From Deltaproteobacteria bacterium (GTDB lineage: Bacteria > Desulfobacterota > Binatia > UBA12015), in assembly GCA_016874795.1 (NCBI GenBank), contig VGTG01000008.1:1-64000 (forward strand): a DNA stretch of 64,000 nt, written 5' to 3'. Of the stretch, positions 1 through 64,000 are shown piece by piece (positions within the stretch are counted from its first letter, which is position 1; the number at the start of each line of letters is the position of its first letter). Under the pieces are notes generated by a model that was not told the origin of the DNA, did no database searches, and worked only from the letters and a program-made list of their open reading frames with translations. Both the position numbers and the translations under genes were made by a program.

Positions 1-120
1 TTCTCCCTCCGGGCTCCTCGACGTACTGTTCAAGTACGCCTGCGTCGCCCTCCGGTCCGAGGCTCGCGAATCTTCGGCACTCTCGACCGCCTCGCGACGT
101 GATCTGGTGAGAAATGCAGG
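1..120 (+). mobile_element. 178-bp palindromic element, copy 1 (partial)
   Basis: These are the last 120 bp of the element found in full at 30727-30904 and, inverted, at 12991-13168; all bases present match those copies by eye. It ends in the terminal inverted repeat GATCTGGTGAGAAATGCAGG (101-120) followed by CTAG (121-124). The missing 58 bp lie beyond the window. It encodes nothing evident. The CTAG overlaps the TAG stop codon of ccmD on the minus strand, so the insertion leaves that gene intact. Confidence 0.85.
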
Positions 121-258
121 CTAGCGCTCCTTGGCCGCGCGCAGCGTCTCGATCTCCTGCTCCAGCCGTCGCGCACGCCTCCCGAGCGACATCAAGTAGA
201 AGAAGAACGCCACCCAGATCGCCGTGTACGCCATCGCGAGGAAGCCGAGACCGCTCAT
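121..258 (-). CDS. ccmD: CcmD-like haem exporter subunit
   Basis: This 45-residue frame has one transmembrane helix (about residues 6-24, core TAIWVAFFFYLMSLG) followed by a basic, charged cytoplasmic tail (GRRARRLEQEIETLR). That is the layout of CcmD, the small membrane protein that helps release haem-loaded CcmE from the CcmABC complex in System I cytochrome c maturation. Its ATG overlaps the TGA of ccmC by 4 bp (ATGA), so it is the fourth gene of a ccmABCD operon. The stop TAG (123-121) coincides with the CTAG bordering the repeat element. CcmD is poorly conserved, so the call rests on size, topology and position. Confidence 0.8.
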   Translation of the reverse strand: MSGLGFLAMAYTAIWVAFFFYLMSLGRRARRLEQEIETLRAAKER

Positions 259-971
259 CGTCGTTCGCTCTCCAGCGCGCGCAGCGCGAGTTGGTCGTCG
301 ATGGCGGCGAAGCGCGCGCGCAGCGAGACGAGCCAGGCAAAGAGGAGCCCGAGGGCGATGCCCGAGAGAATCACGCCCCAGATCATCGTCGGATCGCGCA
401 GGCCCGCCTCGGGATCATCCGACAGCATCACGGCGGGGTGAATTCCCCTCCAGAGGCGGACCGCGATGATCAGGAGCGGGATGTCGAGCACGCCGACGAT
501 CCCGAGCACGGCCGCGTAGCGAAGGATCGTCTCGTCGCCGTTCCCGAGCCGCCGCAGCATCAGGTAGGCCGCGTAGATCGCCCAGAGGACGACCGTCATC
601 GTCAAGCGCGGATCCCACGTCCAGTACACGCCCCAGATCGGCCGCGCCCAGAGCGGTCCCGTGATCAGCACGAGCGTCGTGAAGAGAAGCCCGACCTCCG
701 CGTTCGCCTCGGCGTAGCGATCGGCGACGCGGCTTCCCGTGCGCAGGTACCAGGCGCTCGTCGCGGCGACGAAGACGAAGCCGCCGAACGCCATCCACGC
801 GAGATGCACGTGGAAGTAGAAGATCCGCTGCACGACGCCCTGAACCTTCTCGTCGGGAACGACGACGAAGACGAAGAGGATCGCGGTGAGCATCGCGACG
901 CCGGTCAAAGCCGGCAGCGCCACGTCGCTCCACGGCCGGAGACGCCCCGCGACGTCACTCCTCGAGGACAT
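255..971 (-). CDS. ccmC: Haem exporter permease CcmC
   Basis: CcmC is the membrane haem-handling protein that presents haem to CcmE in the periplasm. The 238-residue product has about six hydrophobic segments and the tryptophan-rich WWD-type motif WGVYWTWDPR at residues 113-122. A histidine pair precedes it (H54, H56 in FYFHVHLAW) and another histidine sits in WRGIHPAVM; family members use conserved histidines flanking the WWD loop to ligate haem. Length matches the family (about 240). Its start lies inside the 3' end of ccmB (17-bp overlap), and its end overlaps ccmD by 4 bp, indicating a tightly coupled operon. Confidence 0.95.
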   Translation of the reverse strand: MSSRSDVAGRLRPWSDVALPALTGVAMLTAILFVFVVVPDEKVQGVVQRIFYFHVHLAWMAFGGFVFVAATSAWYLRTGSRVADRYAEANAEVGLLFTTLVLITGPLWARPIWGVYWTWDPRLTMTVVLWAIYAAYLMLRRLGNGDETILRYAAVLGIVGVLDIPLLIIAVRLWRGIHPAVMLSDDPEAGLRDPTMIWGVILSGIALGLLFAWLVSLRARFAAIDDQLALRALESERR

Positions 972-1614
972 AGTCGAACGTCAACCAGCCGGCGGTGAGA
1001 AACACAAGATCGAAAGCGCCGAGCAGCACGAGCCAGGCGCTCACGTGCTCGAGAGGCTCTCCGACCAACCCGGCGGCCGTCGTGCGGGCGGCGGCGATCA
1101 GCAGCGGCGCGAGGATTGGAAAGGAGAGGAGAGGCAGCAGCACCTCGCGTGCGCGCGTCCGGCTCGCCATCGCGGAGAACAGCGTGCCGACCGCCGCGAA
1201 GCCCGCCGTCCCGAGCACGATCGAAGCGGGCAGGAGCCAGCTCGGCGCGATCCCGGTCGTCCCGAGGAAGAGCGCCAGCAGCGGTAGCAGCAGCACGGCG
1301 GCGACGAGCAGGAAGATCAGGTTCGCGATCGTCTTCCCGAGGTAGATCGAGCCGCGATCGAGCGGGCAGAGAGCGAGCGCCGTCCACGCGCCGGCCTCGC
1401 GCTCGAGCACGAACGAGCGGTTCAGCGCGAGAGTCCCGGCGAGGAGCAGCGTCGTCCACAGGATTCCCGCCACGAACTCGGCGCCACGCAGGCGCTCCGG
1501 CTCGAGGCTGAACGCAAAGAGCAGGACGACGAGCAGGGCGAGGAGCAGGAGCGACGAGAGCATCTCGCCGGTCCGCCGCTCGATCGCGAGGTCCTTACGG
1601 ACGATCGACCACAT
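955..1614 (-). CDS. ccmB: Haem exporter permease CcmB
   Basis: CcmB is the membrane subunit partnered with the CcmA ATPase. The 219-residue product is almost entirely hydrophobic, with about six predicted helices, starts MWSIVRKDLAIERRTGE as CcmB proteins typically do, and has the usual family length. It starts 20 bp inside the end of ccmA and ends 17 bp inside ccmC. Together with CcmA it forms the ABC transporter needed to release holo-CcmE; the substrate is still debated in the literature. Nothing is odd about the frame. Confidence 0.93.
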   Translation of the reverse strand: MWSIVRKDLAIERRTGEMLSSLLLLALLVVLLFAFSLEPERLRGAEFVAGILWTTLLLAGTLALNRSFVLEREAGAWTALALCPLDRGSIYLGKTIANLIFLLVAAVLLLPLLALFLGTTGIAPSWLLPASIVLGTAGFAAVGTLFSAMASRTRAREVLLPLLSFPILAPLLIAAARTTAAGLVGEPLEHVSAWLVLLGAFDLVFLTAGWLTFDYVLEE

Positions 1615-2383
1615 CGCCCGTCACCTGGCTGCCTTCGGGATCGTCGTCGACGAGAGCGCGGTAGCGCGCGCGGAGCTCGCCCTGCGGCGGAACCGGCGAG
1701 AAGTCGGCGACGAGCCGTCCGTCGCGGAGCACGATCGCGCGCGTCGCGAGGGCCGCGACCTCGCCGAGGTCGTGGCTCACCATCGCGAGCGTCGTCCCCG
1801 CGCGGTGGAGGTTCTCGAGCGAAGCGGCGAACCGGTCCCGCCCCGGCGCGTCGAGGCCGGCGAACGGCTCGTCGAGAAGCAGGATCTCCGGCTCGTGCAG
1901 GCTCGCGCGCGCGAGCGCGAGCCGCTGCAGCGTGCCGCGCGAGAGGTTCCGTGCCGCTCGCTCGGCGTTCCGCTCGAGCCGGACCGAATCGATCGCCGCC
2001 TGCACCCGCGCTGCTCTCTCGGCGCGATCGCGCCCGACGCCGTACAGGTCCGCGAAGAACGCCAGGTTCTGCCGGACGGTCAGGTCGCGGTAGACGAGCG
2101 GCTCGTGCGCGACGAAGCCGATCCGCGCCAGGACCGCCGGCTCCGGCCGGCCCGGATGGCAGTCGGCGCCGAGGATCTCGAGCGAGCCGCCGGAAGCGCG
2201 CGTGACGCCGGCGAGCAGGCGCAGGAGAGTGCTCTTGCCCGCGCCGTTCGCGCCGAGGAGAGCCACGAAGGAGCCGCGCTCGACGTCGAGGTCGATCCCG
2301 CGGAGGACCGGCAGGAGGCCGTAGGCCTTGCGCAGCGCGCGTGCGCGAATCGGCGTTTCGCCGTCGCAGGCTGGGCGCGCCAT
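1595..2383 (-). CDS. ccmA: Cytochrome c biogenesis ATP-binding protein CcmA
   Basis: The 262-residue product is an ABC ATPase energising the CcmABC complex. Seen in order: Walker A GANGAGKST (near residue 50), a signature loop LSRGT, Walker B ILLLDEPFAGLD, and the H-loop MVSHD. The signature deviates from LSGGQ; CcmA proteins often have a modified signature, but the T in place of Q is worth noting. I chose the ATG at 2383 because the domain begins directly after it and an upstream extension would run into the divergent carboxypeptidase gene. It is first in ccmABCD; the 58-bp gap to the divergent gene at 2442 must hold its promoter. Confidence 0.93.
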   Translation of the reverse strand: MARPACDGETPIRARALRKAYGLLPVLRGIDLDVERGSFVALLGANGAGKSTLLRLLAGVTRASGGSLEILGADCHPGRPEPAVLARIGFVAHEPLVYRDLTVRQNLAFFADLYGVGRDRAERAARVQAAIDSVRLERNAERAARNLSRGTLQRLALARASLHEPEILLLDEPFAGLDAPGRDRFAASLENLHRAGTTLAMVSHDLGEVAALATRAIVLRDGRLVADFSPVPPQGELRARYRALVDDDPEGSQVTGDVVDRP

Positions 2384-2441
2384 GGGCCCCGAGTCTTGCG
2401 TAGCGACGCGGAACTTTCCAGTGTAGGCGCGGGAGGGGACG

Positions 2442-3707
2442 ATGATGGGCGGTCGTGGTTGGATGGCGGTGGCTGCAGCGTGGGTGGCGCTCCTTTGCGC
2501 CGGCGCGATCCCCGAAAGTGCGAACGCGCGAGAAGCGGAGACGCGAGTCGCATCCGCTCCCGTGGCGGTCACGGTACCGGCGCCACCGCGGTCGGCAGGG
2601 TTCGCACCGCCCGCGCAGGCTGCACCTTCCGCGCAGACCGCGCCGACGATCCCCGGCGGTCCCGCCGAGCCCTTCCGCGCCGCACTCGTCGAGGACCTCG
2701 AGAGCGGCCGCGTTCTCTTCGCCGAGAACGAGAACATGCAGTGGCCGCCCGCCTCGATGATCAAGATGATGACCGTGCTCGTCGTCATGGACCGGGTCCG
2801 GGACGGCTCGGTGTCGCTCGACGACCAGGTCTTCTCTTCCGCACGTGCGAGCAAGATGGGCGGCTCGCAGGTCTACCTCGCGGAAGGCGAGCGCTTTCCG
2901 TTGCGCGACATGCTCCGCGCGGTGATGGTGTCGTCCGCGAACGACGCTTCCGCCGCGGTCGCGGAGCACGTCGCGGGGAGCACCGACGCCTTCGTCGAGC
3001 TCATGCGCGAGCGCGGGCAGGCGATGGGCCTGCAGGACTCCGAGTTCTACAGCGTGCACGGGCTGCCTCCCGGCAAGGGTCAGAAGGCCGACATGATGAG
3101 CGCACGCGATCTCGCGAAGGTCGCACGCGAGCTGCGCGCGTATCCCGAAGTGCGGGAGTGGGCCGCGACGAAGGAAGCTCCGTTCCGCGACGGCCAGTTC
3201 ACCATGCGCAACACGAACAAGATGCTGTACTGGTACCGCGGCGCGACGGGGCTGAAGACCGGCTACATCGGCGCTTCCGGCTTCGAGGTGACGGCGACCG
3301 CAGAGCGCGACGGCATGTCACTCGTCGCCGTGGTGCTCGGAGTTCCGACGAAGAAGGGAAGCTTCGAGGAGGCGGCGAAGCTCCTCGACCAGGGCTTCGC
3401 GCGCTACCAGAAGGTCGAGCCGGTGAAGACGGGAGAGGAGGTCGGTCCGTCGATCTCCGTCGCGAACGGCTCCGAGCCGTACTTCCGCGGCCTCGCCGCG
3501 GACGGCATCCACCTCGTGCTACCGCGCACCGAGGCGCGCGATCTCGCGGTCGAGGTCCGCGTGCCCGGTCAGCTCGCGGCGCCGGTCGCGCGCGGCCAGG
3601 TCGTGGGACAGGTCGTGCTCCACCGTGGCGGCGAGGAGATCGCGCGCAGCAACGTCGTTGCGCCGCGAGACATCGAGGCGGTCTCCTGGTGGTCGCGCTT
3701 GTGGTGA
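2442..3707 (+). CDS. Serine-type D-Ala-D-Ala carboxypeptidase (PBP5/6 family)
   Basis: This 421-residue periplasmic enzyme trims the terminal D-alanine from peptidoglycan pentapeptides. A signal peptide (about residues 1-28) is followed by an alanine/proline-rich linker to about residue 75, then a peptidase S11 domain. The three active-site motifs are all present: S105-M-I-K108, S165-A-N167 and K272-T-G274. A C-terminal PBP5-like beta domain follows, but no obvious amphipathic anchor helix is seen at the end (it stops WWSRLW). A GGGAGGGG-like purine run precedes the ATG; a second ATG directly follows. It is transcribed divergently from ccmA and convergently with infC. Confidence 0.93.
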   Translation: MMGGRGWMAVAAAWVALLCAGAIPESANAREAETRVASAPVAVTVPAPPRSAGFAPPAQAAPSAQTAPTIPGGPAEPFRAALVEDLESGRVLFAENENMQWPPASMIKMMTVLVVMDRVRDGSVSLDDQVFSSARASKMGGSQVYLAEGERFPLRDMLRAVMVSSANDASAAVAEHVAGSTDAFVELMRERGQAMGLQDSEFYSVHGLPPGKGQKADMMSARDLAKVARELRAYPEVREWAATKEAPFRDGQFTMRNTNKMLYWYRGATGLKTGYIGASGFEVTATAERDGMSLVAVVLGVPTKKGSFEEAAKLLDQGFARYQKVEPVKTGEEVGPSISVANGSEPYFRGLAADGIHLVLPRTEARDLAVEVRVPGQLAAPVARGQVVGQVVLHRGGEEIARSNVVAPRDIEAVSWWSRLW

Positions 3708-3713
3708 GAGCGG

Positions 3714-3729
3714 CCGCGCCGAAGCGCGG
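3714..3729. terminator. Short GC hairpin between convergent genes
   Basis: CCGCGC (3714-3719), loop CGAA, GCGCGG (3724-3729) forms a 6-bp stem in the 28-bp gap between the stops of the carboxypeptidase gene and infC. Position suggests a shared terminator, but there is no T-tract on either side, so an intrinsic terminator is only a guess. Confidence 0.3.
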
Positions 3730-3735
3730 TGTCGG

Positions 3736-4410
3736 TCACGCCTGCCGCGCCGTCTGATCGGGAGCGGGTGCCGCGGGCGCCGCAGGCGCGGGCGGAGGCT
3801 TCGCAGCCGCGGCGGGCGCCGGCTTGGGCGGCGCGCCGATGGGCTTGTCGATTTTGAGCTTGCGCTGTCCCGGCGCCATGACGAGGTGCATCACGCGTCC
3901 CTCGGTCCGCGGCGCGATCTCGACCCAGCCCCACTCGGAGAGATCATTGGCGAGCCTCTCGAGCTTTTGCCGCCCGAGATCCTGGTGCGCCATCTCACGA
4001 CCGCGGAAGCGGAGCGTGAACTTCACGCGCTGGCCGTCCTCGAGAAACTCCTGCGCTCGGTTGCGCTGCCGCTGCAGGTCGTGCGCGTCCGTGCCGGGCC
4101 GCACCCGCAGCTCCTTGAGCTGCGTGATGTGCTGCTTCTTCTTCGCCTCGGCGTCCTTCTTCTGCTTCGAATAACGGAACTTGCCGTAGTCGAGAAGGCG
4201 GCAAACCGGGGGGTTTGCGGTGGGAGCGACCTCGACGAGATCGAGGCCTTTCTCCTGTCCCATGCGGAGGGCTTCCTCGGTGGAGATGACACCGATCTGC
4301 TCTCCGGCAGCCCCGATCAGGCGAACCTGCGGGACTCGAATCTGGCGATTTGTGCGGTGCTCCTCTTCGGGCCGAACCGGCATGAAACGCGGACCACGCG
4401 GTCTGTGCAT
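3736..4410 (-). CDS. infC: Translation initiation factor IF-3
   Basis: IF-3 binds the 30S subunit and enforces start-codon selection. The N-terminal domain (about residues 18-90: NRQIRVPQVRLIG, LDLVEVAPTANPPVCRLLDY, then a KFRYSKQKKDAEAKKKQ linker) and the C-terminal domain (ELRVRPGTDAHDL, KFTLRFRGREMAH) are complete. The 224-residue length exceeds the usual 170-180 because of a C-terminal alanine/proline/lysine-rich tail of about 35 residues. The start is ATG at 4410 with a strong AAAAGGAGAGGT site. In many bacteria infC begins with a rare codon for autoregulation and is followed by rpmI-rplT; here the start is ATG and the next gene is convergent, so infC stands alone. Confidence 0.96.
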   Translation of the reverse strand: MHRPRGPRFMPVRPEEEHRTNRQIRVPQVRLIGAAGEQIGVISTEEALRMGQEKGLDLVEVAPTANPPVCRLLDYGKFRYSKQKKDAEAKKKQHITQLKELRVRPGTDAHDLQRQRNRAQEFLEDGQRVKFTLRFRGREMAHQDLGRQKLERLANDLSEWGWVEIAPRTEGRVMHLVMAPGQRKLKIDKPIGAPPKPAPAAAAKPPPAPAAPAAPAPDQTARQA

Positions 4411-4487
4411 ACCTCTCCTTTTGTTTACGAGACGAATCCACGAGTTAGCACAGGAGCCCGCTCGAACAAACCGTGAATCCGGCAACT

Positions 4488-4516
4488 TTGCAGCGCCTGC
4501 GGGCTCCCCATAGACT
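4488..4516 (+). promoter_or_regulatory. Sigma-70-like promoter for the RND efflux operon
   Basis: TTGCAG (4488-4493), a 17-bp spacer and TAGACT (4511-4516) make a recognisable -35/-10 pair in the 117-bp divergent gap between infC and the efflux operon. The predicted start of transcription would fall near 4523, only about 5 nt before the GTG chosen for the first gene, so the leader would be very short. Seen by pattern only. Confidence 0.35.
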
Positions 4517-4527
4517 TCCTTTTCACG

Positions 4528-5943
4528 GTGCAGTGGGTGTTTCGATCGCTCTCCCCCGGTGCCCTGCTGGTCGTCGCCGGCTGCATGGTGGGACCCGACT
4601 ACACCCCGCCCGACCTGGCGACGCCGGAGGCTTTCCAGGAGGCGCCCGAGACCGCCGAGGTCGATCCCGCCGCCGAGCTCGCCGCCTGGTGGACGCGCTT
4701 CGGCGATCCGCGCCTGACCGAGTTCGTCGACCGCGCGGCGCGCTCGAACCTCGATTTTCGCATTGCCGAGGCGCGCGTCCGCGAAGCGCAGGCCCTGCGC
4801 GGGGTCGCCGCGGCCCAGCTCTGGCCGCAGGCCGACGCGGTCGGCGAGGCGCGCTTCGGCACCGCGACCCAGGCGAGCGGCGGAGGCGGCGGACCCACGG
4901 GGCAGCGCTTCCTCGGTGCCCTCGACGCCCTCTGGGAGATCGACGTGTTCGGCGGCGTGCGCCGGTCGGTCGAGGCCGCGGAGGCGGATGTCCAGGTCTC
5001 GATCGAGGAGCGGCGTGCGCTCCTGCTCGCGCTCGTCGGGGAGGTCGCGGCGACCTACGTCGATCTCCGCGGATTCCAGGGACGGGTCGAGACCGTGCAG
5101 CGAAACCTCGCCGCACAGCAAGAGACACGCGATCTGACCGAAGCGCGGCTGCGCGTCGGGCTCGCGAGCGACCTCGACGTCGAGCGCGCGCGCGCCGCGG
5201 TGGCCGTCACGGCGGCCGAGCTGCCGCCGCTCCGCACCGCCGTGAAGGCGACCTCGCACCGTCTCGGCGTCCTTCTCGGACAGGAGCCGGAGTCGCTCAT
5301 CGGCACGCTGCGCGACCCGGGACCGATCCCGAAGGCCCCGCGGAACGTCGTCGTCGGCGTTCCGGCGGAGCTCCTGCGGCGTCGCCCCGACCTCCGCGGC
5401 GCCGAGCGAGAGCTCGCCGCCGCGACCGCGCGGATCGGTGAGGCGACGGCCGACCTCTACCCGAAGTTCAGCCTGACCGGCTCCGTCGGCTTCCGGAGCG
5501 ACGACGTCCAGGAGTTCCTGCAGGGCGACTTCGCGGCGATCGGCCCGACGATGGTGTGGCCGATCTTCGCCGGCGGCCGTATCGTCTCGAACATCGAAGT
5601 GCAGGACGCCCGTCAAGAGCAGGCTCTCGCGCGCTACCAGCAAGCTCTGCTGCGCGCGCTGGAGGAGGTCGAGAACTCGCTCGTGCGCTACGCCGAGGAG
5701 CAGGTGCGGCGCCGCGAGCTCTCTTCCGCCGTCGCCGCGAACCGGGAGGCGGCCGAGATGGCGCGTCTTCTCCACGCGAACGGGCTGATCGAGTTCCTCG
5801 ACGTGCTCGCCGCGGAGCGCGCGCAGCTCGAGACCGAAACGCGCCTCGTCGAGAGCGAGACGGCGGTGTCGACGAGCCTCGTGGACCTCTACGTCGCGCT
5901 CGGCGGCGGCTGGGAGCGGGCGGAGGAGATCGCGCTGCAATGA
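4528..5943 (+). CDS. Outer-membrane efflux lipoprotein (NodT/OprM family)
   Basis: This is the TolC-like exit duct of a tripartite RND pump. The 471-residue product begins with a lipoprotein signal ending LVVAGC, with the acylated cysteine followed by MVGPDY, the usual NodT/OprM start of the mature protein. Two repeated outer-membrane-efflux domains follow, including the typical ELLRRRPDLRGAERELAAAT segment near residue 290 that begins the second repeat. Start GTG at 4528. Its TGA overlaps the ATG of the adaptor gene by 4 bp, so the three pump components are translated together. The substrate cannot be read from sequence. Confidence 0.93.
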   Translation: MQWVFRSLSPGALLVVAGCMVGPDYTPPDLATPEAFQEAPETAEVDPAAELAAWWTRFGDPRLTEFVDRAARSNLDFRIAEARVREAQALRGVAAAQLWPQADAVGEARFGTATQASGGGGGPTGQRFLGALDALWEIDVFGGVRRSVEAAEADVQVSIEERRALLLALVGEVAATYVDLRGFQGRVETVQRNLAAQQETRDLTEARLRVGLASDLDVERARAAVAVTAAELPPLRTAVKATSHRLGVLLGQEPESLIGTLRDPGPIPKAPRNVVVGVPAELLRRRPDLRGAERELAAATARIGEATADLYPKFSLTGSVGFRSDDVQEFLQGDFAAIGPTMVWPIFAGGRIVSNIEVQDARQEQALARYQQALLRALEEVENSLVRYAEEQVRRRELSSAVAANREAAEMARLLHANGLIEFLDVLAAERAQLETETRLVESETAVSTSLVDLYVALGGGWERAEEIALQ

Positions 5944-7016
5944 CGTGGAAGCGCCTCGTCCTCGCTCTCGTCGCGATCGCCGTGACGGCGTTCCTCGCGT
6001 CCGCCGTGCAGCTCTGGTCGCGCGAGGACCGGCACGGCGCACCGAAGGGTCCGGCCGCGGACGCGGCGCTGCGTGCCGACGTCTACGTCGTGGAGCCGCA
6101 GGCCGTCCGCGACGTCGTGCGTACGGTCGGTACGCTCGTCGCGAACGAGTCCGTCCGCGTCGTCTCCGAGCTCTCGCGCCGCATGGTGAAGGTGCACGTC
6201 GAAGAGGGCACGGAGGTGAAGAAGGGCGGTCTCCTCTTCCAGCTCGACGACGCCGACCTCCGGGCGCAGCTCGCGGAGCTCGAGGTGCGACGTCATCTCG
6301 CCGCGACGACGCTCGACCGGCAGAAGACGCTCCTCGGCTTCCGGAAGAAGGCGCTGAGCCAGCAGGCGTACGATCAAGCCGTCGCCGAGCTCCAGGCGAC
6401 CCTGGCACAGATCGCCTCGCTGCGCGTGACGCTCGCGAAGACCGAGATCCGCGCGCCGTTCGACGGCCGCGTGGGCCTGCGTCACGTCAGCGAAGGCGCG
6501 TGGATCACGCCGGACACGATGCTGACGACGCTCCAGGACACGAGCCGGATCAAGATCGATTTCGCGATTCCCGAGCGGTACGCGAGCGCGCTGTCGCGCG
6601 ATCAGACGTTCCGATTTCGCGTCGAGGGTGGAAGCCGGGAGTTCGAGGGGCGCGTCGCCGCGATCGAGCCGGTGATCGACGCGCCGACGCGGAGCCTCCT
6701 CGTGCGAGGTGTCAGCGAGAATCCTTCCGGCGTGCTTCTCCCCGGCGCGTTCGCCTCGGTCGAGCTGACGTTGAAGGAGGAGAATTCCGGCATTCTCGTT
6801 CCCTCCGAGGCGGTGATGCCCTCGGCGACGGGACACAGCGTCTTCGTGCTTCGCGAAGGGCGCGCTCAGCTGCAGGAAGTCGAGGTCGGCGTGCGCACGC
6901 GCGATGCGGTGCAGGTTCTGAGCGGACTCTCCTTCGGGGACACGGTGCTCACTTCGAACCTCCTTCGGCTACGGCCCGACATGCCCGTCGAGCCGGCCCG
7001 GGCGAGCGCCCCATGA
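5940..7016 (+). CDS. RND periplasmic adaptor (membrane fusion protein)
   Basis: The 358-residue product links the inner-membrane RND pump to the outer-membrane duct. It has an N-terminal membrane anchor (about residues 5-25), a split lipoyl/barrel-sandwich domain (VRVVSELSRRMVKVHVEEGTEVKKG ... IRAPFDGRVGLRHVSEGAWI; only key parts quoted), an alpha-hairpin between them, and beta-barrel and membrane-proximal domains. This matches the MexE/AcrA-type HlyD family. It overlaps both neighbours by 4 bp (ATGA at each junction). No local transcriptional regulator accompanies the operon. Confidence 0.93.
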   Translation: MTWKRLVLALVAIAVTAFLASAVQLWSREDRHGAPKGPAADAALRADVYVVEPQAVRDVVRTVGTLVANESVRVVSELSRRMVKVHVEEGTEVKKGGLLFQLDDADLRAQLAELEVRRHLAATTLDRQKTLLGFRKKALSQQAYDQAVAELQATLAQIASLRVTLAKTEIRAPFDGRVGLRHVSEGAWITPDTMLTTLQDTSRIKIDFAIPERYASALSRDQTFRFRVEGGSREFEGRVAAIEPVIDAPTRSLLVRGVSENPSGVLLPGAFASVELTLKEENSGILVPSEAVMPSATGHSVFVLREGRAQLQEVEVGVRTRDAVQVLSGLSFGDTVLTSNLLRLRPDMPVEPARASAP

Positions 7017-10000
7017 GCCTCTCGTCGGTCAGCATCGCGCGGCCGGTCTTCGCGACGGTCTGCTCGCTCATCATCGTCCTGCTCGGCGGCGTCTCGTTCT
7101 TCCTCCTCGGCGTGCGCGAGTATCCCGCGGTCGATCCGCCCGTCATCACGGTGCGCGCGAACTATGCGGGCGCGAGCCCGTCGGTGATCGCGGCGCAGAT
7201 CACCGAGCCTCTCGAGCAGCTCCTGAACGGCATCGACGGCGTGCGGGTCCTCTCGTCGACCTCGATGGAGGAGCGCAGCGAGATCCGCGTCGAGTTCGAG
7301 GTCGGCTCCGATCTGGAGGCGGCAGCGAACGACGTCCGCGACAAGGTCTCGCAGGCGGCGCGCACGCTTCCCGCCGACGCGGACCCGCCGGTAGTGGAGA
7401 AGTCGGATGCGGACACGGAGCCGATCGTCTTCGTCGCGGTGCAGAGCGCTTCTCGCAGCATCCTCGAGGTCAACGATTTCGCGGATCGCGTCATCCGCGA
7501 GCGCATCCAGACGATTCCCGGCGTTGCCACCGTGCGCATCTGGGGAGAGAAGCGCTACGCGATGCGCATCTGGCTCGACCCGATGCGCCTGGCCGCGCAC
7601 GGGCTGACGCCGCTCGACGTGCAGCGCGCGCTGGAGGCGCAGAACGTCGACCTCCCGAGCGGCCGCCTCGAGGGCACCGCGACCGAGCTCAGCCTCCGGA
7701 CGGCCGGCCGTCTCACGAAGCCGGAAGACTTCGAGGCGATGATCCTGAAGGAGGAGGGCGGCAGCCAGGTGCTCCTTCGCGACGTCGGTCGTGCGGAGCT
7801 CGGCCCGGAGAACCCGCGCACGAGCATGCGTGACGATCACGGGCCGCTCGTCGGCCTGGCCGTCATCCCGCAGCCGAACACCGATGCCGTTGCGATCGCC
7901 GACGAGTTCTACCGTCGTCTCGAGGAGATCCGTCGCGACATGCCGCCGGACTACGAGATCGAAGTCGGCTACGACTTCACGACCCTCGTGCGCCGCTCGA
8001 TCGGCGAGGTTCAGGAGACGATGCTGATCGCCTTCGGCCTCGTGGCGATGATCATCTTCCTCTTCCTGCGGAGCTGGCGCTCGACTGCGATTCCGGTCGT
8101 GGCAATTCCGGTCAGCATCGTCTCGGCGTTCTTCGTGCTCTATCTCGGCGGCTTCACCTTGAACGTGCTGACCCTCGTCGGCCTCGTCCTGGCGATCGGA
8201 CTGGTCTGCGACGACGCGATCGTCGTGCTCGAGAACATCTACTCGAAGATCGAGCGAGGGCGTCCGCCACTGGAGGCCGCGCTCGAAGGGTCGAAGGAGA
8301 TCTATTTCGCCGTCGTCTCGACGACGATCACGCTCGCCGTCGTCTTCATCCCGGTCTTCTTCATGCAAGGGCTGACCGGTCAGCTCTTCCAGGAGCTCGG
8401 CGTCGTCGTGGTGACGTCCGTGCTCGTGTCCGCGTTCGTCGCGCTCTCGCTGTCGCCCATGATGTGCCGGTTCCTCTTGACCGGGCACGACGAGCGCGGC
8501 CCGCTGTACCATCGAACGGAGCCCTACTTCCGTGCGATGGTCGAGCGCTATCGCCGTTCGCTCGAGGCGTTCTTGCGCATCCGGTGGGTGAGCGTGCCGA
8601 TCATTCTCGCCAGCGCGGCGTCGATCGTGGTCTGCCTCGGCTTCCTCCCGGCCGAGCTCGCCCCTCTGGAGGACCGCGCGAACATCCGCGTGAACGCGCT
8701 CGCGCCCGAGGGCGCTTCCGTCGAGTTCATGGAGGATCAGCTCGCGCGGATCTCCACCTACCTTCGCGACGAGGTGCCCGAGATCTCGCGCGCGTTCGGG
8801 GTCGTGGGCTCGCGGAGCGGAACGCCGAGCACGGGTCGCTTCAACATCTACCTGAAGGACATCGAGGACCGCGATCGCGGCCAGGAGGCGGTCTATCAGC
8901 AGCTCGCGGAAGACTTCAGCCAGTTCACGGGCGTGCGGGCGATGCCTTCGCAGCCGCCGACGATCGGCGACCGGCGCGCCGGCCAGCCGGTGCAGTACGT
9001 GCTCCAGGCGCCGACCCAGGAGAAGCTCGTCGCGATCCTGCCGGCGTTCCTCGACGCCGCGAACGCGAGCCCGGTGCTCCGGTTCGTCGATGTCGACCTG
9101 AAGATCAATCGTCCGGAAGGCTCGATCCAGATCGATCGGCGGCGCGCTGCCGAGCTCGGCGTCTCCGTCTACGACATCGCGCGTACACTGCAGCTTGCCT
9201 ACGGCGGGCAACGCTTCGGCTACTTCCTGCAGAACGATCGTCTCTACCAGGTGATCGGACAGGTCGAGCGCTACGACCGGAACGATCCGGGAGATCTCGC
9301 CGCGCTTTCCGTGCGGAGCGGGAGCGGCTCGATGATCTCGCTCGACAACCTCGTCCGCTTCGAGGAGTCCGTCGGGCCGGCCGCGATCTACCGATTCAAT
9401 CGCTTCCCGTCGGCGACGATCTCCGCGGGTCTCACTCCGGGCCACGCCGTCGGGGACGGCATCGCCGCGCTCGACGAGATCGCCGACGAGATCCTCCCGG
9501 AGGAGATCCGGACGAGCCTCGCGGGGCAGTCACGCGACTTCGCGGACGCTTCGGCGAGCTTGATCTTCGCCTTCGCGTTCGCGCTCGTGCTGATCTACCT
9601 CGTCCTCGCGGCGCAGTTCGAGAGCTTCCGCGACCCGGTCATCATCCTGATGACGGTTCCGCTCTCGCTCTCGGGCGCGCTCCTCACGCTGGTCCTCTTC
9701 GGCCAGACGCTGAACGTCTTCAGCCAGATCGGCATGATCCTGCTGATCGGCCTCGTCACGAAGAACGGCATCCTGATCGTCGAGTTCGCGAACCAGCGGC
9801 GCGAGACGGGTCTCGGCGCGCTCGAGGCGGTCGTCGAGGCTTCGACGGAGCGGCTCCGGCCGATCCTCATGACCGCCCTCGCGACGGCGCTCGGCGCGCT
9901 GCCGATCGCGCTCGCGCTCGGCGGAGCTTCGGGAAGCCGGCGGTCGCTCGGCATCGCGGTGGTCGGCGGCCTCGTGTTCTCGACGCTCCTCACGCTGTAC

Positions 10001-10120
10001 GTCGTTCCGGCGGTGTACGTGTACCTCTCGACGGCGCGCGTTCACGAGCCGATCGCCGAGACCGCCCCCGAAGCGGCGGCGGCTCCCGCTCCCGGCGAAG
10101 GAATCCGCGTGCGCGGTTGA
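7013..10120 (+). CDS. RND multidrug/solute efflux permease (AcrB/MexF-like, HAE1)
   Basis: This 1035-residue inner-membrane proton-driven exporter has the full HAE1 length and topology: TM1, a large periplasmic loop, TM2-7, a second loop, TM8-12. The proton-relay residues are present: D400-D401 in VCDDAIVVLENI (TM4, equivalent to AcrB D407/D408) and K917 in TKNGILIVEFA (TM10, equivalent to K940). The two inner halves carry the expected repeat (LTLVGLVLAIGLV / IGMILLIGLVTKNG). Start ATG overlaps the adaptor stop. A 31-bp gap separates it from the next gene, which may be read through but has an unrelated function. Confidence 0.95.
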   Translation: MSLSSVSIARPVFATVCSLIIVLLGGVSFFLLGVREYPAVDPPVITVRANYAGASPSVIAAQITEPLEQLLNGIDGVRVLSSTSMEERSEIRVEFEVGSDLEAAANDVRDKVSQAARTLPADADPPVVEKSDADTEPIVFVAVQSASRSILEVNDFADRVIRERIQTIPGVATVRIWGEKRYAMRIWLDPMRLAAHGLTPLDVQRALEAQNVDLPSGRLEGTATELSLRTAGRLTKPEDFEAMILKEEGGSQVLLRDVGRAELGPENPRTSMRDDHGPLVGLAVIPQPNTDAVAIADEFYRRLEEIRRDMPPDYEIEVGYDFTTLVRRSIGEVQETMLIAFGLVAMIIFLFLRSWRSTAIPVVAIPVSIVSAFFVLYLGGFTLNVLTLVGLVLAIGLVCDDAIVVLENIYSKIERGRPPLEAALEGSKEIYFAVVSTTITLAVVFIPVFFMQGLTGQLFQELGVVVVTSVLVSAFVALSLSPMMCRFLLTGHDERGPLYHRTEPYFRAMVERYRRSLEAFLRIRWVSVPIILASAASIVVCLGFLPAELAPLEDRANIRVNALAPEGASVEFMEDQLARISTYLRDEVPEISRAFGVVGSRSGTPSTGRFNIYLKDIEDRDRGQEAVYQQLAEDFSQFTGVRAMPSQPPTIGDRRAGQPVQYVLQAPTQEKLVAILPAFLDAANASPVLRFVDVDLKINRPEGSIQIDRRRAAELGVSVYDIARTLQLAYGGQRFGYFLQNDRLYQVIGQVERYDRNDPGDLAALSVRSGSGSMISLDNLVRFEESVGPAAIYRFNRFPSATISAGLTPGHAVGDGIAALDEIADEILPEEIRTSLAGQSRDFADASASLIFAFAFALVLIYLVLAAQFESFRDPVIILMTVPLSLSGALLTLVLFGQTLNVFSQIGMILLIGLVTKNGILIVEFANQRRETGLGALEAVVEASTERLRPILMTALATALGALPIALALGGASGSRRSLGIAVVGGLVFSTLLTLYVVPAVYVYLSTARVHEPIAETAPEAAAAPAPGEGIRVRG

Positions 10121-10151
10121 CCGTGCCCGCCGCCGCCTGCTTTCTCGTCTG

Positions 10152-11723
10152 GTGCCCGGGCGGCGAACGGCGATCCTCCTCGCGGCGATCCTCTGCCTCG
10201 GCTGCAGCGGGTCCGCGCGCGCGCCCGCGGCGGGCTCCGCTTCGCCCGGCGACGCCCTCGAGGCGTGTCCCGTGAGCATCGGCGGTGCGCCGGACGACGG
10301 CGCGCTACCTCAGGAGGACGATCCCGTCGTCGCGGTGCGGAAGCGAGCCTGGGAGGAGGCGCACGGCGGCAAGGAAGCCGCGCGCTCCTTCGTGCAGGCG
10401 CGCCTCGGGGGCTGGCCGAGCCGCGTCCTCGCCGATGCTTCTCGTCTTCCGCGCGGGCGGGCGTTCCTCGAGCGCGTCGCGCGCGACACCTGGCGCGGGC
10501 TCGAGGCGATGACGGACCGCGAGAACGGTCTTCCCATCGACCACGTGTGGCTCGACGGAAAGTCGACCGCTCTCGCGGACGCCGAGATCGGCGATTACAC
10601 GAACGTCACGTCGATCGGCCTGCGGCTGATCTCGCTCGTCGCGGCGCGGGACCTCGGACTCGTCACGCCCGGAGCGGCGCGCGCGAGCGCTTCGCGCATC
10701 CTCGACACGCTCGGCGTCCTCGAGACGCACGAGGGCTACTTCTACAACTACTACGACACGACGACGCTCGAGCGGACGAGCAACTTCCTCTCGTTCGTCG
10801 ATCTCTCGTGGCTCGTCGCCGGTCTGATCGTGACGCGCGGCGCTTTCCCGGAGCTCGCCCCACGTGCCTCGGCGCTGATCGAGAGGCTCGACCTCGGCTT
10901 CTTCTACGACGAAGCGAAGGGCCGCGTCTCGCACGGCTACTTCACGCACCGGCGTGCGCGATCGCGCTACGACTACGGCGTGCTCTACACGGAAGCGCGG
11001 CTCGGCGTCCTCCTCGCGATCGGCAAGGGCGACGTGCCGGCGGCGGCGTGGCATCGCCTGGTGCGCGTCTTCCCGGCCGCGTGCACGGAGCAGTCCCTCC
11101 CGCCGCAGGGGCTCCACCGCGTGCGGATCGACGGGGTCGAGCTGCTGCGCGGCTGGTACGAGTGGAGCGGGTTCCGCTACGTGCCTTCGTGGGGCGGCAG
11201 CATGTTCGAGGCGCTGATGCCGACGCTCGTACTCGACGAGCGAGCGCTCGCGCCGGCGAGCCTCGGCGACAACGATCGCGTCCACGCCGAGGTGCAGGAG
11301 CGTTGGGCGACGCAGGAGCTTCTCTACCCGGTGTGGGGGCTCTCGCCGAGCTCGCGGCCGGGCTCGAGGCACTACGGCGAGTTCGGCGTGCGCATCCTCG
11401 GCTCGCGCGGCTACGGCGACGGTGTCGTGACACCGCACGCGGCGGCGCTGGCGCTCGAGTTCCGGTCCGAGAGCGCGGCCGCGACGCTGCGCGCGATCGC
11501 CGAGCGCTATCCGATCTACGGCGAGTGGGGCTTCTACGACGCGGTCGATCCGACCTCGGGCGAGGTCGCGTACCAGTACCTCGGCCTCGACCAGTCGATG
11601 CTCTTCCTCGCGGTCGCGAATCACTTGAGCGGCGGCGCGCTCCGCGCGCGCTTCGCCGAAGATCCGATCCTCCGGCGCGTGCGGCCGCTCCTCGCCGCCG
11701 AGTCCTTCTTCGGCCGAGGCTGA
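10152..11723 (+). CDS. Glycoamylase-like (PF10091/DUF3131-type) lipoprotein or exported protein
   Basis: The 523-residue product has a hydrophobic signal ending near LCLGCSGS, probably a lipoprotein although the lipobox is imperfect. Residues about 100-510 carry the sequence landmarks I know from the glycoamylase-like alpha/alpha-toroid family: YFYNYYDTTTLE, NFLSFVDLSWL, YDYGVLYTEARLG, SWGGSMFEALMP, VVTPHAAALALEF and GEWGFYDAVDP. Members act on or synthesise beta-glucans, but activity is mostly untested. GTG start at 10152. It lies between the efflux operon and a sugar-ABC ATPase, and I group it with the carbohydrate genes that follow. The exact substrate is unknown. Confidence 0.8.
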   Translation: MPGRRTAILLAAILCLGCSGSARAPAAGSASPGDALEACPVSIGGAPDDGALPQEDDPVVAVRKRAWEEAHGGKEAARSFVQARLGGWPSRVLADASRLPRGRAFLERVARDTWRGLEAMTDRENGLPIDHVWLDGKSTALADAEIGDYTNVTSIGLRLISLVAARDLGLVTPGAARASASRILDTLGVLETHEGYFYNYYDTTTLERTSNFLSFVDLSWLVAGLIVTRGAFPELAPRASALIERLDLGFFYDEAKGRVSHGYFTHRRARSRYDYGVLYTEARLGVLLAIGKGDVPAAAWHRLVRVFPAACTEQSLPPQGLHRVRIDGVELLRGWYEWSGFRYVPSWGGSMFEALMPTLVLDERALAPASLGDNDRVHAEVQERWATQELLYPVWGLSPSSRPGSRHYGEFGVRILGSRGYGDGVVTPHAAALALEFRSESAAATLRAIAERYPIYGEWGFYDAVDPTSGEVAYQYLGLDQSMLFLAVANHLSGGALRARFAEDPILRRVRPLLAAESFFGRG

Positions 11724-11732
11724 GGCGCGGAC

Positions 11733-12839
11733 GTGGCGAGCCTCGTCTTCGAGAACGTCGAGAAGGTCTTCCCGGGCGGGACGAAGGCTCTCGTCGGCGT
11801 GAACCTCCACGTCGAGGATGGCGAGCTGATCGTGCTCGTCGGGCCGTCGGGCTGCGGCAAGTCGACGCTGCTGCGGATCGTCGCCGGTCTCGACGTGCCG
11901 ACGCGCGGCACGATCCGCATCGACGACCGCGTCGCGAACGACCTCTCGCCGCGCGACCGGAACGTCGCGATGGTCTTCCAGGACTACGCGCTCTATCCGC
12001 ACATGACCGTCCGCGAGAACCTCGAGTTCCCGTTGAAGATGCGCGGCCAGTCGCGGGAGGACCGCGAGAAGCGCATCGCCTGGGCGGCGGAGGTGCTCGA
12101 GCTCGGAAGTCTCCTCGATCGCCGGCCGCGGCAGCTCTCCGGCGGCCAGCAGCAGCGCGTCGCGATGGGGCGCGCACTCGTGCGGGAGCCCTCGGTCTTC
12201 CTCCTCGACGAGCCGCTCTCGAACCTCGACGCGAAGCTCCGCGTCGAGGTGCGCGCCGAGATCGCCGAGCTGCAGCGACGAATGAAGACGACGATGCTCT
12301 ACGTGACGCACGACCAGACGGAGGCGATGACGCTCGGCGATCGCGTCGCGGTCCTGCGCGCGGGCCGCGTCCTGCAGGTCGCGCCGCCGCGCGAGCTCTA
12401 CGATCGGCCGGCGGAAGCGTTCGTCGCGGGCTTCATCGGGAATCCGCCGATGAACTTGTTCCCGGCGAAGCTCGAGGCAAGCGGAGGAGATCGCTCGCTC
12501 GTCTTCGCGGGTCGAAAGCTCTCGCTCGACGGACGGCTCGCCGAGTCGTCCGCGCTCGAGCCTGGAGAGGTGACGGCGGGAATCCGCCCGGAGGCGTTCG
12601 TCCTCGCGGACGAAGCGAACGACGATGCGATTCCCGGCCGCGTCGAGCACGTCGAATGGCTCGGGCACGAGACGCTCGCGCACGTGCACGTGGGGTCGAG
12701 CGAAGAAGCGGTTCGCCTCGTCGCGCGGCTTCCGGGAATGCAGGCGCTCGAGCGCGGCCAGGAGATCGCGCTCGCCGTCGCGGAGCGCTCGGTGCATCTC
12801 TTCCCAGCGGAGCGGGACGAAGCGAAAGCTCTGCCGTAG
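11733..12839 (+). CDS. Sugar ABC transporter ATP-binding protein (MalK/UgpC type)
   Basis: The 368-residue ATPase has Walker A GPSGCGKST, Q-loop VFQDYALYPHM, the full signature LSGGQQQR, Walker B VFLLDEPLSNLD, and a H-loop YVTHD. The C-terminal ~130 residues are the TOBE/OB regulatory region typical of carbohydrate ATPases (NPPMNLFPAKL, then GIRPEAFVL). GTG start 9 bp after the glycoamylase-like gene, so probably co-transcribed. The matching permeases and binding protein lie on the other strand at 17113-18908 and 20855-22174, and no other sugar ATPase is in the window, so it is the likely partner. Such ATPases are often shared between importers. Confidence 0.92.
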   Translation: MASLVFENVEKVFPGGTKALVGVNLHVEDGELIVLVGPSGCGKSTLLRIVAGLDVPTRGTIRIDDRVANDLSPRDRNVAMVFQDYALYPHMTVRENLEFPLKMRGQSREDREKRIAWAAEVLELGSLLDRRPRQLSGGQQQRVAMGRALVREPSVFLLDEPLSNLDAKLRVEVRAEIAELQRRMKTTMLYVTHDQTEAMTLGDRVAVLRAGRVLQVAPPRELYDRPAEAFVAGFIGNPPMNLFPAKLEASGGDRSLVFAGRKLSLDGRLAESSALEPGEVTAGIRPEAFVLADEANDDAIPGRVEHVEWLGHETLAHVHVGSSEEAVRLVARLPGMQALERGQEIALAVAERSVHLFPAERDEAKALP

Positions 12840-12986
12840 CCCGCACGGTCGCCGCGAAGGCTTTCCTGTGACGAGCGCAAGGAGCGTGCGAGCGAAGCTC
12901 GCGTGCCTGCGCTTGGAGGTCGCTTCCCGACGAGCCACCCGCGAACGAATGAGCGAAATTCGTTTGTCGCCGGGGGTCACTCGTGG
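12840..12986. other. Intergenic stretch with imperfect hairpins before repeat copy 2
   Basis: About 147 bp with no supportable gene. It contains GCGAGC-GAA-GCTCGC (6-bp stem) inside a longer imperfect stem, and CGAAT ... ATTCG, downstream of the ABC ATPase stop. These could slow or terminate transcription, but no T-tract follows. Confidence 0.3.
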
Positions 12987-12990
12987 CTAG

Positions 12991-13168
12991 CCTGCATTTC
13001 TCACCAGATCACGTCGCGAGGCGGTCGAGAGTGCCGAAGATTCGCGAGCCTCGGACCGGAGGGCGACGCAGGCGTACTTGAACAGTACGTCGAGGAGCCC
13101 GGAGGGAGAAGCTCGCGAAGATTCGGTGCTATCGGCCGCCGCAGTAGGGATCTGGTGAGAAATGCAGG
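12991..13168 (-). mobile_element. 178-bp palindromic MITE-like element, copy 2 (complete)
   Basis: Complete copy, inverted relative to copies 1 and 3 and identical to copy 3 by eye. The 20-bp perfect terminal inverted repeats are CCTGCATTTCTCACCAGATC (12991-13010) and its complement ending at 13168. CTAG flanks both sides (12987-12990 and 13169-13172), consistent with a 4-bp target duplication or a 2-bp TA duplication within CTAG. The interior is itself an imperfect palindrome centred on GTACT-TGAAC-AGTAC (13074-13088), so a transcript could fold end to end. No transposase in the element or window. The right CTAG supplies the TAG stop of the adjacent methyltransferase gene. Confidence 0.85.
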
Positions 13169-13789
13169 CTAGAGCGAGGGCTCGAAGCGCTGCCAGACGA
13201 GAAGCCGGTTGTTCGCCGGCATCGCAGCGTCCTCCAGGAGCCGGAGGTCCGCCGCTCGCGCGAGGCGGTCGACCTCCTCGAAGTCACGGATGCCGCTCGC
13301 GGGGTCCCGCCGGCGGAGGAACGCGTCGAATGCTTCGTTGCTGGGGCTCGTCCAGGTCCCGCCGTAGTTGAAGGGGCCGTAGAGGAGGAATCGCTTTCCG
13401 GGGACGAGGAGCTTCGCCACGCCCCGGACGAAGCGCTCGACCGACGCCCACGACATGATGTGCGTCGTGTTCGCGGAGAAGACGGCGTCGAAGCGCGTCC
13501 CGGGCCAGACGTCGTCGTCGACGTCGAGAGCGATCGGCTCCTCGACGTTCGCGAGCGCTGCGCGTGCGACGCGCGCCCGCACGACGTCGAGCTCCGCGCG
13601 CCGATCGCTCGGCTGCCAGACCGCGGAGGGCAGCTCGCTCGCGAAGAACACGACGTGCTGGCCCGTTCCGCTGCCGATCTCGAGCACGCGGTCCTTCGCC
13701 GCGAGGTGCCGGCGGAGGATCGCGAGGATCGGCCGCTTGTTGTTCTCGCAGGCTTGCGAGAAGGGAAGGTCGTCGAAGCCGTCGCTCAC
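13169..13789 (-). CDS. DUF938 family SAM-dependent methyltransferase
   Basis: The 206-residue product starts near FSQACENNKRPILAIL, the family hallmark, followed by a Rossmann-fold SAM motif VLEIGSGTGQHVVFFA and the acidic DAVFSANTTHIMSW region. Substrate unknown. The GTG start at 13789 overlaps the TGA of the upstream glycosidase-like gene by 4 bp (GTGA); an ATG eight codons further upstream is possible but would sit inside that gene. Its TAG stop (13171-13169) is provided by the CTAG next to repeat copy 2. Co-translation with the glycosidase-like gene is implied, though a functional link is not obvious. Confidence 0.85.
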   Translation of the reverse strand: MSDGFDDLPFSQACENNKRPILAILRRHLAAKDRVLEIGSGTGQHVVFFASELPSAVWQPSDRRAELDVVRARVARAALANVEEPIALDVDDDVWPGTRFDAVFSANTTHIMSWASVERFVRGVAKLLVPGKRFLLYGPFNYGGTWTSPSNEAFDAFLRRRDPASGIRDFEEVDRLARAADLRLLEDAAMPANNRLLVWQRFEPSL

Positions 13790-16700
13790 GGCGCGCTTGG
13801 CGGCTGCGCCCATTCGAGCTCGACCTCGGTCGGGAACGTGCGCAACGTCACCGTCGAGGCGCCCGGCTCGAGCGTGATCTCCTTCCCGTCGGCCGTGACG
13901 CGCGTCAGCGGACCCGGGACCGGCGGTGCGAGGACGATCCCGCCGGCGGGCACGTCGACGTCGCCCGAGAACCACCAATGGAGCCGCGTCGGCCCGTCCC
14001 GTGCGAGACGGTAGTGGAGGATGCCGTCCGCCGTCGGCAGCCGCTCGACGGAGACGCCGGATCCTTCGAGGACCCACGCGGCGGGCAGACCCGCTCCGAG
14101 CACGAGCGCCGAGTCCTCGCTTCGCTCGTACACGAGCATGTTGCGGAGTGCGCTCAGGAACGACGACGCGACCCAGGTGTGCGGCGTGTCGCCGATGAAC
14201 CGTGGCAGCGCCGGGTCCCGCCAGACGATCTCGCCCCACTGGTGCCACTCCGGCGGACGGAGCCCTTCGAGCATCGTCCGCAGGAGCTCGTACGCGTCCT
14301 CTCGGCGGCCCATGTGGATCAGAGCGTCGACGTTGCGGAGCTCGTAGGGCGTGTAGCCCTCGTCTCCGGGTGGGCGCTTGGCGCGCTCGCGCACGTACGT
14401 CAAGTAAAGGTCGAAGGTCTTCGCGAGCGCCTTCGCGGGCAGGTGCGGCAGCTCTCCGCCCGGCGTCACCGCCGCCGCGGTCGAGGTCGCGTCGAAGTCG
14501 CCGAGCTCGACCGAGCCGGGCAGGAAGTCGATCGCGTGCTTCTTCATCGTGCGCTCGAGCGAAGCGTAGAGATCGCGCCGGAAGTCGTCGCGCAGCGCCG
14601 ACCACTTCGCGACGCGCTCGGGATCGCTCACGAGGCCCGCGAGGTACACCGCGTCCTCGAACCCGCGCAGCGTGAAGAAGTCGTCCCAGTAAGAGTGCAC
14701 CGGCCGCGCCGAGTAGCCCTCGTGGCTGATCGATTCGGGAACGAGGCCGAAGAACGGGAGTTTGTCCGGTGCGCGATACTCGGCGGTCATGCGCGTCGCA
14801 CGCAGCGCCTCGAGGAAGTCGACCGCGCGCACGACGCTCGGCCACATCTCCCAGAGAAAGCCGATGTCGCGCGTGTAGCGGACGTACGTCGCGATCCCGT
14901 ACACGAATTGCCCGTTGCTGTCGTTCTCGGGCACGCGATCCGGGCCGCGCTGGTCGATGCAGCACGGGATGCGTCCGTCCGGGAGCTGGTAGGTGGCGAA
15001 CCAGCGCAGGAAGTCGCGCGCCGTCCCCGGATGTCCGTACGCGAGGAGCGCGCTCGAGGTGAGCGTACCGTCGCGGATCCACGAGCGGCCGTACGTGCGC
15101 GAGCCCGGCTGGATCGCCGGCCCGTCGCGATTGATCTCCATGTACGCGAGCGTGCTCTTCGCGATGCGGACGATGCGCTCCCCTTCGGGACCGGGGAGAG
15201 TGATGCCGACACGCCCGAGATCGCGCTCCCACGCACGGCTCTCCTCGGTCAGCTTTGCCGCGAACATCTTCTCCGGCGAACCGCTCGGAGCGAGCGCCTC
15301 GAGCCCCGCCGGCGGATGGAAGGGCACGGCGACGATCACGTCGCGCGCCTCGTGCGGCGCGAGCGCCAGGCGATACTCGAACGCTCCCGAAGCGTAGCCG
15401 AACGGGTCCGAGATCTCGGCGCGCGGCGGCACGCGGCCCTCGCGCAGGTACGTCGAGAAGAGATCCTCCTCGAACGTCGCCGCGCCGAAGCGCTCCGCGG
15501 GCGTCAAGGAGACGACCGGCTGCTTCGCGTCCACCCAGGCCGTCTGCGGCGAGCTCGCGACGAGCGAGCGGATGCGGCTCGCGCCGCCGACGACGTTCAG
15601 CGACTGCCACGGCGGCAGGACCTGGAAGGGCCGCAGCGCGAGGAAGAGGAGCACGTCGCGGTGGGCCTCGTTCAGGTTCTCGACGCGGTAGCGCGCGTAG
15701 AGCACGGACGAGCCCGGCTCGCCGGTCGCGAGCGCCGTCACGTGCAGGCGGATGCCGTCACTCCGCCAGCTCACCGTCGGGATCGGCAGGTAGCCGTACT
15801 CGAGCGAGCGCTCCGTCTGCACCGACTTCCACGTGAGGAGAGTCCCGTCGACGTAGAGGAACGGCTCGATCGAGAACGAGCCGACGTCGACCTCGAGCAT
15901 GCCCTCCTCGTTCAGGAGCGCCTCGCGCGTATCACCGGGGACGCCGACGACGGTCCAGTACGTCTGCTGCTGCGAGAAGTATTTCGGGTACGCGCCGGGC
16001 GGTGCGTCGGCCGCGATCGCCGCGAAGAACTCGTTCGGCGTCGCCGAGAACTCGAGCGGCTTCACGACGATCTCGCGGACACCGTAGCCGTGACCGCGAT
16101 GACTGCCCGTGAGGGCGAGACGAACGCCGCTCGCCTCCGTGTCGTGGAGGTAGATGTAGTTCCGCCGCCCGCTGCCCGACGTCGTGCCGTAGACGCGACG
16201 CCAGGTGCCGTCCTCGTTGATCTCGACGCGATAGGAGGTGGCGTGGTCCTCGGGCTCCCAGTCGATCACGAGGCCGCCGAATTCGGTCGGGCCTCCGAAA
16301 TCGAGCTCGATCCATTGATCGCGGCCGACCGAGCCGCTGCGCCAGGACGTCGCCGGATCGCCGTCCGTCGCCGCTTCGGGCGGGTGGCCCTCGATCGACG
16401 TCGAGGCGATCACGCTCGGACGTGGCGTCTTCAACGCTCGGGAGGGCCGCGGCTCGAAGCGGAGGTTCTCGACCCAGACGGAGCCCTTGCCGCCGCTGCC
16501 GGCGGTGATCGCGATCTCGACGAAGCCGGTGCGCGTGAGCGGCTCGCCGCCCGAGTTCCCCCAAGCGTAGCGCAGGCGCGAGCGACGGAACGTGACGCGC
16601 TCCCAGTCCGGCGGAAACTCGAAATCGCGATCGATCGCCCACCAGACGTTGTCGCCGGTGGGATCGACGAGCTTGAACTCGAGGTTGTTCGGCTTCGCCT

Positions 16701-17022
16701 CGCCGCGGACGTCGAACGCGAAGACGTAGTTTTGCGGAAGCCGGTGCGACAGCGGCCGGCGCGCGATGACGAAGCCGCCGATGCCGAGATCGAAGTCGAT
16801 CCGCATCGCCCGGCCGCGGCGTCCGAGGTCGTGCGCGAGCTCGACCGAGGCGCCGGGCGATGCCGTGGCGGTCCACGGCGAGAGGTCCTCGAAGTCGTCG
16901 ACGATCGAGGCGAGCGCCGGCTCGGCCGAGGCCGGGTCGCCGGACGAGAGCCCGAGCATCAGTACGACGAGAGCCGCAAGGATCGCGCTCGCCCACGGGC
17001 CTTTCCCCTCCACCTGCCTCAC
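13786..17022 (-). CDS. Exported discoidin-domain six-hairpin glycosidase-like protein
   Basis: This 1078-residue protein has a signal peptide (about residues 1-33), a carbohydrate-binding-like beta-sandwich (about 38-195, ending GSVWVENLRFEPRP), an F5/8 type C (discoidin) domain (about 205-310: ATDGDPATSWRSG, WIELDFGG, GLVIDWEPE), a beta-rich linker domain, then an alpha/alpha-toroid region (about 560-950) with GRSWIRDGTLTSSALL and HSYWDDFFTLRGFEDA, and a C-terminal beta domain. The toroid resembles GH78/GH94-type six-hairpin glycosidases; R-D in WIRDG is a candidate for catalysis. It probably degrades an extracellular or periplasmic glycan whose products feed the ABC importer upstream. GTG start. 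Confidence 0.8.
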   Translation of the reverse strand: MRQVEGKGPWASAILAALVVLMLGLSSGDPASAEPALASIVDDFEDLSPWTATASPGASVELAHDLGRRGRAMRIDFDLGIGGFVIARRPLSHRLPQNYVFAFDVRGEAKPNNLEFKLVDPTGDNVWWAIDRDFEFPPDWERVTFRRSRLRYAWGNSGGEPLTRTGFVEIAITAGSGGKGSVWVENLRFEPRPSRALKTPRPSVIASTSIEGHPPEAATDGDPATSWRSGSVGRDQWIELDFGGPTEFGGLVIDWEPEDHATSYRVEINEDGTWRRVYGTTSGSGRRNYIYLHDTEASGVRLALTGSHRGHGYGVREIVVKPLEFSATPNEFFAAIAADAPPGAYPKYFSQQQTYWTVVGVPGDTREALLNEEGMLEVDVGSFSIEPFLYVDGTLLTWKSVQTERSLEYGYLPIPTVSWRSDGIRLHVTALATGEPGSSVLYARYRVENLNEAHRDVLLFLALRPFQVLPPWQSLNVVGGASRIRSLVASSPQTAWVDAKQPVVSLTPAERFGAATFEEDLFSTYLREGRVPPRAEISDPFGYASGAFEYRLALAPHEARDVIVAVPFHPPAGLEALAPSGSPEKMFAAKLTEESRAWERDLGRVGITLPGPEGERIVRIAKSTLAYMEINRDGPAIQPGSRTYGRSWIRDGTLTSSALLAYGHPGTARDFLRWFATYQLPDGRIPCCIDQRGPDRVPENDSNGQFVYGIATYVRYTRDIGFLWEMWPSVVRAVDFLEALRATRMTAEYRAPDKLPFFGLVPESISHEGYSARPVHSYWDDFFTLRGFEDAVYLAGLVSDPERVAKWSALRDDFRRDLYASLERTMKKHAIDFLPGSVELGDFDATSTAAAVTPGGELPHLPAKALAKTFDLYLTYVRERAKRPPGDEGYTPYELRNVDALIHMGRREDAYELLRTMLEGLRPPEWHQWGEIVWRDPALPRFIGDTPHTWVASSFLSALRNMLVYERSEDSALVLGAGLPAAWVLEGSGVSVERLPTADGILHYRLARDGPTRLHWWFSGDVDVPAGGIVLAPPVPGPLTRVTADGKEITLEPGASTVTLRTFPTEVELEWAQPPSAP

Positions 17023-17047
17023 CCCCGCACCGCCTCCCGCATAGTAT

Positions 17048-17061
17048 CGGCCCGCGGGCCG
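17048..17061. promoter_or_regulatory. Perfect 14-bp palindrome upstream of the glycosidase-like gene
   Basis: CGGCCCGCGGGCCG lies 26 bp upstream of the minus-strand gene starting at 17022, in the 90-bp gap after the permease gene. On the minus strand a weak -10-like TACTAT follows it. It could be an operator; it is also followed by TTTT on the plus strand, but no plus-strand gene precedes it. Confidence 0.3.
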
Positions 17062-17112
17062 TTTTGAGAAAGGACGCGAATTTACAGAGCGGCCGCCCGC
17101 CGCGCCGCCGGA

Positions 17113-17934
17113 TCAGCCCTTCACGCTGCCGCTGACCACGCCCGCCACGTAGTAGCGCTGCAGCGCCAGGAACAGGACGACCATCGGCGCGACGGTCAGC
17201 ACGGACCCGGCCATCATCAGCTCGACGTCCTGGGCGTGCTCGCCGAGCAGGTTCGCGAGCGCCACCGGCAGCGTGAACCGGTCCTGGTCCGAGAGGACGA
17301 TCAGCGGCCAGAGGAAGTCGTTCCAGGTGCCCATGAACGTGAAGAGCGCGAGCGTCGTCAGGATCGGGGTGCACGCGGGCAGGACGAACGATCGGTAGAT
17401 GCGCAGCTCGCCCGCTCCGTCGATCCGCGCGGCGTCGAGAAGGCTGTCCGGGATCGACTGCGCGTACTGGCGGACGAGGAAGATTCCGAAGATGCTCGCG
17501 AGGCCCGGGATCACCACGCCGGCGTACGTGTTGATGAGCCCCATCCCCTTCAGCATCAGGAAGAGCGGCAGCATGCCGACCTGTGCCGGAATGACGAGCG
17601 CGGCGAGAAGCGTCCGGAACAGCGCGTCGCGTCCGCGGAACGGCAGCTTCGCGAACGCGTAGCCGGCCATCGAGTTCAGGACGAGCGAGATCGCCGTCAC
17701 GGCGGTCGCGAGGAGAGCGCTGTTCGCGGCGTAGCCGGCGACGTCGAGGCGCGTGAAGAGCGTCCGGTAGTGCTCGAGCGTCGGCGCGCTCGGCAGGAGG
17801 CGGAGCGGCAAGCGCGACGCTTCGCCGGTCGGCATCAGCGAGACGGAGACCATCCACGCGAGCGGGAGGAGCGTCAGCCCCGCCGCGAGGACGAGCGCCG
17901 CGTTCACCGCGATCGCGCGTGCGGAGCGGCTCAA
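17113..17934 (-). CDS. Carbohydrate ABC transporter permease (MalG type)
   Basis: The 273-residue product has six predicted membrane helices and the cytoplasmic EAA loop DAARIDGAGELRIYRSFVLP that docks on the ATPase. Length and the C-terminal PVALANLLGEH region fit the MalG/UgpE subfamily (CUT1). The start is TTG at 17934, overlapping the TGA of the MalF-type gene by 4 bp (TTGA); later ATG/GTG codons would remove the first helix. With the MalF-type partner it forms the membrane channel of the sugar importer. Confidence 0.92.
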   Translation of the reverse strand: MSRSARAIAVNAALVLAAGLTLLPLAWMVSVSLMPTGEASRLPLRLLPSAPTLEHYRTLFTRLDVAGYAANSALLATAVTAISLVLNSMAGYAFAKLPFRGRDALFRTLLAALVIPAQVGMLPLFLMLKGMGLINTYAGVVIPGLASIFGIFLVRQYAQSIPDSLLDAARIDGAGELRIYRSFVLPACTPILTTLALFTFMGTWNDFLWPLIVLSDQDRFTLPVALANLLGEHAQDVELMMAGSVLTVAPMVVLFLALQRYYVAGVVSGSVKG

Positions 17935-18908
17935 GCGCGTCCTCCGCGCGCCGCCTCGGGGGCGTCGAGGCCGCCGCCGAGCGCACGCAGGCGGGTCGCG
18001 ACTACGGTGAGCACGAGGATCACGGCGAAGAGCACGAACGAGATCGCCGCCGCATAGCCGAGGTTCCACCACCGGAACCCCTCGAGATAGGTGAGGAGCA
18101 CGACGCTGAGCGTGCTGTTCGCGGGTCCGCCCTGCGTCATCACGTACGGCTCCGCGAAGAGCTGGAAGTGGCCGATCATCGTCATCACGGCGACGAAGGC
18201 GAACGTCGGAGCGAGCATCGGCAGCGTGACGTGCCGGAAGCCTTGCCATGCGCCCGCGCCGTCGATGCTCGCCGCTTCGTAGAGACGCGGCGGGATCGAC
18301 TGCAGGCCGGCGACGAAGATCACCATGTTGAAGCCGAAGTTCTTCCACACGGCCATCAGGATGATCGCGGGGAGAGCCCAGGTCGGATCGCCGAGCCAAT
18401 CGATCGGCGCGACGCCGAACCAGGCGAGCACGCGGTTCAGGAGCCCGACGCGGGGGTGATAGAGGTAGCGCCACACGACGGCGGCGGCGATCAGCGTCGT
18501 CACGACCGGCAGGAAGAGCGCCGTCCGGAAGAGCCCGCGGAAGCGAGCGAGCTTCGCATCGACGAGCAACGCCGCACCGAGCGATACGGCAATGGATAGA
18601 GGCGCCGCAGCGATCACGAAAATGGCCGTATTGCGAAGGGCCGTCCAGAAGAGCGGATCGGTGAGGAGGGTGCCGTAATTCGCCCATCCGACGAATCGCA
18701 GGTTCCTCCGATCTGCGAGCGCGTAGATGTCGAAATCGGTCAGGCTGAGGCCGAGAGCGGCGACCACGGGCACGAGGAAGAAGATTGCGATGGCAATCAG
18801 GGCCGGCGCGACGAACAGCCGGCCCGCGACGGCGACGTGCTTCCTGCCCGTCGAAGGTTCCAAAGCATCGCTAGGTCCGGGCATCTGCCTGTAGTGCGCG
18901 CCGGACAC
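17931..18908 (-). CDS. Carbohydrate ABC transporter permease (MalF type)
   Basis: The 325-residue product has six membrane helices and the EAA loop YEAASIDGAGAWQGFRHVTL, typical of CUT1 MalF/UgpA permeases, with the usual WANYGTLLTDPLFWTALRNT periplasmic-side segment. GTG start at 18908; an ATG nine codons in is also possible. It is first of a minus-strand run malF-malG-glycosidase-DUF938. The gap 18909-19108 should contain its promoter and that of the divergent small gene. Confidence 0.92.
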   Translation of the reverse strand: MSGAHYRQMPGPSDALEPSTGRKHVAVAGRLFVAPALIAIAIFFLVPVVAALGLSLTDFDIYALADRRNLRFVGWANYGTLLTDPLFWTALRNTAIFVIAAAPLSIAVSLGAALLVDAKLARFRGLFRTALFLPVVTTLIAAAVVWRYLYHPRVGLLNRVLAWFGVAPIDWLGDPTWALPAIILMAVWKNFGFNMVIFVAGLQSIPPRLYEAASIDGAGAWQGFRHVTLPMLAPTFAFVAVMTMIGHFQLFAEPYVMTQGGPANSTLSVVLLTYLEGFRWWNLGYAAAISFVLFAVILVLTVVATRLRALGGGLDAPEAARGGRA

Positions 18909-19108
18909 CGGTCAGTCAACGAAAGAGCCGTCGCGCGCTTCGTGCAGTGCTCGAAATTGCGCTGAGCGCACTTCAACACTTGCGCCAACCGCTGGGCCGG
19001 CTATTCTTCGATCGGACCAGCGCTCCCGCCCGCTTTTTACAAGCCGAGCAGCGCGATTGATCATCCGGCAGTACGGTCCGCCGGCGACCAGCCTAAAAGG
19101 AGTACACG

Positions 19109-19534
19109 ATGGCGAACCCTTCAAACCCTCTCTGGAACGAAATACGGCGCCAGGGGCAGCGAATCCTCCACGCGGTTCAATCCGAGATCGCGGGTCTCGA
19201 GCAGCAACTCGATGCATTGCGCCGCGAGGCGGACCGTTGGCGGTCCGTGCTCCAGGGAAAGGGAGGCCCCATTCCGCGCGGTGCGGGCGGAAAGCTCGGC
19301 CGGGGCGGCTCGAAGCGTCATTCGATGGGCGGTCGCTCAGCGCTCTCGCGCGGTCCGAGCGTCGATTGGGACGCCGTCCTGAAGCGACTTCCGGCGACCT
19401 TTACCAGCGGGGATCTGGAAAAGTCGACGCCGAAGCTGAAGAGCCGCCCGCGCGCGCGCATCATGGCATTGGCGCGCTGGTCGAAGTTCGGCGCGATCAA
19501 GAAGGTCGAGAGCGGCAAGTATCGGAAGGCTTAG
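19109..19534 (+). CDS. Unrecognised basic protein, possible DNA-binding
   Basis: I do not recognise a family. The 141-residue product has a coiled-coil-prone N-terminus (about residues 8-48, EIAGLEQQLDALRREADRW), a flexible Gly/Arg/Lys-rich centre (RGAGGKLGRGGSKRH) and a compact C-terminal part (about 85-141: DWDAVLKRLPATFTSGDLE ... MALARWSKFGAIKKV) that could be a winged helix. ATG is preceded by AAAAGGAG at ideal spacing, and the gene sits alone on the plus strand between the cyclase and the sugar permeases. The basic charge and the helix-turn pattern suggest nucleoid or regulator function; this is inference. Confidence 0.7.
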   Translation: MANPSNPLWNEIRRQGQRILHAVQSEIAGLEQQLDALRREADRWRSVLQGKGGPIPRGAGGKLGRGGSKRHSMGGRSALSRGPSVDWDAVLKRLPATFTSGDLEKSTPKLKSRPRARIMALARWSKFGAIKKVESGKYRKA

Positions 19535-19550
19535 GGGATACGAAACCGCT

Positions 19551-20858
19551 TCAGGCGGAGTCGCGCGATGACTCGCGATAGACAGACACCGGTCGCGCGA
19601 TTCCCTTGAGCTCGAGCGAGCCGGCGGGACGGAACCCGCCGACGCCGTCGTCACCCGCGAGCGCGATGGTATGCGCGTCGGCGATCACCTCGCCCGCCGA
19701 CGCCTGGGCGCACAGTCGCGAAGCGAGATTCACCGCCGGACCGACCGCGGCGTACTCGAGGCGCGCCTCGCCGCCGATCGCTCCGACGGTCACGGGGCCG
19801 CTCGCGACGCCGACGCCGATGCCGAGTGCGGTGCCGGTTGCGGCGTGCAGGACCTCGGCGGCGCGATCCCGTCCCGTGATCGCCAGCACGAGTGCACGCC
19901 GGGCGTGGTCGGGCTGCGCGATCGGAGCGCCGACGAGGCAGAGGACGCCGTCTCCGGCGAAGTCCTTGACGGTCCCGCTGCAGTGCGTGACGACCTCGCC
20001 GATCGCCTCGTAGTACGCCTGGACGACCGCCATCACCTTCTCGGGCGCCTCGGACTCGGCGTACGGAGTGAACCCGCGGAGATCGAAGGCGACGACCGAG
20101 AGATCGCTTCTCCGGTGCTCCATCGCCGCGGCGAGGCCGCGCTCGCGCACGAGCTTCGCCACCTGCGGCGAGAGGAACCGGCCGAGGAACTGACCGCGAC
20201 GGCCCTGGATCACGTAGTACTGCACCGAGCCGCCGAGGAAGAGGATCTCCCCGATCGCCGTCGTCGGGTACTCCCACGGCGGCTGCATCGGTACGCCGGA
20301 GAAGAGGAACGGCGTCGCCGCGACCGCGGCACGGAGCCGCAATCGCTCCGCGGCGTCGACGTCGGATCGCGCGACGACCCACGCCCCCGAGCCGAGGAGA
20401 ACGAGCGCGAGGAGGCTCGGTCCGAAGAGCAGCCAGAACGTCGGATCGAGGACGGCCGCGGCTGTCCAGGCGCCGCCGGAGTAGCGGAGGCGCGCTTCCA
20501 GGAAGAGGACCCCGCCCAGGCCGTAGACGGCGGCGCAAGCTTGCGCGGCGCGCAGCAAGCGCGAGCTTCGCGAGCGGCCCGGGCTCGACGGCGCGATCGT
20601 CTGCGCGATCCGGTAGAGCCACTCGCAGCCGGCGGCGAGGATCGCCGTCTCGAGGAGCGCGGTCACGCGATCCCAGATCTCCGGCGCTTCCGTGATGCCG
20701 ACGCCGCGCATGGGCGTCGATCCGACGGTGATCGCGAGCATGCCGAGGGCGAGAGCGAAAGCCCGCGTGCTCGGCGAGTCGCGGTCGGCGAGGTAGAAGG
20801 ACAGCGCGATTCCCGCGCCGAAGAGGCCGACGAGGATCGGCGGAAGCGCGGCGCTCAT
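19551..20858 (-). CDS. Membrane-anchored class III adenylate/guanylate cyclase
   Basis: The 435-residue protein has about seven N-terminal membrane helices (residues 1-225) and a C-terminal class III cyclase domain (about 250-420). Metal-binding aspartates are present: D259 in FDLRGFT and D303 in DFAGDGV. The adenine-selecting lysine (TVKDFAGDG) and the transition-state Asn/Arg (VNLASRL) are also there, so an active adenylate cyclase is likely. Its ATG overlaps the TGA of the sugar-binding protein gene by 4 bp (ATGA), an unusual coupling of a cyclase to an ABC receptor. A cAMP effector is not seen in the window. Confidence 0.92.
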   Translation of the reverse strand: MSAALPPILVGLFGAGIALSFYLADRDSPSTRAFALALGMLAITVGSTPMRGVGITEAPEIWDRVTALLETAILAAGCEWLYRIAQTIAPSSPGRSRSSRLLRAAQACAAVYGLGGVLFLEARLRYSGGAWTAAAVLDPTFWLLFGPSLLALVLLGSGAWVVARSDVDAAERLRLRAAVAATPFLFSGVPMQPPWEYPTTAIGEILFLGGSVQYYVIQGRRGQFLGRFLSPQVAKLVRERGLAAAMEHRRSDLSVVAFDLRGFTPYAESEAPEKVMAVVQAYYEAIGEVVTHCSGTVKDFAGDGVLCLVGAPIAQPDHARRALVLAITGRDRAAEVLHAATGTALGIGVGVASGPVTVGAIGGEARLEYAAVGPAVNLASRLCAQASAGEVIADAHTIALAGDDGVGGFRPAGSLELKGIARPVSVYRESSRDSA

Positions 20859-22174
20859 TCGTTCACGGCTCCGTCAGCCGCGGCGTCGCTCGCGTCGCTC
20901 GCGTCGCGCGCGCGCAGCCAGCGGCGCTTCTCGAGGATGCGATCGGCGTCCGCATCGAGCGCGGCGAGCGCCGTATCGATCGTCGCGTCGCCGCGGATCG
21001 CCGCCTCCGCGTGCTGTGCGATCCGCGCCGCGATCCGCTCCCACTCCGGGATGCGCGGCGGCGGAACGACGCGCGCGAGCTGCGCGAAGAACGACGCGGC
21101 GCGTGGATCCTCCGTGATCCCGCCGTCGCTCCACGCGCTGCGCCGCGCCGGAAGGTCGCCGGCGCTCCGGTAGAACGCGATCTGCTGCGCCGGCTCCGTC
21201 AAGTACTCGACCCAGCGCCACGATTCCTCGCGATGCGTCGAGGTGCGCGCGACGGCGAGGCTCGCGCCGAGCGCGAGCGAGACGCCCGGTCCTTCGCCTT
21301 CGCGCGCGGGCATCGGCGCGGTCGTCCAGTCGCTCGCGAGCTCGGCGGGAAGGCGGTCGCGAAACTCGCGCAGGTTCCACGGGCCGGTGACGAGGAATGC
21401 GAACAGTCCTTCGGCGAAGCCCTGGTAGACGCTGCCGGCCTGCGCTTCGCTGCCGGTCGGTGCGAGCCCCTTCCGGAAGAGATCGACGTAGAACTCGAAA
21501 GCGCCCCGGAACTCGGGCGTCTGGAACGCCGCGCGCGTGTCGTCGTCGGCGAGGAGATGCGAGCCGTTCTGCAGCGCGAGGATCACCGGCGTCTCCCATT
21601 CGCCCAGGGGGAGGAGGATCGCGTGAGCGCTGTCGCCGGCTTCGCGGATGCGCGTCATGACCTCCATCCAATCGGACCACGTGCGCGGCGGCTGCGCCGC
21701 GCCAGCGCGCTCCAGGAGGTCGCTTCGATAGAAGAGGAGACGCGTGTCGACGTACCACGGCAGGGCCCACGTCCGTCCGTCGACGACGCCGGCTTCGAGC
21801 ACGCCGGGGAACCAATCCTCGCGCGCTCCGCTCCCCGAGGCGGCGAGCTCCTTTCCGAGCGGCTCGATCGCGCCGAGTACCGCGAGCTCCGCGATCCACG
21901 TGTTCCCGACCTGGAGGACGTCCGGCATGGCGCCGCCCGCGTAGGCGGTGACGATCTTCTCGTGCGCGGCGCTCCACGGGATCTGCTGCACGCGTACGCG
22001 GACGCCGGGGTGGCGCTCCTCGAAGCCGGGGACGAGCTCCTGCACGAGCTCGCCTTCGCGGCCCATCGCCCAGAACTCGACGACGGCCTCCTCGCGGCCG
22101 CTCCCCGCGCACGCGGCGAGGAGCAGGCACGCCAGAAAGAGCGGCATTCGCCTCGTCGGCCACGGGACTCTCAC
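20855..22174 (-). CDS. Sugar ABC transporter substrate-binding lipoprotein
   Basis: The 439-residue protein has a lipoprotein signal with lipobox LLAAC and a family 1 extracellular solute-binding fold: FWAMGREGELVQELVPGFEE, PDVLQVGNTWIAELA and FPGVLEAGVVDGRTWALPWY are standard landmarks of CUT1 sugar receptors. GTG start at 22174 gives the needed arginine-rich n-region; the ATG ten codons later would not. The C-terminus carries a small Asp-Ala-Ser repeat from a GCGTCGCTC microsatellite. It is co-translated with the cyclase and is the likely receptor for the permeases at 17113-18908. Confidence 0.92.
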   Translation of the reverse strand: MRVPWPTRRMPLFLACLLLAACAGSGREEAVVEFWAMGREGELVQELVPGFEERHPGVRVRVQQIPWSAAHEKIVTAYAGGAMPDVLQVGNTWIAELAVLGAIEPLGKELAASGSGAREDWFPGVLEAGVVDGRTWALPWYVDTRLLFYRSDLLERAGAAQPPRTWSDWMEVMTRIREAGDSAHAILLPLGEWETPVILALQNGSHLLADDDTRAAFQTPEFRGAFEFYVDLFRKGLAPTGSEAQAGSVYQGFAEGLFAFLVTGPWNLREFRDRLPAELASDWTTAPMPAREGEGPGVSLALGASLAVARTSTHREESWRWVEYLTEPAQQIAFYRSAGDLPARRSAWSDGGITEDPRAASFFAQLARVVPPPRIPEWERIAARIAQHAEAAIRGDATIDTALAALDADADRILEKRRWLRARDASDASDAAADGAVNE

Positions 22175-22213
22175 CGGCTTGCGTCCCTATCACACGCCCC
22201 AGCATGGCTTGAG

Positions 22214-22231
22214 CGGAACCGAGCCGTTCCG
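22214..22231. promoter_or_regulatory. Candidate operator CGGAAC-N6-GTTCCG
   Basis: A perfect 6-bp inverted repeat with a 6-bp spacer lies in the 112-bp divergent gap between the sugar-binding protein gene (minus) and the DUF4870-like/fucosidase pair (plus). The size and symmetry fit a dimeric repressor site. No repressor gene is adjacent, so the regulator is unknown. Confidence 0.3.
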
Positions 22232-22286
22232 GATGCCGTCTTCGGGCTGCTTTGACCGCGCTGGCCGATCCGGGCAGAGAAGTCGG

Positions 22287-22688
22287 ATGAGCACGAGCGG
22301 AGCGAGCCTGGCTGGCGCCGATCCCGGTCTGGTGCGGCTGACGCACCTGATCTACGGCCTGCACGCCTTCAGCGCGTTGATGGGCGTCATCTCCTCGGCC
22401 GCGATCGTCGGCGCCTTCCTCACCGGTTGGCCGTCGATCCTGGCCGTCATCCTCAACTACGCCCGGCGGAGCGCCGTACGAGGGACCTTTCTCGAATCGC
22501 ACTTCTCTTGGCAGATTCGGACCTTCTGGTGGGCTTTCGCGTGGGTTCTGTTCGCGTTCCTTCTCGCGATCACCTTGATCGGGATTCCGTTCGCGTTCAT
22601 CGTCATCGCCTTCACCGGCTTGTGGGTGCTCTACCGGATCGTCCGCGGCTGGCTCGCGTTGAACGACGAGAGGTCGATCGGTGTATGA
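22287..22688 (+). CDS. DUF4870-like small membrane protein
   Basis: The 133-residue product has three hydrophobic helices (about residues 22-45, 80-100 and 103-125) with the paired LTHLIYGLHAFSALMG start and FVIAFTGLWVLYRIVRG end that I associate with the DUF4870/YccF-like membrane proteins. Function is unknown. ATG at 22287; the stop overlaps the fucosidase ATG by 4 bp, so the two are co-translated although a shared role is not apparent. Confidence 0.75.
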   Translation: MSTSGASLAGADPGLVRLTHLIYGLHAFSALMGVISSAAIVGAFLTGWPSILAVILNYARRSAVRGTFLESHFSWQIRTFWWAFAWVLFAFLLAITLIGIPFAFIVIAFTGLWVLYRIVRGWLALNDERSIGV

Positions 22689-24196
22689 AGGGTGGCATAT
22701 TCTCGTGGCCTCTCGCCCTGGCCGTCGCGGCACTCCTCGCGAGCTGCGGCGGTGGCAGCGGCGGATCGGATCCGGGCGAAGCGCTCTGTAGCGCGGAGCC
22801 TCCACCCGTGGCGTCCGGTCCATCACCTTCGCTCGGCGAGCGCGTCCTGCCCGCGTGGTACGACGACGCGAAGCTCGGGATCATGATCCACTGGGGACCG
22901 TTCGCGGTGCCCGCGTGGGCGGAGCGGACGCTCGATCCGGAGGTGATCTTCACGGATCCGACGAGCCCGGATTACTTCTTGACGCCGCAGGGAGTCGAGA
23001 GCTTCCTCCGCCGGAACCCGTACAGCGAGTGGTACTGGAACTCGTCGTCGATCGAGGGCAGCGCCGCCTGGCAGCACCATCGCGACACGTGGGGCGCGGA
23101 CTTCCCGTACGAGCGCTTCGCGGACCTCTTCGAGGAGACGCTCGGCGGTTGGGATCCGGAAGCGTGGGCGCGCACGTTCCGCGACGCCGGAGCGCGGTAC
23201 GTCGTCCTCGTCACGAAGCACCACGACGGCTACACGCTCTGGCCGAGCGACGTCTCGAATCCGAATCGCGCGAGCTGGCAGACGCCGCGCGACGTCGTCG
23301 GCGAGCTCTCGGGCGCGGTGCGGCAGCAGTGCATGCGGATGGGGCTCTACTACTCGGGCGGCATCGACTGGACGTTCCGCGCGCCGCCATTCGCGTCCTT
23401 CAACGACGCTCTGCGGCTCACGCCGCCACAGGAGGAGTACGCACGCTACGTCGACGCGCACTGGCGCGAGCTGATCGACCGCTACCGTCCCGCCATTCTC
23501 TGGAACGACATCGGCGCTCCGCCGGCGACGGACCCCGAAGCCCTCTTCCGGGAGTACTGGAGCTCCGTGCCCGACGGCGTCGTCAACGACCGCTGGGCGA
23601 AGGGCCTCGGCCAGCCGAGCGGCTATCGCGACTTCCGCACCGCGGAGTTCGAGGTCCTCGAGGACATCTCGCCGGACAAGTGGGAAGCGGTCCGCGGCAT
23701 GAGCCGCGGCTTCGGCTTCAATCAGAACGAGGTGCCGGAGGATTACGGGCCGCCGGAGAAGTTCGTCCACATGCTCGTCGACGTCGTTTCGAAGAACGGC
23801 AATCTTCTCTTGAACGTCGGGCCGCGTGGCGACGGCACGATCCCCGAGGAGCAGCTGAGGATCCTGGCGACGCTCGGCTCGTGGCTCGGGAAGAACGGCG
23901 ACGCGATCTACGGCACGCGCCCCTGGACGCACGCCACGGCAGAGACGGACGGCGGCGTCCCGGTGCGATTCACGCGCTCCGCAGACGGCCGCTTCGTCTA
24001 CGCGACGTTCCTCGGCTCGCCGGCTCCCGGCGCCGTGACGATCGAAGGCTTCACCGCTGCTCCCAAGCGCGTCCTGCTCCTCGACGGAGGGCAGACGGTG
24101 GACGCGACGAGCACCGCGTCCGGCTTACGCTTGACGCTTCCGCGTCTCCCGGCCGGGGAGCCCGCGCACGTGGTCGCGATCGAGCTGGCGGGCTGA
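22685..24196 (+). CDS. Alpha-L-fucosidase (GH29) lipoprotein
   Basis: The 503-residue protein has a lipoprotein signal (lipobox LLASC) and a GH29 catalytic barrel. Landmarks: GIMIHWGPFAVPAWAE near residue 65, VVLVTKHHDGYTLWPSDVS (binding histidines), and ILWNDIG with the nucleophile D275; VSKNGNLLLNVGPRGDG closes the barrel and a beta-sandwich follows. It should remove alpha-fucose from extracellular glycans at the cell surface. It fits with the neighbouring glycosidase-like, sugar-transport and sulfatase genes as part of a polysaccharide-scavenging set. Confidence 0.95.
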   Translation: MKGGIFSWPLALAVAALLASCGGGSGGSDPGEALCSAEPPPVASGPSPSLGERVLPAWYDDAKLGIMIHWGPFAVPAWAERTLDPEVIFTDPTSPDYFLTPQGVESFLRRNPYSEWYWNSSSIEGSAAWQHHRDTWGADFPYERFADLFEETLGGWDPEAWARTFRDAGARYVVLVTKHHDGYTLWPSDVSNPNRASWQTPRDVVGELSGAVRQQCMRMGLYYSGGIDWTFRAPPFASFNDALRLTPPQEEYARYVDAHWRELIDRYRPAILWNDIGAPPATDPEALFREYWSSVPDGVVNDRWAKGLGQPSGYRDFRTAEFEVLEDISPDKWEAVRGMSRGFGFNQNEVPEDYGPPEKFVHMLVDVVSKNGNLLLNVGPRGDGTIPEEQLRILATLGSWLGKNGDAIYGTRPWTHATAETDGGVPVRFTRSADGRFVYATFLGSPAPGAVTIEGFTAAPKRVLLLDGGQTVDATSTASGLRLTLPRLPAGEPAHVVAIELAG

Positions 24197-24207
24197 GCGG
24201 GATCGAA

Positions 24208-25173
24208 ATGAGCGCGGACGTCGTCATCCGACGCATGACCGAGGCGGACGTGCCCGCCGCGGATCGGATCTTCCGCGCCGCGTTCGGAACGTTTCTCGGA
24301 CTTCGCGATCCCTCCGCGTTCGCGGGCGACACCGACTACGTCGGCACGCGGTTCCGCGGCGAGCCCGAGGCAGCGTTCGTCGCCGAGGTGGACGGCGAGG
24401 TCGTCGGCAGCAATCTCGCGATCCGCCGCGGCTCGGTCGCGTTCTTCGGCCCGCTTTCGGTCGACCCTACGCGCTGGGAGGGCGGCTTCGCGAAGCGTCT
24501 CGTCGCGGCGACGGTCGACGTCTTCGATCGCTGGGGAACGACGCACGCGGGGTTGTTCACGTTCTCGCAGAGCGCGAAGCACGTCGCGCTCTATCAGAAG
24601 TTCGGCTTCTGGCCCGACTCGCTGATGGCGGCGATGGCGTACCCGATGGCGAAGCTCGCTCCGATCGGCGCCTCGCGCGACGCAGGCTCGTTCGCGCTTC
24701 TCTCGGCGATGGAGAAGGGGGAGGCGGAGGACGCGCTCGCTGCGTGTCGCGCGCTCGCCGGCTCGATCCATCCGGGGCTCGACGCGACCCGGGAGATGGA
24801 GCTCGCGCTACGCTTCGGGCTCGGAGACGTCGTGCTGCTGCAGGACGGCGGCTCGCTCCGCGCGTTCGCGCTCTGCCACTGCGGGGCGGGCTCGGAGGCC
24901 GGAAGCGGCGCGTGCTTCGCGAAGTTCGCGCTCGTCCGGCCCGGCCCCGGCGACGCGGAGGCCTTCGATCGTCTTCTCGATGCGTGCGTCGCGATGGCCA
25001 CGGCTCGAGGTCTGGCGCATCTCGTCGTCGGCGTGAGCCTCGGCAGCCGCGCCGCGTACCGTCGTCTCCTGCAGCGCGGCTTCCGGACCGAGCTTCAGGG
25101 CGTCGCGATGCACCGCCCCGACGAGCCGGCGTACCACTCGCGCGATCTCTACGTCCTCGACGACTGGCGCTAG
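24208..25173 (+). CDS. GNAT-family acetyltransferase (two-domain)
   Basis: The 321-residue product begins VVIRRMTEADVPAADRIFRAAF, a standard GNAT opening, and has a central acetyl-CoA-binding-like segment ending in HVALYQKFGFWPDSLMAAM. A second, GNAT-like half follows (about 200-321), ending AYRRLLQRGFRTELQGVAMHR. Substrate unknown. ATG 11 bp after the fucosidase stop. Its TAG and the TAG of the convergent monooxygenase gene share a single CTAG (25170-25173). Confidence 0.85.
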   Translation: MSADVVIRRMTEADVPAADRIFRAAFGTFLGLRDPSAFAGDTDYVGTRFRGEPEAAFVAEVDGEVVGSNLAIRRGSVAFFGPLSVDPTRWEGGFAKRLVAATVDVFDRWGTTHAGLFTFSQSAKHVALYQKFGFWPDSLMAAMAYPMAKLAPIGASRDAGSFALLSAMEKGEAEDALAACRALAGSIHPGLDATREMELALRFGLGDVVLLQDGGSLRAFALCHCGAGSEAGSGACFAKFALVRPGPGDAEAFDRLLDACVAMATARGLAHLVVGVSLGSRAAYRRLLQRGFRTELQGVAMHRPDEPAYHSRDLYVLDDWR

Positions 25174-27002
25174 AAACCGACGCCGATGAAGCCTTCGTCC
25201 GGAGGCTGGGGGAAGCCTTCGGCGACGTAGAGCTGCCCGAGCAGGATGAACATCTCGTTCTCCGTGCTCTCGCCCGCCGTGATCGGGCAAGCGTCGCACC
25301 AGCCGTCGCTCGCGCCCGGCGAGGAATCGCAGTCGACGTCGGCCTCGCACGGCTCGGCGATCCGCCCCGCGACGCACGCGACGGGCTCGCAATCGGTCGG
25401 AAAGAATCCCGCCGTCGCGCTGTCCGGGATCCGGGAAGCGCGCGTCACGGTCTCGACGTTCGGCGAGCCGTCCTCGTTCACGCCGTTGTTGAACGTCCCG
25501 CAGTAGCGGAGCGTGCGATCGCCGGCGTCGGACGAGTCGAACGCGAGCGGCGGATCGAACGGCTGACGCGTCGGGTCCGCGTAGGTGAAGTTCTCGTAGA
25601 GGAGCGCGCCGTCGGGCGCTTCCACCCAGAAGCGCTTGCCGCGCTTGTGGTTGTGCGACGTGAGTGAGAAGAGCCGCGCGCCCTGCGGCAGGACGTGCGT
25701 CCCGCAAAACGTCTCCTCGGTGAACGGCGGATTGTTCGGCCGCAACACGGAGTCGATCGAGACGACCGCGACCACGGGGAAGCGCTGCTCCTGTGCGAAG
25801 TAGAGATTGATGCGTCCGTTCAGCTCGTGGTCCTTCGCCGTCAAGTTGAACGCGTGCGAGTTCCAGAAGGCGATGCCCGAGAGAGGCACCTGCCCGAAGA
25901 CGCCCGGCAGGAGCCGCTGGAAGGCCTGCGCTTCCTGCGCGCCGCCGATGCTTCGTGTCTGCGACGGAATGCCGATCACGGAAGGCGGCCCGAAGCCGAC
26001 GCAAGCGAACGAGTCGCGGACCTCGCTCCGGCAAATGCCGCTCCCACACGCGTCGAGATCGAGAGGATCGCACGGCTCCCCGCCGCGCTCGCCGGAAGCA
26101 CAGGTCCATGCCCCGAACGCCGGGTGATCGATCTCCTCGATCGGCACACCGGAGTGGCTCAGCACGAGGTGATGGCTCACCGGATCCTGACGAAGCTCCT
26201 GCGCCGAGATGCGGAAGAACTCGCCCGTCGGATCGAGGAAGCGCTCGGGCACCTTGCCGTGCAGGTCGTAGTAGGTCGCGAAGCAGACCTCGCGCTCGCG
26301 ACCGGCCGCGAGCGAAAGGGGCGGCAGGACGAACTGCACCCCCTCGTCCGGTGCGGGCGGCTCGAGCGGGTCGATGGTGATCGGTTCCGGCGGCGGCAGA
26401 CACGCATCGAGCAGGCTCTCCGTGCCGGGAACGGTGCCCGTCTGCGGCGCCCCCGCGGTGATCCAGAGTCGCACGGCTTCGAGCTCGCTCTCGCGGAGAG
26501 CCGGAAGGCCGCTCGGCATCGGAGCGCCATTGATCGCGACCGTCCCCGGCAGCGTCTTCGCCGCGAGCTTCAGATAGAGGTAGCTTCGCTCGCGATCGCC
26601 GGGGACCACGCGCGCGAGGCTCGAGCCGACCGACGGGATCTCGACGAGGTTCGACCAGGCGACGTCGGGGCGAAGGTCGAGGCCGCCGCTCGCCGCGGAG
26701 CCGTGGCAGACCTCCTGCGTGCAGCCGTGTCGCTCGAAGACGACGGTCTGGATCGCCTCGAAGGTGCTGGCGAACTCCGCGCAGCTCCCCGGCGTCGGCG
26801 AAGGAGGGGACACGGGTGCTGCGACGTCGGTTGAATCGCCCGAGCCGCCGCAGCCGATGGCGCAGCCGAGAGCGACCGCGCGCACGAGCGCGAGCGCGGC
26901 GCGCGGAACGAAGAAGCGACCGTCGGCACGGGGGTGGGGTGCGACGGATCGACGGCGGGTTCTCGTGGTCTCTCTCACGTCTGGCGAATGGGTCGGACCC
27001 AC
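25170..27002 (-). CDS. Haem-motif / copper type II monooxygenase-like lipoprotein
   Basis: This 610-residue exported protein (lipoprotein-like signal ending AIGCGGSG) combines two modules. Residues about 85-180 carry CTQEVCH, a CX4CH cytochrome-c-type haem motif, in a context like the cytochrome domains of myxobacterial-type proteins. The rest resembles copper type II ascorbate-dependent monooxygenases (PHM/DBM): SHHLVLSHSG and SHAFNL (CuH-site histidines), SHNHKRG (H-x-H) and ENEMFILL (Met ligand) give all six expected copper ligands. Substrate unknown. GTG start at 27002; other starts are possible. The haem site would depend on the Ccm genes at the window ends. Confidence 0.8.
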   Translation of the reverse strand: MGPTHSPDVRETTRTRRRSVAPHPRADGRFFVPRAALALVRAVALGCAIGCGGSGDSTDVAAPVSPPSPTPGSCAEFASTFEAIQTVVFERHGCTQEVCHGSAASGGLDLRPDVAWSNLVEIPSVGSSLARVVPGDRERSYLYLKLAAKTLPGTVAINGAPMPSGLPALRESELEAVRLWITAGAPQTGTVPGTESLLDACLPPPEPITIDPLEPPAPDEGVQFVLPPLSLAAGREREVCFATYYDLHGKVPERFLDPTGEFFRISAQELRQDPVSHHLVLSHSGVPIEEIDHPAFGAWTCASGERGGEPCDPLDLDACGSGICRSEVRDSFACVGFGPPSVIGIPSQTRSIGGAQEAQAFQRLLPGVFGQVPLSGIAFWNSHAFNLTAKDHELNGRINLYFAQEQRFPVVAVVSIDSVLRPNNPPFTEETFCGTHVLPQGARLFSLTSHNHKRGKRFWVEAPDGALLYENFTYADPTRQPFDPPLAFDSSDAGDRTLRYCGTFNNGVNEDGSPNVETVTRASRIPDSATAGFFPTDCEPVACVAGRIAEPCEADVDCDSSPGASDGWCDACPITAGESTENEMFILLGQLYVAEGFPQPPDEGFIGVGF

Positions 27003-27210
27003 CTATAGGCGGGACCGAGAGCGTCGTACAAGCGCCCATCCGCATCCACTCGACGGAAGAGCGCGGCGCCACCTCGATTTCGCGCTTGTCGCGACGCGGT
27101 GCGGCGAGCCGGCCGGTCGCAAAGCACGTGCCTCGTTGCAAGCGCGGGGCCGCTTTCGAGCCTTTCCCGGCGCGGCGAAGGAGGCTAGAGAGGCGGCCAG
27201 GAGGGCTTCC

Positions 27211-28332
27211 GTGCGCACGTCTCTTTGCGATCAGCTCGGTATCGAGCTTCCCATCTTCGCTTTCACGCATTGCCGCGACGTCGTCGTCGCGGTCTCGAAG
27301 GCGGGCGGAATCGGCGTCCTCGGCGCCGTCGGCTTCACTCCGGAGCAGCTCGAGATCGAGCTCAATTGGATCGACGAGCAGATCGGCGGCAAGCCCTACG
27401 GCGTCGACATCGTGATCCCGGGAAAATACGAGGGGATGGGCGAGCTCGATCCGACGAAGCTCGAGGAGCAGCTTCGCGCGCTGATCCCCGAGCAGCATCG
27501 GCAGTTCGCGAAGAGGCTCCTCGCGGATCACGGTGTCCCCGAGCTGCCGCCCGAGGACAAGCACCACGAGCTCCTCGGCTGGACGGCGGCGACCGCGACG
27601 CCGCAGGTCGAGATCGCCCTGAAGCATCCCGGCGTCAAGCTGATCGCGAACGCGCTCGGCACGCCTCCCGACGAGGTGATTGCGCGTGTCCACGAGGCGG
27701 GACGTCTCGTCGCGGCGCTCTGCGGCAGCCCGCGCCAGGCCCTCAAGCACAAGGCCGCGGGGATCGACATCGTCATCGCACAGGGGACCGAGGGCGGCGG
27801 GCACACGGGCGAGATCGGAAGCCTCGTGCTCTGGCCGCAAGTCGCCGCGGCGGTCGCGCCCCTTCCGGTCCTCGCGGCCGGCGGGATCGGCCACGGCGCA
27901 CAGATCGCGGCGGCTCTCGCCGTCGGCGCGCAGGGCGTCTGGACCGGCTCGCTCTGGCTCGCCGTCGAGGAAGCGGATGCGCCGCCCGCGCAGCGTCAAT
28001 CCTACTTCGACGCGACGAGCAGGGACACGGTGCGCTCCCGCTCGTACACGGGAAAGCCGTGCCGCATGCTGCGGAACGAGTGGACGGACGCCTGGGAAGC
28101 GGCGGGCAACCCGTCCCCGCTCGGCATGCCGCTGCAGGGCATGGTCACGATGGACGCCGTGTCGCGAACGCATCGCTACGCCGACAAGGCGCAGAAGGTC
28201 GCGTTCAATCCGGTCGGGCAGGTCGTCGGCATGATCGAGCGGGTCGAGTCCGTGCGCTCGGTGATGCAGCGGCTCACCGAGGAGTACCTCGCCGCGGTCG
28301 ACCGGCTCGAGAGCCTGCAGCCTTCGCAGTGA
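27211..28332 (+). CDS. Nitronate monooxygenase family flavoprotein
   Basis: The 373-residue TIM-barrel FMN enzyme shows the family signature AQGTEGGGHTGEIGSLVL (phosphate-binding glycines plus the catalytic histidine) and the GVLGAVGFTPEQL start. Members oxidise alkyl nitronates, but many homologues in degradative bacteria have other 2-nitropropane-dioxygenase-like roles. GTG start at 27211 preceded by AGGAGGG; a long open frame continues upstream but has no family similarity. A 208-bp divergent gap separates it from the copper monooxygenase-like gene. Confidence 0.9.
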   Translation: MRTSLCDQLGIELPIFAFTHCRDVVVAVSKAGGIGVLGAVGFTPEQLEIELNWIDEQIGGKPYGVDIVIPGKYEGMGELDPTKLEEQLRALIPEQHRQFAKRLLADHGVPELPPEDKHHELLGWTAATATPQVEIALKHPGVKLIANALGTPPDEVIARVHEAGRLVAALCGSPRQALKHKAAGIDIVIAQGTEGGGHTGEIGSLVLWPQVAAAVAPLPVLAAGGIGHGAQIAAALAVGAQGVWTGSLWLAVEEADAPPAQRQSYFDATSRDTVRSRSYTGKPCRMLRNEWTDAWEAAGNPSPLGMPLQGMVTMDAVSRTHRYADKAQKVAFNPVGQVVGMIERVESVRSVMQRLTEEYLAAVDRLESLQPSQ

Positions 28333-28364
28333 GACCTTGGCCGCGATAGAGAGCGAGCCCGCGC

Positions 28365-30365
28365 ATGTCCAGGAACGCCCGCCGCCGAACGAGAAAGCAC
28401 CGCAAGGCGATCCTCTCGGCCTGCGCGGCGCTCGCGGCGTGCGCAGGCGTCTCGGCGTGCTCGGGCGGAGGCGACGAGCCACCGTCCTTCACGCGCACCG
28501 AGGAGCGCGAGCCGTGCGACTCCTACGATTCGCAGCGCCAGCCCTTCTTCGGGGACCTACACGTCCACACGATGTACTCGGCGGACGCGCGCATCTTCGG
28601 GACGCAGAACGGCCCGCGCGACGCGTACCGCTTCGCGCGCGGCGAGGAGATCGCGATCTCCGACGAGCAGGAGCAGCCGACCCGCCGGGTCCGGATCGAC
28701 CGGCCGCTCGACTTCGCCGCGGTCACGGACCACTCCGAGTTCCTCGGCGAGGTCGGCATCTGCAGTGATCCCGACTCGCCCGCGTACGACGACGAGATCT
28801 GCCTGCTGCTCCGCGGCGTCGAGGAGCCGGGCGACCGCTTCCTGATCACGGTCAACTGGCTCTTCCCCGCCGGCATCTCGAGTCCGCCTTCTTCGTTGCC
28901 GTTCTGCGAGGAGCTCGGCCTCGACTGCGACGCTTCGGCCGTGTCGGTGTGGGCGCTGACGCGCGACGCCGCCGAGGAAGCCTACGATCGGTCGAGCGCT
29001 TGCCGGTTCACGAGCTTCATCGGCTACGAGCACACCGCGAGCCCGCTCGGGCAGCACTGGCATCGCAACGTCATCTTCCGGAACGAGCGCGTGCCGGTCG
29101 TGCCGTCGAGCGTGCTCGAGACGGAGCGGCGCGGGCATCCGCAGGGGCTCTGGGAAGCGGTCGAGGACGACTGCCTGAACGCGGGCACCGGCTGCGACGC
29201 CGTCATCATCCCACACAACTCGAACCTCTCGGGCGGCGGCCAGTACGTCGATCCGCGCGACGCCGCCGACGCACGACGCCGTCGCGAGCGCGAGCCGCTC
29301 GTCGAGATCTATCAGCACAAGGGCGGCTCCGAGTGCCGCTTCGATCGCCTCGCCGGGCGTGGCGTTTCGACCGAGGACGAGCTCTGCACGTTCGAGCAGC
29401 TCGAGCGCGCCGACGAGACGCCGAAGCCTCCCGGAACCCTGCCGCCGACCGTCGACGAGTATCCCGCGCGCAATCTCGTGCGGAACGTTCTGAAGGACGG
29501 CCTCGCCTTCGAACAGGCCCTCGGCGAGAACCCGTTCCAGATGGGCTTCATCGGCAGCACGGACACGCACGACGCGACCGCGGGCGCCGTCGCGGAGAAG
29601 CTCTGGCCCGGCGCGCAGGGAAACGGCGACGCGACGGCGGATCGGCGCGTCGGCCGAAACCTGCGCGAGAATCCCGGCGGGCTCGCCGTCGTATGGGCGG
29701 AGGAGAACTCGCGCGACGCGATCTTCGAGGCGCTCCGCCGGAGAGAGACCTACGCGACGAGCGGCACGCGGCCGGTCGTGCGCTTCTTCGGCGGCGAGCT
29801 CGATCGCGTCGCGTGCGGGCGCGGCGATCTCGTCGAAGCGGCGTATCGCGACGGCGTGCCGATGGGCGGCGTCCTCGAGGCGGCGAGCGAGAGCCCGCGC
29901 TTCGCCGTGCTCGCGTTCAAGGATCCGGGGACGGCGGAGTCGCCGGGAGCCGATCTGGACCGGATCCAGATCGTCAAGGGATGGGTCGACCCGTCGGGAA
30001 CGACGCACGAGGCGGTGTTCGACGTCGCCTCCGCTTCGTCGCCCGGCGCCCCGGTCGATCCTGCTTCGTGCACACCGAGCGCGGGGGCGAGCGAGCTCTG
30101 CGCCGTCTGGGAGGATCCGACGTTCGATCCGGACGAGCGCGCGTTCTACTACGCGCGCGTGCTCGAGCGCTCGTCGTGTCGCTGGAGCACGCTTCTCTGC
30201 CGCGAGGCGGGCGTCGATCCGTTCTCGAGCGAGTGCGCCTCGCAGGCCGCGGCCGCGGGTGAGCTCTACGACGTCTGCTGCACGGAGACGAGCGCCGAGC
30301 CCTTCTACGATCCGGCGATCCAGGAGCGCGCCTGGACGTCGCCGATCTGGTATCGGCCCGGCTGA
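28365..30365 (+). CDS. DUF3604 (PHP-superfamily) lipoprotein
   Basis: The 666-residue protein has a basic lipoprotein signal (several candidate cysteines, last VSACSG) and the DUF3604 metal-binding pattern: FGDLHVHTMYSADA, FAAVTDHSEFLGE, VIIPHNSN and GFIGSTDTHDATAG. The family is related to PHP metal-dependent phosphoesterases but its activity is not known. The C-terminus is cysteine-rich (SSCRWSTLLCREAG, YDVCCTE), suggesting disulfides in the periplasm. ATG start 32 bp after the nitronate monooxygenase stop; likely the same transcript. Confidence 0.92.
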   Translation: MSRNARRRTRKHRKAILSACAALAACAGVSACSGGGDEPPSFTRTEEREPCDSYDSQRQPFFGDLHVHTMYSADARIFGTQNGPRDAYRFARGEEIAISDEQEQPTRRVRIDRPLDFAAVTDHSEFLGEVGICSDPDSPAYDDEICLLLRGVEEPGDRFLITVNWLFPAGISSPPSSLPFCEELGLDCDASAVSVWALTRDAAEEAYDRSSACRFTSFIGYEHTASPLGQHWHRNVIFRNERVPVVPSSVLETERRGHPQGLWEAVEDDCLNAGTGCDAVIIPHNSNLSGGGQYVDPRDAADARRRREREPLVEIYQHKGGSECRFDRLAGRGVSTEDELCTFEQLERADETPKPPGTLPPTVDEYPARNLVRNVLKDGLAFEQALGENPFQMGFIGSTDTHDATAGAVAEKLWPGAQGNGDATADRRVGRNLRENPGGLAVVWAEENSRDAIFEALRRRETYATSGTRPVVRFFGGELDRVACGRGDLVEAAYRDGVPMGGVLEAASESPRFAVLAFKDPGTAESPGADLDRIQIVKGWVDPSGTTHEAVFDVASASSPGAPVDPASCTPSAGASELCAVWEDPTFDPDERAFYYARVLERSSCRWSTLLCREAGVDPFSSECASQAAAAGELYDVCCTETSAEPFYDPAIQERAWTSPIWYRPG

Positions 30366-30426
30366 ACGAGCAAAGCGTCGAGAGACGTCGACCGCGCGCA
30401 CGTGCGGGCGCGAGGAGGAGTCGGCG

Positions 30427-30726
30427 ATGCTCTTCATGCGCCAGGGACGGCCGAAGGCCGGCGTATCGGTGGAGGACCAGGAGCGTGCGGTGCGGCTCTT
30501 CCAGAGCTGGAAGCCGCCCGCGGATCTGAAGATCCAGGCCCACGATGCGTCTGCGAACGGCGGCGACTACGTGATCGTCGAGACCGATTCGGTGCCGGCG
30601 TTGATCGAGGCGATCCAGGTGTGGGCGCCGATGCTCGCGTACGAGGTGACGCCGATCGTCCCGGTCGAGGCAGGCGTGACCGGCCTCGTGCGCGCGTGCG
30701 AGACACGCGCGCAGCTCCTGGCCTAG
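30427..30726 (+). CDS. DUF3303 family protein
   Basis: The 99-residue protein starts MLFMRQGRPKAGVS and contains DYVIVETDSVPALIEAIQVWAP, matching the small DUF3303 (dimeric alpha/beta barrel-like) proteins, which are of unknown function. ATG is preceded by GGAGGAG. Its TAG stop (30724-30726) is the CTAG that borders repeat copy 3. It follows the DUF3604 gene by 61 bp on the same strand. Confidence 0.8.
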   Translation: MLFMRQGRPKAGVSVEDQERAVRLFQSWKPPADLKIQAHDASANGGDYVIVETDSVPALIEAIQVWAPMLAYEVTPIVPVEAGVTGLVRACETRAQLLA

Positions 30727-30904
30727 CCTGCATTTCTCACCAGATCCCTACTGCGGCGGCCGATAGCACCGAATCTTCGCGAGCTTCTCCCTCCGGGCTC
30801 CTCGACGTACTGTTCAAGTACGCCTGCGTCGCCCTCCGGTCCGAGGCTCGCGAATCTTCGGCACTCTCGACCGCCTCGCGACGTGATCTGGTGAGAAATG
30901 CAGG
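30727..30904 (+). mobile_element. 178-bp palindromic MITE-like element, copy 3 (complete)
   Basis: Identical by eye to copy 2 (opposite orientation) and to the 120 bp of copy 1. Terminal inverted repeats are at 30727-30746 and 30885-30904; CTAG lies at 30723-30726 and 30905-30908. The left CTAG is the stop region of the DUF3303 gene. The right end abuts the degraded ion-channel gene, whose last frame reads into the element and stops at 30814. Confidence 0.85.
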
Positions 30905-31615
30905 CTAGCGCGTCTCCCGAATCGAAGCGGTCCGCTCTTCGGGCGCGGCGCGCCGCCGGATTCGGCGTCGCCGCCGCCCGCAGCGATCTGCCGAGACAAG
31001 CGATCGATGCTCTCGGAGAGCACCTCCACCTCGCGACGGAGGCCGCGGAGCTCCACGCGAAGCTCCTGGTCGAGCCGCTTGATCACCGCGTGCGTCTCCT
31101 CGTCGGACTCGTCGATCTTCTGCCGCGACAGCCACGCTGCGATCTGTGCGGTGAGGAGGCGCGGTCACGAAGAGGACCGCGAAGGCCTCCGGAGAAAGGA
31201 TGCGCCGCAGGCCCGTGCCGGCGCGCTGCGCGAGCACGAGGAGCCGCACCAAACGAACGACCGCCATGATGCGCGCCATCCGCCCGAGGTTCGTGAGGCG
31301 CACGAGGCGCAGCTCGCTCAGCAGCGCGGGCATGGCCGGGAACGTGAGCGCGAGGATCGCGAGGTCGAGCCAGGCGGAGGATTTTCGTAGCCAGCCGCGT
31401 CCGAAGGCGACCGCCTTCGTCGCCGCGTCCACGGCGAAGATCGACCAGATCGCCCAGTCCGCGATGCCTTCCCCCGGAACCCAGCTCGGGCTCTCGATGC
31501 TCAGGTTCGTCAGCACCACCGGGATCAGAGCGAGCGCCGACACGGTGGCTGCGACATCGGTTGCGGGCTCGAACGCCAGCGCAGCTTCTCTCCGGCTCTT
31601 CCAGGGCCGACGCAT
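30905..31615 (-). pseudogene. Ion channel gene with pore region lost and frame broken
   Basis: The first frame (ATG at 31615, about 150 codons) encodes a voltage-sensor-like four-helix region: [45 protein letters not shown] and the basic S4-like MARIMAVVRLVRLLVLAQR, then SPEAFAVLFVTA. Around 31150-31168 the frame breaks. Another frame then gives LLTAQIAAWLSRQKIDESDE and a long coiled coil (VIKRLDQELRVELRGLRREV), which is the post-pore helix and C-terminal tail expected of a two-domain cation channel. The pore helix and a TVGYG-type filter are absent, so a block of perhaps 80-100 codons has been deleted, leaving a frameshift. Non-functional unless an assembly error. Confidence 0.75.
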
Positions 31616-31711
31616 GATCCTGCATACGGCCGTCCGCCGAGGCTTTCCACCCGTTCGGAGCGCAAAGACGTGCTCGACTTGGATGTGCCCCCATGCGTAA
31701 TTGGGCGGAAA

Positions 31712-33469
31712 ATGGGAGACAGGGGGGCACCGTCCGAATACGCGCGAGAGGTGCGTCGACGCGTCGCGAAGCGCCTACCCGCTGCGATTCTCTTCTTGCT
31801 CGCGAGCGCCGCGATCTCGACGGCCTTCGAGATCGTTCGCTTCCCCGCGCGCGCCGGGTGGATGTTCTCGTTGGACGCGATCCTGATCGTGATCGCGGCG
31901 GCGACGCTCGGATTCGCGCGATTGAATCCCGGGCGTGCGGTCGGCGCCGCGGTTCTGGCGATGAACGCCGTCGGAATCCTGTTGAACCTCTATCACGCGC
32001 TCGTCAGCGCCCAGGTCGGCCCCTGTATCTGGACGCTCACCGCGCTGCAGGCCTCCGCGGTCGTGTTCCTGCCGTGGGGCTGGCGCGCTCAGGCGCTCGG
32101 CTCGATCGGGACGGTCGTCGGCTATCCCTTGATGCTGCAGACGACCGACCAGGTGCTCTCGTGGGCCGCAGGCGGTGCGTACCTCGCGATGGTCGTCGGG
32201 ATGAGCATCGCCGGAGCCGCGCTGATCGGCCGCTATCTCAAGATCGACCTGTCGCTGTCTCGGGCGCTTTCGGAGCGCGAGGCGCGTCTCGAGGAGCTGC
32301 TCGCGCGCGAGCAGACGGCGCGGCGCAAGGCGGAGGCGGCGAGCCGGGCGAAGGACGAGTTCCTCGCGACGATCTCGCACGAGCTGCGCACGCCGCTCAC
32401 GCCCATCCTCGGTTGGACGCGCCAGCTACGCGACGGCCTGCTGAGCCCGGGCGAGGTCGATTAGGTCGTGCGCACGATCGAGAGGAGCGGCAGCTCGCTC
32501 GCGCAGCTCATCGAGGATCTGCTCGACGTCTCCCGCATCACGCAGGGAAAGCTTCGGCTCAGCCTCCGCACGGTCGACGTCTCCGCCGTCGTCGCGGCGG
32601 CGATCGAGCCGATGCGTCCCGCGGCGCTCGCGAAGGAGATCCGCCTGCACCTGCTCCTCGCGAAGGAGCCGCCGATCGTCTCCGCCGATCCGGATCGCTT
32701 GCAGCAGATCGTCTGGAACCTCGTGTCGAACGCGATCAAGTTCACGCCGCGAGGCGGAAACGTGCGCGTCGCGGTACGGCGCGCCGGGCTGCACGCGGAG
32801 ATCGTCGTCGCCGACACGGGACACGGGATCGCGCCCGACGTTCTGCCGCACGTGTTCGAGCGCTTCTGGCAGGCCGACGGCTCGAGCACGCGCGCGCACG
32901 GCGGGCTCGGCCTCGGGCTCGCGATCGTCCGTCATCTCGTCGAGCTGCACGGAGGCAACGTGCGCGTCGAGAGCCCGGGCGAGGGGCAGGGCGCGACGTT
33001 CCACGTCCAGCTTCCGATCAGCGCCGAGGCGACGCGGACGGCATCCGAATCGGCTCCGCGACGCCAGGGCGTGTCACTCGACGGTCTGAGCGTCCTCATC
33101 GTCGACGACGAGGACGACGGCCGGGAGATGGTGCGCACGCTGTTCGAGCGCCGCGGGGTCGAGGTGCGGACCGCTTCCTCGACGCGTCAAGCACTCGAGG
33201 TCTTCGATCTCTGGGCGCCGCGCGTGCTGATCTCGGACATCGCGATTCCGCATCAGGACGGCCTCGAGCTGATCCGCGAGGTCCGTGCGCGTGAAGCGGA
33301 CCTCGGCGGACACCTGCCGGCGCTCGCGTTCATGGCGCGGACGCGCACCGAGGACCGCGCGCAGGCGCTCGCCGCGGGCTTCGACGGCTACCTCGCGAAG
33401 CCCTCGGACCCGGACGAGCTGCTCTCGTTCGTGGCGCAGCTCGCCTCGAACTCTTCGCACGCTTACTAA
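31712..33469 (+). pseudogene. Hybrid histidine kinase interrupted by an in-frame TAG
   Basis: Read as one frame the gene encodes about 585 residues: six hydrophobic segments (about 18-180), a coiled linker, a HisKA domain with [13 protein letters not shown] (phospho-acceptor H223), a HATPase domain (NLVSNAIKFTP, DTGHGIAP, GLGLGLAIVRHLVELHGG) and a receiver domain (LIVDDED, phospho-acceptor D509, LAKP). A TAG at 32462-32464 (codon 251) splits HisKA; CAG to TAG would explain it. A GTG at 32468 could restart a kinase-receiver fragment of 333 residues that lacks the phospho-acceptor His. The 5' start is uncertain: ATG 31712 lies in a GGGAGACAGGGGGGCACC stretch, GTG 31751 is an alternative. Confidence 0.8.
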
Positions 33470-33474
33470 TTCAA

Positions 33475-33660
33475 GCGAGGGGGCGCTGCCCCCTCGCCGG
33501 AGCTGCAGCAAAGCTGCAGCTCCTCCACGGTTGATCGCAAGCGAGGAGGCGCTGCCCCCTCGCCGGAGCTGCAGCAAAGCTGCAGCTCCTCCACGGTTGA
33601 TCGCAAGCGAGGAGGCGCTGCCCCCTCGCCGGAGCTGCAGCAAAGCTGCAGCTCCTCCAC
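33475..33660. repeat. 66-bp tandem repeat, 2.8 copies, two hairpins per unit
   Basis: Units begin at 33475, 33541 and 33607 (the last cut at 33660). Each unit carries hairpin A, GCGAGGGGGC-GCT-GCCCCCTCGC in unit 1 (one mismatch in units 2 and 3), and hairpin B, GGAGCTGCAGC-AAA-GCTGCAGCTCC, a perfect 11-bp stem. The array starts 5 bp after the kinase stop, so it may also act as a terminator. No spacer diversity, so not CRISPR. Confidence 0.9.
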
Positions 33661-33771
33661 TCCCCCGCTCGCCCTCCGCTCGGCCGCGCGCTTCGCGCGC
33701 GGAGGGTCGCGTTCCTCGGAGCGCGGGGCTGGTGCGGTCATGAGGCTGATCCTCCTGTCGTCTATTGGCGC
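33661..33771. other. Gap with a strong GC hairpin before the GT-C gene
   Basis: Completes the 302-bp gene-free stretch after the histidine kinase. CCGCGCGC-TTC-GCGCGCGG (33684-33702) is a perfect 8-bp stem. The remaining ~70 bp up to the GTG at 33772 should contain the promoter for the glycosyltransferase, but I see no convincing -35/-10 pair. Confidence 0.4.
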
Positions 33772-35412
33772 GTGAGCGGGCGAGCGGCGTGGGAGACGGC
33801 ACGGTGGACCGTCGTGATCCTCTTCGCCGTGGCGGCGTGCTGGCACGTCGACCGGCCGGGCTACCTCTACGACGAGGTCCTGTTCGTCAATGCGGCGCTG
33901 GGCGGCGTCGACGAGAGCTTCGTGCACGCGCGTGTCCTCGGCGTCCCGGTGATGCTGATGTCGTACCTCGGTGCGCTGAAGGCCTGGCTGCACGCGCCGG
34001 TCTTCGCGGTGTTCGGCGTCTCCGCGGAGACGATCCGCGTGCCGAGCGTCCTCCTCGCCGCGGCGAGCCTCTACCTCTTCGCGCGCATCGGCGACCGCCT
34101 CTTCGGGCAGATGCTCGGCTTCTGGTTCCTTCTCGTGCTCGCGACCGATCCGCGGCTCTTCCTCGCGGCGCGCGTCGACTACGGTCCGGTCGTCCTGATG
34201 ATGCTCCTGAAGGCCGCGGCTCTCCTGCTCTTTCTCGGCTGGCTCGCGGAGCCGAGCACCGGAAAGCTCGCGGCGCTTCTCGCCGTGCTCGCGCTCGGCG
34301 TCTTCGACAAGCTGAATTTCATCTGGTTCGTGGTGGCGCTCGGAGCTGCGGCGATCGTCGTCCATTCGCGCCAGGTCACGCGGAATCTTCGGCAGAGCGG
34401 CGCGAGCGGGATGTTGCTTCTCGTCGTCGCCGGCGGGATCGCGGCGTGGGTCGGAGCGACGTGTGTCCTGCCGCTCCTGGGCTCGGACTTGGCGTATCTT
34501 CCGAAGCAGCCGCCCGTGCTGTCGCTGCAGCGACTCTTCGCGCTGCTCGAGATCGTCCGGTCCACGCTTCTCGCTGCGCGCGGTTGGTATCTACTCTTCC
34601 CCGGCCCGCCGCCCGTCGGGACGGCGTTCACGCTCGACCTCGCTCTCGCGCAATCGACCTGGGTGGTCGGGCTCGGTGCTCTCGCTCTCGCTGCGATGAC
34701 GGCGTGGGCGGCCCGGCGAGGCCAGGCGCGAACGATCGCATTTCTCTTCGTGCTGCTGCTCGTCCTCTTCGTGCAGGTGCTTCTCACGCGTCAGGCGACG
34801 ATGCCGCACCACGCGTTCGTGCTCCATCCGTTCCATCTCCTCCTCGTCTTCGCGATCGCGGCCCCGCTCGTGCAAGCTCTCCTCGTGCGGCGGCGCGCTC
34901 TCGCGCACGCGCTCGTCGGCGTCGCGGCGGGCCTTCTCGTCGTCGCACACGTGCGAGCCGACGCCGCCTACCTCGAGCGGATCGAGGACCCGGCGGGATA
35001 CCTCGCCGAGAGCAGTCCCGCGATCCGCGATCTCTCCGACCGCATCCGATCGCTCCGGACGGACGCGGTCTTCTCGGTCGACTGGGGTCTTCACACGCAG
35101 CTCTTCTCGCTCGCGGCGGCCGAGGACCGCGCGCGGTTCACCGACCTCTGGGCGACCTTCGAGAATCCGGCCGCCTCGACCGTCGCGGGGAAGCAGTCGC
35201 TCCGCGAGCGCTTCGCGGGCCGGCGGATCGTCGTCGTCCAGCACACGTCGCGTCAGACCGTGATGCGAGGGGCGCGGAACGCCTTCCTCGACTTCCGCGC
35301 CGAGATGCTGCCCGGAGCCGCTCCGCCGGAGAGGGTCGCGGACGCGGCGGGCCGCCGACTCTACGAGATCCACCTCGTTCCGGCAGAGCCGGCTTCCCGT
35401 TCGGGATCTTGA
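33772..35412 (+). CDS. GT-C fold (ArnT/PMT-like, GT39/83) membrane glycosyltransferase
   Basis: The 546-residue protein has about ten to twelve membrane helices and the early acidic motif PGYLYDEVLFVNAA after the first helix, equivalent to the catalytic Asp-Glu of lipid-phosphate-sugar-dependent GT-C enzymes. A periplasmic C-terminal domain (about 400-546) follows. It would transfer a sugar from a polyprenyl-phosphate donor on the periplasmic face; acceptor unknown. GTG start. Its TGA overlaps a TTG that I take as the start of the sulfatase gene. Confidence 0.8.
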   Translation: MSGRAAWETARWTVVILFAVAACWHVDRPGYLYDEVLFVNAALGGVDESFVHARVLGVPVMLMSYLGALKAWLHAPVFAVFGVSAETIRVPSVLLAAASLYLFARIGDRLFGQMLGFWFLLVLATDPRLFLAARVDYGPVVLMMLLKAAALLLFLGWLAEPSTGKLAALLAVLALGVFDKLNFIWFVVALGAAAIVVHSRQVTRNLRQSGASGMLLLVVAGGIAAWVGATCVLPLLGSDLAYLPKQPPVLSLQRLFALLEIVRSTLLAARGWYLLFPGPPPVGTAFTLDLALAQSTWVVGLGALALAAMTAWAARRGQARTIAFLFVLLLVLFVQVLLTRQATMPHHAFVLHPFHLLLVFAIAAPLVQALLVRRRALAHALVGVAAGLLVVAHVRADAAYLERIEDPAGYLAESSPAIRDLSDRIRSLRTDAVFSVDWGLHTQLFSLAAAEDRARFTDLWATFENPAASTVAGKQSLRERFAGRRIVVVQHTSRQTVMRGARNAFLDFRAEMLPGAAPPERVADAAGRRLYEIHLVPAEPASRSGS

Positions 35413-37445
35413 CCGAGCGGGCTCGCGCGAGCGAGTCTCCCTCTTCCTTGGGACACCTACGCGGGAGAAGTGCTTTCGCCGCGGCCGTCGCCTTCGCGTT
35501 TCTCGCCGCGCCGTCGAGCGGTGCGGCGCGCTGCGGCCCGGGCGATCTCGTCGCCCTCGGGGAATCCGTGCGCGCGGAGCTCGAATGCCGGCGCGGAAGG
35601 CTCCTCGGCGAAGGAGCGTGCGCCGCTCCGGCCCCGCCCGCGTGCGGCCGCGACGCCGCGGCGGCTGCGGTCGAGCTGATCTTCCCTTCGGCGACCGCTT
35701 CCGCTTCGGGCTGGAGCTCCGCGGCGCTCCGCTGCCAGAGCGCGATCGCCCACGCCGCCGGTCGCTTCGCTTCGCAGCGTTTCCGCGAGCGGGAGCGCGG
35801 CGAGCGGCGCACCCGTGCCGCCCGCGCCTTCGCGCGGATCGATCTCTCGTGCGCGGGCGTCACCGTCGAGGGACGGCTCTCCGGTGCGCGGCTCCCGGGC
35901 GCCGGCGGAGCCTGCGCGGCTGCCGCAGGACGCGTGCGTACGAGCCTCGCGACCGAACCGCTGCGCCGATGCTTGCGCGCTTCGCTCGAGCGGATCGTCG
36001 ACGACACAGCGCCCGAGCCGCTCCGGCCGAGCATCGTCCTGATCCTGACCGACGATCAGCGCTGGGACACGCTCGGCTTCATGCCGGCGACGCTCCGCCG
36101 CCTCGGCGGGGAAGGTCTCACGTTCACGAACGCCTTCGCGACGACGCCGGTCTGCTCGCCGAGCCGCGCGAGCATCTTCTCGGGGCTCGTCGCGCATCGC
36201 CACGGCGTGCATGCGAACGGGCAGGAGCCGGCCTTCGATCCGCGCACGAGCGTCGCCGTTCCGCTCGCTGCGGCCGGATACGCGAACGGCTTCTTCGGCA
36301 AGTACTTGAACGACGCCGAGAAGCTCGGCCTCGCGCCGCCTCCGGGGTGGGACGAGTGGCACGTCCTCCTCGGCCCGGCGGGTGGAAGCTTCTTCGGCTC
36401 GAGCCTCGACGAGAATGGCGCGCTTCGCACGCTGCCGCAGGACGCGTACTCGACCGACGTCCTCGCGCAGCGCGCGGTGAGCTTCATCCGTGAGCACGCG
36501 GACGAGCCGTTCTTCGCCGTCTTCGCGCCCTTCGCCCCGCACGCGCCGGCGGATCCCGCTCCGCGGCACGCCGGCTCTCTCGCGGGCCTGCCGCCGTACC
36601 GGCCGCCGAGCTGGCACGAGCCGGACGTGTCGGACAAGCCGCTCTGGGTGCAGCTCCTCGCGCGTGTGCTCAAGCCCGAGGCCGCGGTGATGCGCGACAC
36701 GCTGCGTCTCCGGGAGCTCGAGTCGCTCGCCGCGGTCGATGAAGCGGTCGGAGCGATCACGGACGTGCTCGAGCGTGCCGGCATCGCCGACTCGACGCTC
36801 GTCGTCTTCACGTCGGACCACGGCATCCACTGGGGAGAGCACTGGAGCAGGACGAAGTTTTCATTTTACGAGGAGTCGATCCGCGTCCCCTACCTGATCC
36901 GCCATCCAATGCGCGCTCCGACGCCGGGGAAGCGGTCGGAGCTCGTGCTCAACGTCGACCTCGCTCCGACGCTGGCGGCTGCGGCCGGCGTCGCGCTCGC
37001 GGCGAAGCCCGACGGGGAGAGTCTCCTCCCGCTCTTCGTCGCGAGCCCGCCTTCGTGGCGGAAGGACTTCCTCCTCGAGACCCCGGGCGAGCTGATCGGG
37101 CCGCCGGGCCGTGCGGTGCGCACGCGGCGCTGGAAGTACGTTCGGCTCTATCCCCAGGCCGGGATCGACGAGGAGCTCTACGATCTCGCGGCGGATCCGT
37201 TCGAGCTCGAGAACCTCGCCCGGAGCCCGTCGCACGAGATGACCCGGAGCCGTCTCGCGGCCCGCCTGGCGAAGCTCGTGCGGGACGCGAGCGCACGGAC
37301 GAGCGCCGGCTCCGGATCGGCGTCCGCGGACGTCCTACTCGGAGACGATGCGGAAGCGGACGCCGCCGCGCAGCTCGGGGACGGGCGGCGCGACCTTGTC
37401 GACCTCGAGGTCGAGCCGCGCGCCGCGCGGAAGCCGGGCGCTTAG
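35409..37445 (+). CDS. Exported type I sulfatase
   Basis: The product (678 residues from TTG 35409; 664 from TTG 35451) has a signal peptide, a cysteine-rich N-terminal domain of about 180 residues, then a sulfatase fold: SIVLILTDDQRWDTLG (metal aspartates) and TTPVCSPSRASIFSG, where C249 in C-X-P-S-R is the residue converted to formylglycine; VVFTSDHGIHWGEHW supplies further metal ligands. I prefer TTG 35409 because it makes the 4-bp TTGA overlap seen repeatedly in this window. The last ~37 codons run antisense over the 3' end of folB. Together with fucosidase and glycosidase genes it suggests use of sulfated glycans. Confidence 0.88.
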   Translation: MTERARASESPSSLGHLRGRSAFAAAVAFAFLAAPSSGAARCGPGDLVALGESVRAELECRRGRLLGEGACAAPAPPACGRDAAAAAVELIFPSATASASGWSSAALRCQSAIAHAAGRFASQRFRERERGERRTRAARAFARIDLSCAGVTVEGRLSGARLPGAGGACAAAAGRVRTSLATEPLRRCLRASLERIVDDTAPEPLRPSIVLILTDDQRWDTLGFMPATLRRLGGEGLTFTNAFATTPVCSPSRASIFSGLVAHRHGVHANGQEPAFDPRTSVAVPLAAAGYANGFFGKYLNDAEKLGLAPPPGWDEWHVLLGPAGGSFFGSSLDENGALRTLPQDAYSTDVLAQRAVSFIREHADEPFFAVFAPFAPHAPADPAPRHAGSLAGLPPYRPPSWHEPDVSDKPLWVQLLARVLKPEAAVMRDTLRLRELESLAAVDEAVGAITDVLERAGIADSTLVVFTSDHGIHWGEHWSRTKFSFYEESIRVPYLIRHPMRAPTPGKRSELVLNVDLAPTLAAAAGVALAAKPDGESLLPLFVASPPSWRKDFLLETPGELIGPPGRAVRTRRWKYVRLYPQAGIDEELYDLAADPFELENLARSPSHEMTRSRLAARLAKLVRDASARTSAGSGSASADVLLGDDAEADAAAQLGDGRRDLVDLEVEPRAARKPGA

Positions 37446-37760
37446 CGGGTCGTACAGCGCGGCGGCCAGGTGCTCGACGAGCCGGAACTCGCGGCTCGCG
37501 CAGAAGTCGCGCGCGGTCGCCGCGAGCTCCGCGTAGCAGGCCGTGTCGCCGAGCGAGTCGGTCCAGCACGCGGCCGGCGGCGCCTCGAAGTGCACGCGCA
37601 GGCCCAGGCGGACCTTCTGCGGCACGCGACGCTCCTCGGCTTCGCAGCCGAGGTGGACGTCGAGCTCGATCGCCTCGACCGTCAACGTCGTTCGCCAGCG
37701 CCGCTCCGGCCGGGAGCCCACTGCCGTCGTCACCGGAGTCGCGCGTACGATGCTCGCCAT
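37335..37760 (-). CDS. folB: Dihydroneopterin aldolase-like protein (FolB)
   Basis: The 141-residue protein contains IELDVHLGCEAEERRVPQKV and the C-terminal LEVDKVAPPVP of FolB, where the conserved glutamate and lysine take part in retro-aldol cleavage of dihydroneopterin in folate synthesis. A 25-residue N-terminal extension precedes the domain, so a later start is conceivable. The last 111 bp overlap the sulfatase gene on the opposite strand. No other folate gene is adjacent. Confidence 0.8.
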   Translation of the reverse strand: MASIVRATPVTTAVGSRPERRWRTTLTVEAIELDVHLGCEAEERRVPQKVRLGLRVHFEAPPAACWTDSLGDTACYAELAATARDFCASREFRLVEHLAAALYDPLSARLPRGARLDLEVDKVAPPVPELRGGVRFRIVSE

Positions 37761-37889
37761 CGCGCGATCTTGGCGTTCCCGTGCAGGGAATCCAAGTTAA
37801 ACCGATTGAGCGAAACGTTCGCTCCGGCTTACGGCCGGCGCATCGCTCGGCTTGACAAGGGTCGGCTGCTCGCAGAGAGGACCAGTTCC

Positions 37890-38441
37890 ATGAAACGAGA
37901 TCTCGGGAAGGCACTCGCGGGTCCGGTCCACCTCGTCGGGGCCGTGCTCGGTCTGGCTCTTCTCGCCGCGGGCTGCGTTCCGGCGGTGACCGGCGCCGCC
38001 TACGGCCTGAGCGATCACGGCCCCACGAAGGAGCAGAAGCAGCTCATCAAGGAGGAGCTCGCGCCCTACCGCTCGCGCGGCGAGAGCGCGATCAGCGGCA
38101 AGGTCTTCCTCGAGACGCCGGTCGGTGTCGTCACCGGCGCTGGACGCTCCGTGCACCTCACCCCGGCGACCTCGTACATGAAGGCTCTCGTCGAGCGGGA
38201 CGTCATCGGCAAGAACAAGATGATCGACCGTCGCGCCGACGACGTCTGGTGGACGACGCGCGCCGACAAGGAAGGCCGCTTCACGTTCTCCTGGTTGCCC
38301 GCGGGCGAGTACGTCGTCCTCTGCCCAATCGCGTGGTCGCCGTCCGGCGGCACGAGCGTGAAGACGGGGATCGCCTACGCGATGGCGAAGGTGGGCCCTC
38401 GCGAGCACGTCGTCGGCGACGTCAAGCGAGTCGTGAAGTAG
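37890..38441 (+). CDS. Lipoprotein with carboxypeptidase-regulatory-like beta domain
   Basis: The 183-residue product has a lipoprotein signal (lipobox LLAAGC) and a beta-rich domain of about 110 residues: ISGKVFLETPVGVVTGAG, an internal helix, then TRADKEGRFTFSWLPAGEYV, the usual turn of carboxypeptidase-regulatory-like (CarboxypepD_reg/DUF4198-like) folds. Function unknown, likely periplasmic-side surface binding. ATG at 37890; a clean TTGACA lies at 37852-37857 but lacks a good -10 partner. Confidence 0.75.
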   Translation: MKRDLGKALAGPVHLVGAVLGLALLAAGCVPAVTGAAYGLSDHGPTKEQKQLIKEELAPYRSRGESAISGKVFLETPVGVVTGAGRSVHLTPATSYMKALVERDVIGKNKMIDRRADDVWWTTRADKEGRFTFSWLPAGEYVVLCPIAWSPSGGTSVKTGIAYAMAKVGPREHVVGDVKRVVK

Positions 38442-38531
38442 TCGGCTCCTCCCGCCGACCTCTGCGCGGCACCGGCCTTGCGACGCCTCAGGCGCTTCGA
38501 TAGGTCGCGAAGAAGAGGACAGGAGGACATC

Positions 38532-39164
38532 ATGGCGATTCGCCTGGGAGATATCGCGCCCGATTTCACGGCCGAGACGACGGAAGGCACGATCCGGTTC
38601 CACGAGTGGATCGGAGACGGCTGGTGCGTGCTCTTCTCGCACCCGAAGGACTTCACGCCGGTCTGCACGACCGAGCTCGGGTACATGGCCAAGATCAAGC
38701 CGGAGTTCGAGAAACGCGGGGTCAAGATCCTCGGATTGAGCGTCGACCCGGTGAGCTCGCACAAGGAGTGGTCGAAGGACATCGAGGAGACGCAGGGGCA
38801 GAAGCCCAACTACCCCCTGATCGCGGACCCCGAGCGCAAGATCGCGGACCTCTACGACATGATCCATCCGAACGCGCTCGACACGCTGACGGTCCGCTCC
38901 GTCTTCGTGATCGGCCCGGACAAGAAGGTGAAGCTGACGCTGACCTATCCCGCGAGCACGGGCCGGAACTTCGACGAGATCCTGCGCGCGATCGACTCGC
39001 TGCAGCTCACCGCGAAGCACAGCGTCGCGACGCCGGTGAACTGGAAGTCTGGTGAAGACGTCATCATCGTGCCGGCCCTGTCCGACGAGGACGCGAAGAA
39101 GAAGTTCCCGGACGGCTGGAAGGCGAAGAAGCCGTACCTCCGGATCGTTCCGCAGCCTCGCTAG
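38532..39164 (+). CDS. 1-Cys peroxiredoxin (Prx6 family)
   Basis: The 210-residue protein reduces hydrogen peroxide and organic or lipid hydroperoxides. The active site FTPVCTTELG carries the peroxidatic C45; no second conserved resolving cysteine is present and the long C-terminal domain (about 160-210, ending PYLRIVPQP) is typical of Prx6. ATG follows AGGAGGACATC. Likely cytosolic. It is followed after 78 bp by the oligopeptidase gene on the same strand. Confidence 0.95.
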   Translation: MAIRLGDIAPDFTAETTEGTIRFHEWIGDGWCVLFSHPKDFTPVCTTELGYMAKIKPEFEKRGVKILGLSVDPVSSHKEWSKDIEETQGQKPNYPLIADPERKIADLYDMIHPNALDTLTVRSVFVIGPDKKVKLTLTYPASTGRNFDEILRAIDSLQLTAKHSVATPVNWKSGEDVIIVPALSDEDAKKKFPDGWKAKKPYLRIVPQPR

Positions 39165-39242
39165 CCTCGCTTTCGTTTCGACGCCGCGCCGCCCGCCCGT
39201 CCGGCGGGTGGCGGTCGCCGGCCTCGCGCCGGGGAGATTTGC

Positions 39243-41306
39243 GTGAGCTCCGAGACCAATCCGCTGCTGTTTCCCGAGGGGCTTCCGCCCTTCGACCGTA
39301 TCCGCCCGGAGCACGTCGTACCGGGCATGCGCGAGCTGCTCGGTCGGCTCGGCGACGAGCTCGGACGCGTCGAGGCCGCCGCTGTGCCGACGTTCGAATC
39401 GACGATCGAGTCGATCGACCGCGTCGGCGAGAAGATGGGACGCGCCTGGGGCGTCGTCGGTCACCTGATGGGCGTCCGCAACGCGGATGCTCTCCGCGAG
39501 GCGCACGAATCGGTCCAGCCCGAGGTCGTCGAGTTCTCGCTCCGGATGGGGCAGAGCAAGCCGATCTACGAAGCACTCCGGAAGCTCGGCGAGAGCCCGG
39601 AGCTCGCGCGCGTCGGACCGATACGGAAGCGCATCGTCGAATGCGCGCTGCGGGACGCCGTCCTTTCGGGAGTCGCTCTCGAAGGCCCGGCGCGAGAGCG
39701 CTTCAACGAGATCCAGCCCGAGCTCGCCGAGTGCGCGACGCGGTTCTCGAATCACGTGCTCGACGCGACGAAGGCGTGGTCGCTGACGCTCCGGACGCGC
39801 GAGGAGATCGCCGGCCTGCCGCAGAGCCTGCTCGCTCTCGCTGCGCACGCGGCGCGCGAGGCCGGCGAGGAGGGTGCGACGCCGGAGGCGGGTCCGTGGC
39901 GGATCACGCTCGACGCCCCGAGCAGCCTGCCGTTCCTGCAACACAGCCGCCGCCGCGATCTGCGGGAGACCGTCTACCGCCAGGGCGTCACGCGCGCGAG
40001 CCACGGCGAGAACGACAACACGGAGCTGATCCGGCGCATCCTGAAGCTCCGTCGCGAGGAAGCGGCGATCCTCGGCTACGAGGACTACGCCGCTCTGAGC
40101 CTCTCGGTGAAGATGGCGCCGGACGTCGCGACGGTCGAGCGCATGCTCGAGGAGCTGCGCGAGGCGTCGTTCGGCGCGGCCGAGCGGGACCGCGACGAGC
40201 TCGTCGCTCTCGCACGCGCGGAGGGCGCGCCGGAGGCGAGCGAGCTTCGCCCGTGGGACGTCTCGTTCTGGGCCGAGCGCTTGCGCGAGAAGCGCTACGC
40301 CTACACGGACGAGGAGCTTCGCCCGTACTTCCCGTTCCCGAGAGTGCTCGAAGGTCTCTTCGCGCTCGCGCGGCGCTTGTACGGCATCGACATCACGCCG
40401 GCCGACGGCGAGGCGCCGGTGTGGCACCCCGACGTGCGCTTCTTCCGCGTGCGCGAGGAGTCGGGCGAAGACGTCGCCGCATTCTACCTCGATCCTTACA
40501 GCCGTCCGGCGGAGAAGCGCGGCGGAGCGTGGATGGACGATTGCATCGGCCGGAAGCCGGGCCGTCTCCCCGTCGCGTACCTCGTCTGCAACCAGGCGCC
40601 GCCGATCGACGGAGCGCCGTCGCTGATGACGTTCCACGAGGTCGAGACGCTCTTCCACGAGTTCGGCCACGGCCTGCAGCACATGCTGACGACCGTCGAC
40701 GAGCCGATGGCGGCGGGCATCCGCAACGTCGAGTGGGACGCCGTCGAGCTGCCGAGCCAGTTCATGGAGAACTGGTGCTACCACCGCGAGACGCTGCTCG
40801 GGCTCTCGGGCCACGTCGAGACGGGCGAGCGCCTTCCCGACGAGCTCTTCGAGAAGATCGTCGCGGCGCGAACGTTCCGCGCCGGCTCGGACATGCTGCG
40901 GCAGCTCTACTTCGGCTTCCTCGATCTCGCGCTGCACCACGGCTCCGATCCGGATTCCGGCGAGTCGCCGGAAGACGTGCAGCGTCGCATCGCGAAGCGG
41001 ACGACGGTGATCCCGCCGATCCCGGAGGATCGCTTCCTCTGCTCGTTCGGCCACATCTTCGCCGGGGGATACGCGGCCGGCTACTACAGCTACAAGTGGG
41101 CGGAGGTGCTCTCCGCCGACGCCTTCGCCGCGTTCGAGGAGGCAGGCCTCGACGACGAGCGCGCCGTACGCGAGACGGGACGGCGCTTCCGCGAGACCGT
41201 GCTCGCGCTCGGCGGAAGCCGGCACCCGCTCGAGGTCTTCCGCGCGTTCCGCGGCCGCGACCCATCGACGGACGCGCTCCTGCGTCACGCCGGTCTCCGG
41301 AAGTGA
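39243..41306 (+). CDS. prlC: M3 family oligopeptidase A
   Basis: The 687-residue zinc peptidase degrades short peptides, including cleaved signal peptides, in the cytosol. It opens NPLLFPEGLPPFDRIRPEHV, as oligopeptidase A proteins do, and has the zinc motif TLFHEFGHGLQHML with H472, E473 and H476; the third ligand glutamate lies in NVEWDAVELPSQFMENW. Length matches the family (about 680). GTG start. The SDR gene starts 7 bp after its stop. Confidence 0.93.
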   Translation: MSSETNPLLFPEGLPPFDRIRPEHVVPGMRELLGRLGDELGRVEAAAVPTFESTIESIDRVGEKMGRAWGVVGHLMGVRNADALREAHESVQPEVVEFSLRMGQSKPIYEALRKLGESPELARVGPIRKRIVECALRDAVLSGVALEGPARERFNEIQPELAECATRFSNHVLDATKAWSLTLRTREEIAGLPQSLLALAAHAAREAGEEGATPEAGPWRITLDAPSSLPFLQHSRRRDLRETVYRQGVTRASHGENDNTELIRRILKLRREEAAILGYEDYAALSLSVKMAPDVATVERMLEELREASFGAAERDRDELVALARAEGAPEASELRPWDVSFWAERLREKRYAYTDEELRPYFPFPRVLEGLFALARRLYGIDITPADGEAPVWHPDVRFFRVREESGEDVAAFYLDPYSRPAEKRGGAWMDDCIGRKPGRLPVAYLVCNQAPPIDGAPSLMTFHEVETLFHEFGHGLQHMLTTVDEPMAAGIRNVEWDAVELPSQFMENWCYHRETLLGLSGHVETGERLPDELFEKIVAARTFRAGSDMLRQLYFGFLDLALHHGSDPDSGESPEDVQRRIAKRTTVIPPIPEDRFLCSFGHIFAGGYAAGYYSYKWAEVLSADAFAAFEEAGLDDERAVRETGRRFRETVLALGGSRHPLEVFRAFRGRDPSTDALLRHAGLRK

Positions 41307-41313
41307 AGCGCGC

Positions 41314-42096
41314 GTGAGCGCGCTGCGGATCGCTCCGCGTGCCGTCGTCACCGGAGCGTCTTCGGGGATCGGCCGCGCGACGGCGCTCGCTCTCGCGCGG
41401 GCCGGGCTCGAGGTGCTCGCGGTCGCGCGTCGCGAGCCGGAGCTCGAGCGCCTCGCCGCGGAAGCGCCCGAGCGGATTCGTCCGCTCGTCGCGGACGTGA
41501 CCTCGGCAGACGATCGCGTGCGCATCCGCGAGGCGCTTCGCGGCGAGCCGCTCGGCGCGCTGGTGCACGGCGCGGGAGTCTTCCCGCGCGGGCCCTTGTC
41601 CGGGGTGTCTGCGGACGACTGGCGCGCGGCGATGGCGACGAACGTCGACGCGCGGCTCCACCTCGTGCAGGAGCTCGCGCCTTCGCTCCGCGGCGGCCGG
41701 GTCCTCTTCGTCGGGTCCGACGCGGCGACGACGCCGCGCGCGGGCGGGGCGGTCTACTCGATCTCGAAGGCAGCCTCGCTGATGCTCTGGCGATGCCTCG
41801 CGGTCGAGCTCGGCGACGAGATCACCTTCGCGATGGCGAAGCCCGGGCTCGTCGCGACCGACATGCTCGAGGGATCGCTCGCGGCGCCGCGCGACGCCTT
41901 TCCGGCGGGCGAGGTCTACGAGGCGATGTGCGCGCGGGGAGAGACCGTCGCTCCGGAGACGGTGGCGCGGTTCTTCCGCTGGCTTCTCCTCGAGACCGAC
42001 GCGGCCGAGCTCGGCGCCGACGGCTGGGACATCCGCGACCAGCACCACCACGCCCGGTGGCTCGAAGGGCCGCTTTATACGCCTCGCGGCCGCTGA
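41314..42096 (+). CDS. Short-chain dehydrogenase/reductase
   Basis: The 260-residue NAD(P)-dependent oxidoreductase has the cofactor-binding VTGASSGIG (residues 12-20), the NVDARLHLV structural motif, and the catalytic YSISK tyrosine-lysine pair preceded by a serine (FVGSDAATT). Substrate unknown. GTG start at 41314. It is probably co-transcribed with the oligopeptidase gene and converges with the MMPL transporter gene across a 66-bp gap that contains only short GC-rich inverted repeats. Confidence 0.92.
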   Translation: MSALRIAPRAVVTGASSGIGRATALALARAGLEVLAVARREPELERLAAEAPERIRPLVADVTSADDRVRIREALRGEPLGALVHGAGVFPRGPLSGVSADDWRAAMATNVDARLHLVQELAPSLRGGRVLFVGSDAATTPRAGGAVYSISKAASLMLWRCLAVELGDEITFAMAKPGLVATDMLEGSLAAPRDAFPAGEVYEAMCARGETVAPETVARFFRWLLLETDAAELGADGWDIRDQHHHARWLEGPLYTPRGR

Positions 42097-42162
42097 GAGA
42101 GTGGCCGCGCCGCGCGGAGGCCTCCGTTCCGGGAGACCTCCCGCGCGTGCAGCTTCGGCGCG

Positions 42163-44631
42163 TCAGGCGTGGACGGCGCTGCGATCCGGGATCGGGAGAC
42201 CTTCCCGAGCGAGCCGCTCGCGCGCCGCGTCGCGACGCTTCAGCAGGAACTTTGGCCGCATCACCTTCACGAGCGCCGGCACGACGATCAGACCGCCGAT
42301 CGTGTTGAAGAGCATCAGCAGCGATAGCAGGAGGCCCATCTCCGCCTGGAACTTCAGGCTCGAGAACCACCAGAAGATCGTCGCGGCGAACATCGTGCTC
42401 GCGGTGAAGATGATGGCGCGACCCGTCGTCGCCGTCGCGTAGTCCACGGCGTCGTCGACGTCGAGCCCTTCGTCGAACGTATCGAGCATTCGACTGAAGT
42501 GGTAGATGCCGTAGTCGACGCCCGCGCCGGCGCCCGCCGCGGCGACAGGCAGCGAGTTGACGTTCAAGTCGATCCTCCAGAGCACCATCACCATCTCGCA
42601 CATGAACTGTGCGCCGACGACGGGGATCATCAGGAGGAAGGTCGCCACGAGGGAGCCGTAGGTCAGATAGAGGCACGCGGCGACGACGGAAAAGACGATG
42701 CCGAGAGTCGTCCAGTAGGATTGCTCGACCTTCTCGTTCACCGCCGCGAGGATGCCGAACATGCCACCCGCCAGGCGGAACTTGAGGTTGCACTCCTTAC
42801 CCTCGGCGAGCGCCGCACTCTTCGTCGCGGGGTCGTCGGAGCAAGCCTGGTTCCCGGCGACCGTGGCCTTCGCGAAACCGTTCGCTTGTTCGATGGCGTG
42901 CGTGATCATCGCGTTCGAATGGCCACGGAAGAGAGTCACGACCGTCCCGAACTGGGAAGACGGGTCGATGAAGCGGTCGAGGTCACCCGCTTGGCCGCTC
43001 TGCGTGAACGCGTAGAAGAGCTGCGCGATGTCCTTGGGCTTCTCCGGGATGTAGCCCCACTTCGGATCGCCTTCGCGATACAGCCGAGCGAGCTGCTTGA
43101 TGATGTTGACGACCGAGACGGAGAGAGCCGCGCCTTCGACGCGCTCCATCTCCATGCCGTACTCCTCCATCAGCTCGAGCGGCTCCTTGGTCTTGATGTT
43201 GTCCGGCTTCTGCGTGTCGGCGATCGCGATGAGCTGGTTTCCGCCGAGGAACTTCGTGTCGATGATGTCGTACGCGACGTTGTACGGGTGATCCGGGAAG
43301 AGCAGAGCCGCTCCCGGGCTCATGTCGCCGACCTTCAGCGTCCGTCCGATCAGGAAGGAGGTCGCGAAAATGATGACGGAGACCACGATCACGACCCAGC
43401 GCCGGTAGCCCTCGCTCGACCAGATCGTGAAGTCGGTGACCGCCTTGTAGAAGCGCTCCGAGAGGCGGTGCGAGATGTCTTCGTCCGTCTGCTCAGGCGG
43501 CGGGTTGATGTACTTCAGGATGATCGGGTGCAGCGTCACGACGCTGATGAAGATCGAGATGATCCAGAAGCTCGCGAACACCGCGACCTTCTGGATCAGC
43601 GGGATCGGCGCGATCGCGACGAGCAGGATGCCGAGACCGTCGGTCACGATCGCGGCGATCGCCGGCGGGAAGAGCGCGCTATAGGAGACGACGATCGCCT
43701 GATCCTTGTCGTGCAGGCGGTGGTACTCCTCGTGGTAGCGATCCATCGACTGGACCGAGTGGCTGATCGTCCGCGCGGTCAGGAAGATCGGGATCACCAT
43801 CACCAGCGGGTCGAGGTTGAAGCCGAGCAGCTGGCCGAAGCCGATGCCCCAGATGCTCGACAGGATGGCCGAGAACATCGGCACCCAGATGCCCGTCCAT
43901 GTTCGGAAGTAGATCCACAGCAGGATGGAAATCGTCGCGAACGTCAGCGCGAAGACGTAGAGGACCTGCGGCGCGTACCGCAGCACCGAGGTGAAGAGGT
44001 ACGGGAAGCCGGTGAACATGATGTCGTGGTTCGCATCGTCCTCGGCGGCTTTCAGGTCTTCGAGCCGTTGGTACAGGTACTGGAAGTCGAGGTCTTCCTC
44101 CCAGAATCCCGCCGTGACGAGCGCGGCGGTGTCGTCCTCGGCGACGTGCACGCCGTGGATGCCCTTCGTGGAGTACACGGCGAAGCGCACTCGCTCGGCG
44201 TCCTCCTGTGTTTGAGGAACACCGGGGTAGTAGACCTCTCGGATCTGCACCGCGCCGCGGAAGGTGCTGATGCTCTTCATCTTCGGCGAGGAGATGGAGA
44301 GGATCTGGTACGGCACGACGCCCTTGGTCTCGATGATGAACTTGGTGACGCGGTCGATCTTCTGAAGCGTCGCCGGGTTGTAGATGTCGCCGTCTTTGGC
44401 CTTGACGACGACCTGCAGCACGTTCGCGGATCCGAACATGCGCCGGAACTCGTTGTAGATCTTGATGTACTCGTGATTGCGCGGATAGAAATCGAAGAAG
44501 TCGGTGTGGAGCTTGAGGGTCCGCATCTGCCAGCAGAAGAACACCGTGATCAGCGCGACGAGGATGAGGATGCCTCTGCGATACTTCAGCAGGAAGCGAA
44601 GGTAGAGCTCGATCACTCGCATCGGGATCAT
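42163..44631 (-). CDS. RND superfamily (MMPL/HpnN-like) transporter
   Basis: The 822-residue protein has the twelve-helix RND plan in two halves: TM1 (YRRGILILVALITVFFCWQ), a periplasmic loop, a block of five helices, another loop beginning MSPGAALLFPDHPYNVAY, and a second block (VVAACLYLTYGSLVATFLLM ... GAGVDYGIYHFSR). This corresponds to the stand-alone MMPL/HpnN-like exporters of lipids, hopanoids or sterols, not to drug pumps with adaptors. The paired aspartate GVDYG in the second block fits proton coupling. No adaptor gene adjoins. It follows the CoA-transferase gene after 215 bp, and that gap shows no convincing promoter. Confidence 0.9.
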   Translation of the reverse strand: MIPMRVIELYLRFLLKYRRGILILVALITVFFCWQMRTLKLHTDFFDFYPRNHEYIKIYNEFRRMFGSANVLQVVVKAKDGDIYNPATLQKIDRVTKFIIETKGVVPYQILSISSPKMKSISTFRGAVQIREVYYPGVPQTQEDAERVRFAVYSTKGIHGVHVAEDDTAALVTAGFWEEDLDFQYLYQRLEDLKAAEDDANHDIMFTGFPYLFTSVLRYAPQVLYVFALTFATISILLWIYFRTWTGIWVPMFSAILSSIWGIGFGQLLGFNLDPLVMVIPIFLTARTISHSVQSMDRYHEEYHRLHDKDQAIVVSYSALFPPAIAAIVTDGLGILLVAIAPIPLIQKVAVFASFWIISIFISVVTLHPIILKYINPPPEQTDEDISHRLSERFYKAVTDFTIWSSEGYRRWVVIVVSVIIFATSFLIGRTLKVGDMSPGAALLFPDHPYNVAYDIIDTKFLGGNQLIAIADTQKPDNIKTKEPLELMEEYGMEMERVEGAALSVSVVNIIKQLARLYREGDPKWGYIPEKPKDIAQLFYAFTQSGQAGDLDRFIDPSSQFGTVVTLFRGHSNAMITHAIEQANGFAKATVAGNQACSDDPATKSAALAEGKECNLKFRLAGGMFGILAAVNEKVEQSYWTTLGIVFSVVAACLYLTYGSLVATFLLMIPVVGAQFMCEMVMVLWRIDLNVNSLPVAAAGAGAGVDYGIYHFSRMLDTFDEGLDVDDAVDYATATTGRAIIFTASTMFAATIFWWFSSLKFQAEMGLLLSLLMLFNTIGGLIVVPALVKVMRPKFLLKRRDAARERLAREGLPIPDRSAVHA

Positions 44632-44846
44632 GAAAATTCTCCTCGCGGCAGCCCGTCAGAGGCGGGTGCGTCGTGGTGGAGGAACTCCACGCGAGCTCCG
44701 GCCGCACATGGAGTCCGCAATCGCGAAAGCATGACAGTCAATCGGAGAAGTGCCGAGGTCGTCTCGTGGGACGAAGCGTTTGCAAAGGCCTGCTCGGCCA
44801 CCTCCTTGTGGCGTTTCCTTGCATTTTGCCTCGTCCGCGTCCAGCC

Positions 44847-46094
44847 CTACGCGGCTTCCGAAACGCCGATCACCCCGCGCGAGCGGAGACCCGCGACGTC
44901 CTCGTCGGTGAGCCCGAGCTCCTGCCGGAGCACCTCGTCCGTGTGCTGTCCGAGAGTTGGCCAGCGGCGTGAGGGTTGCTCCTCCATCGCCGAAAGCTTG
45001 ATCGGATTCCCGACGACGAGTAGGGGCTCGCCCGCATCCGGCCGAGGGATGCGCAGGAGCATGTTGTGGCTCTCGACGTGCGGATCGCGCTTCAGATCCT
45101 CCGTGTCGAAGCAGGGGCCGGCCGCGATGCCGTGCCGCGCCAGCTCGGTCGCGGCCTCGAGCTTCGTCTTCGATGAGGCCCACGCCTCGATGGCGGGGCG
45201 GACGACCGCCTCGAGGTTCTCTCGCCACCCTTCGCGGCTGGCGAAGCGCGGGTCGTCCCGCCATTCGGGGTGACCGACCGCGTCGGCGAGCGTGGCGAGG
45301 TGATGCTCGCGCACGGCTTGCACGACGAAGTAGCCGTCACGGGCGGCGAAGCCGTCGAAGATGCCGGGCGTCTTCCGTTGCCCGCGGACGCCCATCGACC
45401 AGAAGCACGGCGCGATGTCGGCCATCGCGATCATCGCGTCGAACATCGCGACGTCGACGTACTGGCCGCGTCCCGTGCGGTCCCGCTCCCGGAGGGCGGC
45501 AAGGAGCCCGATCGTCGCATAGAGCGCGCTGCCGATGTCGCCGAGCGCGCCCGCGGGGCCGATCGTCGGCGGCTGCCCGGGCGCGCGCCGGTACTCGTAC
45601 AATCCGCCCATCGCTTCGGCGATCGGCGCGTAGGCGGCCCACGAGCCGTACGGCGAATCGAGGAGATTCCCGAAGCCCGAGACCGAGACGTACACGAGCC
45701 CGGGATGGAGCGGTGCGAGGTCCTCGTAGGCGAGCCCGAGCCGCTTCATCACGCCCGGCTTGAAGTTCTCGCCGACCACGTCGAACCGGGGCACGAGCTT
45801 CTTCAGGAGCGCTGCGCCGTCGGGATGCTTCAGATCGATCCCGAGGCTCCGCTTGTTCAACGAGTTCCGGAGATACGTCGCGCCCACCCGTCGGCCGTCG
45901 ACGTCGGTGACCGCCGGAAGGGAGCCTCTGCCCGAGTCTCCGGTCACCGGATGCTCGACCTTCACGACGTCGGCTCCCAGGTGGGCGAGGAGCTGTGTCG
46001 CGTAGGGTAGGGCCTGCATCTGCTCGACGGCGAGGATGCGGACGCCCGCAAGCGGCCCGCTCGTCGTGCGCTCGGACGGGTTCGCGTCGTTCAT
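44847..46094 (-). CDS. Class III acyl-CoA transferase (CaiB/BaiF family)
   Basis: The 415-residue enzyme moves CoA between carboxylic acids. It opens LAGVRILAVEQMQALPYATQLLAHLGADVVKVEHP (cited only as the family start), and the catalytic aspartate is D219 in VAMFDAMIAM. An ATG at 46094 with GAAGGAGAC is clearly the start; an upstream in-frame start would overlap the divergent gene region. Together with the alcohol dehydrogenase and CMD protein this suggests degradation of organic acids or aromatics, but the substrate is unknown. Confidence 0.92.
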   Translation of the reverse strand: MNDANPSERTTSGPLAGVRILAVEQMQALPYATQLLAHLGADVVKVEHPVTGDSGRGSLPAVTDVDGRRVGATYLRNSLNKRSLGIDLKHPDGAALLKKLVPRFDVVGENFKPGVMKRLGLAYEDLAPLHPGLVYVSVSGFGNLLDSPYGSWAAYAPIAEAMGGLYEYRRAPGQPPTIGPAGALGDIGSALYATIGLLAALRERDRTGRGQYVDVAMFDAMIAMADIAPCFWSMGVRGQRKTPGIFDGFAARDGYFVVQAVREHHLATLADAVGHPEWRDDPRFASREGWRENLEAVVRPAIEAWASSKTKLEAATELARHGIAAGPCFDTEDLKRDPHVESHNMLLRIPRPDAGEPLLVVGNPIKLSAMEEQPSRRWPTLGQHTDEVLRQELGLTDEDVAGLRSRGVIGVSEAA

Positions 46095-46201
46095 CGGAAG
46101 GTCTCCTTCGGCCGCGGACGGGCGGCCCACGGCCCCGATTAGCGCCCCGTGTGCGGATTTGCGATGGTTCGCCGTGGCTCCGGCCGGAGCCTCGTGCCGC
46201 C

Positions 46202-46927
46202 GTGAGACGCGATCATCGACCCTATTGGATGGTGCGGGCTTCGCTCGCTCTGGAGCGTGCGTACACGCGCCATTTCCTTCGCCCGCAGCTCGAGCATCTC
46301 GGCGAGGGAGCGACGGTGCGGAAGCCGTGGTACGTGCGCCTCGACGGCGGCGACATCCGCATCGGCCGCTTCACGCAGATCGTCGGCGCGTGGGGACGCC
46401 CCGTGGAGATCTGCACGTTCTCGAACGGCGAGCGGAGCGGTGAGATCCGCATCGGCGATCACTGCCTGATCTCGCCGGGTGCGCGCATCTCGGCGGCAAC
46501 GCGGATCGAGATCGGGGACGACTCGATGCTCGCCGCGGGCGTCTACTTGACGGACGCCGATTGGCACGACGTACACGACCGCACGCGCTCGCCCGGTCGC
46601 TCGGCGCCGATCGTGCTCGAGCGGAACGTCTGGATCGGCGACGGCGTGATCGTCTGCAAGGGTGTGCGGATCGGCGAGAACAGCGTCATCGGCGCGGGCT
46701 CGGTCGTCGTCGGCGACGTCGCTCCGAACGCGATCGCCGCCGGCAATCCGGCGCGCGTCGTGCGCGAGCTGCAGGCCGACGAGCGCCTCGTCACGCGCGC
46801 GACGCTCTTCCGCGAGACGCCGCGCGAGATGGAAGCGCGAAACGCGTTCCTCCGCTTCTACGTCCTCTGCGGCAACACCTTCGCCGGCTGGCTCCGCGCC
46901 CGCCTCTTCCCCCGCACGACCGACTAG
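46202..46927 (+). CDS. Hexapeptide-repeat (left-handed beta-helix) acyltransferase
   Basis: The 241-residue product has repeated hexapeptides forming a left-handed beta-helix (IRIGDHCLISPGARISAA, VWIGDGVIVCKGVRIGENSV, VIGAGSVVVGDV) and the terminal IAAGNPARVV of CatB/maa-type acetyltransferases, with a histidine in DADWHDVHDR as catalytic candidate. GTG start at 46202 (RRDHRPYW) gives the N-terminus I associate with this subgroup. Acceptor unknown, possibly a surface polysaccharide. Its TAG starts the long inverted repeat at 46927. Confidence 0.87.
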   Translation: MRRDHRPYWMVRASLALERAYTRHFLRPQLEHLGEGATVRKPWYVRLDGGDIRIGRFTQIVGAWGRPVEICTFSNGERSGEIRIGDHCLISPGARISAATRIEIGDDSMLAAGVYLTDADWHDVHDRTRSPGRSAPIVLERNVWIGDGVIVCKGVRIGENSVIGAGSVVVGDVAPNAIAAGNPARVVRELQADERLVTRATLFRETPREMEARNAFLRFYVLCGNTFAGWLRARLFPRTTD

Positions 46928-47009
46928 GGGGTCCGGTTCGTTACGCCGTATCTGCACCCAGGCTCGAATTGAGCCTGGGTGCAGATACGGCGTAACGAAC
47001 CGGACCCCC
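46927..47009. repeat. Perfect 39-bp inverted repeat with 5-bp loop
   Basis: Left arm 46927-46965, loop GAATT, right arm 46971-47009, no mismatch seen. It begins GGGGGTCCGGTTCGTTACGC and occupies the whole space between the stops of two convergent genes, touching the last base of one stop and ending one base before the other. It would make an extremely stable hairpin in both transcripts, so it can act as a bidirectional terminator. The arms look more like a mobile palindromic repeat than an evolved terminator; no T-tract. Confidence 0.92.
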
Positions 47010-47564
47010 TCAACTCATGTTGCGGACGAGGCGGTCGCCTTGGGCGGGCTCGACCTCGATGCCGGTCACCTCCATCACGCGCGCCATCAGCATGTAGAAG
47101 CCGATCGCGATCGTCAGCTCGACGACCTCGCGCGACGAAAGATGCTGCTCGAGCGCCTGCAGTGCCTGGTCGGACGGCCGCACGTCCTTCACGACCTCGT
47201 CCGTGAAGGTGAGAACGGCGCGCTCCTTTCCGTCGAAGCACGCGGCGGAGACGTCGCCGCGCTCGAGCGCGTCCACCTGCGCCTGCGTGCAACCCGTCTG
47301 CAGCGCGATCGGCACGTGCTGCACCCACTCGTACGGTGCCTTGGACAGATGGGCGACGCGGAGGATCGCGAGCTCGCGGAGGTTTCCCGCGAGGTCCTGG
47401 CGAGCGAGGATCGTGCCGCCGAGGCGCAGGAGCGGCTCGACGTTCCGCTCCGCGTGGAGCAGGATCCGGAAGACGTTCAGCTTGATCGGCAGGCCTTCCC
47501 AGATCTTGCGGATCCGCTCGTGCGCCTCGTCGAGATCGGGATACGGAATGCGCGGCATGGGCAC
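47010..47564 (-). CDS. Carboxymuconolactone decarboxylase (AhpD-like) family protein
   Basis: The 184-residue all-helical protein has the CMD/AhpD core: LRELAILRVAHLSKAPYEW followed by VQHVPIALQTGCTQAQVDAL and RAVLTFTDEVVKD. The CXXC of AhpD peroxidases is missing (only one cysteine at the GCT position), so it belongs to the decarboxylase/halidase-like branch, of unknown reaction. GTG at 47564 or ATG two codons later. It is divergent from the alcohol dehydrogenase gene. Confidence 0.85.
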   Translation of the reverse strand: MPMPRIPYPDLDEAHERIRKIWEGLPIKLNVFRILLHAERNVEPLLRLGGTILARQDLAGNLRELAILRVAHLSKAPYEWVQHVPIALQTGCTQAQVDALERGDVSAACFDGKERAVLTFTDEVVKDVRPSDQALQALEQHLSSREVVELTIAIGFYMLMARVMEVTGIEVEPAQGDRLVRNMS

Positions 47565-47646
47565 GTCCTAGCACGGGTCCGCGGCCCGGCCACCACCCCT
47601 TTGCGCCGCATCACCCCTATGCTTTGCTGCCGCCCGAATCCCCCAG

Positions 47647-47673
47647 GGGGACCGTCCCCGTTTTCGCGAAAAC
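47647..47673. promoter_or_regulatory. Two adjacent palindromes in the CMD/alcohol dehydrogenase gap
   Basis: GGGGAC-C-GTCCCC (47647-47659) is followed directly by GTTTTCGCGAAAAC (47660-47673), both perfect palindromes, 6 bp before the dehydrogenase ribosome site. They lie in the 124-bp divergent region and could be operators, or part of a dispersed palindromic repeat. Confidence 0.4.
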
Positions 47674-47688
47674 CACCGAGGAGTGACG

Positions 47689-48762
47689 ATGAAAGCTGCG
47701 CTGCTGAGGGAGTTGAACGCGGACCTCGAGATCCGCGACGACGTCGGTCTGGTCGACCTGGGCCCGGGTCAGGTCCACGTCAAGCTCGTGTCGAGCGGCG
47801 TCTGTCACTCCGACCTGTCGGCGCAGAACGGGACGATCCCGTCCGGCACGCCGGTGGTCCTCGGTCACGAAGGAGCGGGCGTCATTCAGGAGGTCGGGCC
47901 GGGCGTCGACGGCGTCAAGGCGGGCGACCACGTGATCGTCTCCTTCACGCCGGCGTGCCGGAAGTGCCGCGCGTGTCTCCGAGGACAGTCGAACCTCTGC
48001 GAGATGATGGGTCAGATGGCGACGTCCGCGAACTTCGTCATCGGTGGCAACCGCGTCGCCGGATTCTGTGGTTGCGGAACCTTCTCGCAGGAGATGATCG
48101 TCCCCGAGGCAGCCGTCGTGAAGGTCGACGACGACATCCCGCTCGACATCGTCTCGCTGATCGGCTGCGGTGTGATGACCGGCGTCGGCGCCGCGATCAA
48201 CACCGCGGACATCCGTCCGGGCACCTCGGTCGTCGTCTTCGGTGCGGGCGGCGTCGGCATCGCGGCGATCCAGGGCGCGCGCATCGCCGGTGCGGCGGAG
48301 ATCGTCGCCGTCGACAAGGTCGAATCGAAGCTCGAGATGGCGAAGCGCTTCGGCGCGACGCATGCGGTGAAGCCGGAAGACCTCCCGGGCGTGCAGCAGG
48401 AGGTGACGCGCGGAGAGGGCTTCGACTACGCGCTCGAGTGCATCGGCAACCCGAACACGATCCGCGCGACCTTCGACGCGGCTCGCCGCGGCGGGACGGC
48501 GGTCATCGTCGGCGTCGGCCGCCTGACGGAGGTCGTCCAGTTCAGCGCCTTCGAGCTCTTCTTCCACGAGAAGAACCTGAAGGGATCGATGTACGGCAGC
48601 GCGAACGTGCGCGTCGACTTCGACCGCCTCCTCCGCCTCTGGCGGCAGGGCAAGCTCGACCTCGAGGGAATGATCAGCCGCCGCATCAAGGTCGACGACG
48701 TGAACGGAGCGTTCCGCGCCATGCAGGCCGGAGAGGTCATCCGCTCCGTCATTGAATTCTAA
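47689..48762 (+). CDS. Zinc-dependent alcohol dehydrogenase (class III-like)
   Basis: The 357-residue MDR enzyme has catalytic-zinc residues in SGVCHSD and GHEGAGV, a four-cysteine structural zinc lobe (ACRKCRACLRGQSNLC), and the Rossmann motif VFGAGGVGIAAIQGA with an acidic VDK following, indicating NAD(H) preference. It resembles long-chain/aryl alcohol or S-hydroxymethyl-type dehydrogenases; substrate unknown. ATG at 47689 sits 4-5 bp after GAGGAG; a GTG two codons earlier overlaps that site and is less likely. Its 3' end overlaps the antisense YCII remnant by 14 bp. Confidence 0.93.
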   Translation: MKAALLRELNADLEIRDDVGLVDLGPGQVHVKLVSSGVCHSDLSAQNGTIPSGTPVVLGHEGAGVIQEVGPGVDGVKAGDHVIVSFTPACRKCRACLRGQSNLCEMMGQMATSANFVIGGNRVAGFCGCGTFSQEMIVPEAAVVKVDDDIPLDIVSLIGCGVMTGVGAAINTADIRPGTSVVVFGAGGVGIAAIQGARIAGAAEIVAVDKVESKLEMAKRFGATHAVKPEDLPGVQQEVTRGEGFDYALECIGNPNTIRATFDAARRGGTAVIVGVGRLTEVVQFSAFELFFHEKNLKGSMYGSANVRVDFDRLLRLWRQGKLDLEGMISRRIKVDDVNGAFRAMQAGEVIRSVIEF

Positions 48763-48910
48763 CGAGGGGCACACGCCCCTCGAGCAGGTGACCGCTCCGC
48801 TGCAGGTCCTGGCCGAGCGGCCGGCAGTCGCGACCGATCGCGGCCATCTCGACCGCGGTCCGGGCCTCGAGCTTCTTCTCGTCGTAGTAGGCCAGGCAGA
48901 GGTACTTCAC
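48749..48910 (-). pseudogene. Truncated YCII/DGPF-family protein gene
   Basis: A good ribosome site (AAAGGAG) and GTG at 48910 lead into KYLCLAYYDEKKLEA and then LGQDLQRSGHLLEG, which is the start of YCII-related DGPF proteins (normally about 110-120 residues). Similarity ends at the SGH segment and the frame stops after 53 residues, inside a GAGGGG-CACAC-GCCCCTC hairpin (48763-48783 area) at the end of the alcohol dehydrogenase gene. I read it as a 3'-truncated remnant. Confidence 0.6.
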
Positions 48911-48972
48911 GGGCGCGTCTCCTTTCTGTCCCTGGTCGACCGGGGACGAGCGAAATCGACGCGCGCCCGAGG

Positions 48973-51501
48973 TCAGGAATCGGCGAACGTCGGCGCCTGG
49001 CTCGCGCGCGTCGGCACGCCCCAGAGGCCCGAGCGGGAAGGCTCGCCGAGGCTCCACACGCGGAGGTGCAGGTCTTCGAGCAGCCGCGCGTCGTTCAGGA
49101 GCCGCGCGCGCTCGCGGCGGTCGAGGACGGCGGGACCGTTTCGGATCGCACGCTCCGCGAGCTCGCGGCGCGCTTCCTCGATCGGCGGCGCGAGCTGTCG
49201 CGGTCCGCGCAGGAGCGAGCGGTGGACCGCGTTCACGTACGGGTCGACGATCGCGCGGACGAAGCCGTCGCGGCTCTCGCCGTCGCCGTTCGCCTCGTGT
49301 CGCTTCCGCTCGAGCACGACGTCGAGGTTCCGCATCAGCTCGGGCGGCTTCACCTCCTCGGGAATGAGAAGGAGACCCATCCGCCGGAAGCCGACGCCCA
49401 CGCTCTGCCGGCTCGAGAGCACCGACAGCGGCACCGAGATCGCGAGCGCGCCGAGGACCGGCACGACCCACCAGAAGAAGTCCGAGTCGAGCCAGTAGAG
49501 CCCCGCGCCCCACGCGACCGCGACGAGCCCGTCGGGACCGTGCCGGCGTAGCGCGTTCCCCCAGGTCGTCTCGTCCTCGTGCCGCTGCTCCGTGCGCCAG
49601 GAAACGGTTCGTCGCGCCAGCACGAAGAGGACGAACTTCGTGTGGAACATCATGCGCACCGGGGCGAGAAGGCTCGAGAACACGATCTCGATCAGCACGC
49701 TCGCCCAGAGCCGGGAGAATCCGCCGAACTCCTTCCGCTGCGGGATCGCCCACAGGACCGCGAGCGCCTTCGGCAGGAACAGGATCAGCATCGTCGCGCT
49801 GAAGAGCGCCATCGCCCAGTCCGGATTCCACACCGGCCATTCGGGAAAGAGCGCACGTCCCTTCGGGAAGTAGTCGGGCTCGAAGAACACGGCGAGAGCC
49901 GCGTGCGCGGTGCCGAGCACGATGAACGTGAGCCACAGCAAGGCGGAGACGTACGACATCACGCCGTTCACGAAGAGCGTGCGGTGCGCGCCGTAGAAGC
50001 CGCGCGTCACGAGGAGGCGCAGGTGCTGGAGGTTTCCCTGGCACCAGCGGCGATCGCGCGCGAGCTCCTCGAGGAGCGAGTTCGGAGACTCCTCCCAGCT
50101 CCCGCCGACGTCGTAGGCGAGCCACACGGACCAGCCCGCGCGCGCGAGGAGCGCCGACTCGACGAAGTCGTGGCTCAGGATCTCACCGCCGAACGGCGGC
50201 TTCCCCGGAAGGCGCGGCAGCCCGCAGTGCTCCATGAACGGGGCGAGCCGGAAGATCGCATTGTGACCCCAGTACTGGCCGTCGCCGAGCTGCCAGAAGT
50301 GGAGGCCGGCCGCGAAGAGCGGACCGTAGAGCCCGCTTGCGAACTGCTGCGCACGTGCGAAGAGCGTCGCGCCGCGGACGACCCTCGGCGCCGTCTGGAT
50401 CAGGCCGACGTCGCTCCGCCGGTCCATCAGCCGCGCGAGACGGACGATCGTCTCGCCGTTGACGAGGCTGTCGGCGTCGAGGACGAACGCGTAGCTGTAG
50501 CGGGAGCCCCAGCGCCGGCAGAACTCGGCGACGTTGCCGTTCTTCCGCTTCGGGCGCGAGCGGCGGCGACGGTAGAAGATGCGGCCGGTGCCGCCGACGC
50601 GGCGGCAGAGCTCGGCCCACGCGGCTTCCTCTTCGATCCCCGTCTCCGGCGTCTTCGTGTCGCTCAGGATGAAGAAGTCGAACGCGCCCTGCGCGCCCGT
50701 CTTCGCGAGCGATTGGTAGATCACCTCGAGGCCGGCGAAGACGCGAGGCACGGACTCCTCGCAGATCGGCATGATGACCGCGGTCCGACCCTCGGGCGGA
50801 CCGGTCATCGGCTCGCCCTCCGTCTCGACGCGCGTGATCGACCAGCGATCGCCGCGCCGCAGGAGGACGAAGAAGCCCGCGACGGCGGTCCACATGCCGA
50901 CCGAGATCCAGCCGAAGAGGAGACCGAAGACGAGCGCCGTGATCACCTCGAGCGAGGGCCAGCCGCGATCCGGAAGCGTCTGGTACATGAAGCCCGCGGC
51001 GATGATCGTCGGGACGCTGACGAGGAGGCCGAGGAGCACGCGACGTCGCGAAGCGGTCTTGACCCAGACGCGCTTCCGCCGCTCGCGCCGGGCCTGCTCG
51101 CCGTCGTCTGCGGGATGGCCCTTGCCGTTTCGACGGCCGCCGTTCGCGAGGGGCGCGGGACGCATCGACTTGCGCTCGACCGGCGGTCCCGCCGGGGGAA
51201 TCCCGTTCCGGCAGACGCCCCCTTCCGACTCCGCGGCGAGCGTCTCGGTCAGCGCCTGGATCGTCTCGCCGACGGCACCGGTGTCGGGCTGCCAGCGGTT
51301 CCGGCCGAGAGCGCGCTCGACGGCGCGCTCGACCAGCTCGGTCCGCTCCTCGGGCCCGACGCCGCAGGCCTCGAGGTACGCCTCACCGCGGTCGAACGCC
51401 CCCTGCCAGTTCTGTCGCAGCCGCGCGAACGGCACGCGGACCGTGCCGTTCTCCCCCTCGGCGCCGTCCCCGGCCGCGGCGCCCTCGAGGTTCGCCGTCA
51501 T
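48973..51501 (-). CDS. opgH: Glucan biosynthesis glucosyltransferase H
   Basis: The 842-residue inner-membrane GT2 enzyme polymerises glucose from UDP-glucose into the beta-1,2 backbone of osmoregulated periplasmic glucans. A long cytoplasmic N-terminus (about 145 residues) precedes two helices, then the GT2 domain (VIMPICEE, FILSDTK, LDADS with the D-x-D, GHNAIF, SHDFVE, DRRWCQGN) and a block of five to six C-terminal helices. Length matches OpgH. Its ATG overlaps the opgG TGA by 4 bp. Confidence 0.95.
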   Translation of the reverse strand: MTANLEGAAAGDGAEGENGTVRVPFARLRQNWQGAFDRGEAYLEACGVGPEERTELVERAVERALGRNRWQPDTGAVGETIQALTETLAAESEGGVCRNGIPPAGPPVERKSMRPAPLANGGRRNGKGHPADDGEQARRERRKRVWVKTASRRRVLLGLLVSVPTIIAAGFMYQTLPDRGWPSLEVITALVFGLLFGWISVGMWTAVAGFFVLLRRGDRWSITRVETEGEPMTGPPEGRTAVIMPICEESVPRVFAGLEVIYQSLAKTGAQGAFDFFILSDTKTPETGIEEEAAWAELCRRVGGTGRIFYRRRRSRPKRKNGNVAEFCRRWGSRYSYAFVLDADSLVNGETIVRLARLMDRRSDVGLIQTAPRVVRGATLFARAQQFASGLYGPLFAAGLHFWQLGDGQYWGHNAIFRLAPFMEHCGLPRLPGKPPFGGEILSHDFVESALLARAGWSVWLAYDVGGSWEESPNSLLEELARDRRWCQGNLQHLRLLVTRGFYGAHRTLFVNGVMSYVSALLWLTFIVLGTAHAALAVFFEPDYFPKGRALFPEWPVWNPDWAMALFSATMLILFLPKALAVLWAIPQRKEFGGFSRLWASVLIEIVFSSLLAPVRMMFHTKFVLFVLARRTVSWRTEQRHEDETTWGNALRRHGPDGLVAVAWGAGLYWLDSDFFWWVVPVLGALAISVPLSVLSSRQSVGVGFRRMGLLLIPEEVKPPELMRNLDVVLERKRHEANGDGESRDGFVRAIVDPYVNAVHRSLLRGPRQLAPPIEEARRELAERAIRNGPAVLDRRERARLLNDARLLEDLHLRVWSLGEPSRSGLWGVPTRASQAPTFADS

Positions 51502-53042
51502 GGCTCCAGAACATAAGACCAGGTCTCCGTAAGTGCACTACCGCCCTGGTCGAGATAGGCGCGGAGCTCGATCGGCTCGCTGCCGCTCGGCCGGACCTCG
51601 AAGACGAGCCGCCAGCCGCCGGTGACCACGTTCTTCACGACCTGGTCCTCGAGGAGCTCGCCCTGGCCGCCGTCGCCGACCGTGACGACGCCGCGCAGGA
51701 CCGCGTCCGCAGGAAGCTTGCGCAGCTTCTCGCCGTCGAACTCGACGACGAAGCGGTGCGTGTTCTCGTCGTGGCCATGGTCGCGGCGCGTGTCGATCGC
51801 GCGTCCGTTCGGCGAGCGAGCGCGGTCTTCCTCGCCGTACCAGAGGATGCGGTAGGCGAGCTCGAGCGGCTTCTGCTCCTTCGGCAGACCGTCGGGAACC
51901 CAGTAGGTGACGATGTTGTCGTTGATCTCCTCGTCGGTCGGGATCTCGACGAGCTCGACGTGCCCCTTCTCCCACACCGGGCCGGCCTTCGGGATGATCC
52001 AGGCGGACGGACGGATGTCCTGCCGCGTCTCGAGGTCCTGGTAGTGATCGAAGTCGCGATCGCGCTGCAGGAGACCGAAGCCCGCCAGCCCGTCGGCGCG
52101 GAGGCTGCTGACGTGCAGCCGCTCCGGGTTGCCGAGCGGACGCCACAGCCATTCGCCGTTCGCGAGCGACACGAGGAGTCCGTCCGAATCGTGCACCTCG
52201 GGACGGTAGTCGAGCTTCTGCGCCGGATTGCCCTCGCCGGAGTAGAACATCGACGTCAGCGGAGCGATGCCGAGCTTCTGGACGCTCTTGCGGAAGAACA
52301 GTCGCGCTTCGACGTCGACCGCGGTTTCCTTCCCCGGATGCACGACGAACTTGTACGCGCCCGAGACGCTCGCGCTCTCGAGCAGCGCGTAGATCGTCAT
52401 GCTCTTCGCATCCTTCGTCGGACGCACGAGCCAGAAGGTGTCGAAGTAGGGGAACTCCTCGCCCGTTTGCACTGCGGTGTCGATCGCGAGAGCGCGCGCG
52501 GAGAGACCGAAGCCCTGATCGCGGCCGACGGCGCGGAAATAGCTCGCGCCGAGGAAGACGATCACCTCGTCCCAGTAGCTTTTCGTCTTGATCGGATAGT
52601 GGAGGCGGAAGCCCGCGGGCCCGAGGTCCTGCGGCACCTGGCTCGCGAACTCGTTCCGGCCGTAGTCGAACTTGCTCGGCGAGAACTCGATCGGCCGCGA
52701 GCCGTCCGCGTCGACGACGTACATCTTGATCGTGTGGTCGTAGTAGAGGCCCGGGTGGAAGAACTGCACCTGGAAGGGAAGGGCGCGGTCGCGCCAAACC
52801 GCTGCATCCGGGCGGTAGCGAATGTCGCGCCACTGGTCGTAGCTGATCTCGCGCAGGAACTCGGGGATCTGTGCGGGTCGCTGGAAGGCCTCGTGCGAGC
52901 GCGCCTCCGCGATCTTGACGACGTCCTCGAAGGTGAACGCGGCGCTTCGCGCGGCGGTCGCCGTCGCGAGGACGGCGAGCGCGACCAGACTCGCGTGGCG
53001 AAGGAGGAAGACGGCGCGCCGCCGCGCTGTGGCGCGGCTCAC
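51498..53042 (-). CDS. opgG: Periplasmic glucan biosynthesis protein G
   Basis: The 514-residue exported protein (signal peptide about 1-32, ending ATAARSA) has the two-domain MdoG architecture: an N-terminal beta-sandwich (FTFEDVVKIAEARSHEAF, YRPDAAVWRD, FHPGLYYDHT) and a C-terminal immunoglobulin-like domain. In the known pathway OpgG acts after OpgH, probably in branching or release of the glucan. GTG start. opgG-opgH is the standard gene order. No membrane-modifying opgB/opgC gene is nearby. Confidence 0.95.
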   Translation of the reverse strand: MSRATARRRAVFLLRHASLVALAVLATATAARSAAFTFEDVVKIAEARSHEAFQRPAQIPEFLREISYDQWRDIRYRPDAAVWRDRALPFQVQFFHPGLYYDHTIKMYVVDADGSRPIEFSPSKFDYGRNEFASQVPQDLGPAGFRLHYPIKTKSYWDEVIVFLGASYFRAVGRDQGFGLSARALAIDTAVQTGEEFPYFDTFWLVRPTKDAKSMTIYALLESASVSGAYKFVVHPGKETAVDVEARLFFRKSVQKLGIAPLTSMFYSGEGNPAQKLDYRPEVHDSDGLLVSLANGEWLWRPLGNPERLHVSSLRADGLAGFGLLQRDRDFDHYQDLETRQDIRPSAWIIPKAGPVWEKGHVELVEIPTDEEINDNIVTYWVPDGLPKEQKPLELAYRILWYGEEDRARSPNGRAIDTRRDHGHDENTHRFVVEFDGEKLRKLPADAVLRGVVTVGDGGQGELLEDQVVKNVVTGGWRLVFEVRPSGSEPIELRAYLDQGGSALTETWSYVLEP

Positions 53043-53211
53043 GTGCCGGTGCGCGGTCGACTACCGTGGGCTGAAGCCCGGCGAACCGCGCGATCGCCAT
53101 CGTTTTCGAACGGAATCGCTTCGATCCCGTCCTCTTCTTCGAAGACTCGCGGCGCTGGCCGGGCGCCGGTGGAAAGGGTCGGTCCGTGCATGGCCACGCC
53201 CATAGCACGCC

Positions 53212-53631
53212 GTGGGGCGGTTTCCCGCGGGTGGGGAGGGAGGAGCGGCGGAGGTCGAGATCGAGCCCTGCGGTGACTCGCTCTGCGGCCGGATCGTCTC
53301 GCTCCGCTCGCCGTTCGACGAGAACGGCTGCGAGTGGACGGACCGCGAGAACCCGGACGAGGCTCTTCGCGGGCGCCCGATCGTCGGCCTCGAGATCCTG
53401 CACGAGCTGCGATCGACCGCGACCGCGGCCGAGGGCGATGCCGAGAGCTGGGAGTGCGGCAGCATCTACGATCCGACGAGCGGCCGGACCTATCGCTGCG
53501 CCGTTTCGCTCGACGGTCCGGACCGCCTTCGCGTCCGCGGCTACGTCGGCTTCACGTTCCTCGGCCGAACGACCACGTGGACCCGAGTCGGCTCCGAGGC
53601 TCGTCTTTGCTCCGCCCACGGCGGGGCGTGA
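53212..53631 (+). CDS. DUF2147 family protein without a signal peptide
   Basis: The 139-residue product shows the DUF2147 pattern: VEIEPCGDSLCGRIVSL, DENPDEALRGRPIVGLEIL-like segment (positions about 55-70), SIYDPTSGRTYRC and LRVRGYVGFTFLGRTTTWTR. Family members are usually exported; here a TAG lies just upstream of the GTG start and no signal peptide is encoded in frame, so either the N-terminus is lost or the protein is cytosolic. Function unknown. Confidence 0.8.
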   Translation: MGRFPAGGEGGAAEVEIEPCGDSLCGRIVSLRSPFDENGCEWTDRENPDEALRGRPIVGLEILHELRSTATAAEGDAESWECGSIYDPTSGRTYRCAVSLDGPDRLRVRGYVGFTFLGRTTTWTRVGSEARLCSAHGGA

Positions 53632-53655
53632 TGAGCAGGGCGAAAGCCGACGGAG

Positions 53656-54441
53656 CTACGGCCTGCGAGCGGAGTCGATCGGCAGCGGGAAGAACGCGCG
53701 GCCGGCGCGCATCTCCTCCGCGAACCAGTCTGCGAACCCGTTCTTCATGACCCACTCGAGCCGGTCGCCTCTCCACTGCACGCGGTACGGGTCGAACGCA
53801 GGGCGGTTCTCGGACTGAAGCCTTCCGAGGGTTTCGATCACGTCCTCGTTGTCCTTGACGATGGCCGGTCGTGCGCCGAGCCTGCCGAGCCACGCGGCGA
53901 GCCCCGCATGACGGACGGGATCGAGAGGAAAGCCGAGGAAGCTCGCCGCGATCAGGTGCGGAGCGACGGCGATGTCCGCGATCGAGTACTCGCCGCAGAA
54001 GTAGTCGGATCGACCGAGCAGCGTTTCGAGCTCTCCGTAGAGGCGCTCGAGGTCGCGCTTCGCCGCTTCGTGCATCGCGGGATGCGATTCGCCGCGTCCG
54101 AACTCGACGACGGTGACGGCGTACGCGGCGGCATCGAGCTGGGTGTCCGCGAGGTCCTCGACGAGACGGCACTTCGCGCGAAGCTCGGGGTCGCGGGGCA
54201 GAAGCGGGGGCTCGGGGTAGCGGTCCTCGAGCCATTCGCAGATGACCGTGGAGTCGTAGAGTGAAAAGTCCCCTTCGACGAGGGCCGGCACCTCGGCGCG
54301 CGGATTCACGTCGAGGAAGTCCGTTCGATTGCAGTCGCCGTGCAGCGCGCGCACGCGCTCGAACGGCACGTCCTTCTCGTAGAGCGCGATCCGGACCTTG
54401 CGTGCATAGGGGCTGAAAACGTCGTCGAAGAGCGTCAGCAT
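53656..54441 (-). CDS. Glutathione S-transferase family protein
   Basis: The 261-residue protein has a thioredoxin-like N-domain (LFDDVFSPYARKVRIAL, VPALVEGDFSLYDSTVICEW with the cis-Pro and the glutathione-binding Ser) and an all-helical C-domain (FCGEYSIADIAVAPHL, the N-capping box). The active residue is probably Ser10 in FSPYARK. A ~45-residue C-terminal tail exceeds typical lengths. Substrate unknown. ATG at 54441. Confidence 0.92.
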   Translation of the reverse strand: MLTLFDDVFSPYARKVRIALYEKDVPFERVRALHGDCNRTDFLDVNPRAEVPALVEGDFSLYDSTVICEWLEDRYPEPPLLPRDPELRAKCRLVEDLADTQLDAAAYAVTVVEFGRGESHPAMHEAAKRDLERLYGELETLLGRSDYFCGEYSIADIAVAPHLIAASFLGFPLDPVRHAGLAAWLGRLGARPAIVKDNEDVIETLGRLQSENRPAFDPYRVQWRGDRLEWVMKNGFADWFAEEMRAGRAFFPLPIDSARRP

Positions 54442-54465
54442 GACGGCCCCCGTAGTACGGCTCCG

Positions 54466-54555
54466 CTAGCCCATCAGTACACCGACGACTGCGAGGATCA
54501 GGAGAAGGATGCAGGCCGCGGACTGGATGACGAAGCCGACGACGCGCTTCTCCAC
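54466..54555 (-). CDS. Possible 29-residue single-helix membrane peptide
   Basis: GTG at 54555, preceded by AAAGGAAG at a longer-than-ideal distance, starts EKRVVGFVIQSAACILLLIL followed by AVVGVLMG and a TAG. The frame is one hydrophobic helix with a charged N-terminus. In-frame sequence upstream (KIRLAIAEPRKEAYAQA) has no start before a TAA. It lies between the GST and fatty-acid hydroxylase genes. Could be a real small protein or the remnant of a longer one. Confidence 0.35.
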   Translation of the reverse strand: MEKRVVGFVIQSAACILLLILAVVGVLMG

Positions 54556-54604
54556 CGCTTGCGCATAGGCTTCCTTTCGCGGTTCGGCGATCGCGAGTCG
54601 AATC

Positions 54605-54634
54605 TTGCCGGTGAGGCGCGCTGTCCCTTATACC
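54605..54634 (+). promoter_or_regulatory. Sigma-70-like promoter, leaderless start
   Basis: TTGCCG (54605-54610), 18-bp spacer, TATACC (54629-54634). The expected transcription start is about 54641, the A of the hydroxylase ATG, and no ribosome site precedes that ATG. This points to a leaderless mRNA. Confidence 0.45.
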
Positions 54635-54640
54635 TTTTGC

Positions 54641-55381
54641 ATGGTCGTCGCGCGCTCGCAGACGGACGGGATCGCGGGCAAGGCCCGCCCCGCCCTCCGG
54701 AAGCCGAGCGAGGCGCCGCTCTCGGTCGAGCGACGCGAAGCCCTCCGCGCGGAGCTGCTCGAGGAGATCCCGAGCTGGTACGTGCCGTGGGTCCACCTCT
54801 TCGTTCCCTCGAGCATCGGGATCGCGGCGATCGTCGTGGCGCTCTCGTGGATTCGGGACCTGCACCCCGCGGAGCTCCTGACGGTGCCGGCCGTCTACCT
54901 CCTCGCGAACGCCTTCGAGTGGTGGGTGCACGTGAACGCGCTCCACCGGCGGAACCCGCTGGCGCCCGTCCTCTACGATCAGCACACGCCGCGCCATCAC
55001 ATGCTCTACTTGACGGACGACATGGCGATGCGCGAGAAGCGCGAGTATCGCCTCGTTCTGATCCCGGGTTACGGCCTGCTGCTGATCTTCCTCGGGCAGG
55101 TCGTCGTCAGCTCCGGGCTCTGGTGGCTCGGGCAGCCGAACGTCGCTTGCCTCTGGGTCGCGACGTCGATCGCCTACGCGGTGAGCTACGAGTGGCTGCA
55201 CTTCTCGTATCACCTGCCGCACGATCATCCGGTGTCCCGGAATCCGGTGATCCGGAAGCTCGCGCACCATCACGCCGTCCATCATGATCCCCGCATCATG
55301 CAGCGCTACAACATGAACGTGACGGTGCCGCTGATGGACTGGGTGATGGGCACGTCGGTCGAGGAAGCGCCTCCTCGTTGA
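54641..55381 (+). CDS. Fatty acid hydroxylase / sterol desaturase family membrane enzyme
   Basis: The 246-residue membrane di-iron protein has about four helices and the histidine clusters of the family: HVNALHRR, QHTPRHHM, HFSYHLPHDH and AHHHAVHHD. It should hydroxylate or desaturate a lipid chain; the substrate is not predictable. Start ATG at 54641 is placed at the probable transcription start (no ribosome site); an alternative GTG lies upstream at 54611 inside the promoter spacer. It reads toward the fadL-lipase pair. Confidence 0.88.
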   Translation: MVVARSQTDGIAGKARPALRKPSEAPLSVERREALRAELLEEIPSWYVPWVHLFVPSSIGIAAIVVALSWIRDLHPAELLTVPAVYLLANAFEWWVHVNALHRRNPLAPVLYDQHTPRHHMLYLTDDMAMREKREYRLVLIPGYGLLLIFLGQVVVSSGLWWLGQPNVACLWVATSIAYAVSYEWLHFSYHLPHDHPVSRNPVIRKLAHHHAVHHDPRIMQRYNMNVTVPLMDWVMGTSVEEAPPR

Positions 55382-55450
55382 CCTCGCGCTCGTAATCCTG
55401 GACCTTCTCCGCGGACCGGCCCGACGGGCCGTGATCGGGAGGAGGCGAGG

Positions 55451-56875
55451 ATGCGGGATCCGACCTGGTCGAGAATCGTCGCGTGGTGCGGAGCCGCGAG
55501 TTTCGCGAGCACGCTCCTCGCCGGAGCGCGGCCGGCCAGCGCCGCGGGCGTCGCCGTGCTCGAGCAGAGCCCGCGGCTCACCGGCACCGCGTACGCCGGA
55601 ACGGCGGCGCTCGCCGAGGACGCCTCGATGGCGTTCTTCAACCCGGCCGGGCTGACGCGCCTGCGCGGCGGGAGCCTCGTCGCGACGGCGACCGTGATCG
55701 ACGCGAACATCGACTTCGAGGCGAGCTCCGCGACGACCTGGGGTCAGCCGGTGACGGGCCCGAACGGCAGCCTCGACGCCGAGGGCGGCGACTCCGGCGC
55801 GCTGCCGACCTTCCACTTCGCGCAGCGCTTCGCCGATCAGTGGGTCGGCTATCTCGGCGTGACGAGCCCGGTCGACGTCATCACCGACTATCCCGACACC
55901 GGCGTCACGCGCTACGTCGCGACGCTCTCGCAGCTGAAGACGATCAACATCAACCCCGCCGTCGCGTTCGGTCCCCTGTACGACGTCTCGATCGGCGCGG
56001 GCTTCAACGCGCAGCACATGCGCGGGCACTTCAACCAGAAGCTCGCCGTGCCGACGATCCCGTTCGACACGCTCTTCGGGCGCTCGATCGGCGACATCAA
56101 CTCGCTCCTCGAGTCGAACGACTGGGCGTTCGGCTGGAACGCCGGCGTTCTGTGGGAGGCCGATCCGAGCCTGCGCTTCGGCGTCGGCTACCGCTCCGCG
56201 ATCCATCACACGCTGACGGGCACCGGAAGCCTGATCCTGCCGGTGGTGCCGATCGTGCTGCCGAACGGCGGGTCCGTACCCGTCGAGTCGCGCGCGGGCT
56301 TCACGGTGCCGCAGTCGGTGACGATGAGCGGTGCGTGGCAACCGGCAGGTTGGCTGCAGGTTCTCGCGGACGCGCAGTGGACGAACTGGAGCGCGTTCAA
56401 GCAGCTCTCCGTCGGCCTCTCCTATCCCGCGAGCGTGTCGCAGACCCTCGGTCCGCTCGCGGCGCTCCTTCCGACGAAGGACTCGATCTACGAGGGCTTC
56501 CGCGACACCTGGCGTGGCACCGTCGGCGCGCAGATCTTCCCCGACGACCGCTGGACGATCCGCTTCGGCTCCGGCTTCGACCAATCGCCGGTCTACAATG
56601 CGAATCGCACCATGCGGCTGCCGGACGGGAACCGCGTGCAGCTCGCGCTCGGCTTCGGCTACCGCATCTGGGAGCAGACGTTCGTCGACTTCGGGTACGC
56701 GCACTTCTTCATCGGCGACGGTACGGCCAACGAGACGAACGAGACGCTCGACGCGAGCAACATCCAGGGGACGTTCGAGACCTCGGCGGACGTCTTCGGG
56801 CTCCAGTTCACCTACAACTGGGAGCACGTTCCGTGGGAAGGATTGCCGTTCGTCTCGGAGGAGAGCGGGTCATGA
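55451..56875 (+). CDS. OmpP1/FadL-family outer-membrane transporter
   Basis: The 474-residue protein has a signal peptide (about 1-31, ending ASA) and the FadL N-terminus: GTAALAEDASMAFFNPAGLT, the NPAG motif of the hatch domain. A beta-barrel with alternating hydrophobic strands follows, ending FGLQFTYNW-like with a terminal extension. It imports long-chain fatty acids or other hydrophobic compounds. ATG after GGAGGCGAGG. Its TGA overlaps the lipase ATG by 4 bp, so uptake and hydrolysis of lipids may be linked. Confidence 0.92.
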   Translation: MRDPTWSRIVAWCGAASFASTLLAGARPASAAGVAVLEQSPRLTGTAYAGTAALAEDASMAFFNPAGLTRLRGGSLVATATVIDANIDFEASSATTWGQPVTGPNGSLDAEGGDSGALPTFHFAQRFADQWVGYLGVTSPVDVITDYPDTGVTRYVATLSQLKTININPAVAFGPLYDVSIGAGFNAQHMRGHFNQKLAVPTIPFDTLFGRSIGDINSLLESNDWAFGWNAGVLWEADPSLRFGVGYRSAIHHTLTGTGSLILPVVPIVLPNGGSVPVESRAGFTVPQSVTMSGAWQPAGWLQVLADAQWTNWSAFKQLSVGLSYPASVSQTLGPLAALLPTKDSIYEGFRDTWRGTVGAQIFPDDRWTIRFGSGFDQSPVYNANRTMRLPDGNRVQLALGFGYRIWEQTFVDFGYAHFFIGDGTANETNETLDASNIQGTFETSADVFGLQFTYNWEHVPWEGLPFVSEESGS

Positions 56876-58203
56876 GAGACGCGAAGGAGTATCGGCGACT
56901 CGGTCTCCGCGCGGTCCGTATCGGCGGCGGCGCGGCTGCGATCTTCGTCGCGGCGCTCATGGCGGCGTGCGGCCAGGACACGGAGCGGATTCCCGGAACG
57001 TTCTACGCGGCGCCCGATCCGCTTCCCGAGGGCGCACCGGGCCAGGTGATCCGCACGGAGTCCACGGGCACGCCGCCCGGCGGCGGCAACGCGCGCCGGA
57101 TCCTCTACCACTCGCGCACCGACGACGGCCGCGACATCGCGACCTCGGCGCTCTTCGTTCTGCCCGAGGGCGCTCCGCCTCCCGGCGGCTTTCCGCTGAT
57201 GGTGATGGCGCACGGCACGGCCGGGCTTGGCCGCACGTGCGGCGTCTCCGTGCAGCCGTACACGCAGCTCGCGGCGTTCGGGAACGAGCCGCAGTACGAC
57301 CAGTTCCAGCCGTACGTCGAAGCGGGCTTCGCCGTCGTCGCGCCCGACTATCAAGGGCTCGGCGTCGCCGGCCCGCCGTCGTATCTCGTCGGCCGCGTCG
57401 AGGCGCAGAACGTGATCGACGCGGCGATCGCGGCGCACCAGCTCGCGGGCGGACAGCTGTCGCAGGACACGTTCTTCTGGGGCCACTCGCAGGGCGGACA
57501 CTCGGCGGCGTTCGCGGCGGAGATGCTCTCCAACCGGAGCGTGCCGTTCCGGCTCCTCGGCACGATCCTCGTCGCGCCGGCGACGCTCCTGCGCGACGTG
57601 ATGCAGGACGTGATCGACGACGATCCGATCCCGCAGCCCGGCGAGGCGGCGGCGTTCCTCCTGTTCGCGGCGATCTCCTACGCGGAGACGTATCCCGACC
57701 TGAGCCTCGACCAGATCCTCACGACCTGCACGCCGGAGGAGAGCAAGCCCTGCGGCACGAACGCGGTGCCGATCGCTTCGCAGAACTGCCTCGAGACAGC
57801 GGTCGCGCCGTTCCTGCTGATGTCCGAGATCGGCACGAAGGCGTCGGCCTACGTGAACTTCCCGCTGCCGAGGGTGTGGGTCGACCGGCTCTGTCAGAAC
57901 GACGTCGGGAACGTGCCGATGCCGTCGCCCGTCTTGATGGTGCAGGGAACGGCGGACACGACGCTGCCGGTCGGCATGAACTGCGACTACTTCGAGAACG
58001 TCGCGTGTCCGCAGGACGTCTCGATCCAGTTCACGCTGTACCCGGGCGCGACGCACACGTCCGTCCCGAGCGTCGCCTTCCCCGACATCCTCGCGTGGGA
58101 GCGGGCGCGGCTCGCCGGCGACGCCGCGCCGTCGAACTGCGGTTCCCCGCCGGCGTTCTGCGGCACGGTGACGCCTTCGGAGTTCTGCGAATCGGGGGGT
58201 TGA
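56872..58203 (+). CDS. Secretory lipase-like alpha/beta hydrolase, lipoprotein
   Basis: The 443-residue exported protein has a lipoprotein signal (lipobox LMAAC) and an alpha/beta hydrolase fold: MVMAHGTAGLG (oxyanion region), GHSQGGHS with nucleophile S206, acid in VQGTADTTLPV and base in PGATHTSVP. The sequence resembles the secretory lipase (LIP) family, and paired cysteines (TCTPEESKPC, CGSPPAFC) suggest disulfides. Co-translated with the FadL-type porin (ATGA overlap), fitting extracellular lipid or ester hydrolysis with uptake of the product. Confidence 0.87.
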   Translation: MRDAKEYRRLGLRAVRIGGGAAAIFVAALMAACGQDTERIPGTFYAAPDPLPEGAPGQVIRTESTGTPPGGGNARRILYHSRTDDGRDIATSALFVLPEGAPPPGGFPLMVMAHGTAGLGRTCGVSVQPYTQLAAFGNEPQYDQFQPYVEAGFAVVAPDYQGLGVAGPPSYLVGRVEAQNVIDAAIAAHQLAGGQLSQDTFFWGHSQGGHSAAFAAEMLSNRSVPFRLLGTILVAPATLLRDVMQDVIDDDPIPQPGEAAAFLLFAAISYAETYPDLSLDQILTTCTPEESKPCGTNAVPIASQNCLETAVAPFLLMSEIGTKASAYVNFPLPRVWVDRLCQNDVGNVPMPSPVLMVQGTADTTLPVGMNCDYFENVACPQDVSIQFTLYPGATHTSVPSVAFPDILAWERARLAGDAAPSNCGSPPAFCGTVTPSEFCESGG

Positions 58204-58495
58204 TCGATCCGGGGCGTCCCGCCACGAGCTCCCTCGCGGGGTCGAGGCTTCGCCGTCGCGATCGTCCTGCTGACGGTCGGCGTCTCCCTGTGGGCCTCCT
58301 CGCACGCGATCGTCCTTCCGCTGTACGGGCTCGCGCTGTTCGTCGGCGTGCCGTTCTTCATCGGGTTCTTCCCCGTTTCGCTGTTCGGCTTCGTGCGGCA
58401 TCTTCCTTCTCCACGATCCGTGCTATGGTCGCGCCCGCTTCGAGCAGCATGGGATCGCGTCGGGCGCCCGCGAAGGCGCCTCAAAGGAGGTCCAC
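58204..58495 (+). other. Stretch coding for two hydrophobic helices but no start codon
   Basis: Immediately after the lipase TGA and in the same frame, the sequence reads GFAVAIVLLTVGVSLWASSH and then VLPLYGLALFVGVPFFIGFF, clearly membrane-helix-like, but no ATG, GTG or TTG precedes them in that frame. Probably the remnant of a small membrane protein gene. The 3' part contains the ribosome site of the next gene. Confidence 0.4.
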
Positions 58496-58642
58496 ATGGG
58501 CGGCTTTCTCGCGATGATCGTCCTGGGATTGATCATCGGGGCGGTGGCCAAGCTCGTCATGCCGGGTGACGACCCCGGCGGGATCATCGTCACGATCCTG
58601 CTGCTGTTCGGCTACCGCATGCTGACGCGATCACGCGCGTAG
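58496..58642 (+). CDS. Shortened GlsB/YeaQ/YmgE-like membrane protein
   Basis: The 48-residue product has a strong AAAGGAGG site and begins MGGFLAMIVLGLIIGAVAKL, then VMPGDDPGGIIVTILL, exactly the first half of GlsB/YeaQ/YmgE proteins (normally about 82-90 residues). It then jumps to LLFGYRMLTRSRA, the family's last residues. About 35 central residues, including the second helix, are missing with the frame intact, as if deletion occurred between two ATCCTGCTG-like direct repeats. Function of the family is stress-related and unproven; whether this short form folds is doubtful. Confidence 0.65.
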   Translation: MGGFLAMIVLGLIIGAVAKLVMPGDDPGGIIVTILLLFGYRMLTRSRA

Positions 58643-58688
58643 CCAGCGTCGCGTCGCTAGCCCCCAGGAGATCGTCGAGAAGTCCCAT
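58590..58688 (-). pseudogene. N-terminal remnant resembling YidB/DUF937-type gene
   Basis: ATG at 58688 with a strong GAGGAGGTGGTC site starts MGLLDDLLGAS, the usual opening of YidB-like proteins, but after about 11 codons the frame runs antisense into the GlsB-like gene and stops after 32 residues. The good ribosome site suggests a real gene whose body has been lost. Confidence 0.35.
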
Positions 58689-58751
58689 GACCACCTCCTC
58701 GTCTTCGGTTCGAGTCGAGTCCTATACCCGCACGGCGGATCGCGGAAGGGC

Positions 58752-60032
58752 TCAGCTCGTGCGCTGCCGGGACGGGTCGGGACGCGACCCCGTGTAGACG
58801 GCGCGCGGGCGCAGCTCCGAGGGCTGCTCGTACTCCTCGATCGCGTGCGCGATCCAGCCCGACATCCGTGCGAGCGCAAAGAGGAGCTCGCCCGTGCCGC
58901 GCGGCAAGCGGAACGCGTGCGTCAGCGCGGCGATGCCGAGATCGACGTTCGGCGCCGGGAGCCCACGCTTCGAAGCCGCCTCGAGGAACGCCTCGACCTC
59001 GCCGAGGCGCTTCGCGTCGCGCGCGGCCTCGCGGACCAGCACCAGCAGCGCACGAGCCCGCGGATCTCCTTCGGGATAGATCGCGTGGCCGATCCCCGGC
59101 AGCTTCTCGCCGCCTCGCAGGTAGCGATCGATCACGGGAGCGACGTCGCCCGCGTCCTCGATCTCCGCGAGAAGAGCTTCCGCCGCGACCGAGACCGCGC
59201 CGTGCCGCGCGCCGCCGAGCACGCCGAGACCGGCCCCGAGCGCGCCGTACGGATCGGCGCGAAACGCCGCCGCGATGCGCACGGCGAAGGTCGAAGCCGC
59301 GAGCTCGTGATCGGCGAGGAGAACGAGCGCGCCGTCGAGCGCTTCGAGCTGGCGTCCCGCCGCGGGCCGCGCGGAGACGCGATCCCAGACGCGCGAGGCG
59401 AAGCTCGCGGGCTCGCGTCGTCGCTCTTCGCGTCCACCGCCGCGCCGCCGCGGCAAGCACTCGACGAGAGTCGCGAGGAGACGCCGCGCCGCACCGGCGA
59501 CCGCTTCGCGGCGCAGGTCGTGCCGGAACGGATCGGTGCCCGCGAGTGCCGCGACCACGACGCGAACGCGATCGAACGCGAGCGTCCGAGCCGGAAGAAC
59601 GCATTGCACGGCGCGCCCGAGGGTCACGCCGGCGGGGTCCGGCCGCCACGGCGGCGGCTTCGCGAGCTCGCCCGTCCAGAGGAATTCCGCGACCTGCTCG
59701 AAGGTGTGCTTTCTCGCGAGCGCGATCGGATCGCGGCCGCGATAGTAGTACCGGCCGCCCTCGATCGTCGTCACCGCCGACTCGATCCGGACCTCCCGGC
59801 CGGAGCGATCGGGAACGCGACCGCGCCCAGCGAGCCGATCGACCTCGACGGGATCGAAGGTGCTCCCGCGGACGCCGCTCGCGCGCTCGCGGGTGAGGAG
59901 CCCGCGGCTGACGTACGCGTAGAGCGTCTCGCGCTTGATGCCGAGACGCGCCGAGGCCTCGGCGGCCGACAGCCGGGTCCGCGCCGGTGCGGATGGCGAG
60001 GATGACGCCCGATCCACCTCGACATTGATCAT
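58752..60032 (-). CDS. Citrate synthase-like protein with N-terminal HTH
   Basis: The 426-residue protein begins with a MerR/excisionase-like helix-turn-helix (about 18-65: LSAAEASARLGIKRETLYAYVSRGLL; only key part meant) followed by a citrate synthase fold. Catalytic residues are retained: H in LADHELAAST, H in GIGHAIYPEGDPRA and D in NVDLG. HTH-bearing citrate synthases of this sort are known next to a second citrate synthase; they may be enzymes, regulators or both. The ATG (60030-60032) lies inside a TTGATCA site, hinting at self-regulation. Confidence 0.87.
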   Translation of the reverse strand: MINVEVDRASSSPSAPARTRLSAAEASARLGIKRETLYAYVSRGLLTRERASGVRGSTFDPVEVDRLAGRGRVPDRSGREVRIESAVTTIEGGRYYYRGRDPIALARKHTFEQVAEFLWTGELAKPPPWRPDPAGVTLGRAVQCVLPARTLAFDRVRVVVAALAGTDPFRHDLRREAVAGAARRLLATLVECLPRRRGGGREERRREPASFASRVWDRVSARPAAGRQLEALDGALVLLADHELAASTFAVRIAAAFRADPYGALGAGLGVLGGARHGAVSVAAEALLAEIEDAGDVAPVIDRYLRGGEKLPGIGHAIYPEGDPRARALLVLVREAARDAKRLGEVEAFLEAASKRGLPAPNVDLGIAALTHAFRLPRGTGELLFALARMSGWIAHAIEEYEQPSELRPRAVYTGSRPDPSRQRTS

Positions 60033-60053
60033 GCGTCAAAATTGATCAATATA
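60025..60053. promoter_or_regulatory. AT-rich divergent promoter with paired TTGATCA sites
   Basis: TTGATCA (60025-60031) and TTGATCAA (60042-60049) lie 17 bp apart in the 74-bp gap between the two citrate synthase genes, in an AT-rich island (ATTGATCAATATAG). On the plus strand TTGATC could serve as -35 with AATATA/TATAGG as -10. The spacing of the two TGATCA palindromes, near two helical turns, fits operators for a dimeric HTH protein, with the adjacent HTH-citrate synthase as the obvious candidate. Confidence 0.45.
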
Positions 60054-60106
60054 GGGCGGTCTGTCAACGTTCCTCCGTCCGAACGAGCCAGCGAAGGGAG
60101 GAGCAC

Positions 60107-61603
60107 GTGGAAGAGCACCTCGAGGAGATCATGAACCGCGAGCCGCTAGTGGTGGCACCGGAAGGCTCGCTGGCCGCCGCAGCGGCGGCGATGCAGTCGC
60201 GCGGCGTCGGCGCCGCGGTCGTCGTCGACGGTCCGAGCGTCGCCGGCATCCTCACCGAGCGCGATCTCGCACGCGCCGCCGCAGCGGGTGTCCGTCCGGC
60301 GGACGTTCCGGTCTCGAGCTGGATGACGGCGGCACCGCTCACGATGTCACCCGCCGACGACCCGACGGAGGCGATCGACCGCATGCTCGGCTGCCACTTC
60401 CGGCACATTCCCGTGTGCGACGGCGAGCGGCTCGTCGGGATCGTCTCGCTCCGGCGTCTCGTCCGCGCGGCGAGCGTCGGGAAGGTCGATCCGTGGACAC
60501 CCGGAAGCAGCCGCGGCCTCGAGAACGTGGTCGTCGGCGAGACGCGGCTTTCGCACATCGACGGCGCGCGCGGGCAGCTCGTCCTCTCGGGGTACGACGC
60601 GACCGTGCTCGCGCGCGATCGCTCGTTCGAGGACGTGTGGGGTCTGCTGCACGACGGTGCCCTCCCCGAGGGAGAAGCGTTCGCGCGGCGGGTGGCGCGT
60701 CTTCGAGCGGAGCCCCTCGCGGTCGACCTGCTCGTCGCGCTCGCGCGACGGCCGGGCGCGCCGATGGCGCAGCTTCAGGCGGCGATCGCCGGAACCGGTG
60801 CGGCGTGGACTCTCCGTCCCTGGTACGAGCGCGAACCCGACGAGCTCGCGGAGGAAGCTCTCCGCATCGGCGCGATCGTTCCGGCGCTCGTGGCCGCGCT
60901 GTGGCGGCTCGGGCGCGGTCTCGAGCCCGTACCAGCGGATGCGTCGCTCGGGCACGCTGCCGACTACCTCCGCATGTTGCACGGCGTGTCCGCGGGCGGC
61001 GCGGAGGTGCGCGCGCTCGATCGCTACCTCGTCCTCGCGGCCGAGCACGGCATGAACGCCTCGACGTTCACGGCGCGCGTGATCGCCTCGACCGGGGCGG
61101 ACGTGGCGGCGGCGTTCGCCGGCGCCGCGGGTGCGTTCGCGGGGCCGCTGCACGGAGGCGCTCCCTCGCTCGTCCTCGACATGCTGGACGAGATCGAGAA
61201 GCCGGAGCGCGCGCCCGATTGGCTCGACGAAGCACTTCGTGGAAAGCGCCGGATCATGGGCTTCGGTCACCGCGTCTATCGCGCGGAGGACCCGCGCGCG
61301 GCGTGTCTACGCGAGACCGCCGTCGAGCTCGGCGGCGATCGCATCGAGCTCGCGCGGCTCGTCGAGGAAGAGGCCTTGCGGCGGCTGCGCGCGGCGAAGC
61401 CGGATCGAGCGCTGTACACGAACGTCGAGTTCTGGGCGGCGATCGTGCTCGAGCGCGTCGGCGTTCCTCGTGAGCTCTTCACGTCGACGTTCGCCGTGGC
61501 ACGTGCTGCAGGCTGGGCTTCGCACGTGATCGAGCAAGCGCACGACAATCGATTGATCCGGCCGACCGCGGTGTATCGCGGCCCCGAAGTGACGCCATGG
61601 TGA
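60107..61603 (+). CDS. CBS-domain citrate synthase-like protein
   Basis: The 498-residue protein has a tandem CBS pair at the N-terminus (about 8-125: IMNREPLVVAPEGSLAAA, GILTERDLAR, WMTAAPLTMSPADDP, GIVSLRRLVRA) joined to a full citrate synthase fold. H314 (AAEHGMNAST) and H388 (GFGHRVYRAEDPR) match catalytic histidines; the catalytic Asp position reads NVEFWAA, i.e. Glu, a substitution I believe occurs in some actinobacterial-type homologues. CBS pairs bind adenylates, so allosteric energy control is plausible. GTG start with GGAGGAGC site. Divergent from the HTH citrate synthase. Confidence 0.87.
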   Translation: MEEHLEEIMNREPLVVAPEGSLAAAAAAMQSRGVGAAVVVDGPSVAGILTERDLARAAAAGVRPADVPVSSWMTAAPLTMSPADDPTEAIDRMLGCHFRHIPVCDGERLVGIVSLRRLVRAASVGKVDPWTPGSSRGLENVVVGETRLSHIDGARGQLVLSGYDATVLARDRSFEDVWGLLHDGALPEGEAFARRVARLRAEPLAVDLLVALARRPGAPMAQLQAAIAGTGAAWTLRPWYEREPDELAEEALRIGAIVPALVAALWRLGRGLEPVPADASLGHAADYLRMLHGVSAGGAEVRALDRYLVLAAEHGMNASTFTARVIASTGADVAAAFAGAAGAFAGPLHGGAPSLVLDMLDEIEKPERAPDWLDEALRGKRRIMGFGHRVYRAEDPRAACLRETAVELGGDRIELARLVEEEALRRLRAAKPDRALYTNVEFWAAIVLERVGVPRELFTSTFAVARAAGWASHVIEQAHDNRLIRPTAVYRGPEVTPW

Positions 61604-61606
61604 GCC

Positions 61607-61786
61607 GTGACGCTCGTCTCGCACGGGCCGGCGTTTCTCGTTCCGGTCGCGCTCGCGGGCCTGGTCGCCTTCATCCTGACGCCGATCTCGAAGGGCCTCG
61701 AGCGGGTCGGCATCCACCGCGTGATCGCGGTCGCGTTGCTGGTGGTCGTGACGCTCGTCGCCAGCGGGTGCGGATCAGCTAGCTGA
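61607..61786 (+). pseudogene. N-terminal fragment resembling AI-2E/PerM transporter
   Basis: GTG 3 bp after the citrate synthase stop opens a 59-residue frame with two helices, VALAGLVAFILTPISKGLER and IHRVIAVALLVVVTLVASGC. This matches the first two helices of AI-2E/PerM family proteins (about 350 residues), where a similar PL-x-x-x-LER segment separates them. The frame then ends, overlapping the convergent MetRS-beta-like gene by 8 bp. Either a truncated gene or a distinct small membrane protein. Confidence 0.45.
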
Positions 61787-62108
61787 CGCGAGAGCCCGGC
61801 TTGATCTCGCTCTTCGGCTGCAGCAGCGCGAGCCCGGCTTCGTCCTTCGCCGCGAGGAGCATGCCCTGGCTCTCGACGCCGCGCAGGCGCGTCGGCTTCA
61901 GGTTCGCGACGACGACGATCTGCTGACCGACGAGGGAAGCGGGATCGTAGGCCGCGCGGATCCCGGCGACGAGCTGGCGCTCCTGCTCCTCGCCGACGTC
62001 GACCGACAGGACGACGAGGCGGTCCGCGTCGGGATGAGCCTCGGCCTTGCGGATCGTGCCGACGCGGAGGTCGATGCGGGCGAAGTCGTCGATCGTGATC
62101 TGCTCCAT
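61779..62108 (-). CDS. Stand-alone tRNA-binding domain protein (MetRS beta / Trbp111-like)
   Basis: The 109-residue OB-fold protein reads ITIDDFARIDLRVGTIRKAE, ADRLVVLSVDVGE and VANLKPTRLRGVESQGMLLA, the signature of the C-terminal dimerisation/tRNA-binding domain of methionyl-tRNA synthetase when encoded separately. It binds tRNA structure non-specifically or as a MetRS subunit. ATG at 62108. It follows ccmI by 50 bp on the same strand, with no functional link apparent. Confidence 0.9.
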   Translation of the reverse strand: MEQITIDDFARIDLRVGTIRKAEAHPDADRLVVLSVDVGEEQERQLVAGIRAAYDPASLVGQQIVVVANLKPTRLRGVESQGMLLAAKDEAGLALLQPKSEIKPGSRVS

Positions 62109-62158
62109 GGGAACCTCGCTGCCGTTCGAATCTCGAATCGGGATCGGAATCGTCGTGT

Positions 62159-62641
62159 TCAGGACGTCGCCCGACGACGCCCCGTGGGGCGTCCGCCGCT
62201 CGGAAGCTTCTTGCCGCAGCCCGCGCAGAACGTCGCCGAACGGCCGAAGCGATGGCCGCAGCTCGGACAGAAGCCCCCGCTAGCGGCTTCCGGCGTGCCG
62301 CCGCCGTGTCCACGGACGGCGCGCAACCCGGGCTCCGCGCCCGCCTCGCGACCGGCGGCATCGCGTCCGCTCGCGGCATCGAGAGCGGCGATCGCTCGCA
62401 GCGCCCGCTGCTCGAGCTCCGCTCGAAGCGCGGCGTGATCGCCGTCCGACAGCTTGCCGACGCTGTGATCGAAATCCGTGTCGCGGATCGCGAGGAGCGC
62501 GGCGTCCTTCTCCTTCTCGAGGTCGCTCGCCTCGAGAACCGGCTCGACGGCCTCTTCGGGCGGCGTTCCCGCGAGGAGCGGCCACGCGACGTACACGGCG
62601 GCGAGGACGACGAGGACGAGTCCGACGAGCGTGATCAGCAC
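62159..62641 (-). CDS. CcmI-like membrane protein with C-terminal zinc ribbon
   Basis: The 160-residue product has one N-terminal helix (LITLVGLVLVVLAAVYVAWP), then the segment LEASDLEKEKDAALLAIRDTDFDHSVGKLSDGDH that corresponds to the start of CcmI/CycH proteins (only partly quoted as evidence), and ends in a zinc ribbon FCPSCGHRFGRSATFCAGCG. It lacks the TPR domain of classical CcmI. GTG at 62641 follows GACGAGGAGC. Position directly after ccmH supports a role in cytochrome c maturation; the zinc ribbon may replace the apocytochrome chaperone part. Confidence 0.7.
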   Translation of the reverse strand: MLITLVGLVLVVLAAVYVAWPLLAGTPPEEAVEPVLEASDLEKEKDAALLAIRDTDFDHSVGKLSDGDHAALRAELEQRALRAIAALDAASGRDAAGREAGAEPGLRAVRGHGGGTPEAASGGFCPSCGHRFGRSATFCAGCGKKLPSGGRPTGRRRATS

Positions 62642-62660
62642 GCGGTGCTCCTCGTCCTTT

Positions 62661-63155
62661 TCATCGGTCGAGCTCGCGAAGCTCGCGCTCGAGGCGCTCG
62701 CGCAGCTCGGGAGCGAGCGGATCCGCATCGGAGCGCACGACCGCCGGACCCGCAGGCGAAGCCGCGCTGCCGCGCCGCCAGCGCCACAGCACGAACCCGA
62801 CGAGAATCCCGCCCAGCCCGATCGCGATGAACGGCACCGTCCACGCGGCGATGTTGAAGCCGCGCGTCGTCGGCGAGGACAGGATCTTCTCGCCGTACGT
62901 GCCTTCGAAGTGCTCGAGGATCTGCTGCAGCGAGCGTCCCTGCGCGATCTGCTCCGCGATCTCCGCCTTGAGCGGCATCGCCGAGCTGCAGTTCAGGTGG
63001 TTGCACGAGTGCACCGTCAAGCCGCAGCCGCATTGGCAGGTGAGAGCGGTCTCCGCCTCGACCTGCGTCGGCGTCGCGGACGTCTCCGGAGCGGAGCCGC
63101 AGCTCCCGACGAGAATCAGGAGAGCCGCGAGAGCGAGCGCTCCCGGAAGCCTCAA
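62661..63155 (-). CDS. ccmH: Cytochrome c-type biogenesis protein CcmH
   Basis: The 164-residue protein has a lipoprotein-like signal (LILVGSCGS), a periplasmic three-helix domain with LTCQCGCGLTVHSCNHLNC (the redox cysteine motif is CxCGC-type with extra cysteines, not the canonical LRCxxCQ), and a C-terminal helix (about 105-130). It reduces the apocytochrome haem-binding cysteines and supports haem ligation by CcmF. TTG at 63155 overlaps the ccmF TGA by 4 bp (TTGA); no better start lies before the signal. Confidence 0.88.
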   Translation of the reverse strand: MRLPGALALAALLILVGSCGSAPETSATPTQVEAETALTCQCGCGLTVHSCNHLNCSSAMPLKAEIAEQIAQGRSLQQILEHFEGTYGEKILSSPTTRGFNIAAWTVPFIAIGLGGILVGFVLWRWRRGSAASPAGPAVVRSDADPLAPELRERLERELRELDR

Positions 63156-64000
63156 GTGGCCGTCCGCGAGCCCGCCGGCACCCGCGACGTCGCCTCGGCG
63201 GTCCGCTCCGCATACGAGGGCCACATGCAGATCACGGTTCCGATCACGAGGACGAAGCCGCCGATCCACATCCACGAGATCATCGGGTTCAGGAAGACCT
63301 GGAAGACTCCAGTACCCGACTTCGTGTCGTAGCTGCCGAGCACGACGTAGAGATCCGCGCCGAGCGTCGACCAGATCGAGACCTCCGTCGTCGGTTGCTC
63401 GGGCTTCCGATAGAAGCGCTTCTCGGGGAGCACCTCGCCGAGCTGCTTTCCGTCCTCCCACACGGAGAGGCGCGCCTTCCGGATGTCGACGTGCGAATCG
63501 CTCTCGTCGAACACGCCCTCGAAGCGGAGCGTGTAATCGCCGACCTCGACGGCCTGGCCCGCGGTGAGACCCTTCTGGATCTCGATCCGGAAGACGGACG
63601 AAGCGACGATGCCGATGAAGACCATCACGACGCCGACGTGGATCACGTAGCCGCCGTAGCGCCGGCGGTTCTTGCCGATGAGCCGCGACAGCGCGGTCCA
63701 GGGCGCCTCGCCCATCATCTGCTGGCGGACGCGCATCCCGCGCCAGAACTCGCTGCCGACCGTCGCGAGAGCGAACGCGGAGACGGAGAACGCGACGATC
63801 GCGTAGAAGTTCCCGGCGCCGAGCAGCAGCGCCGCGAGCCCGGTGCCGACGCCCGCGCCGACGGGTCCGATGAAGCTCCGCTGCAGGCTCGTCCAGCTCG
63901 CGCGCCGCCACGCGATCACGGGTCCGACGCCCATCAGGAAGACCAGCGCGATCCCGAGTGGCGCGTTCACGCGATTGAAGAACGGAGGACCGACGGTGAT
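63152..64000 (-). CDS. ccmF: Haem lyase CcmF, C-terminal part (runs off the window)
   Basis: About 283 C-terminal residues are present. They begin in the conserved VGPPFFNRVNAPLGI-type segment and include helices, IGKNRRRYGGYVIHVGVVMV with a haem-ligating-type histidine, a periplasmic domain (VGDYTLRFEGVFDE, SIWSTLGADLYVVLG) and the final MISWMWIGGFVLVIGT helix. CcmF with CcmH joins haem to apocytochrome. It is upstream of ccmH and ccmI in one leftward operon; the N-terminal half is beyond position 64000. Confidence 0.94.
   Translation of the reverse strand: MTVGPPFFNRVNAPLGIALVFLMGVGPVIAWRRASWTSLQRSFIGPVGAGVGTGLAALLLGAGNFYAIVAFSVSAFALATVGSEFWRGMRVRQQMMGEAPWTALSRLIGKNRRRYGGYVIHVGVVMVFIGIVASSVFRIEIQKGLTAGQAVEVGDYTLRFEGVFDESDSHVDIRKARLSVWEDGKQLGEVLPEKRFYRKPEQPTTEVSIWSTLGADLYVVLGSYDTKSGTGVFQVFLNPMISWMWIGGFVLVIGTVICMWPSYAERTAEATSRVPAGSRTAT

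Follow-up and report, generated by a model that had tools for sequence, protein, structure and literature searches.

A 178-bp palindromic repeat flanked by CTAG is probably a non-autonomous MITE of the IS1380 group

A 178-bp palindromic element, which occurs in identical copies in the 64,000-nucleotide stretch of DNA analysed here (the window) and elsewhere in the same draft genome, is very probably a non-autonomous MITE that belongs to the IS1380 / bacterial piggyBac-like group and is moved by a DDE transposase of the IS1380 family (PF13701). This assignment was made from sequence comparison. The element is present as many dispersed near-identical copies with ends that match those of autonomous insertion sequences in other genomes (both ends in three cases, L278, L280 and L290, and one end in a fourth, L279), and the transposases of these insertion sequences match PF13701, with a 4-bp target duplication at L280/L290.

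Copies of the element in the window and the host genome

Two complete copies lie in the window in opposite orientations, at 12991-13168 (plus strand) and 30727-30904 (minus strand), with 0 mismatches over 178 bp. Positions 1-120 repeat the final 120 bp of the copy at 30727. Contig C8 begins at position 1, so that a third copy (minus strand), followed by CTAG at 121-124, is cut there by the contig end. The original prediction of identical copies at these three sites, with 20-bp perfect terminal inverted repeats and CTAG borders, was therefore borne out, positions 1-120 being a truncated copy. The terminal repeats are CCTGCATTTCTCACCAGATC, and the CTAG on each side (12987-12990 and 13169-13172 for copy 1, 30723-30726 and 30905-30908 for copy 2) is the limit of the sequence shared by the window copies. 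Within copy 1, the plus strand carries in arm 1 the subterminal motif CGTCGCGAGG (13012-13021), a largely unpaired bubble of the hairpin, which recurs in elements of Gammaproteobacteria, Nitrospira, Acidobacteria and M3-44 (alignments A1 and A2). Facing this bubble is the subterminal motif of arm 2, GCAGTAGG (approximately 13141-13148), and between them lies the central hairpin CAGGCGTACTTGAACAGTACGTCGAG (approximately 13071-13096), which is conserved in several phyla. As in MITEs generally, the element is short (below about 600 bp), has terminal repeats and contains no transposase gene, for which it is too short. Rfam gave no match in the window, and the plasmid and phage collections contained no match to the 178-bp element; plasmid matches to a 30-base end were rejected as chance or a half-element, and the end was also seen in five stretches of viral contigs, which lay mostly at contig edges or matched within a phage gene by chance. 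The window also contains a 66-bp tandem repeat of three units (33472-33669), and units related to these occur on contigs C73, C109 and C112.

We then counted the ends throughout the host genome (6.27 Mb, 360 contigs). Exact 15-bp ends numbered 239 (120 + 119), as compared with 0 for the reversed control, and 247 ends were counted with CTAG and up to 3 mismatches. A full-length search found at least 40 identical copies. Among the 47 distinct complete copies that were read, all with differing flanks, 39 were identical to the reference, four had one base changed and four had more. These counts leave no room for a single-copy element, and the different flanks exclude a contig-joining artefact, the two findings that would have undone the original prediction. 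The 1.25 Mb of the host genome that was read contains 15 complete copies and 15 ends at contig ends, which, when scaled up, suggests a total of roughly 120-165 insertions. Since many contigs of the draft genome terminate in the element, it accounts for breaks in such assemblies.

The exact ends were absent from three congeners and ten family members, and from all but one of the remaining genomes of the class; the exception (G051) has one isolated match, at the start of a gene, that is due to chance. Empty orthologous sites were not alignable in the congeners, where the intergenic DNA is too diverged. Because 39 of the 47 copies are identical and the ends are lacking in the three congeners and ten family members, the element has amplified in a recent burst, in agreement with the recent movement that had been proposed for it.

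IS1380 transposases with the same ends

When public genomes were scanned with a 19-base end, 82 stretches were returned, for the most part short palindromic elements, from Bryobacterales (Acidobacteria), Verrucomicrobia, Gammaproteobacteria, Nitrospira, Eisenbacteria, Planctomycetota, Thermoanaerobaculia and others. The open reading frames near the ends in these 82 loci were ordinary genes or belonged to no family. The number of ends reached 580 in one Bryobacterales genome and 286 and 221 in two gammaproteobacteria, and all controls gave 0. Some of the elements fall into a second, shorter size class, comprising verrucomicrobial 73-bp miniature relatives, CTAGCCTGCATTTCTCACC..GCATGCAGGCTAG (L062 4290, L097 1866, L135 2352 and 6924), and 42-71-bp solo hairpins in other genomes. 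In Pseudoalteromonas piscicida (L183 1112-4914), a cassette is repeated in an array with a period of about 1.89 kb, with one half-element, CTAGCCTACAYTTCTCACC, per period.

A search of the end-bearing genomes with PF13701 (IS1380) gave matches in 12 of 24, and most of the full-length PF13701 genes carry the same ends as the 178-bp element. The five best matches scored 489 to 522 bits (cut-off 34.7; E-values 1e-147 to 1e-157). Other bacteria thus contain IS1380-family elements with the terminal inverted repeat CCYGCATTTCTCACC. Both ends were found in a Planctomycetota element (L278; CTAG followed by CCCGCATTTCTCACC, and TGTGAGAAATGCGGG) and in two elements of one Bryobacterales genome (L280 and L290; CCCGCATTTCTCACC and CCTGCATTTCTCACC, with GGTGAGATATCCGGG), and the L290 end CCTGCATTTCTCACCAG is identical over 17 bp. 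One end, GGTGAGAAATGCGGG followed by CTAA, was found in an Eisenbacteria element (L279), and a Reyranella element (L281) has a more diverged end pair inside CTAG..CTAG. The same ends were not found at two weaker PF13701 matches from Thermoanaerobaculia (L284 and L292). The transposases align well, with conserved D-DATD, R(G/A)DSGF and ENRIKE blocks (alignment A3). A subterminal CGCGA, 8-9 nt inside the end, is common to the downstream end of L280/L290, to arm 1 of the MITE and to a second element of the host genome (element II, described below). The link to an IS1380 helper was not seen in every element-rich genome, since some of these had no PF13701 match, such as the gammaproteobacterium G108 with its 286 ends.

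The L280 and L290 elements share 97% identity over 1.73 kb but are bordered by CTAA..CTAA and CTAG..CTAG, respectively, which shows that IS1380 elements with these ends make a 4-bp YTAR duplication. The CTAG borders of the 178-bp element are therefore best read as the duplicated target rather than as element sequence. In the host, CTAG is self-complementary, so that a 4-bp duplication there is indistinguishable from a 2-bp TA duplication. A YTAR target fits the behaviour of piggyBac, which duplicates TTAA and rarely TTAG or CTAA, and to which, in its eukaryotic form, IS1380 serves as outgroup, according to the passages cited (PMC10813416).

The original prediction had placed a transposase acting on these ends elsewhere in the same genome. 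Such enzymes do exist in other bacteria, as described above. In the host draft genome, a search that left out contigs of 1.5-1.9 kb revealed no intact IS1380 transposase, but a dead IS1380 fragment and, at three contig ends, a probable helper. The fragment, on C153, appears to belong to another subgroup and lacks these ends. The three contigs C53, C70 and C230 all stop at the same base inside element II, which begins in C70 and C230 with CCTGCATTTCTCACCAGGGGTAACGCGAAGG, the same 15-bp end; its CGCGA is placed 8 nt inwards, like that of the L280 downstream end, and C53 deviates in the outermost bases. No protein family was matched by short translations of element II. Metagenome bins commonly lose repeats whose coverage is raised. 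Because of this loss, and because contigs of 1.5-1.9 kb lay outside the search, we consider element II to be probably the helper, left unbinned.

The IS1380 DDE transposase encoded by such a helper would bind the shared 15-20-bp ends, cut the element out and insert it at YTAR, here almost always CTAG, duplicating the 4 bp. We infer that an enzyme of this kind, probably that of element II, moved the 178-bp element in the host, by a cut-and-paste DDE route for both excision and insertion.

Hairpin fold, target sites and alternative readings

The interior of the element had been described as folding back on itself, and the 178-bp strand does form a single long hairpin (-127.9 kcal/mol, z -15.4), which none of the shuffles equalled. 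The palindrome is not letter-perfect: without gaps, 40% of the positions are self-complementary, and small conserved bulges interrupt the stem. The host element can be aligned, over the whole length, with ~184-bp elements of Gammaproteobacteria (L107, L117) and Acidobacteria (L081, L130, Bryobacterales). In this cross-phylum alignment, using the host-element structure, both sides have changed in 38 of 72 pairs, and 82% of the cells pair, as compared with 71% after shuffling and 28-43% after a shift of the partner by 1-3 columns; none of 500 shuffles reaches any of the pairing measures, evidence that is strong but not independent, as the structure was derived from one row of the alignment and 6 of its 11 rows are Bryobacterales. 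Two blocks persist, the bubble CGTCGCGAG facing GCAGTAG, which is absent from Bryobacterales, and the central hairpin GGCGTA..TACGTYGAG. Paired changes would also arise from arm-to-arm copying, by which an asymmetric bubble should, however, be lost, and for this reason we lean towards selection on the fold, which would give the interior of the hairpin a function. A tentative extension, which we regard as somewhat less likely than its opposite, is that the ~184-bp hairpins form a coherent and old lineage of their own, similar to SINEs, that moves between phyla and parasitises any IS1380 helper it meets. The hairpin interior (the central GGCGTA..TACGTYGAG hairpin and the CGTCGCGAG/GCAGTAG bubble) might then be selected for recognition of the folded strand, as extruded DNA or RNA, either in the course of transposition or by the host. 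As the shape of this transposon hairpin is maintained in different phyla through paired changes, a role of the fold in transposition or RNA processing is testable.

CTAG was present on both sides of 45 of the 47 complete copies, and the sequence beyond it showed no conservation. The tetranucleotide is scarce in the host: 251 occurrences were observed in 1.25 Mb, as compared with about 1010 expected from trinucleotides. In this stretch 208 sites are free and 28 occupied, so that about 12% of the sites carry the element. We compared occupied and free sites with a single gene caller, our own simple codon model, so that the following fractions are approximate. The CTAG supplied the stop codon of a flanking gene at 22 of 45 occupied and 50 of 187 free sites (odds ratio 2.6, p = 0.007); 24 of 43 occupied sites lie between convergent genes, as compared with 30 of 157 free ones (odds ratio 5.3, p = 9e-6), and 2 of 45 lie within genes, as compared with 30 of 187 (p = 0.05). 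The stop-codon and convergence biases hold at three score thresholds of the gene caller. The window provides examples. The right-hand CTAG of copy 1 (13169-13172) contains the final TAG of an 813-aa minus-strand ORF (13169-15610), and at copy 2 a 155-aa plus-strand ORF (30259-30726) and a convergent 236-aa minus-strand ORF (30905-31615) end with the TAG within the left-hand and right-hand CTAG, respectively. The 30727 copy is thus among the few cases in which both convergent genes end in CTAG, one per side. Because CTAG reads TAG on both strands and the target is duplicated, each flanking gene keeps its stop. In this GC-rich genome CTAG is rare outside intergenic DNA and stop codons, so that many insertions hit a stop codon; the target duplication would return the stop to each flanking gene and make the insertion nearly harmless, by which more than 100 copies could be reached. 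The biases may reflect either the choice of the enzyme or the survival of harmless insertions.

These features have a counterpart in REPIN-like hairpins, which a RAYT (a Y1/HUH tyrosine transposase) recognises as single-stranded DNA and moves: the whole 178-bp element is a hairpin with conserved bubbles, its flanking TAG overlaps stops and convergent positions are preferred, as for REPs in the passages cited (PMC3733652), and the host genome has 13 Y1 genes. Such an origin is nevertheless improbable here, as none of the 13 Y1 loci is flanked on both sides by ends of the element, which is not found near Y1 genes beyond chance (one contig-end copy lies near one gene), and as a different repeat, with arms AGGGGGTCCGGTTCGTTACG, lies on both sides of a Y1 gene on C66. 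Long perfect terminal repeats, a 4-bp target duplication and identical ends on IS1380 are all features of a DDE system. The other repeat is a perfect hairpin with 40-nt arms and a 5-nt loop, found in the window at 46926-47010 in a copy that overlaps a CTAG; about 25 occurrences of its arms were counted in 1.25 Mb of the host genome, and two of them flank the Y1 (RAYT) gene at 15174-15518 of C66, in what looks, from sequence, like a REPIN/RAYT pair. About a dozen similar Y1/HUH genes, mostly of 230-310 aa, are scattered through the host genome (L166-L176).

The IS630, IS5/IS427 and IS701 families also prefer CTAG or TA, and a MITE of one of these DDE families could share the target seen here. 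We think this very unlikely, considering that IS1380 genes bear these very ends, and that a search of the host genome covering DDE_3 (IS630) and DDE_Tnp_1 found no match to the former and a single gene of the latter, with different ends. Equally unlikely is that gene conversion or selection for a host function (e.g., a bidirectional terminator or an RNA processing hairpin between convergent genes), rather than recent transposition, keeps the copies alike: the preference for convergent gene pairs and the paired changes that keep the hairpin across phyla would suit it, but the absence from congeners, flanks that differ at every copy, CTAG on each side and the filling of ~12% of CTAG sites speak for a recent burst, and a host function may still have been added to the element. 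Taken together, the evidence favours the IS1380-mobilised MITE.

Comparison with known systems

MITEs are a known kind of element. In the literature searched (titles, abstracts and selected passages, with ISfinder outside the scope), we did not find the IS1380 assignment, the landing on CTAG and stop codons or the cross-phylum hairpin architecture described, and a search of it with the end sequence returned nothing relevant. Within that literature, the element would therefore represent an undescribed and very abundant class of bacterial repeat, which can be linked with one definite family of enzymes, IS1380, whose members are bacterial relatives of piggyBac. It also suggests a simple route to harmless parasitism, to land on CTAG and return the stop codon.

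With the IS1380 family (PF13701), the element shares the ends CCYGCATTTCTCACC, the 4-bp YTAR duplication and the subterminal CGCGA; unlike that family, it has no transposase gene, is 178 bp long, folds back over nearly its whole length and uses CTAG almost exclusively in the host. It resembles the bacterial MITEs ERIC, RUP, NEMIS/Correia and YAPL in its size range (100-200 bp), terminal inverted repeats, long stem-loop, many intergenic copies and lack of a transposase (PMC2229807). In the passages cited, these have mostly a TA target motif and are described from particular genera (PMC2229807), whereas the 178-bp element appears to be part of the IS1380 group, and several phyla contain relatives of it with the ~184-bp architecture. 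MITEPye1 of Paracoccus yeei is likewise non-autonomous and palindromic, with IS-like ends and direct repeats, but is attributed to IS1182 and is present, as far as the cited text goes, in 1-3 copies per chromosome (PMC11578231). REP and REPIN sequences with their RAYTs are also palindromic, lie between convergent genes and often have a terminal TAG that is the stop of the neighbouring gene (PMC3733652; for REPINs, PMC3116915). They differ, according to the same passages, in having a GTAG or CGTC tag on one side, units of 20-40 bp, no target duplication and an HUH enzyme (PMC3733652; PMC3116915), and the host genome contains a separate REPIN-like family beside the 178-bp element.

Follow-up and report, generated by a model that had tools for sequence, protein, structure and literature searches.

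Here, we identified in the window (the whole 64,000-nucleotide stretch that was analysed, from a Deltaproteobacteria bacterium) a pair of divergent genes that probably forms a two-gene metabolic switch. One gene encodes a citrate synthase (CS) joined to a winged helix-turn-helix (HTH) domain (HTH-CS), and the other encodes a CS carrying two CBS domains (CBS-CS). The sequence comparisons suggest that a metabolic enzyme has been turned into a transcription regulator, HTH-CS, with a dedicated local role; the switch would include repression of the divergent CS gene that is released by oxaloacetate, as well as control of the enzyme through its CBS domains.

Architecture of the divergent gene pair

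Coordinates and Pfam domains agreed with a preliminary description of this locus as divergent citrate synthases, one with an HTH and one with CBS domains (Table 1). Both proteins are members of the CS superfamily, based on their CS folds and on matches to PF00285 far above the cut-off of 27 bits (192 bits for HTH-CS and 345 bits for CBS-CS).

Table 1. Features of the HTH-CS/CBS-CS locus (positions in the window)
Feature	Position	Strand	Basis
HTH-CS, 426 aa; proposed transcription regulator	58752..60032	-	Domains, alignment, operator, structure model, residues
N-terminal winged HTH, residues 21-68	59829..59972	-	Pfam MerR_1 (22-68), invariant columns, structure model
CS fold of HTH-CS, residues 83-410; proposed sensor	58803..59786	-	PF00285; structure comparison
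Predicted operator ATCAA-TT-TTGAC-GCATG-ATCAA	60025..60046	-	13/15 consensus positions
Perfect palindrome ATTGATCAAT	60041..60050	.	Contains one of the two TTGATCA sites
Shine-Dalgarno-like AAGGGAGGAG of the CBS-CS gene	60094..60103	+	Sequence
CBS-CBS-CS protein (CBS-CS), 498 aa, GTG start	60107..61603	+	Domain search, structure model
CBS pair, residues 6-122	60122..60472	+	Pfam, alignment, structure model
CS domain of CBS-CS, residues 137-487, similar to Bacillus subtilis CitA (2c6x)	60515..61567	+	Pfam, PDB match, alignment

The N-terminal domain of HTH-CS matched MerR_1 just at the cut-off (21.7 versus 21.6 bits) and was modelled with the helix-helix-wing-helix order of a MerR-type winged HTH (helices 23-30, 34-42 and 61-68; strands 48-50 and 57-59). 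The long dimerisation helix that follows the HTH in MerR proteins was absent from the model, in which the last HTH helix stops at residue 68, residues 71-79 have pLDDT values under 50, and the CS fold begins thereafter. This part of the model (residues about 70-426) resembled solved citrate synthases with VIA-align Z scores of up to 37.5, and a PDB sequence search with the HTH piece alone gave no match at E<=1. The HTH has invariant alignment columns and includes a conserved helix, the recognition segment T[LVI]YAYVSRG (residues 36-44 in the window's protein).

The preliminary description had taken the CBS pair as a hint of control by adenylates. CBS pairs that bind adenylates carry the ribose motif G-I-x-T/S-x-x-D in each repeat. 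In CBS-CS, whose two CBS stretches scored 78 bits, the first site (GILTERD) has an intact T-E-R-D, and the second (GIVSLRR) has R117 where nearly all other sequences have Asp. The top PDB match of the protein was 2c6x, and Glu441 replaces the catalytic Asp of its CS domain. The same replacement was found in all 32 scored CBS-CS proteins, in 36 of the 38 partners of HTH-CS and in B. subtilis CitA.

The gene pair is separated by 74 bp (60033-60106), as the preliminary description had stated. This gap had also been called AT-rich, which is true of the 41 bp spanning the sites described below (41.5% GC versus 69.4% for the window; 0.04% of 41-bp windows were equally AT-rich) and only relatively so of the gap as a whole (55.4% GC). 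A simple scan of the gap detected neither a sigma-70-like promoter nor a terminator. By eye, no Shine-Dalgarno sequence was seen before the ATG of HTH-CS, which may point to a leaderless transcript or to a wrongly placed start.

A conserved operator accompanies HTH-CS genes

Two TTGATCA sites, 17 bp apart (60025-60031 and 60042-60048), lie where they had been reported, the first overlapping the ATG of HTH-CS (60032-60030). As a functional unit, TTGATCA was rejected, since the lone heptamer occurs seven times in the window (1.9 expected), although the close pair occurs once (0 expected). Both sites are parts of a longer element. Comparison of regions just upstream of HTH-CS genes yielded a consensus of three half-sites, GTCAA-N2-TTGAT-N(2-7)-ATCAA, and the predicted operator of this type is more likely to be the functional unit than the two TTGATCA boxes.

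Of 60 non-redundant HTH-CS loci from several phyla, 52 matched at least 13 of the 15 consensus positions, and 33 matched all 15. In 12,000 dinucleotide shuffles, a score of 13 was reached in 0.14% and a score of 15 never. The 60 loci were chosen by a match to Y[AS]Y[VIL]S[RK][GA], the core of the recognition segment, with 17 duplicate or near-duplicate loci left out, as well as L137 (Caballeronia), in which the pattern was not matched. Some of the evidence used to derive the motif came from 37 of these loci; among the 23 fetched after it was fixed, 19 carry the operator. Eight loci scored under 13 (L019-L021, L069, L114, L125, L126 and L127), of which L114 and L127 reached 12, and L069 is an operon with a 13/15 operator upstream of its CS instead.

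On the other hand, no operator was found upstream of CBS-CS genes lacking an HTH-CS neighbour (0/29). By both counts, the conserved element belongs to the regulator's own or divergent promoter region, as expected of a local one-component regulator. In the 6.3-Mb genome to which the window belongs, a strict form of the pattern has a single match, which is the one in this gap. Among 11 genomes tested, 10 contain the strict form; the region upstream of HTH-CS was among the matches each time, and only three other sites were seen altogether. These comparative data (the upstream footprint, the empty controls and the single strict genomic site) favour the earlier proposal that the HTH protein regulates both genes, and its sites would be the half-sites of the longer operator rather than two TTGATCA boxes.

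It is hardly probable that the HTH is a relic, with HTH-CS serving simply as an isozyme subunit for the partner CS and with an unrelated regulator using the operator. CS enzymes are dimers, the paralogues are encoded side by side, and MtrA binds the sco5831-sco5832 gap in Streptomyces coelicolor according to the part of PMC12323332 available; all of this would fit such a reading. However, the operator goes with HTH-CS rather than with the CS gene, it persists next to neighbours that are no CS (L009, L063, L132-L136 and L139), and the helix of the HTH has been conserved in different phyla.

The TTGACn of the operator resembles a -35 box. In the 52 loci with the operator, TAnnnT followed 16-18 bp downstream 13 times, and five matches were observed at all other distances from 8 to 39. 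The operator overlaps this -35-like element; a MerR operator lies within a 19-20 bp spacer between the -35 and -10 boxes. Repression by covering the -35 box would be the most likely mode of action.

The CS fold as a putative sensor

Six active-site residues, including the catalytic His-His-Asp and the 2-oxoacid Arg residues, are each kept in 57-58 of 58 HTH-CS proteins, and an H229-like His in 52. The VYK/R position, which we take to be a CoA contact, is basic in only 5/58 HTH-CS (Pro in the window's protein), compared with 34/38 partners, 32/32 CBS-CS and 19/20 other sequences (L067 and L128 were left out of these residue counts, and L019, L020 and L130 of the last group). HTH-CS thus retains its 2-oxoacid site together with the catalytic Asp, and has usually lost the putative CoA-contact residue. 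The kept residues give comparative backing to the previous suggestion that the catalytic fold may allow the protein to sense a substrate of CS.

Since the catalytic triad is intact, HTH-CS could still be an enzyme. It might be bifunctional, combining citrate or methylcitrate synthase activity with DNA binding in the manner of PutA or BirA, and sense through catalysis. We consider this unlikely, because the position that is Lys or Arg in most relatives has rarely stayed basic. In addition, of two adjacent minor CS proteins in Caulobacter crescentus, CitB rescues an Escherichia coli gltA mutant and CitC, a putative HTH member, does not, according to the available part of PMC7083601.

A different ligand, namely an acyl-CoA (acetyl- or propionyl-CoA), citrate or methylcitrate instead of oxaloacetate, or activation instead of repression, is possible and less than probable. 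Partner enzymes make citrate-like products, and in the two Streptomyces loci checked there is a nearby gene for an sCache-PAS-SPOB_a sensor kinase, a type that presumably senses citrate or dicarboxylates. Activators can also sit against a -35 box. With respect to acyl-CoA, loss of the basic position would speak against tight CoA binding if our assignment of the contact is right.

Distribution and origin

HTH-CS genes are divergent from a CS gene in most loci (including nine Streptomyces loci, so that the pair is not unique to this genome), and in others from genes for HMGL-like condensing enzymes, a CoA-transferase or a 2-hydroxyacid dehydrogenase operon. Such a pattern of quite different neighbours fits a local regulator. 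The same two clades were recovered in the regulator tree (L067, L127 and L128 left out) and in the partner tree, which included L066, L067, DP_23, the window's protein and half of the other CBS-CS rows, with 25 locus ids, mostly repeats, left out of the CS collection.

The CBS pair on a citrate synthase had been thought rare. In one actinomycete class this is not so: of the 198 genomes sampled there (Acidimicrobiia, judging from the name of the MAG; at most seven candidates scored per genome, and three per genome in another survey), 35 have the fusion, and 29 of 30 such loci lack an adjacent HTH-CS. The fusion is therefore not unique to this genome. Nine proteins scanned around CBS-CS genes in four genomes of the class of G527 had no common theme. 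Constraining all CBS-CS to a single group made the tree worse by 13.6 log units (AU p 0.077), which neither shows nor excludes one origin of the fusion. The tree gave no support for a particular relationship of the HTH-CS in the window to L066, the one Acidimicrobiales HTH-CS that it contains (AU p 0.055).

Both window proteins were placed in the actinomycete clade, and not with the same genus, which might point to misassembly or to contamination with DNA from an actinomycete. This is very improbable: at the DNA level, the three congeners share 69-75% identity with the right-hand block (tRNA_bind to CcmF-like), they also have matches to the left flank (on other contigs), and the closest CBS-CS comes from a MAG of the same class. 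Contamination was rejected on these flanking matches together with the absence of the pair beside the right-hand block in the three congeners. Trees and synteny instead suggest that the pair was acquired from actinomycetes.

Comparison with known systems

In B. subtilis, citA encodes CS I and lies next to the divergent citR, whose product, a LysR-type regulator, controls it. As in the window, a minor CS of the same branch, with Glu for Asp, faces a regulator gene; however, CitR is not a CS paralogue and CitA has no CBS domains. Enzyme-derived one-component regulators such as PutA, BirA, NadR and the ROK repressors likewise couple a DNA-binding head to the fold of an enzyme whose pathway it senses, and we know of none that uses the CS fold.

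The S. coelicolor genes sco5831 (citA3) and sco5832 (citA4) also share an intergenic region, whereas in the available part of the report both are called citrate synthases and their regulation is assigned to MtrA (PMC12323332); we infer that the HTH protein is encoded by one of the two. The adjacent C. crescentus citB/citC pair, with CitB 37% identical to B. subtilis CitA, is similar by description rather than by sequence, and the accessible part of that report mentions no HTH (PMC7083601). CcpC and CcpE, citrate-responsive regulators, also place TCA-branch genes under control of a pathway metabolite, as far as the accessible parts of the sources describe (PMC8514465; PMC11315280), but are of the LysR type, with a different sensor fold. 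Among the literature matches listed, none treated HTH-CS as a regulator or described CBS-CS.

A model for the proposed switch and its implications

The sequence comparisons establish the architecture, the operator and its link to the regulator, the co-inheritance of the two genes and the residue pattern; DNA binding, repression and the ligands of the CS fold and of the CBS pair are predictions. We propose that HTH-CS is a one-component regulator that binds the three half-sites in the gap, from where it would act on the divergent enzyme gene as well as on its own, with its CS fold as ligand sensor. Oxaloacetate, or a close 2-oxoacid or dicarboxylate, would close the CS domains and release the DNA; a pile-up of oxaloacetate would thus call for more citrate synthase. 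The CBS pair may add nucleotide control to the enzyme, and with this module one step would receive two inputs, the oxoacid on the gene and the nucleotide on the enzyme.

In a broader sense, the chances seem to us about even that HTH-CS proteins across several phyla represent an unrecognised regulator family, i.e., a retired CS that senses oxaloacetate or related 2-oxoacids, with a common operator, mostly wired to condensing enzymes that act on acyl-CoA and 2-oxoacids, irrespective of fold (CS or HMGL-like), the target in the window having gained a CBS module. In public records, these proteins are annotated as citrate synthases ("citrate synthase family protein"), and metabolic models may therefore treat a widespread regulator as an enzyme. 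With the operator consensus, the idea can be examined in ordinary laboratory strains, for example Agrobacterium fabrum C58 or a Streptomyces. If true, it would explain the side-by-side CS genes in many bacteria and would provide a direct genetic handle for oxaloacetate, possibly a biosensor.

The divergent gene pair and its intergenic region

A divergent pair of citrate synthase (CS) genes, one encoding a winged-HTH protein (HTH-CS) and the other a protein with two CBS repeats (CBS-CS), had been noted together with two TTGATCA sites in their 74-bp gap. Both domains and coordinates were confirmed, and chance would not give such a close pair of sites. Because the source genome has two more CS genes, both canonical (463 and 458 bits), the HTH-CS/CBS-CS pair is accessory. 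The small ORF adjoining the HTH-CS gene presumably resembles a small stress-type membrane protein.

Features of the HTH-CS/CBS-CS region in the window
Feature	Position	Strand	Description
Left flank	53656-58203		GST, fatty-acid hydroxylase-like and FadL/TodX-like genes, plus one more ORF
Small ORF	58496-58642		hydrophobic; adjoins HTH-CS gene (read from sequence)
HTH-CS	58752-60032	minus	426 aa; MerR-like winged HTH and full PF00285 domain
TTGATCA site 1	60025		first part within start of HTH-CS gene
TTGATCA site 2	60042		in 74-bp gap
CBS-CS	60107-61603	plus	498 aa; two CBS repeats and PF00285

A conserved putative operator upstream of HTH-CS genes

The gaps of the relatives examined first showed a repeated pattern. 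It was written as a putative operator of three half-sites, GTCAA-N2-TTGAT-N(2-8)-ATCAA in the direction of the HTH gene, and scored out of 15 over a 230-bp stretch preceding the HTH core at 60 non-redundant HTH-CS loci. Scores of at least 13 were found at 52 loci and the full 15 at 33, and in 12,000 dinucleotide-preserving shuffles a score of 13 occurred in 0.14% and 15 never. The 52 loci span the window's class, Actinomycetota, Pseudomonadota and Deinococcota; among loci fetched after the pattern had been seen (L112-L139), 19 of 23 reached 13. The last spacer was 6 in 21 loci, 3 in 17, 7 in 9 and 2, 4 or 5 in 5, and the window's operator scored 13 with a spacer of 5. Among the eight loci below 13, L069 has CS and HTH-CS in one operon and a 13/15 match ahead of the CS gene, L114 and L127 scored 12, and the same 230-bp scan gave nothing convincing at L019-L021, L125 and L126.

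The strict pattern TCAANNTTGAYN{3,7}RTCAA had a single match in the whole source genome, namely the HTH-CS/CBS-CS gap. It was present in 10 of 11 genomes tested (absent from G740), in all 10 including the upstream region of HTH-CS; additional sites were limited to G031 (one) and G017 (two), and a backwards control pattern matched once across all 11 genomes. Upstream of 29 CBS-CS genes without an HTH-CS neighbour, the operator never reached 13 (best 12). The regulatory half of the preliminary suggestion, that the HTH protein may sense a CS substrate and regulate both genes, is much strengthened. One locus (L117, genome G894) had a perfect operator but lacked a CS match in the divergent direction, which may indicate that its partner gene is broken or lost.

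In the target direction, the final part of the operator reads TTGACn. TAnnnT follows 16-18 bp past it 13 times in the 52 loci, and all other distances from 8 to 39 gave only 5 matches. HTH-CS binding would thus cover a -35 box, which makes repression the preferred sign of its predicted action. No promoter-like match was found in the window's own 74-bp gap.

HTH-CS as a putative sensor

CS enzymes undergo domain closure when they bind oxaloacetate; in the proposed mechanism, this closure would move the two HTH heads of an HTH-CS dimer. In the structure model (mean pLDDT 88), a winged HTH is joined to a CS fold by a linker of low confidence (71-79). The helix region that would contact DNA, T[LVI]YAYVSRG, was kept in 16 of 16 aligned rows; its conservation across the 60 loci is not an independent count, since all were selected by the core of this region. 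In what we take to be E. coli numbering, equivalents of H264, R314, D362 and R387 were kept in 58 of 58 HTH-CS proteins, those of H305 and R407 in 57 and that of H229 in 52. In contrast, a K/R position found in 34/38 partner CS, 32/32 CBS-CS and 19/20 other CS was basic in only 5/58 HTH-CS proteins and Pro in 41. We assume this position to be a CoA contact, for which the literature search found no supporting paper. HTH-CS also has Asp where the partner has Glu. From these residues, we propose that HTH-CS is a sensor and not a plain enzyme.

Judged by its neighbours, HTH-CS appears to behave like a local regulator. The neighbour was CS in 42 of 60 loci (by our count; L069 co-directional, L118 with an ORF between). 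Five loci (L009, L063, L114, L135 and L136) had an HMGL-like neighbour of the homocitrate/isopropylmalate synthase type, whose fold differs from that of CS although the type of condensation is the same. In Azospirillum the neighbour was a CoA-transferase and in Pseudoroseomonas a DUF2332 gene, and two Comamonadaceae had an operon for 2-hydroxyacid dehydrogenase together with a tricarboxylate-transporter binding protein; the rest were different or without identification. The intervening ORF at L118 is short and apparently cupin-like, judging from sequence. A sensor kinase (sCache_3_2, PAS, SPOB_a, HATPase) lies near HTH-CS in two Streptomyces (L070:2927-4564 and L072:1434-3215).

In excerpts of published work, the common gap of S. 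coelicolor sco5831 (citA3) and sco5832 (citA4), both termed citrate synthases, is bound by MtrA (PMC12323332), S. lividans under phosphate-replete conditions contains more SCO5831 (PMC9739823), and this protein is entered as citrate-synthase-like (PMC7324645). In such excerpts, an E. coli gltA mutant was rescued by Caulobacter CitB and not by its neighbour CitC (PMC7083601), as would be expected if CitC were the regulator. The excerpts further include the CCNA_03757 (citB) promoter as a negative control for IscR (PMC11475020) and a "citrate synthase family protein" that is merely listed (PMC12542777). Among the matches listed, there was nothing on HTH-CS as a regulator or on CBS-CS.

The CBS fusion

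The CBS pair had been considered rare on a CS and indicative of adenylate control. This part is tempered: within the window's class, CBS-covering matches occurred in the source genome and one further genome out of 148, and among 395 of the phylum in the source genome only (E<=1e-72, three candidates scored each), but the class to which the Acidimicrobiales MAG G527 belongs had them in 35 of 198 genomes. At 29 of 30 CBS-CS loci from that class, no HTH-CS was found (at most 1.5 kb on each side), the single exception being G527 itself. The window's arrangement also occurred in two Acidimicrobiales MAGs (L066, L067). The T-E-R-D motif of CBS repeat 1 was kept in 15 of 15 aligned proteins; repeat 2 of the window protein has Arg where Asp is usual. 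In the CS domain of CBS-CS, Glu stands in place of the catalytic Asp, a substitution shared with B. subtilis CitA.

Origin and spread of the pair

The HTH-CS tree placed the window protein within a clade of actinomycete proteins (100/99) and two congeners of the source genome in the other clade, and the partner tree had the same two-way division. A constrained tree grouping the window HTH-CS with its own genus and family was rejected (AU p 7e-85). The nearest CBS-CS, 69% identical, was from DP_23, a MAG of the same class, with a CoA-transferase alongside and without HTH-CS; at these DP_23 loci (L061/L065), the gene adjoins CoA-transferase family III genes and part of it consists of undetermined bases. 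Three congeners show synteny across the right flank and lack the pair at that place. Given the matching trees and this synteny, it is most likely that the two genes arrived together by transfer. Left-flank matches lay on other congener contigs than those of the right flank, and so the pair is located at a rearrangement point.

A sample of 58 genomes near the window gave matches to HTH-CS at E<=1e-25 in 22, and some of these matches are plain CS. The same divergent arrangement was seen at eight other loci (CS 42-45% identical to the window's CS domain) and, with a canonical-type CS, at two more. Among 16 loci in named genomes found by CBS-CS N-terminal alignment, HTH-CS lay beside CS in 15 and CBS was carried by three. 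Profile searches at a strict cut-off (E<=1e-110), which misses members and thus undercounts, passed 18/198 genomes from the phylum of the Streptomyces G530 and 3/297 of the window's phylum. Three loci of the window's class (L019, L020 and L021, family f9) had the same HTH signature on a different CS branch, without operator or divergent CS.

The HTH-CS/CS pair is old and widespread, and the CBS part is local variation. At two loci of the window's class (L017 and L018), HTH-CS is divergent from a canonical GltA-type CS with the catalytic Asp kept, so that HTH-CS may there control the main TCA enzyme itself.
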